Notes: generated from the sequence alone by a model not told the origin. Positions 1 to 20,614 are shown, counted from the first letter of the stretch. The stretch is 20,614 nucleotides of DNA from a virus (IMGVR_UViG_3300010885_032183:1-20614); one strand, 5' to 3'. A program made the numbers and translations.

Positions 1-937
1 CACCTTGAATATCACTGTAAGGAATATCAGTGACTAAATCAACTTCACCATATTGTGTTAAAGTTTCAATGCTATATTGATCATCATTGAACGGTACTTT
101 AAATGATACTGTACCAATTTCAGCACCATTATTGTCAACACCATAAACTTCACGTTTAAAAATGTTTTCTTGGTAACCAATGCCTTCGCTTAATCCAGGT
201 TCAGTTTGAATCCAAAAATTATGACCTAACTGATTAACTGTAAAATTATAAGTTCTTCCTCGTACAAGATTTAAAGTTGGATTGACTTTATTTGTAACTT
301 GATCAAATTGATATCCAATTAAACCAACTGGTTTATTTCTTATTACATTTCCAGTGGTGTCGGGGTTTGCTGGACGTCTAACTGTTAATTCTTCTAAGAA
401 GATAACTTCCTCTTTATTCTTGTCTGCTTCGTAACCGTTAACTTCTAAAGTTAATGGGCCAGTCGGGATCCAATAATACTTGCTATAATTAATAAGTTTA
501 TCGAGATCGATAAACCCTTCATAATTATAATATTCATTAGAAAATAATCTGCTGTGATCTGTGTTGATACCGCCTTCTAAGGCAATAGCATTTAATAAAT
601 CAACATAGTTATAGGCATTTGTTTTTTTAAATTTATTTGTTCCGACAATTCTTTTATTGATAACAAGACCAGGTTCAAGTTGATAAAATTGACTGTAACT
701 ATCAGTCTCTCTAACATATGCATCATCTGATTTATAGTTAGGACTAATATCTTGTCTTCCAATATAACCATACACATTTGTCATGCGTGGTTCCTGAATT
801 AACTGATCTACTGTTGCATTTAAAAATCTACGATTAGTATTTGTTCTGAATACACCAGGCAGAAATTCACTTGATATCTTTCTATTTTTGGTAGACTGAT
901 TAATTTTAGGAACATTATCTAAAAACTTATTGACCAT
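1..937 (-). CDS. Virion structural (probable baseplate) protein, N-terminal fragment
   Basis: The minus strand is open from an ATG at 937 to the left edge with no stop, giving about 312 residues of a longer protein that continues outside the window. I translated the first ~100 codons directly; they begin MVNKFLDNVPKINQ and contain VYGYIGRQDIS near residue 75. The ATG lies 12 nt past the gp6 stop, with a weak AGG about 8 nt upstream, so it should be read from the same late transcript as gp6. The position just after gp6 fits a further baseplate wedge or tail structural protein, and gp7 occupies this place in T4. I see no domain that proves gp7 identity, so the product is named by context. Shorter reading frames on this stretch are out of frame with it and are shadows. 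Confidence 0.85.
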   Translation of the reverse strand, partial: MVNKFLDNVPKINQSTKNRKISSEFLPGVFRTNTNRRFLNATVDQLIQEPRMTNVYGYIGRQDISPNYKSDDAYVRETDSYSQFYQLEPGLVINKRIVGTNKFKKTNAYNYVDLLNAIALEGGINTDHSRLFSNEYYNYEGFIDLDKLINYSKYYWIPTGPLTLEVNGYEADKNKEEVIFLEELTVRRPANPDTTGNVIRNKPVGLIGYQFDQVTNKVNPTLNLVRGRTYNFTVNQLGHNFWIQTEPGLSEGIGYQENIFKREVYGVDNNGAEIGTVSFKVPFNDDQYSIETLTQYGEVDLVTDIPYSDIQG

Positions 938-949
938 TTTTAATACCTA

Positions 950-3900
950 TTAACCTGTTATTAAAGAATTTTGATTTAACCCAACATAAACACCAGTTAC
1001 AACTTCAATGTTTTCCACGGTTGCTGCACTTACTAATATCTCATTTGGTTGACTACGTATTTCATAAAGATCACCAAATACACTATCTGGATAAATTGGT
1101 ATTAGCACAACACTGTTTAAGTATTGTCCCAATTGGCTATGTAAGTAAGCACTGAGTTCTGAGAAATAGAATGTTTTTCCAAAATCCCAATTTTCAATTG
1201 CAAAGTAAGCATTTATTTTATCAACAACTCTACTCTTTAATTCATTAGCACTAATATTACTACTTAAATTTTTAATAACTTGAATTGTTGCCTGAAGTGG
1301 GGCTGATGCTTTTGAACCAAACAAAGGTTTATAAACTCCTGAATTCAAAATCATTTCGTCACTGATCATTTTTAATTGTAGTAATTCATAATATGAAGTA
1401 CGTAATGTTACCGAATCAACTGGAGTTGGCATTGTTACTTTATTTGTCATATCAGTGATATAATTTCTATATGCTTCGTCGTAACTACGTGTTAAGATAA
1501 AGGTATCGATGAGATTAGTTGTTGCAGGATCGATACGACGACGATCACTTGCATTATGTTTATATTGAAATAATAATCCTTGTCTCCCAATATATGCTTT
1601 ATATTCAGTGCTTACATCAACTACAGTATTTGCATTACCATTATAAACAATTTGATAAAAACTTTTATCGTTGATAGCATAGAACAGTTTTCCGTTTGGA
1701 AAATTATTTCTTACATTTTCAATTGCAGTTCTTGTTGCATATACATAATTTATTATTCCACTATCTAAAACTTGATATCGAATTAGGTTATCATAATCAA
1801 TAAATTTTTGATAGAAAACATAAGTGTTATCATTTGATCCCACTACTGTTGAAAAGATAGTCGGATCTGTTGGCAGATCATTACGTGAAGATTTAGGGAA
1901 TGTTACTTTTACTTTAGTACTGTCAACATATCCATCAGTTTCTATAATATTTTCAAGTAAGTCTAAAATTACTTTACGTTCAATTCTACTAGTATTTGCA
2001 CTATTGGTATTGCTTTCAAGTATTTTAATATTATCTTTAACTACAGTATTTGTTTTAACATCATACACTGATTCAGGATTGATATTCAAAAATCGAATTG
2101 AATTACTTGAGTAGATGTAATCTAACCCTCTGTACGCAACAGTATATTTTGTTCCATCATTTGTGAATAACATTAACCAACTTGAATCATTATTAGTTCC
2201 GCCAGTCGCAAGATCAAATTTACTTGTTTGATCAACATTGTTAATTGCAACAATTTTCCAAGGTTCACCGTATGGTGTTTGTGACCAATCATATCGCAAT
2301 GCGAATTCTACATTATTAAGAATGTATGTTGTCATAGTGTTGATTAAAGTATTAGTTAGTTTAGTCGTAAATGGCACATAACATAATGATGCTACTGCAC
2401 CTGTAGGAATGTTTTCACTTAATGTAATACTACCAATGGTACGCCCTGCAAGATAGATAGGGGTACTGCCGTCGCCAATTTGACTTTTGATTGATGCATA
2501 AATTTCAGTCTTATCTGTAGGTAATTTAGGTGTACCTAATATTAAACTATTACTATTATCAAAGTAATAACCAGTAGGTGCTGTAAACTTAATAAGACTA
2601 TTGATTAACAAATATCTCAGATTATTAGTTACACCAGCACTATTACCGATTGGCTGATATGTAAGTAAACTATAAGAATAAGCAAAGAATCCTGTTGATG
2701 TGTTAGTGTCATCAGTCTGTCTAATCCAATTTAAGAATGGCAAGACCTGACTATTGTACTTTTCGTAAAAGAAATGTTGAGTTGCATTACTCTTAACTAT
2801 AGGTTGAATAACATTGTTAACAGTTCTAATTACATCATTGCGACTTGTAAAACTAAAAGAAGTGCTTTCTAATATTTCTTTTTTATAGAAAGATCCATCG
2901 CTTCCAAATAAGTCAGTACTACTATATTTTCCAGTTGGATCGGTGATATCTAAATATCTACTAATACCACTGCTATATCTATTAACACTTTTTACTTTAA
3001 TAATATCACTGTACATAGCATATGGAAGTACGTTGTAATCTTCGCCGTTTACCATACGTCCCTGTGTATAGAAATTTTGTGGAGCCTTATCTTTAATTTC
3101 TTGAATTAGATCTCTGCGGCTGCTATTTGCAACAGTATATTGCAATGATGCCTGGATAGTTAAACGTTCAGGACGTCCAATTTTATTGATATAAGGAATT
3201 ACGATGCTTACATTGGCTAGATCAGCAGGACTGATTCTATATGTTAAGCCGTTACTAACTCTAAAATATGTTCTATAATTTCCAAGTGGGGTATCACCAA
3301 AAGTATCATCACCAAATATCAAATCAATTTGATCATTTACTCTACTGGCAACACTGAATAATTTTCTATTTCCGCGAGCAATACTATTGTAAACTGCATT
3401 ACTACCGATAATATTAGGAATCTTAGTCCATTGATCGCCAATGGATCCATTGTTTAAATCATAAAACCAAACATCTTCATTATTAATGTTTTCTAAATTA
3501 ATACTTAAAATACGATTTGGAACACGGTCAGGAAATGCTTGGTCTAAATTGTTTAGTACACCTTGTTTGAAGAACAAAAAATATCCAGTATTAATGCTGG
3601 CATTGCCCCTGCTATCATTTTGATAAACAATACCAAAATTACCAAAAGAACCTGGATCATTCTCAACAATAGTTTCACTGTCAGTGATACTTGCACTTAC
3701 AATTTCAAATGGAGTGATTGTATCATTAATCACAGTAGTAAATGGGAAAACTGGCTGGATAGTAGTGGGAACAGCAACATTATATTGTTCTGTTTTAATG
3801 CCACTTATAACTTTACTGGCAAATGGTTTGCCAACACGCTGACCGCTTGCTAACGATGCATTTATTATTAAATTGAATTGATTTAGCCAATCTGAGTTAG

Positions 3901-4348
3901 ATGGATCGTTCCAGTTGATAGTAATTCTACTTAAATTTCTACTACTGTAGTCTACTACATTTTCAGTCGTTGTAATGCTTTTTATTTTTACAATGCCATT
4001 TGCTGCTCTATTACGATTAGGGTTATAATTTAACTGTTTGACAAGTTTTAATACACTATCTTTACGTTCAGCAGTGGCAAGAAAATTCTCCCTTGCATTT
4101 AAATCAGTACGAAATGCAAGGCTTTGTGCCTGGAAAGCAATTAAATCTAATAATGCAATAAATTCACTGGATTCAATGAAATCATTGAAATCTTCAGCAT
4201 AGTAAGTGCGAAGATAATCAACCATAACTTTACGAATAGTTTCGAAATCATATGCTTGGAAGTCTGCTTCAGTAAAAGCAGTGTAAAGTTTTTTCCAATC
4301 TTCAGCAGCAAAAAGATTTGTCTGTCTGTTGTTTGATGGTGTTGCCAT
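950..4348 (-). CDS. 6: Baseplate wedge protein gp6 (baseplate J-like), unusually long
   Basis: gp6 forms the ring of the contractile-tail baseplate that links the wedges and changes shape on infection. The N-terminal 120 residues are typical of the family: DFETIRKVMVDYLRTYYAEDF (about 34-54), then FIESSEFIALLDLIAFQAQS, FRTDLNARENF, and an RKDSVLKLVKQLNYNPNR stretch. The C-terminal ~150 residues (YYELLQLKMISDEMI to the end) also look like gp6. At 1132 residues it is far longer than T4 gp6 (about 660). The extra length seems to lie in the middle, roughly residues 540-920, and I do not recognise any fold there. The start ATG at 4348 follows AGAGG about 10 nt upstream and a perfect TATAAATA late box. 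The gene lies 49 nt after gp25 and 12 nt before the next structural gene. Confidence 0.93.
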   Translation of the reverse strand: MATPSNNRQTNLFAAEDWKKLYTAFTEADFQAYDFETIRKVMVDYLRTYYAEDFNDFIESSEFIALLDLIAFQAQSLAFRTDLNARENFLATAERKDSVLKLVKQLNYNPNRNRAANGIVKIKSITTTENVVDYSSRNLSRITINWNDPSNSDWLNQFNLIINASLASGQRVGKPFASKVISGIKTEQYNVAVPTTIQPVFPFTTVINDTITPFEIVSASITDSETIVENDPGSFGNFGIVYQNDSRGNASINTGYFLFFKQGVLNNLDQAFPDRVPNRILSINLENINNEDVWFYDLNNGSIGDQWTKIPNIIGSNAVYNSIARGNRKLFSVASRVNDQIDLIFGDDTFGDTPLGNYRTYFRVSNGLTYRISPADLANVSIVIPYINKIGRPERLTIQASLQYTVANSSRRDLIQEIKDKAPQNFYTQGRMVNGEDYNVLPYAMYSDIIKVKSVNRYSSGISRYLDITDPTGKYSSTDLFGSDGSFYKKEILESTSFSFTSRNDVIRTVNNVIQPIVKSNATQHFFYEKYNSQVLPFLNWIRQTDDTNTSTGFFAYSYSLLTYQPIGNSAGVTNNLRYLLINSLIKFTAPTGYYFDNSNSLILGTPKLPTDKTEIYASIKSQIGDGSTPIYLAGRTIGSITLSENIPTGAVASLCYVPFTTKLTNTLINTMTTYILNNVEFALRYDWSQTPYGEPWKIVAINNVDQTSKFDLATGGTNNDSSWLMLFTNDGTKYTVAYRGLDYIYSSNSIRFLNINPESVYDVKTNTVVKDNIKILESNTNSANTSRIERKVILDLLENIIETDGYVDSTKVKVTFPKSSRNDLPTDPTIFSTVVGSNDNTYVFYQKFIDYDNLIRYQVLDSGIINYVYATRTAIENVRNNFPNGKLFYAINDKSFYQIVYNGNANTVVDVSTEYKAYIGRQGLLFQYKHNASDRRRIDPATTNLIDTFILTRSYDEAYRNYITDMTNKVTMPTPVDSVTLRTSYYELLQLKMISDEMILNSGVYKPLFGSKASAPLQATIQVIKNLSSNISANELKSRVVDKINAYFAIENWDFGKTFYFSELSAYLHSQLGQYLNSVVLIPIYPDSVFGDLYEIRSQPNEILVSAATVENIEVVTGVYVGLNQNSLITG

Positions 4349-4369
4349 TATAATCTAAACCTCTAACAT

Positions 4370-4377
4370 TATTTATA
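4370..4377 (-). promoter_or_regulatory. T4-type late promoter box (TATAAATA) ahead of gp6
   Basis: Read on the minus strand, these eight bases are exactly TATAAATA, the late promoter element recognised by T4 gp55-containing RNA polymerase. In T4, transcription starts about 6 nt past the box. Here that gives a start near 4364 and a leader of about 15 nt carrying an AGAGG ribosome site before the gp6 ATG at 4348. It sits in one of the few real gaps (49 nt) of the late operon. The match is perfect, the place is right, and gp55 is encoded in the same window. Confidence 0.75.
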
Positions 4378-4397
4378 TGGATTATAATATGCGTATT

Positions 4398-4835
4398 TTA
4401 ATAGGACAATGTACTTGAAATGGTTCCATCATTTCCATCAAATGCCAGATTTAAACTTATTAATTCATTTGTTCCTTTAAGGGCAATCTGTATATCCAAT
4501 AAAAGACCATGACCCGAAGGACTTTCTTCAACATTAATTCGATCAATCATTGAAATGCGAGGATCGTTTGAAATTATCTCTGTTACGTTAGCAACAATTT
4601 CATTTTTTAACACTGTAGTAAGAGGATCGAATAATTTATCCCAAATTAAACATCCAAACCCAGGATTCATTAATTTTTCACCTTTTCTAATGTGAAAATG
4701 ATTTAACAAATCAGTAATGATTAAATTTTTATCAGTTATAGAATATGGACCAAAATAATTTTCCCCAATACCTACAATAGTAGTGGGATCTCGATTAATG
4801 AATTTTTTAGTACTATAACCTTTATATACTGTCAT
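4398..4835 (-). CDS. 25: Baseplate wedge protein gp25 (gp25/GPW lysozyme-like family)
   Basis: gp25 is the small core wedge subunit that connects baseplate to tail sheath. Family features include the LLNHFHIRKGEKLMNPGFGC segment, where a short helix is followed by a turn and NPGFG. After it come KNEIVANVTEIISNDPRI and a C-terminal beta region with LLLDIQIALKGTNEL. The length, about 145 residues, is normal. I chose the ATG at 4835. A TTG at 4850 would add five residues and overlap the previous gene, but the GGGAGG at 4851-4856 then touches the start codon, which is not workable. From the ATG the spacing to that GGGAGG is 15 nt, which is long, so translational coupling with the upstream stop 8 nt away is likely. 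Confidence 0.9.
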   Translation of the reverse strand: MTVYKGYSTKKFINRDPTTIVGIGENYFGPYSITDKNLIITDLLNHFHIRKGEKLMNPGFGCLIWDKLFDPLTTVLKNEIVANVTEIISNDPRISMIDRINVEESPSGHGLLLDIQIALKGTNELISLNLAFDGNDGTISSTLSY

Positions 4836-4843
4836 ACTATTAT

Positions 4844-6697
4844 TTAACAACCTCCCATCATGCCAGCCGCCGATGCTGCTGCTGCCGGTGCTGCGCCTGC
4901 ACCACCACCGCCGCCCGCAGCACCAACTTCAACTGGTGCACCTAACCCATTATTGTCTAGAACTGTTGCTTGCTCTTCTGAAGCAATTTGAAGTTTTGCT
5001 GCATTGCCAGTTTCACTTAATGCTTGATTTAAATCACCTTGAGTTAATGTTTGATTGGCGCCATCACCAGCAGTAAGTTTACCGGTTACAACATCATCTC
5101 CGCCGCCAGGATCAGGACCATAAATCGTACCTTTGTCGGGACCGTCTAATGCAACTGACTTATATGTAGCATCAGGATTTTGTGGATCGTACCAAGTAGC
5201 ATAGGTAACACCGTCTTGCTTTTCGACCGTACGCTCCCACCCTTCTGGAACATCAGATGGTTTAATAATACTCTCATAATTGTCAAGTGTAGTATTAAGA
5301 TTTGCATTTGCATCATTAAGAGTTTGTTTTGCTTGCTCTAATTGAGCAGCATTTGCTTCAATTTGTGCTTGAACGGCTTGAGGTCTAGTTCCAGCAACTG
5401 CAACAGTACTTCCGGCAGTTGTTACAGGTTGCCCATCGCTTCTAGAAATGTTCCCATCTTCAGTTTGTTTGAAGGTTAAATTACTACCTTCTTTACTATA
5501 AGTGAAAACATCTTTTCCATTTGCATCTTGTGTAACTTCTACTTGTGTAAAACTTGGATCAACTCCATTTGGCGGCTTAATTAACTTATCTCCACTAGAA
5601 TCATAAACTGATCCATCATTATATCTTCTATATTCAGTACCGTCTGCTGCTTTTAAAACTCTATAATCGTATCCATTTTCATCAATGATATTTGTACTTA
5701 CTTTATAGTCGCCTGCGGGCAGTCCATCTGGATTTGATGTTGTCCCGGGTCCTGCTGCTGCTTTTGTTTCATATACCCTATTCCATTTTGCATTATATGC
5801 TGCCAACTGCTCTGCTGAAACATTTGGGTTGTCACCCCGTGCATTACCAGTATACCAAACTGTTGGGACTCGACTTACATCGCCCCCAGTGGCTTTTAAA
5901 GCATTATCAACACCAACCGAACCAATCTTATCCCATACTTCAGGCGTCATTTTAGTATCAGGTGTTACCCCTGCTTGTTTAGCCCAAGTATCTAAAGTAG
6001 TTCCAATTGTTTGATAAGGACCTATAGCACTACTTTTTGCGCCCGCATCTAGCATACTTTGTTGATATGCCCTAACTTCAGATAATGTCATATTAGAAGT
6101 ATCAATCGATGTCGGGAAGCCTACTTTTACTGCTTCGTAATTTACTGCTCCGTAATTGCCACCTGCTTCAACTTGTCTAATAGTAGCTAAAATTGGTGCA
6201 TTGTCCCCATCGTATCTTGAAAAATTAGGTCCAACACCCGGTGCTACTCCTCCAACAACTCCACCTGCTCCGTAAACGAATGTACCAGGAGTTACTCCAC
6301 TAAAATTTAAATAATTAAAAGATCCTTGAATTCCCAATTGAATATACTGACTAAGTTGCATAGTTGACAAACTACTGCCACCCATTTTAACAGTATAAGT
6401 TGCAGGACTTACAAAAGTAGATATACCAGTGGTATTATTTTGTATTGCTAGACTAGTTGGATTTACCTCAGAGTCAAATGTATCCGGATCTATTCCTGCG
6501 CTCATAGCACAGCCTTTAATATATTGATCGTAACTATAAAGATCTCTGCCTTGTTCAATACTAGCAACAACAATTGTCATTACTAATTTGGTCATGGGAT
6601 CATTCATATCTATTTCTTGAGTAGGGTCCATACCCCACTGAGATTGCATTTTAGTAAGGAAATCTTGAGTTTTAGAATCTAAAGTATTAGCAGCCAT
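4844..6697 (-). CDS. Tail-associated protein with lysozyme/transglycosylase-like domain
   Basis: This 617-residue protein probably cuts peptidoglycan during tail penetration. Residues about 165-310 look like a goose-lysozyme/SLT-type fold: ILATIRQVEAGGNYGAVN, with E177 as the likely catalytic acid, then SAIGPYQTIGTTLDTWAKQ (223-241), and VPTVWYTGNARG (277-288). The N-terminal ~90 residues are helical and may be a structural attachment region. Residues about 440-470 (QAQIEANAAQLEQAKQTLND) look like a short coiled coil. The last ~30 residues are almost only Gly and Ala and end in MMGGC. The start ATG at 6697 directly follows the stop of the gp5-like gene and has a strong AGGGGGG site. Marine T4-like phages lacking a lysozyme inside gp5 may use this neighbour instead. 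The family assignment rests on motif reading only. Confidence 0.75.
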   Translation of the reverse strand: MAANTLDSKTQDFLTKMQSQWGMDPTQEIDMNDPMTKLVMTIVVASIEQGRDLYSYDQYIKGCAMSAGIDPDTFDSEVNPTSLAIQNNTTGISTFVSPATYTVKMGGSSLSTMQLSQYIQLGIQGSFNYLNFSGVTPGTFVYGAGGVVGGVAPGVGPNFSRYDGDNAPILATIRQVEAGGNYGAVNYEAVKVGFPTSIDTSNMTLSEVRAYQQSMLDAGAKSSAIGPYQTIGTTLDTWAKQAGVTPDTKMTPEVWDKIGSVGVDNALKATGGDVSRVPTVWYTGNARGDNPNVSAEQLAAYNAKWNRVYETKAAAGPGTTSNPDGLPAGDYKVSTNIIDENGYDYRVLKAADGTEYRRYNDGSVYDSSGDKLIKPPNGVDPSFTQVEVTQDANGKDVFTYSKEGSNLTFKQTEDGNISRSDGQPVTTAGSTVAVAGTRPQAVQAQIEANAAQLEQAKQTLNDANANLNTTLDNYESIIKPSDVPEGWERTVEKQDGVTYATWYDPQNPDATYKSVALDGPDKGTIYGPDPGGGDDVVTGKLTAGDGANQTLTQGDLNQALSETGNAAKLQIASEEQATVLDNNGLGAPVEVGAAGGGGGAGAAPAAAASAAGMMGGC

Positions 6698-8512
6698 TTA
6701 TCCCCCCTTCCTTGCAATATATTCTTTAATAAAATCTGATAATGTGTTTGCACCATCACTTTGTATTAAATCTAATAAAGTACTTAATGCTGCAATACCA
6801 TCCTCAGGTGTTGCATAGGAATTTAATCCATTAACTTGCCCAATTGCAAATGGATCTAATGTTAAGTCTGTTAAATCGCCGGGATTATTAAGTGCTTCGC
6901 CTGGTTTCAAATTTTTATTAGTTGTTGCAGTAGGATCCGAAAGATTAACAGCAAACCCAGATGATGAAACTGGCAATGGGAGATCCACATTAGTATAAAG
7001 TGCAGCAGTTTCGTCATACACATTTAATGTTGATGCGTCACCTAGGTTTGCTCCTTGGCCTGCATAACTTGCTTGTAATCCAGGATTAAATTTGATTGGG
7101 CCGCTTGCGTTTGTTAATACCCCATAATACGATGGAACGTCTTTTGTAGTTCCAAAACTACTTGCTGCACCATAACTTCCCGAAGCGCCAGCGGCACTCG
7201 GTACTCCATTGACTGCGGCTTGACTAGGACTACTTGCAGGACTATTTGTTCTAGAGTTTTGATGACCACCAAATGGCTCATGCGATGGGCCTTGCCCACC
7301 CATTGCCATACCAGGAGGACTGGCATTTTTAACTTTTTTACTATTTAAAGTAATACAACCTGCTTTTTGATCAATATGCTGACCACCTGATATCCCCACG
7401 CACATCATTCCGCTCAGATATGTTTTCATTCCTGACAAGTGTAAGTCGCCCATGCCTCCAACTTTAACGCCGCCCATGCCCATAATATCAACAGTTGCAC
7501 CTTTAAGTTTTAATGGGCCAGATGCCGCAATGTCAATTGTGCTTCCGCTTATTTTCACCGAAGAAGGTGTTTCTAATACAATACCAGCAGTGGCATGCAT
7601 TTCCATTTTTGCCTGACTAAAAATTCTAACATTGCCGCCGCCGTCCATTTCAAACCATGCAGAGCCCGATGCGTTTATCAAATAAACAATACCAGCACTA
7701 TCATTTAACAACAACATGTTACCATTACTAGTACGAAGTTTAATTAACTGACTGTTGCCGTTAACATCACCATCGTCCATAATAAACTGATGTCCACCTT
7801 GTCTAGCGGGAGGACTTGTATTCACTTCGCCTTCATCATTAGTACCTGCAGGTAGTACTAGATCGGGGCCAGGTGTGCTAATACCAAATACTCTACTGGG
7901 AGTTTCGCGAAATGCACTACTAATACCCGGCCCTCTGACAGGATCTTGTAATAATCCTTGGCGTTGATAGACTTGCTTCTGGTAGTCGTGCGAAGTTGTT
8001 GCCCTCTTAAAAAACGTACCTTCATTATCATGTGTAGCAGGATCATTATCATTATATTCAACCAGTGGATCAGGTGATCCGCCGTGAAACATACCACTAC
8101 TAATCCCAGGAATCATATGCAGATTTGGCCAATCAGGGATACATCCAAACCAATATCCTCTGAATGGGTCACCGTTTACGAAAGTGCATAAAACGCTTAC
8201 TCCAATATCAGGTGGAACAAACCACATACCATAACTATGCGGACTATTAGTAAAATCTTGACCAGTTGATCTTAGATCAGGACTAGTTTGTCCATAAAAT
8301 GGAGTGCAATAATGAACTGTTCTCCAACTGGAATCGTTGTCTTCGTCTCCGCCTAATTCAGGAATATAAACTTGTAATCTGCCAGAACGCATACTATCGA
8401 TATTATTTTTCACAACCCCAACAAAAGGACCAGGGTTAATTCTAATACCAGCAGCATCTTCATGTCTACTATGTTTTGGTGCTTTACTAGATTGTGTATT
8501 GCTAATTTCCAT
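6698..8512 (-). CDS. 5: Baseplate central spike/hub protein gp5-like (OB-fold plus beta-helix)
   Basis: This is the gp5/VgrG-type spike at the centre of the baseplate. Residues about 26-125 form the OB-fold (NPGPFVGVVKNNIDSMRSGR, then WFVPPDIGVSVLCTFVNGDP and YWFGCIPD). Residues about 240-390 match the conserved gp5 C-terminal region: HQFIMDDGD, LIKLRTSNGNMLLLNDSAG, SAWFEMDGGGNVRIFSQ, followed by short alternating strands rich in Gly and Met, as expected for a three-stranded beta-helix. T4 gp5 carries a lysozyme between these parts; none is seen here. A low-complexity linker (about 395-460) leads to a C-terminal piece with LNNPGDLTDLTLDP (541-554) and SYATPEDGIAALSTLLDLIQ, which resembles the NPGN...GIAAL region of some virion murein hydrolases. 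The start at 8512 has AAAGG upstream. Confidence 0.88.
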   Translation of the reverse strand: MEISNTQSSKAPKHSRHEDAAGIRINPGPFVGVVKNNIDSMRSGRLQVYIPELGGDEDNDSSWRTVHYCTPFYGQTSPDLRSTGQDFTNSPHSYGMWFVPPDIGVSVLCTFVNGDPFRGYWFGCIPDWPNLHMIPGISSGMFHGGSPDPLVEYNDNDPATHDNEGTFFKRATTSHDYQKQVYQRQGLLQDPVRGPGISSAFRETPSRVFGISTPGPDLVLPAGTNDEGEVNTSPPARQGGHQFIMDDGDVNGNSQLIKLRTSNGNMLLLNDSAGIVYLINASGSAWFEMDGGGNVRIFSQAKMEMHATAGIVLETPSSVKISGSTIDIAASGPLKLKGATVDIMGMGGVKVGGMGDLHLSGMKTYLSGMMCVGISGGQHIDQKAGCITLNSKKVKNASPPGMAMGGQGPSHEPFGGHQNSRTNSPASSPSQAAVNGVPSAAGASGSYGAASSFGTTKDVPSYYGVLTNASGPIKFNPGLQASYAGQGANLGDASTLNVYDETAALYTNVDLPLPVSSSGFAVNLSDPTATTNKNLKPGEALNNPGDLTDLTLDPFAIGQVNGLNSYATPEDGIAALSTLLDLIQSDGANTLSDFIKEYIARKGG

Positions 8513-8527
8513 TTTACTTTTAAACCT

Positions 8528-10453
8528 TTAAGGACCAGTTTTTCCTGGCGATGTAGTTGTGTTTGGTACTCCGTCAGTGTCTGTTTTTGCAGTTTCTGAA
8601 CTGTCTTGAATTCTAACTCTGAAATTCTGTAATTTTTGTGTAAATCTACCTTTTCTAAAACTGCTAGTAACAGTTATTACTTGATAATAACCACTAAACA
8701 CAGAAGTAGATACATTACCTAAACTAAAAATTCCTGTAACAGGATCGTAGTCTGTTAGATATGGCGATTTAAATTTAAAAAAGAAACAAGTTGTACTATT
8801 TTGAAAATTAATGGTTCCATTTTTTAAAGTTTTAGTTGATGAATCTACATTAGTAGAATACAATACATTATCCTGTTGTATCCAATCAGGATCGCCAACA
8901 ATTTCAATATCCAAACTAATCATATCTCCTGCGCTGTCAAACATCTTAGACATCATTTCTCCAACAACTGCTCTTTCTTCAGTTGAAGTTGAATCACCGC
9001 TATTCTGTTGATTTGCAAGACCATTAGTTGGTAAAATACCAGGCTTAATAATTCTGGAATCACCTGCTGAACCGGGTATATCTGATTTTGGTTTATCAGC
9101 ATATTGTCCTTTCATGGCATTACGTGGTTCGTAAAAACTCATCTTAAAATCAATTGCTGCTTTAATTACATCTCTATTATTGCCAGTATAAATGTATTCA
9201 TAATTTTTAACAACACTGGAAGCACCTACAGGGGCTTGCCCCATGTTATCGTGATCTTCTCCATAATGTTCATATGTAACTACAGTATAAGTCACTTGTC
9301 GAGCAGTAGTATTTGTTATAGTATCATACTCTAATAATTCAACTTTAGGTATAATTTTCCACATTGTGACAGGCTTATCTTTAGTAGGAGTCTTTTGAAC
9401 TTGTTTTTGCATAAAATCAGTCTGCGTTAAAACACGCCCAATTAAATCAGTAATTTTAGTGCCTGCTTGTATTTTAAGTGTGGCAAATTGTGTGTCTTGT
9501 TGAATTGTTCCTTGTTGACCTGCTTGTAGATTTTTCTGACCTTCAGAACCCTTAGGGCTTGGCATAGTTTTTGCTAGATCATTTGGCGTTTTTGAATTTA
9601 CAATACTAGCATCGCCCAATACGTCCGTAAATTCAAAAAGATATCTATTTTCAATGTTTTGTGCTTTGTTATCTTTTTTATATTTTTCATTTGCTTTTAA
9701 TGCTTCAGCAACACCTTTAGTAATAATAGTAGTGTTATTATTAGGAGGCTGAGGCTCTGCATCGGATCTAGGATTGCCAGATGCTTTTGTTTTTTCAATT
9801 GTCTTAGCATTAAAAATTTCTTTAACTTTTTCCCCTACAAGTTCAATATGAAAAGGAATTTGATTGTCTAAGAATGTCAATGCCATATTTTGAACGGGAA
9901 TGCCTTGACAATTGTACACTGCTCCTTTATGAGTAATACTAAATTGTATACTAATCATAGTGAATGGAATATACTTTGTTGCATCAATGACTACTGGATG
10001 ACCGAGATCATCGTATCCAAAAAATTGTATCTTTAAGACATAGATAATTTGTTTATAGTCTGCGCCATCTGCTTGGCTTTTGGAAACTTCGTACAATCTA
10101 TCTAATAATGTAACCGTATACGGTTCAATGATGTCAAACTTTAAACTCAACGCATCTGTGCCTCTGGCTTGCGGAGTTTTATTTCCTACAATGGTTTCAA
10201 TTTCTAAATTATCAACAACCATGTCATTGCCAAATGCAGGAGCCCTATTAGATTTGTCCTGTGTACTAAATCCGCCATTAGAAATTAATAACTGTCCATT
10301 TTTTACAATATCGCCAGCAGTATCTGGAGAAATACTACCTTGAGCAATTTTGTTAAAATTGGTTTTGCTAATTGCCCATAATTGTAAATTATATGTATAA
10401 TTTACATAATCATGTAATATGTTACTTCTTGCTTTTGCGGATGGGGTTGCCAT
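8528..10453 (-). CDS. Putative baseplate hub protein (gp27-like position)
   Basis: This 641-residue structural protein lies between gp53 and the gp5-like spike, where a hub component that carries the spike is expected. Visible features are an N-terminal beta-rich region (LHDYVNYTYNLQLWAISKTN, then LLISNGGFS and LKIQFFGYDD), a charged Lys/Asn/Gln-rich linker (about 215-325), and a C-terminal region. That region has YEYIYTGNNRDVIKAAIDFK (418-437) and LDIEIVGDPDWIQQDNVL (514-531), motifs common in phage tail-hub proteins. It ends in GYYQVITVTSSFRKGRFTQK and a Ser/Thr/Pro-rich tail. The ATG at 10453 directly follows the gp53 stop, with GGGA 6 nt upstream. Similarity to gp27 is inferred from place and motifs. 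It could equally be a marine-phage hub family with no direct T4 counterpart. Confidence 0.7.
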   Translation of the reverse strand: MATPSAKARSNILHDYVNYTYNLQLWAISKTNFNKIAQGSISPDTAGDIVKNGQLLISNGGFSTQDKSNRAPAFGNDMVVDNLEIETIVGNKTPQARGTDALSLKFDIIEPYTVTLLDRLYEVSKSQADGADYKQIIYVLKIQFFGYDDLGHPVVIDATKYIPFTMISIQFSITHKGAVYNCQGIPVQNMALTFLDNQIPFHIELVGEKVKEIFNAKTIEKTKASGNPRSDAEPQPPNNNTTIITKGVAEALKANEKYKKDNKAQNIENRYLFEFTDVLGDASIVNSKTPNDLAKTMPSPKGSEGQKNLQAGQQGTIQQDTQFATLKIQAGTKITDLIGRVLTQTDFMQKQVQKTPTKDKPVTMWKIIPKVELLEYDTITNTTARQVTYTVVTYEHYGEDHDNMGQAPVGASSVVKNYEYIYTGNNRDVIKAAIDFKMSFYEPRNAMKGQYADKPKSDIPGSAGDSRIIKPGILPTNGLANQQNSGDSTSTEERAVVGEMMSKMFDSAGDMISLDIEIVGDPDWIQQDNVLYSTNVDSSTKTLKNGTINFQNSTTCFFFKFKSPYLTDYDPVTGIFSLGNVSTSVFSGYYQVITVTSSFRKGRFTQKLQNFRVRIQDSSETAKTDTDGVPNTTTSPGKTGP

Positions 10454-10765
10454 TTAAATTCCCAGATTATGTATCAACGTATCTTTTTTAGGAATATAGA
10501 TGTACTTGTCGGCAGAAAAATCCCAAATTGGATCAATGATAATATCTCTATTTCTCATCATGAACACCCACCAATATTGAGTTGTGTCATATACCCACCA
10601 ACTTAATAAGTCTGGTCTATATTGATATTGTATGCCAATTTGTCTATACAAATCATCTGCTTCTGCTGAAATTTCACGTATTGCTAGTATATCTAAGAAC
10701 TTACCTTCTATATAAGGAGTTAACTTATAAGGACTAGCAGTATTATATTTTATATCAGTTGCCAT
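10454..10765 (-). CDS. 53: Baseplate wedge protein gp53
   Basis: gp53 is a wedge subunit that helps bind wedges together around the hub. The RPDLLSWWVYDTTQYWWVFM segment followed by RNRDIIIDPIWDF is the family signature, and it is followed by a short LysM-like stretch (DKYIYIPKKDTLI). The protein is only about 103 residues, against 196 in T4, so it keeps mainly the conserved core. I place the start at the ATG at 10765, not the ATG at 10774. The GGAGGA site at 10774-10779 overlaps the upstream ATG but lies 8 nt from the downstream one, and that start overlaps the gp48 stop as TAATG, a classic coupling arrangement. Confidence 0.88.
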   Translation of the reverse strand: MATDIKYNTASPYKLTPYIEGKFLDILAIREISAEADDLYRQIGIQYQYRPDLLSWWVYDTTQYWWVFMMRNRDIIIDPIWDFSADKYIYIPKKDTLIHNLGI

Positions 10766-11994
10766 TAAATCCATCCTCCAGTTTTAGTTCCACCAGTACT
10801 AGAAGTTGTTAATAAACTACCTTTAGAGAAAGATTGTAAATCAAAATTATTACTAATTTTATTTCTACTATAAAGCGGCATAGTATCTAATGTTATATTA
10901 AGATCAAGTGGAACTTTACAAACCTTATTCATAAAAGTAACTGTCATATAATTAACATCATTTGGAAGAGTATAATTAAAATCTTTAACAACAATGGGTA
11001 TGTGATCAAACATATATTGACCATATGCATCTAAATACAAGACAGGGGGAGGAGTTCCCCTGTTATCTTTTCCTGCATAAAACATCTTAGTAACTGTTCT
11101 GAAAAAATGCATCATTGAAAGAATATATTTTGCTTCGTTCTCAGTTTGTGCAGTGAATCTACCTTGAATACTAATACTATCTACTGCACTGTGGGTATAG
11201 TATGGCGTAGTATAGTTACTGTGTAATAGATTTTCACTTTCATAGTTTGCTCTATGACTTACTGTAATAGTTGGAGGATAAGGAAAAAGAACCCCGGAAG
11301 TAGGTTTTAATGAATCAAAAACAGTGCTATTATTAACAAAAAGTCCAGTTTGATCAACTATTATAACTCTATGATCATCAACATCAGTAGGACTATCAAT
11401 ACTCAATTTATTATTTGTTGGTACGTTTGTACTCAACCCTGGATCAAATACCCCACCTTTTGGAATAAAATTAGAACTAGTTGGATCACTTGCACTGCCG
11501 CCAATAGGACCATTATTTGTTTTAGGATGATCTAGATTTGATCTGTCGGCATTAGGATATCCAATTGATCCCTGTGCTCTATTATCAGGTTGTGCCTTTG
11601 CCCTTTTTACAGCATCATTGATTGCGCCGTTGGGCCCGCCTGGATTAGGATTACCGCTGGGTGGTTGAGATTTAAAACTTGGATTATAATCTGTATTTGG
11701 ATCAAGTTGACCAACACTGGATCTGTATCCAATGCTAGGACTAAAATATGTAGGATCTGATATAGCACCTGGATCTAATTGAGGTATGCCTGATCGATAA
11801 CCTTGGCTTGGACCAAAATATGTTGGACCAACACCAACATCATAAACAGATGTTCCTGGTGTGAATCCAGAGCCGGCCGGACCTCCTAGACCTGTGCCAT
11901 AATAATCTTGATTGGTAATTGTAACACCAATTGCACCTATACGTGCTCTAGATCTAGAATAAAAATTAGGGCGTTGTGGTTTAAAATTAGGCAT
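10765..11994 (-). CDS. 48: Baseplate tail-tube cap protein, gp48-like
   Basis: gp48 sits on the hub and starts tail-tube assembly. The C-terminal half (about 235-385) carries the conserved region: GVLFPYPPTITVSHRANYES, then LLHSNYTTPYYTHSAVDSIS, RFTAQTENEAKYILSMMHFF and FNYTLPNDVNYMTVTF. The N-terminal ~200 residues are Gly/Pro/Asn/Ser-rich and low in complexity, with two copies of a PTYF..S.GYRS....LDP unit 24 residues apart. The length (409) is somewhat above T4 gp48 (about 364), as that extension would explain. It is the first gene of the minus-strand block, starting 61 bp from the divergent gp55 gene. Only a weak AGAAG precedes the ATG. gp54 is a related alternative, but the gp48 reading fits the motifs better. 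Confidence 0.78.
   Translation of the reverse strand: MPNFKPQRPNFYSRSRARIGAIGVTITNQDYYGTGLGGPAGSGFTPGTSVYDVGVGPTYFGPSQGYRSGIPQLDPGAISDPTYFSPSIGYRSSVGQLDPNTDYNPSFKSQPPSGNPNPGGPNGAINDAVKRAKAQPDNRAQGSIGYPNADRSNLDHPKTNNGPIGGSASDPTSSNFIPKGGVFDPGLSTNVPTNNKLSIDSPTDVDDHRVIIVDQTGLFVNNSTVFDSLKPTSGVLFPYPPTITVSHRANYESENLLHSNYTTPYYTHSAVDSISIQGRFTAQTENEAKYILSMMHFFRTVTKMFYAGKDNRGTPPPVLYLDAYGQYMFDHIPIVVKDFNYTLPNDVNYMTVTFMNKVCKVPLDLNITLDTMPLYSRNKISNNFDLQSFSKGSLLTTSSTGGTKTGGWI
11683..11826 (-). repeat. Two-copy in-frame repeat in the gp48-like N-terminus
   Basis: Two tandem units of 24 residues encode PTYFGPSQGYRSGIPQLDPG (residues 57-76) and PTYFSPSIGYRSSVGQLDPN (81-100). At DNA level the copies have diverged but remain recognisable, for example around the CCAACATATTTTGG-like and CCTACATATTTTAG-like starts on the minus strand. 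The unit lies in the flexible leader rather than the conserved domain. Confidence 0.7.
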
Positions 11995-12018
11995 TTTTTA
12001 CTTCTTTTGAATAATAAA

Positions 12019-12026
12019 TATTTACC
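12019..12026 (-). promoter_or_regulatory. Possible degenerate late promoter box ahead of gp48
   Basis: On the minus strand these bases read GGTAAATA, matching 6 of 8 positions of TATAAATA. The distance from box to start codon (24 nt) is close to that at the perfect gp6 box (21 nt). The structural operon must start somewhere in this 61-bp divergent gap, so it is the best candidate. The sequence is AT-rich and chance matches are easy. Confidence 0.35.
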
Positions 12027-12049
12027 AAATTATAATATGGCTATATAAT
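12021..12049 (+). promoter_or_regulatory. Sigma70-like promoter abutting the gp55 start
   Basis: TTTACC (12021-12026, 4 of 6 to TTGACA), a 17-nt spacer and a perfect TATAAT (12044-12049) lie 6 nt before the gp55 ATG at 12056. The expected transcription start falls on or beside the ATG and no SD is present, so the message should be leaderless. An alternative upstream pair, TTGAAT (12007-12012) and TATAAT (12031-12036) with an 18-nt spacer, would give a leader of about 13 nt, still without an SD. Confidence 0.55.
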
Positions 12050-12055
12050 AATACA

Positions 12056-12910
12056 ATGACAGTAACAAAACGTACTCCTTATCTTACTAACAAAGATCTC
12101 TTACGTGAAATTCATAAGAGTAAGAATACATACTGTAGTTTTTTAACTCCAGAAGATCATCAATATGATCTTATTCTGCCAAGTTTAAGTAAAATTAATC
12201 AACGTACAGTTGCAGAAGCAAAACGTGCTCGTGCTACATTTTTAGCCAAACAAGCATGGGAAGCATCTCAGTTGCAAGGCATTAAAACAAAACTTGATGA
12301 TCATATGATAGATTGGCATAAGATTAAAAAAACTGAAGTTGTGTTTCGTATTATGACATGGGACCACATTCCATTGGCCCCTGGTCGCAAAAAAACTCCA
12401 AAAACTGCAAGCGATCATCATACTAAAATTAACTTTCCGCCATTCCAACATTATCGTTATAATGACGAAGATGAACTAATCTGTGTTGGAAAAAGTCACT
12501 GGGACGGCGGACTTGGGAATGGTGCTTTCAATAAAGATCATGGCGCAATGACAAATAGTCTTGCACGTATGTTTATGAAACTATGCGAACGTTTTGGATC
12601 CAAAGGCAACTGGCGTGGATACACATACAACGATGAAATGCGTAGCCAAGCATTGTTACAGTTAAGTCAAGTTGGACTACAGTTTGATGAAAGTAAGTCA
12701 AACAATCCATTTGCTTACTATACTGCAACAATGGCTAATAGTTTTACAAGGGTTCTTAATGTTGAGAAGCGCAATCAACATTTGAGAGATGATATTCTAG
12801 AAATGAATGGATTGAATCCGTCATATACGAGACAAACCGAAAATGCCATTAAGGCAAAGGAAATTGTCGTTGTTGACATCGATCCCACAAGTTTAATAGG
12901 TAAAAGTTAA
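12056..12910 (+). CDS. 55: Late-transcription sigma factor gp55
   Basis: gp55 is the minimal sigma factor that directs host RNA polymerase to late TATAAATA promoters, working with the sliding clamp and gp33-type co-activator. The C-terminal ~100 residues are typical: WRGYTYNDEMRSQALLQLSQ (186-205), VGLQFDESKSNNPFAYYTAT (206-225), MANSFTRVLNVEKRNQHLRD (226-245) and LNPSYTRQ. Both the sigma region 2-like motif and the conserved NPFAYYT sequence are present. At 284 residues it is much longer than T4 gp55 (185). The extra N-terminal part (about 1-165) includes YLTNKDLLREIHKSKNTYCS and EVVFRIMTWDHIP and may be a separate domain. No SD precedes the ATG. It heads the plus-strand block, divergent from the structural genes it should activate. 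Confidence 0.9.
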   Translation: MTVTKRTPYLTNKDLLREIHKSKNTYCSFLTPEDHQYDLILPSLSKINQRTVAEAKRARATFLAKQAWEASQLQGIKTKLDDHMIDWHKIKKTEVVFRIMTWDHIPLAPGRKKTPKTASDHHTKINFPPFQHYRYNDEDELICVGKSHWDGGLGNGAFNKDHGAMTNSLARMFMKLCERFGSKGNWRGYTYNDEMRSQALLQLSQVGLQFDESKSNNPFAYYTATMANSFTRVLNVEKRNQHLRDDILEMNGLNPSYTRQTENAIKAKEIVVVDIDPTSLIGKS

Positions 12911-12912
12911 TC

Positions 12913-12941
12913 TTGCTCTTTACTTATTAATTCAGTATAAT
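12913..12941 (+). promoter_or_regulatory. Sigma70-like promoter abutting the gp47 start
   Basis: A perfect TATAAT (12936-12941) lies 6 nt before the gp47 ATG, preceded by TTGCTC (12913-12918, 3 of 6 to TTGACA) with a 17-nt spacer. This lies in the 37-nt gap after gp55. No SD is visible. The layout repeats that at gp55, where the -10 box also ends 6 nt before ATG. Confidence 0.5.
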
Positions 12942-12947
12942 AGCAGT

Positions 12948-13961
12948 ATGTCAAACTTATTCAAACGTGCTGCTATTTTTACTGATCTACATCTTGGAAT
13001 GAAGTCAAACAGTAGTGTTCATAATCATGATTGTGAGCGTTATGTTGATTGGTTCCTTGATCTTGCTAAAAGTAAGGAATGTGATATCATACTATTTTTG
13101 GGTGACTTCCATCATAATAGAAACAGTATCAATATCAATACTATGGACTACAGTCTTAGATGTTTAGATAAGATTGACTCTAGTGGCATTAGGTGTATGT
13201 TTATTCCTGGTAATCATGATCTTTACCACAAGGACAAACGCACCCTCAGTTCAATTAAGTACATCAACAAGTTCAAGAATATTCAATTAATCAATGAACA
13301 GTACAGTGAGGGTGACGTTTGCTTTGTGCCATGGCTAATTGGCGAAGAACACAAGAACATGCGTAAGATCAAAGATCGTTACGTCATGGGGCACTTTGAA
13401 CTGCCGCGCTTCCTTATGAATGCTAATGTTGAGATGCCAGATCATGGCGAACTACGCAAGGATGATTTTGGACACGTTGACTTGGTATTCACTGGACATT
13501 TCCACAAGCGCCAAGTACAGGATAATGTACACTATATCGGTAATGCTTTTCCTCATAACTTTGCTGATGCATGGGACAATGATCGTGGCGCAGTTATTTT
13601 AGATTGGGGCTCGCAGCCAGAATACTTTAACTGGAAAGAAGGTCCAGAGTATCGTGTTATGAATCTTGCTCAATTGATCGATAATCCAGAAACTTTCCTA
13701 AATGATCGCACCTATGCTCGTGTTAACTTAGATATCAGCATCAGTTATGAAGAGGCAAACTTCATCAAAGAAACTATGCTGGGACAGTATGGCGCACGAG
13801 AACTGAGTTTAATTCCACACAAGCAGGAATTAGATTTAAATGGAACTCCAATTGATACAGCATTTGAATCAGTTGATCAGATTGTGATGAGTCAAATTGA
13901 TACAATTGATTCGAATTCATATGATCGCAAATTGCTTATGGAAATTTATAGTGGACTATGA
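12948..13961 (+). CDS. 47: Recombination endonuclease subunit gp47 (SbcD/Mre11-like)
   Basis: gp47 is the metallophosphoesterase nuclease subunit of the gp46-gp47 complex, which resects DNA ends for recombination-dependent replication and host DNA breakdown. All metal-binding motifs are present: DLHLG (13-17), GDFHHNR (52-58), GNHDLY (88-93), GHFEL (148-152) and TGHFHKR (182-188). The length of 337 residues matches T4 gp47 (339). The stop overlaps the next gene as ATGA, so the radical-SAM gene that follows is read from the same message. Its usual partner gp46 lies 2.1 kb downstream instead of close by, separated by the two radical-SAM genes. Confidence 0.95.
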   Translation: MSNLFKRAAIFTDLHLGMKSNSSVHNHDCERYVDWFLDLAKSKECDIILFLGDFHHNRNSININTMDYSLRCLDKIDSSGIRCMFIPGNHDLYHKDKRTLSSIKYINKFKNIQLINEQYSEGDVCFVPWLIGEEHKNMRKIKDRYVMGHFELPRFLMNANVEMPDHGELRKDDFGHVDLVFTGHFHKRQVQDNVHYIGNAFPHNFADAWDNDRGAVILDWGSQPEYFNWKEGPEYRVMNLAQLIDNPETFLNDRTYARVNLDISISYEEANFIKETMLGQYGARELSLIPHKQELDLNGTPIDTAFESVDQIVMSQIDTIDSNSYDRKLLMEIYSGL

Positions 13962-15079
13962 GTAAAACATTTTGTGTTAATCCATGGATTACTTTACATT
14001 CTAAGTTAGACAGAGGATATAATCCTTGCTGTTTATTTGAAGGGTCTTATCAATTACCATTAGATGAATACATCAAGAATAAAGACCTAAACAGTGTAAA
14101 AGAACAGTTGTTGAATAATCAACGTCCTAAAGAATGTTTATCCTGTTGGTCACTTGAAGATAGAAATCTTATTAGTAAAAGACAACGTGATAATGAATTA
14201 TATCAAAAAGTCTTTAACTATTTGTATACAAAAGATTCTACTCAAACTAAGAAATTTTTTGAATATTATCTAAGACTTGGAAATTATTGCAATATTAGGT
14301 GTACTACGTGTAATGATACGTTTAGCACCGGATGGATTAGTGAATTAAAAAAGTATGGCGATAAACATTTAGATGCTAATTTAATCAGTGATGAACATGA
14401 AATATGGCAACAAATTAAAGACAATTCTGCTTATACAGGAGCAATTGAATTCATAGGAGGCGAACCTTTTATGATGTTATTAGATATGCAAGCACAGTTA
14501 TTAAAAAGTTTAATTGACTCAGATGATGCTAAACACATAACAATAAAATATAATACAAATGGAACTAAAATTCCGACCGAGTTAATTGATTTATGGAAGT
14601 ATTTTAAAAAAGTAGAACTTAATATAAGCATAGATGGAGTTAAGGAACGCTTCGAATATCTAAGATACCCCGCTACATGGAAAGAAGTTAATAAAAATAT
14701 TAACTTTTACAAAAATTTAAATTTGCCTAATTTAATCATAACTTTAATGCATACACTAAGCATTTTTAATATAGGATATGTAGATGAAATTGTAGAGTTT
14801 TCACAAAAAACAAACATTAATATATTTTTTAATATGCTAGAAAATCCTAGAGAATTCAATCTGTTTAATTTTAATAAAAATGTCGACGAGTGGATCATTA
14901 AGCAAATTGATAACATAGAAGTAAAAAGAATACAGGATATCAAACAAAATTTAATTAATAAAAAATATTCAAAAACTTTTGAGAAAGAATTTTTAAGTCG
15001 TTGTCAACTGTTAGATTCAAGAAGGAATCTTGATGTTGCTAATACTTTTCCGGAGTTGATTAATGCTATCAATCGATGA
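13958..15079 (+). CDS. Radical-SAM protein with N-terminal twitch/SPASM-like Cys cluster
   Basis: The radical-SAM core has CNIRCTTC (C111, C115, C118, the 4Fe-4S ligands), FIGGEPFM (165-172), a KYNTNGTK strand and ISIDGVKERF, so it should cleave S-adenosylmethionine to start a radical reaction. Unusually, a second cysteine cluster precedes the core: FCVNPW (C6), NPCCLF (C24, C25) and ECLSCW (C60, C63). Such clusters usually bind an auxiliary Fe-S centre as in twitch/SPASM enzymes that modify peptides, sugars or cofactors. The 373-residue gene overlaps gp47 by 4 nt and the second radical-SAM gene by 17 nt. Its base composition is very low in GC (20% in a sampled 60-nt row near 14701, against 43% in one row of gp46). 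The substrate is unknown, and no precursor-peptide gene is seen beside it. Confidence 0.85.
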   Translation: MSKTFCVNPWITLHSKLDRGYNPCCLFEGSYQLPLDEYIKNKDLNSVKEQLLNNQRPKECLSCWSLEDRNLISKRQRDNELYQKVFNYLYTKDSTQTKKFFEYYLRLGNYCNIRCTTCNDTFSTGWISELKKYGDKHLDANLISDEHEIWQQIKDNSAYTGAIEFIGGEPFMMLLDMQAQLLKSLIDSDDAKHITIKYNTNGTKIPTELIDLWKYFKKVELNISIDGVKERFEYLRYPATWKEVNKNINFYKNLNLPNLIITLMHTLSIFNIGYVDEIVEFSQKTNINIFFNMLENPREFNLFNFNKNVDEWIIKQIDNIEVKRIQDIKQNLINKKYSKTFEKEFLSRCQLLDSRRNLDVANTFPELINAINR

Positions 15080-16064
15080 TATTACAACATTAGATATCGA
15101 ATCTATTAACAATTGCAATGCTAAATGCCCACTGTGTTTAAGAGCTCAAGGTATTAAAACAAACGATTCTTTAGATTGGGATCAAGTTATTAATCAAACA
15201 ACTGAAAAATTTTGGAAACAGTTGCAACTTATTAATTTTAATGGCTCAACTGGCGATAACATAATGCATCCTAAAATATATGAAATTTTAGAATGGGTGA
15301 TGAATAATAGTCCTGCTGAAATAATAGTTAACACGAACGGTTCAATAAGAGATGTTGCTTGGTGGGCAAAATTAGGTTCAATGTTTAAAAATTCAAAGCA
15401 TAAAGTTGTTTTTGGGATTGACGGATTAGCCAATACACACGAAATATATCGAGTTGGAACAAGTTGGCAAAAAGTAATTGATAATGCACAAGCATTTATT
15501 AACAATGGCGGAAACGCCGAATGGCAATTTATTTTGTTTGATCACAATTATAATGAAGTGAAAGAATGCTATCAAATGTCATTGACAATGGGATTTAAAC
15601 ATTTCAAACTGCTATATCAGGATCGTTTTGATAAAACTAACGAAATTAATACATTAGATGAACAAACTAATGAAATTAATACCATTAAAAAGTTTACAGG
15701 TGATTTATCTCAATTTCAAAAATATGGTTTATTCATTAAAACATCAAGTCAAAGTATGGAAAAGGTTATATCTACTAGTGCAATAAGCTGCCGTAGTCAA
15801 AATATTGGGTGGATTAGTATCTATGCAGATGGAACAATTTGGCCTTGTTGCTGGCTTATGGGGTGGCATCGTGTTCGATCACCAATTGGTAATTTTGTTC
15901 AACAACATATGTTTAAAATATTAAAGATAGAGTTGTCAGCAATTAGCCTGTATAGTAATAGTCTACAAGATATAATTGATGGTGAGATTTGGCAAAAAAT
16001 GTATCCTGAAAGTTTCAAATCTAAACCAAATCTCATTTGTCTTCAACAGTGTTCTAAAAAATAG
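15063..16064 (+). CDS. Radical-SAM/SPASM-like protein
   Basis: The core motif CNAKCPLC (C18, C22, C25) lies close to the N-terminus, followed by FNGSTGDNIMHP (the glycine-rich SAM motif, about 59-70), VNTNGS (89-94) and FGIDG (117-121). The C-terminal part carries further cysteines: SCRSQNIGWISIYADGTIWP (242-261) with CC at 262-263, and CLQQC (326-330), as in SPASM auxiliary-cluster domains. The arrangement mirrors the gene before it, with the extra cluster at the other end. The ATG at 15063 has CGGAG about 7 nt upstream and lies inside the previous gene (17-nt overlap), so the two proteins are co-translated. There is a small direct repeat, TNEINT, near residues 192-207. 333 residues is a normal family length. 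Substrate unknown. Confidence 0.85.
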   Translation: MLSIDDITTLDIESINNCNAKCPLCLRAQGIKTNDSLDWDQVINQTTEKFWKQLQLINFNGSTGDNIMHPKIYEILEWVMNNSPAEIIVNTNGSIRDVAWWAKLGSMFKNSKHKVVFGIDGLANTHEIYRVGTSWQKVIDNAQAFINNGGNAEWQFILFDHNYNEVKECYQMSLTMGFKHFKLLYQDRFDKTNEINTLDEQTNEINTIKKFTGDLSQFQKYGLFIKTSSQSMEKVISTSAISCRSQNIGWISIYADGTIWPCCWLMGWHRVRSPIGNFVQQHMFKILKIELSAISLYSNSLQDIIDGEIWQKMYPESFKSKPNLICLQQCSKK

Positions 16065-16090
16065 ACTTACTCAACACATTCAGGTAAAGT
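16062..16090 (+). promoter_or_regulatory. Possible sigma70-like promoter abutting the gp46 start
   Basis: TAGACT (16062-16067, 4 of 6), a 17-nt spacer and TAAAGT (16085-16090, 4 of 6) end 7 nt before the gp46 ATG at 16098. The -35 overlaps the stop codon of the radical-SAM gene. CAGGTAAAG at 16081-16089 could instead serve as a weak ribosome site. Confidence 0.35.
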
Positions 16091-16097
16091 AGTTTTA

Positions 16098-17870
16098 ATG
16101 TTTAAAATTAAAAATTTAACACTTAAGAATTTCATGAGCGTGGGCAATGCGACCCAAGCCGTGAATTTTGACCGTAGAGATCTAACTCTCGTACTTGGTG
16201 AAAACTTAGACTTAGGAGGTGATGATTCAGGTGCTAGAAATGGCACAGGTAAAACCACAATCATCAATGCTTTGAGCTATGGACTCTACGGTCAAGCACT
16301 TACTAACATTAAGCGTGATAATCTTATCAATAAGACTAACGCAAAGAACATGTTAGTTACTGTTGATTTTGAAGTAAATGGTCAGGACTATAGGATCGAA
16401 CGAGGGCGCAAGCACAATGTCTTGAAACTCTATGTTAATGGACAAGAGCAAGATGGCTATGCAGATGATAGCCAAGGTGACAGTCGTGAGACACAGCAGG
16501 ATATCGAACGCCTGCTGGGTATGAAGCACGATATGTTTAAACATGTGCTTGCGCTCAATACCTACACTGAACCATTTCTCAGTATGCGAGCCAATGATCA
16601 GCGTACTATCATTGAGCAGTTGTTGGGCATTACTATACTCAGTGAAAAAGCAGAAGCACTTAAAAATCAGATTAAAGATACTAAAGAAGCAATTGCTACT
16701 GAAGAGCATCGTATTAAAGCAGTACAAGATGCTAACAAGCGTATCGAAGAACAGATTGAAAATCTTAAGCGTAGACAGAAACTATGGCTTACAAAGCATG
16801 AAGAAGATGTGTTAACTCTCGAACGAGGGCTAATGGATCTTGCTAATGTAGATATTGAAACTGAGATTCAATCACATAAAGAGTTAACTGCTTATCACGA
16901 ACGTATTGCTAAAAAAACTGAATGCGACAAGTGGTTGCGTAGCTTACGATCAGATTATTCCAAAGAAGAAAAGCGATATCAGAAACTCAGTGAAGAAATA
17001 CAAGATCTAGAAGATCACAAGTGTTATGCTTGCGGTTCAACGCTTCATGATGCCAATAAAGGTATGATCCTCGAAAGTAAAACAAAGCAGTACACCGATT
17101 GCCAAACTCAGATGCTTGCCCTTCAAGAAAAGGCAAATGAATATCAAGATCAATTGAATGTAATGGGATCTATTGGAACTGCACCAAAAGTCATTTACGA
17201 TTCGTTAGAGAAAGCACTGGATCATCGTAGTACACTTGAAAAACTAGTTGAACAACTTGATCGTAAACGTGATGATCAAGATCCTTATGCTGAACAGATT
17301 GTAGATATGGAACAGTCAGCAATTGAACAAGTAACGTGGGACAAGATTAATACTCTTACCCAGTTTAAAGAACATCAAGAGTTCCTTTTAAAGTTGCTGA
17401 CTAACAAAGACAGTTTTGTTCGCAAGCGCATCATTGATCAAAATCTTGCTTATCTAAATGTAAGACTAGGTGCTTATCTGCAGGCAATTGGATTGCCACA
17501 TGAAGTTAAGTTTCTAAACGACCTAAATGTAGAAATTACTGAACTAGGCCGTGAACTTGATTTTGATAATCTAAGTCGCGGTGAACGCAATCGTCTTATA
17601 CTTTCGTTGAGTTTTGCATTTAGAGATGTATGGGAAAGTCTTTACATGCCAATCAACTTGTTGTTCATTGATGAAATGATCGACAGTGGAATGGACTCTA
17701 GTGGGGTTGAAAACGCACTTGCTATTCTAAAGAAAATGTCACGTGAACGCAACAAGAGTATTTTCCTTGTAAGTCATAAAGATGAACTATCAGGTCGTGT
17801 TAACAACGTAATGAAGGTCATTAAAGAAAACGGGTTCACATCATACGAGAACCTGTCAGACGAAGCATGA
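16098..17870 (+). CDS. 46: Recombination endonuclease subunit gp46 (SbcC/Rad50-like ATPase)
   Basis: gp46 is the ATP-driven SMC-like subunit that works with gp47 in DNA end resection. It has Walker A at ARNGTGKTT (46-54), long coiled-coil arms (about 180-305 and 325-440), a zinc hook KCYAC (C309, C312) at their tip, the signature FDNLSRGERNRLILSLSFAF (489-508), Walker B LLFIDEM (521-527) and the H-loop VSH (558-560). The length of 590 fits T4 gp46 (560). The first ATG starts the usual MFKIKNLTLKNFMSVG strand. It should be expressed with gp47, but here it follows the radical-SAM pair by 33 nt and may have its own promoter. Codon use is richer in G and C than in the radical-SAM genes. Confidence 0.95.
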   Translation: MFKIKNLTLKNFMSVGNATQAVNFDRRDLTLVLGENLDLGGDDSGARNGTGKTTIINALSYGLYGQALTNIKRDNLINKTNAKNMLVTVDFEVNGQDYRIERGRKHNVLKLYVNGQEQDGYADDSQGDSRETQQDIERLLGMKHDMFKHVLALNTYTEPFLSMRANDQRTIIEQLLGITILSEKAEALKNQIKDTKEAIATEEHRIKAVQDANKRIEEQIENLKRRQKLWLTKHEEDVLTLERGLMDLANVDIETEIQSHKELTAYHERIAKKTECDKWLRSLRSDYSKEEKRYQKLSEEIQDLEDHKCYACGSTLHDANKGMILESKTKQYTDCQTQMLALQEKANEYQDQLNVMGSIGTAPKVIYDSLEKALDHRSTLEKLVEQLDRKRDDQDPYAEQIVDMEQSAIEQVTWDKINTLTQFKEHQEFLLKLLTNKDSFVRKRIIDQNLAYLNVRLGAYLQAIGLPHEVKFLNDLNVEITELGRELDFDNLSRGERNRLILSLSFAFRDVWESLYMPINLLFIDEMIDSGMDSSGVENALAILKKMSRERNKSIFLVSHKDELSGRVNNVMKVIKENGFTSYENLSDEA

Positions 17871-17875
17871 TCACT

Positions 17876-17904
17876 ATTGCAGTGTAATAAATATGCACTG
17901 CAAT
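17876..17904 (+). promoter_or_regulatory. Start-codon hairpin with a late-promoter-like loop
   Basis: ATTGCAGTG (17876-17884) and CACTGCAAT (17896-17904) form a perfect 9-bp inverted repeat around an 11-nt loop, TAATAAATATG. The A and T of the endonuclease ATG (17903-17905) lie in the right arm, so in a read-through gp46 transcript the start would be base-paired. The loop holds AATAAATA (17886-17893), 7 of 8 to the T4 late box. Transcription from it would begin near 17899 and lose the left arm, freeing the start. T4 I-TevI is controlled by an analogous hairpin with a late promoter inside it. The structure is seen; the function is inferred. Confidence 0.6.
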
Positions 17905-18346
17905 GGACACAGGACACTGGGAATTTCCTCATGAATTTAAAGTTGAAGAGTGGTTTGGCTTTATCTATAGAATCGTGGAAATAAACACAGGTAGAGAATA
18001 CATTGGCAAGAAACAATTTTACAGTAACTTAACCAAGGCAGTTAAAGGCAGAAAAAACCGTAAGCATTTTAAAAAAGAATCTAATTGGCGAAAGTATACA
18101 AGTTCCAGTATCGAACTTAATAAATCAATAGAATTATATGGCATAAACAACTACAAATTTCAAATTGTAAGTTTACATAAGACCAAAGGTAGTTTACACT
18201 ACAGAGAAGTTGAAATACAAGTCATGGAAGATGTACTTAGAACTCGACTGCCTATTGGCATACGCAAGTATTATAATGGCAACATATCGGCTGTAAAATT
18301 TTATCCACCTCTTGAACATTTAGATGAAATTGCAATGAAAATATAG
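17903..18346 (+). CDS. GIY-YIG endonuclease
   Basis: The 147-residue protein has the GIY-YIG nuclease core: GFIYRIVEINTGREYIGKK (19-37), containing GFIY and EYIG, then a basic stretch (KGRKNRKHFKKESNWRKY), SSSIELNKSIELYGINNYKF and REVEIQV with the likely metal-binding glutamate. Such enzymes cut DNA at one or a few sites, as homing endonucleases of the Seg/I-TevI type or as phage nucleases in DNA processing. No DNA-binding domain beyond the core is obvious, and the last ~40 residues (YYNGNISAVKFYPP) are not recognised. There is no SD; the start sits in a hairpin. The nearest in-frame upstream stop is 15 nt before the ATG and no other start is in reach. It lies 32 nt after gp46. A free-standing homing endonuclease is likely but not proven. 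Confidence 0.82.
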   Translation: MDTGHWEFPHEFKVEEWFGFIYRIVEINTGREYIGKKQFYSNLTKAVKGRKNRKHFKKESNWRKYTSSSIELNKSIELYGINNYKFQIVSLHKTKGSLHYREVEIQVMEDVLRTRLPIGIRKYYNGNISAVKFYPPLEHLDEIAMKI

Positions 18347-18372
18347 ACAAATTGCTAAACTTATGTTATTTT
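18344..18372 (+). promoter_or_regulatory. Possible sigma70-like promoter abutting the tctC-like start
   Basis: TAGACA (18344-18349, 5 of 6 to TTGACA, overlapping the TAG stop of the endonuclease), a 17-nt spacer and TATTTT (18367-18372, 4 of 6) end 6 nt before the ATG at 18379. No SD is present. The spacing repeats that at gp55 and gp47. Confidence 0.45.
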
Positions 18373-18378
18373 TACTAA

Positions 18379-19272
18379 ATGAGATTTTTACTAACTTTAT
18401 TATCTTTGACATTATCAACAATTACATATTCAGCCGAGTTACATTTGATTGTACCTTATGCTCCAGGCGGACCAGCAGATATAATATCTAGAGCAGTTCA
18501 ATCATCCCTCAACAGTCAAAATATTACTACATTAGTTGAATATAGACCAGGAGCAGGCGGTGCAATTGCTTTTAATTATATTGCAAAATTTAAGTCTGAT
18601 AAAACAGTAATTGCACTTGCTAGTAATGGGTTAACAGACGGTCCCATTATTGATAAAAAAGAAACTTATGATTTAGGTAAAGATTTTATACTTGTTAAAC
18701 ATTTAGGTATTATTCCAAACTTATTGGTTGTATCTAATAAAATAAAAGCAAATAATTTCTTAGAGTTAACGGAACAAGCAAAATTAAATCCTGTTTATTA
18801 TGGATCTAGTGGAATTGGAAGTGGTCAGCATATTTTAGCTGCGTTGGTTACTGCTAAATTTAAGAACTTTATACATGTTCCATATAGAGGCGGCAGCGAA
18901 GCATTAGTAGATCTACTAAGTGGTAATATTGACTTTGTTATTGAATCTAATATGATAGTGGATCCTCACATTAAATCAAACTCATTGAAGCCATTAGCAG
19001 CATTAAATTCAACTCGTTTGCCAGAATATCCTTTAGTAAGTACATTTAAAGAAGTTGGAGTTAACGATTACAGTTATGAGCGATGGTTTGCAATAGTTGC
19101 TAACTCAACAGCAGATCCAGCGATGCTAAATGATATTCAACAGAAATTAAATTCTTTAGATTTAACATCATTGGGTTTAGTACCAACAACATTGAAAATA
19201 GATAATTTTTTAGTTAACCAACAACAGCAGTTTCGACAAATTGCAAAGGATGTAAATTTTGAACGAAATTGA
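18379..19272 (+). CDS. TctC/Bug-family periplasmic solute-binding protein (tripartite tricarboxylate transporter)
   Basis: Bug-family proteins bind small carboxylates or related solutes in the periplasm and hand them to the TctAB membrane pair. A signal peptide is clear: MRFLLTLLSLTLSTITYSA, with a likely cut after A19. The mature protein shows the family motifs: VPYAPGGPADIISRAVQ (25-41), YRPGAGGAIA (55-64), YYGSSGIGSGQHILAAL (140-156) and HVPYRGGSEALVDLLSGNID (166-185). At 297 residues it is slightly short for the family (about 320) but looks complete. No TctA or TctB partner is in the window, so it would have to serve a host transporter or another role. It overlaps the next gene by 14 nt. 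This is a cell-type gene in a phage, probably acquired from a proteobacterial host. The ligand is not predictable from the motifs. Confidence 0.9.
   Translation: MRFLLTLLSLTLSTITYSAELHLIVPYAPGGPADIISRAVQSSLNSQNITTLVEYRPGAGGAIAFNYIAKFKSDKTVIALASNGLTDGPIIDKKETYDLGKDFILVKHLGIIPNLLVVSNKIKANNFLELTEQAKLNPVYYGSSGIGSGQHILAALVTAKFKNFIHVPYRGGSEALVDLLSGNIDFVIESNMIVDPHIKSNSLKPLAALNSTRLPEYPLVSTFKEVGVNDYSYERWFAIVANSTADPAMLNDIQQKLNSLDLTSLGLVPTTLKIDNFLVNQQQQFRQIAKDVNFERN
19244..19261 (+). promoter_or_regulatory. Ribosome site that decides a TTG start
   Basis: AAAGGA (19245-19250) lies 8 nt before TTG at 19259. The only ATG in the same frame nearby, at 19250, is followed at once by TAA, so it cannot start the protein. 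The SD spacing therefore supports TTG as start codon for the PP-loop gene. Confidence 0.6.
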
Positions 19273-20386
19273 CAAGAGAGGATTTTATCAAGTTGGTAAT
19301 CAAAAATTCTATCGAAAAGTAGATGCAATTCTTGAAGATCAAAAAACAAATATCGGAGTACATTGGAATTTCAATGATGATGTATTTGGAACATTTGATT
19401 GGCAGAGTCCCGTCGAACTTTCGATGAAATCTTTATATGGTATCAGAGCAAAACAACTTAGAGAGAAATACGACTACCTAGTACTTTGCTACAGCGGAGG
19501 TATAGACAGTTATACTATACTGCGATCATTTATCGACAATAACATTTTTCTAGATGAGATATTAATCTTTGGTCCGTTTAAAGGAACAGAATCAACAGCA
19601 AACTCCAGCGACGAAGCATGGAATCTACGTAGCGAAATTGAACTGCAAGCAATACCAATACTGAAGAAATTAGACATAAACTTTAATACTAAAGTTACTT
19701 TTTATGATTACACAGATGATTTACTCAAGTATTATAACAACAAAAATTGGATCTTAGATTTCAATCCTGGTGTTAGATACAATGCATCAATGCCTAAAAA
19801 TATATTAATTCATAATTCTACTAGAAATTATCTTATGCAATACGATAAAGGAAGACGTGTAGGATTTATACATGGCATTGACAAACCAAGAGTTACATTT
19901 CATGATGATAGTTATTACATGTATTTTCTTGATGTACAACTTAGTATCAGTGTAGGCGATTTTAATCAAGTTAATGATCTATATTGGGAAAATGATGAGT
20001 TATTCTATTGGTCCCCTGATCTTCCTGAGATGTTATCTAAACAAGCACAAATTATCAGTGCGTGGTTTGATTTGAATCCACATCTTAGAAATCTATTAGA
20101 TTTTCGTTCAGGTAAAGGACTAGTACCTGAGGAATATTATTCTATAATTAATCCGTTAGTTTATCAAGACTACTGTAAAGATATTGTGTTTAAGGTAAAA
20201 AAGCCTTATAATCCATTATACCAGGAGAATGAATACTGGTTTAGAAACGAAGATATATCGGCTTATAAAAATTGGAAGACGGGCTTAGACGATTTAAAAT
20301 CTCAGATTGCACCCACATGGTGTAATCAAAATACTTTTGAAAAAGGCTTAATTGGCTGTTTTAGTAAATTCTATAAAGTGAAATAA
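19259..20386 (+). CDS. PP-loop (N-type ATP pyrophosphatase-like) protein of unknown function
   Basis: Residues 72-90 read DYLVLCYSGGIDSYTILRS, a complete SGGxDS PP-loop (79-84) at the end of a beta strand. This is the ATP-binding signature of asparagine synthetase, NAD synthetase, QueC and tRNA thiolation enzymes, which adenylate a carboxyl or carbonyl group. The rest (375 residues) has no further motif I can name. The N-terminal ~60 residues contain no N-terminal Cys, so a class II glutaminase domain is absent. Several Trp/Tyr-rich segments (NDLYWENDELFYWSPDLPEM, YQENEYWFRNEDI) suggest a globular phage-specific C-terminal domain. The start is TTG with a good SD, 14 nt inside the binding-protein gene, so the two are co-expressed. 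Its reaction and partner are unknown. Confidence 0.82.
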   Translation: MNEIDKRGFYQVGNQKFYRKVDAILEDQKTNIGVHWNFNDDVFGTFDWQSPVELSMKSLYGIRAKQLREKYDYLVLCYSGGIDSYTILRSFIDNNIFLDEILIFGPFKGTESTANSSDEAWNLRSEIELQAIPILKKLDINFNTKVTFYDYTDDLLKYYNNKNWILDFNPGVRYNASMPKNILIHNSTRNYLMQYDKGRRVGFIHGIDKPRVTFHDDSYYMYFLDVQLSISVGDFNQVNDLYWENDELFYWSPDLPEMLSKQAQIISAWFDLNPHLRNLLDFRSGKGLVPEEYYSIINPLVYQDYCKDIVFKVKKPYNPLYQENEYWFRNEDISAYKNWKTGLDDLKSQIAPTWCNQNTFEKGLIGCFSKFYKVK

Positions 20387-20395
20387 CAAAAGATA

Positions 20396-20614
20396 TATAA
20401 TTGAACTACTTGGCATCGTAGGCATTTTTAGGCTATATAGTCCCTTATCTGTTAAAAATAGAAGGTCTCACGCCCCGATAATCGTGAAAGCGGACAACGC
20501 ACGGCTTGCGATAGGCTAAATGATTGTGGCTCTGAGAAAAAGCAACCACAGCAGTAATAATGTTTGCTGGTTAAGGCATTATTATTGTACCGTTGGAATT
20601 CAGCTGGAATAATA
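20396..20614 (+). ncRNA. Candidate structured RNA region, family unknown
   Basis: No convincing reading frame covers the 228 nt after the last gene. The stretch 20461-20520 is 55% G+C, well above the surrounding genes, and inverted repeats follow one another. These are TCACG/CGTGA (20468-20472 with 20483-20487), CGCA/TGCG (20498-20501 with 20507-20510), TGTGG/CCACA (20525-20529 with 20546-20550) and the 10-bp AGTAATAATG/CATTATTATT (20553-20562 with 20577-20586, one G-T pair). A TATAAT at 20396-20401 could promote it, though no good -35 is seen. The conserved ends of tmRNA, RNase P RNA and tRNA were looked for and not found. It may continue beyond the window; strand is assumed. Confidence 0.4.

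Follow-up and report, generated by a model that had tools for sequence, protein, structure and literature searches.

Why should two radical-SAM genes lie between the two subunit genes of a phage recombination nuclease? The window analysed here comes from IMG/VR and covers 20,614 bases of a large freshwater virus of bacteria. All genes in its right half are on the plus strand, in the order gp55, gp47, rS1, rS2, gp46, SegE-like GIY-YIG, TctC-like and PP-loop-like (Table 1), and relatives keep the same conserved order of gp55-gp47-cargo-gp46-cargo-SegE. A sequence-only reading had noticed the radical-SAM pair and placed it between gp47 and gp46. The placement proved exact: gp47 and gp46 were confirmed by PHROG profiles, and both inserted products pass the gathering score of PF04055 (42.2 bits for rS1 and 33.7 bits for rS2; cut-off 29.5). 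The genes are joined as that reading described, with an ATGA common to gp47 and rS1 (ATG at 13958, TGA at 13959-13961) and a 17-nt overlap of rS1 and rS2, and GGAG is found 7 nt upstream of the rS2 ATG. It had also reported that no substrate peptide is encoded beside the pair, and indeed no small open frame was found within the cassette, where genes either overlap or leave 33 nt (the gap between the end of rS2 and gp46).

Table 1. Genes and cargo blocks in the right half of the window, with the basis of each assignment
Feature	Coordinates	Strand	Basis or remark
gp55-like late sigma factor	12056..12910	+	PHROG 12791, E 1e-80; left neighbour of slot
gp47, SbcD-like nuclease subunit	12948..13961	+	PHROG 100, E 4e-54
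Inserted cargo, gp47 stop codon to start of conserved gp46 leader	13959..16060	+	Sister comparison
rS1, radical SAM, twitch domain before core	13958..15079	+	NF033640, PF04055, invariant residues, model
rS2, radical SAM, twitch/SPASM half after core	15063..16064	+	PF04055, invariant residues, model
gp46, SbcC-like nuclease subunit	16098..17870	+	PHROG 77, E 1e-104
SegE-like GIY-YIG endonuclease	17903..18346	+	PF19835, 114.7 bits; right edge of second cargo slot in relatives
Second cargo block, TctC-like receptor and PP-loop-like protein	18379..20386	+	PF03401; present or absent among sisters

Both genes encode intact-looking radical-SAM enzymes of the twitch type, each with a SAM 4Fe-4S motif and a four-cysteine auxiliary site. 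The auxiliary cysteine cluster had been assigned to opposite sides of the core in the two proteins, and conservation bears this out. In rS1, the auxiliary cysteines C6, C24, C60 and C63 precede the SAM cluster C111/C115/C118 (motif CNIRCTTC), and all seven are invariant among the 52 relatives collected; in rS2, the SAM cluster C18/C22/C25 (motif CNAKCPLC) is followed by C243, C262, C326 and C330, again with all seven invariant in 53 relatives. The full SAM motif is kept in both proteins, and AlphaFold2 modelled each of them singly with high confidence (for rS1, mean pLDDT 95.1 and pTM 0.91; for rS2, 93.5 and 0.92), so that each has a credible SAM site. The rS1 protein belongs with the NCBIfam family NF033640 (N_Twi_rSAM, twitch domain-containing radical SAM protein; 290.7 bits, cut-off 170, profile positions 1-396 of 398), which likewise has the twitch domain before the core. 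The N-terminal part of the rS1 family profile matches the auxiliary domain of BtrN (E 6e-4), from which it follows that the auxiliary domain has been moved to the N-terminus by permutation, as the family name implies. What sets rS1 apart from the family at large is its partner in the phage, a C-twitch enzyme, and its place in the gp47-gp46 slot. No named NCBIfam equivalog fits rS2, which scores below the cut-offs of SPASM PF13186 (18.6 bits, gathering score 21.5) and of the tungsten cofactor oxidoreductase maturase TIGR04317 (47.6 bits, cut-off 380).

The gp47-gp46 junction is an exchange hotspot in large phages related to T4 and PA5oct from aquatic environments, and the pair is one exchangeable cargo at this site. 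To avoid selecting by radical SAM, 151 contigs were chosen by gp46 similarity alone. Among the 134 contigs in which both genes are visible, the gap between them is at most 60 nt in 65 and longer than 300 nt in 69, with none in the range of 61-300 nt. One empty site is seen in a sister contig, L180, in which the whole of 7087-20614 of the window has a collinear counterpart (79-86% nucleotide identity) apart from 13910-16084, which is missing. Given this collinearity on both sides, the insert spans the region from the gp47 stop codon, which comparison with empty sites identifies as the left edge of the slot, to the conserved gp46 leader (16060-16098), which matches L096 and L176. The isolate Pseudomonas phage PA5oct has the same gp55-gp47-gp46 neighbouring order and a gp46 that is about 51% identical; it differs in that gp47 and gp46 touch without cargo and no SegE follows gp46. 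Together with the empty sister site, this order upholds the earlier view of the pair as a true insertion.

The smallest well-supported clade around the window comprises ten rows including the window itself. Three members have an empty site (L180, L178 and L183), and the others are variously filled: one with a tryptophan halogenase (L096), two with a different single radical-SAM gene (L186 and L184) and three with another gene (L181, L182 and L177). The halogenase and the radical-SAM gene of L186 show the same junction with the gp47 stop as the pair does. The halogenase gene occupies positions 1122-2693 of its contig (PF04820, E 8e-57) and is coupled to gp47 by ATGA. On the gp46 tree (149 rows with 128 distinct gp46 sequences, near-duplicates included), the state of the slot (empty, radical SAM or other) changes at least 46 times, against a mean of 67 with shuffled labels, which indicates that slot content is partly inherited yet turns over often. 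In the literature searched, which is an incomplete sample, no description of the gp47-gp46 cargo slot was found.

The insert had been described as much more AT-rich than its flanks. This description stands relative to gp47 and gp46 (GC3 of 0.36 and 0.32) but not relative to the phage structural genes (0.16-0.25), whose range includes both rS1 (0.21) and rS2 (0.23). Because the pair lies within this range, its low G+C is no marker of foreign origin, and a recent foreign origin on this ground was ruled out, as both GC3 and codon use match those of the structural genes. The compositional outliers in the window are gp47 and gp46 rather than the insert, followed by SegE (GC3 0.30).

The recurrence of the pair was assessed in viral contigs collected through rS2. 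As a single query against viral contigs, the rS1 protein had no match; a search with the rS1 alignment identified 58 loci. Eight contigs (L003, L004, L005, L006, L007, L008, L011 and L084) encode homologs of both proteins, at 35-49% identity for rS1 and about 50% for rS2. Some of these contigs are near-duplicates, so that the pair is present in about five lineages besides the window and is not a combination that almost never recurs. The arrangement varies among the relatives: in L003, rS1 lies upstream of gp47; in L001, L012 and L073, the position of rS1 is held by a further rS2-like paralog; and in a more distant group (L025, L076-L078, L080-L083 and L085), an rS2-like and an rS1-like gene occupy the same slot in reversed order. 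Many of the pair-related phages carry two further radical-SAM genes between gp46 and SegE. The two genes are also found apart in relatives, with rS2 alone between gp47 and gp46 in L010 and rS1 alone there in L016. With many cargoes at the junction and partners that can be separated, the suggestion that the pair is one special system of the window is not supported. The recurrent combination of an N-twitch and a C-twitch enzyme is compatible with, though no proof of, a heterodimer or a two-step pathway.

The exchangeable genes are diverse. Across the three gaps gp55-gp47, gp47-gp46 and gp46-SegE, 90 of the 270 cargo genes fall in clusters with a radical-SAM motif, and the other cargo includes Trp_halogenase, PstS-like proteins, 2OG-Fe oxygenases, an AMP-binding enzyme, sulfotransferase-like proteins, DUF6071 proteins and weakly CBM60-like proteins. 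The TctC/PP-loop block of the window represents a second slot, given that 18306-20430 is missing in L178 and L183 and present in L180. Its first gene (18379-19272) encodes a TctC-type periplasmic receptor with an apparent signal peptide, which may hint at a Burkholderiales-type host; this protein has no relatives in the phage collection. A TctC-like gene also occupies the gp47-gp46 slot in L149, and perhaps in L130, so that cargo may move between slots. The second gene (19259-20386) has the PP-loop motif SGGIDS, and no relative of its product was detected in Pfam, NCBIfam, PHROG or the phage collection. SegE is located downstream of gp46 in 50 of the 64 contigs with room for it. We considered SegE as a driver of cargo exchange, since it accompanies 24 of 26 filled compared with 22 of 34 empty sites (Fisher p 0.015); the association vanishes in phylogenetically independent pairs, which leaves this as an idea only.

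Near-complete relatives encode 9-20 radical-SAM genes each. Many of these genes lie in a second cluster with a carbamoyltransferase, GDSL-type hydrolases and DUF6071 proteins. In the near-complete relatives L086, L087, L088, L089 and L090, five to seven N-twitch radical-SAM genes are grouped with a carbamoyltransferase and GDSL-type hydrolases, and in L087 and L088 the cluster also includes an amidinotransferase-like gene. This large N-twitch cluster perhaps encodes the principal pathway of these phages.

What the pair does is best approached through these neighbourhoods. We tentatively favour, at somewhat less than even confidence, two tailoring enzymes whose substrate is a sugar, sugar nucleotide or surface glycan and whose action would alter a virion glycan or the envelope of the host; the grounds are the gene neighbourhoods and the remote relationship to BtrN and BlsE. 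Because rS1 is coupled by ATGA to the gp47 stop and overlaps rS2, the pair would be expressed together with the recombination nuclease, with no promoter of its own. Each enzyme would bind SAM and generate a 5'-deoxyadenosyl radical that takes a hydrogen atom from the substrate, and the auxiliary cluster would hold the substrate or accept an electron. The resulting change to the sugar could be an oxidation, dehydration, decarboxylation or epimerisation, with rS1 and rS2 probably catalysing successive or parallel steps, for which one complex is not required.

Several observations were counted in favour of a sugar substrate. Bacterial N-twitch relatives are found among glycosyltransferases, epimerases, Wzt, sulfotransferase and carbamoyltransferase in five of the six independent loci examined; the exception, L272, is the best-scoring bacterial member of NF033640 and has no glycan neighbours, which counts against this reading. 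BtrN, the source of the auxiliary-domain match to rS1, is an amino-cyclitol dehydrogenase, and among solved proteins the cytosylglucuronate decarboxylase BlsE comes nearest in sequence to the rS2 profile (E 9e-7). The link of N-twitch genes to carbamoyltransferase and GDSL hydrolases in the phage cluster, and the CBM60-like and sulfotransferase-like cargo, point in the same direction. On the opposing side, the window has no glycosyltransferase beside the pair, and its own second cargo consists of the TctC receptor and the PP-loop protein. The rS2-like bacterial genes were rejected as support because they are generic: one lies in a lipopolysaccharide-like cluster, most not clearly so. The likeness of rS2 to the sugar and cyclitol enzymes DesII, BlsE and BtrN is limited to fold and weak sequence similarity, with 10-15% identity.

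Structural comparison gives no way to tell sugar enzymes from peptide enzymes. For rS2, the near-full-length matches are to SuiB and SkfB (Z 19.4 each), which tie with DesII (19.0), followed by BlsE (17.9), MoaA (17.6) and BtrN (15.1); the rS1 core aligns with anSME (12.8), BlsE (12.7) and MoaA (12.5). A close rival is a RiPP-like or sulfatase-maturase-like modification of a host or phage protein or peptide whose gene lies at another place in either genome, because peptide maturases tie structurally and, for the rS1 core, rank first in sequence similarity; we nevertheless rate it as rather unlikely. Peptides are the substrates of most SPASM/twitch enzymes with known function. By sequence, the rS1 core is best matched by the peptide maturase TigE (8vpo), followed by SkfB, and rS1 has weak NCBIfam similarity to the YhhB, XyeB and PapB maturases. 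However, no RiPP maturase equivalog (XyeB, YhhB, PapB or SkfB) is reached at its cut-off, the best score being 37.7 bits against 445 for YhhB, and neither protein has a PqqD/RRE match. The cassette has no precursor peptide gene, although a distant precursor may exist, and apart from core and twitch the models contain no additional domain for leader binding. The twitch/SPASM peptide maturases SkfB and SuiB share the fold of rS2 over nearly its full length but are 13-16% identical to it, and leader-binding domain and precursor peptide are lacking on the rS2 side.

Action on a nucleotide, DNA base or RNA by MoaA-, viperin- or QueE-like chemistry, for instance to produce a modified nucleotide or hypermodified phage DNA, appears improbable. 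The location inside the gp47-gp46 recombination operon would fit, as would MoaA and viperin among the structural matches and a weak QueE-like PHROG match of rS1 (E 0.005); however, unrelated cargo such as halogenase and sulfotransferase-like genes at the same junction implies that position says little about the substrate, and the MoaA equivalog scores only 29.1 bits with rS1 and 14.0 bits with rS2 (cut-off 284). The least probable reading is that the pair boosts a host pathway (auxiliary metabolism, such as a cofactor or osmolyte), by analogy with the TctC and PstS-like genes of the same slots, where solute-binding proteins, an AMP-binding enzyme and 2OG-Fe oxygenases are among the cargo, with the TctC gene of the window 2.3 kb downstream, but no cofactor-pathway equivalog is reached and no host homolog was found beyond distant radical SAM/SPASM relatives, one genome scan with rS2 yielding two distant loci.

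Radical-SAM-rich phages related to T4 are already known, and the pair is a variant of this theme. The Campylobacter phages CP220 and CPt10 encode 11 and 12 radical-SAM proteins, respectively, together with an amidinotransferase, and these genes were called highly unusual for phages in the description of CP220 (Timms et al. 2010, PMC2853527). These phages are likewise T4-related and have interchangeable modules, and one of their radical-SAM proteins is about 30% identical to rS2 over half its length; they differ in host, the sequences are distantly related, and the cluster depicted for them lies away from gp47-gp46. In marine pelagimyophages, radical-SAM cassettes come and go within the host recognition cluster (PMC7029224), and the hyperplastic g15-g18 region of marine T4-like cyanophages also holds host-adaptation genes between fixed core genes, in another place of the genome and with other cargo than the gp47-gp46 slot (PMC2984593). 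PQQ synthesis has been suggested for lake phages (PMC7678222); NCBIfam gave no PqqE match for the pair.

Whole groups of large aquatic phages have 9-20 radical-SAM genes each, and at a fixed slot beside the recombination nuclease such genes are swapped against halogenase, sulfotransferase-like, oxygenase and transport genes. We propose, with more reserve than for the sugar substrate itself, that a large group of aquatic phages has, in the gp47-gp46 junction and the gp46-SegE gap, a locus of its own for cargo exchange that had not been described before. Up to four radical-SAM enzymes, in sets that vary and with their translation coupled to that of the recombination nuclease, would there form new sugar or glycan tailoring pathways altering host or virion surfaces. 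If the enzymes act on surface sugars, these phages would have a modular viral toolkit for changing surfaces, which would also be a compact source of new radical chemistry.

Some relatives have further unusual gene forms. In L002 (3679-5415), the slot after gp46 encodes a fusion of a radical-SAM protein with a short-chain dehydrogenase-like domain. Among the candidates for bacterial relatives, one contig, L014, apparently consists mostly of radical-SAM genes and is possibly viral. Small beta-rich proteins are encoded beside post-gp46 radical-SAM genes, as in L080 (15621-16064) and similar cases, with a weak match to CBM60 (E 0.006).
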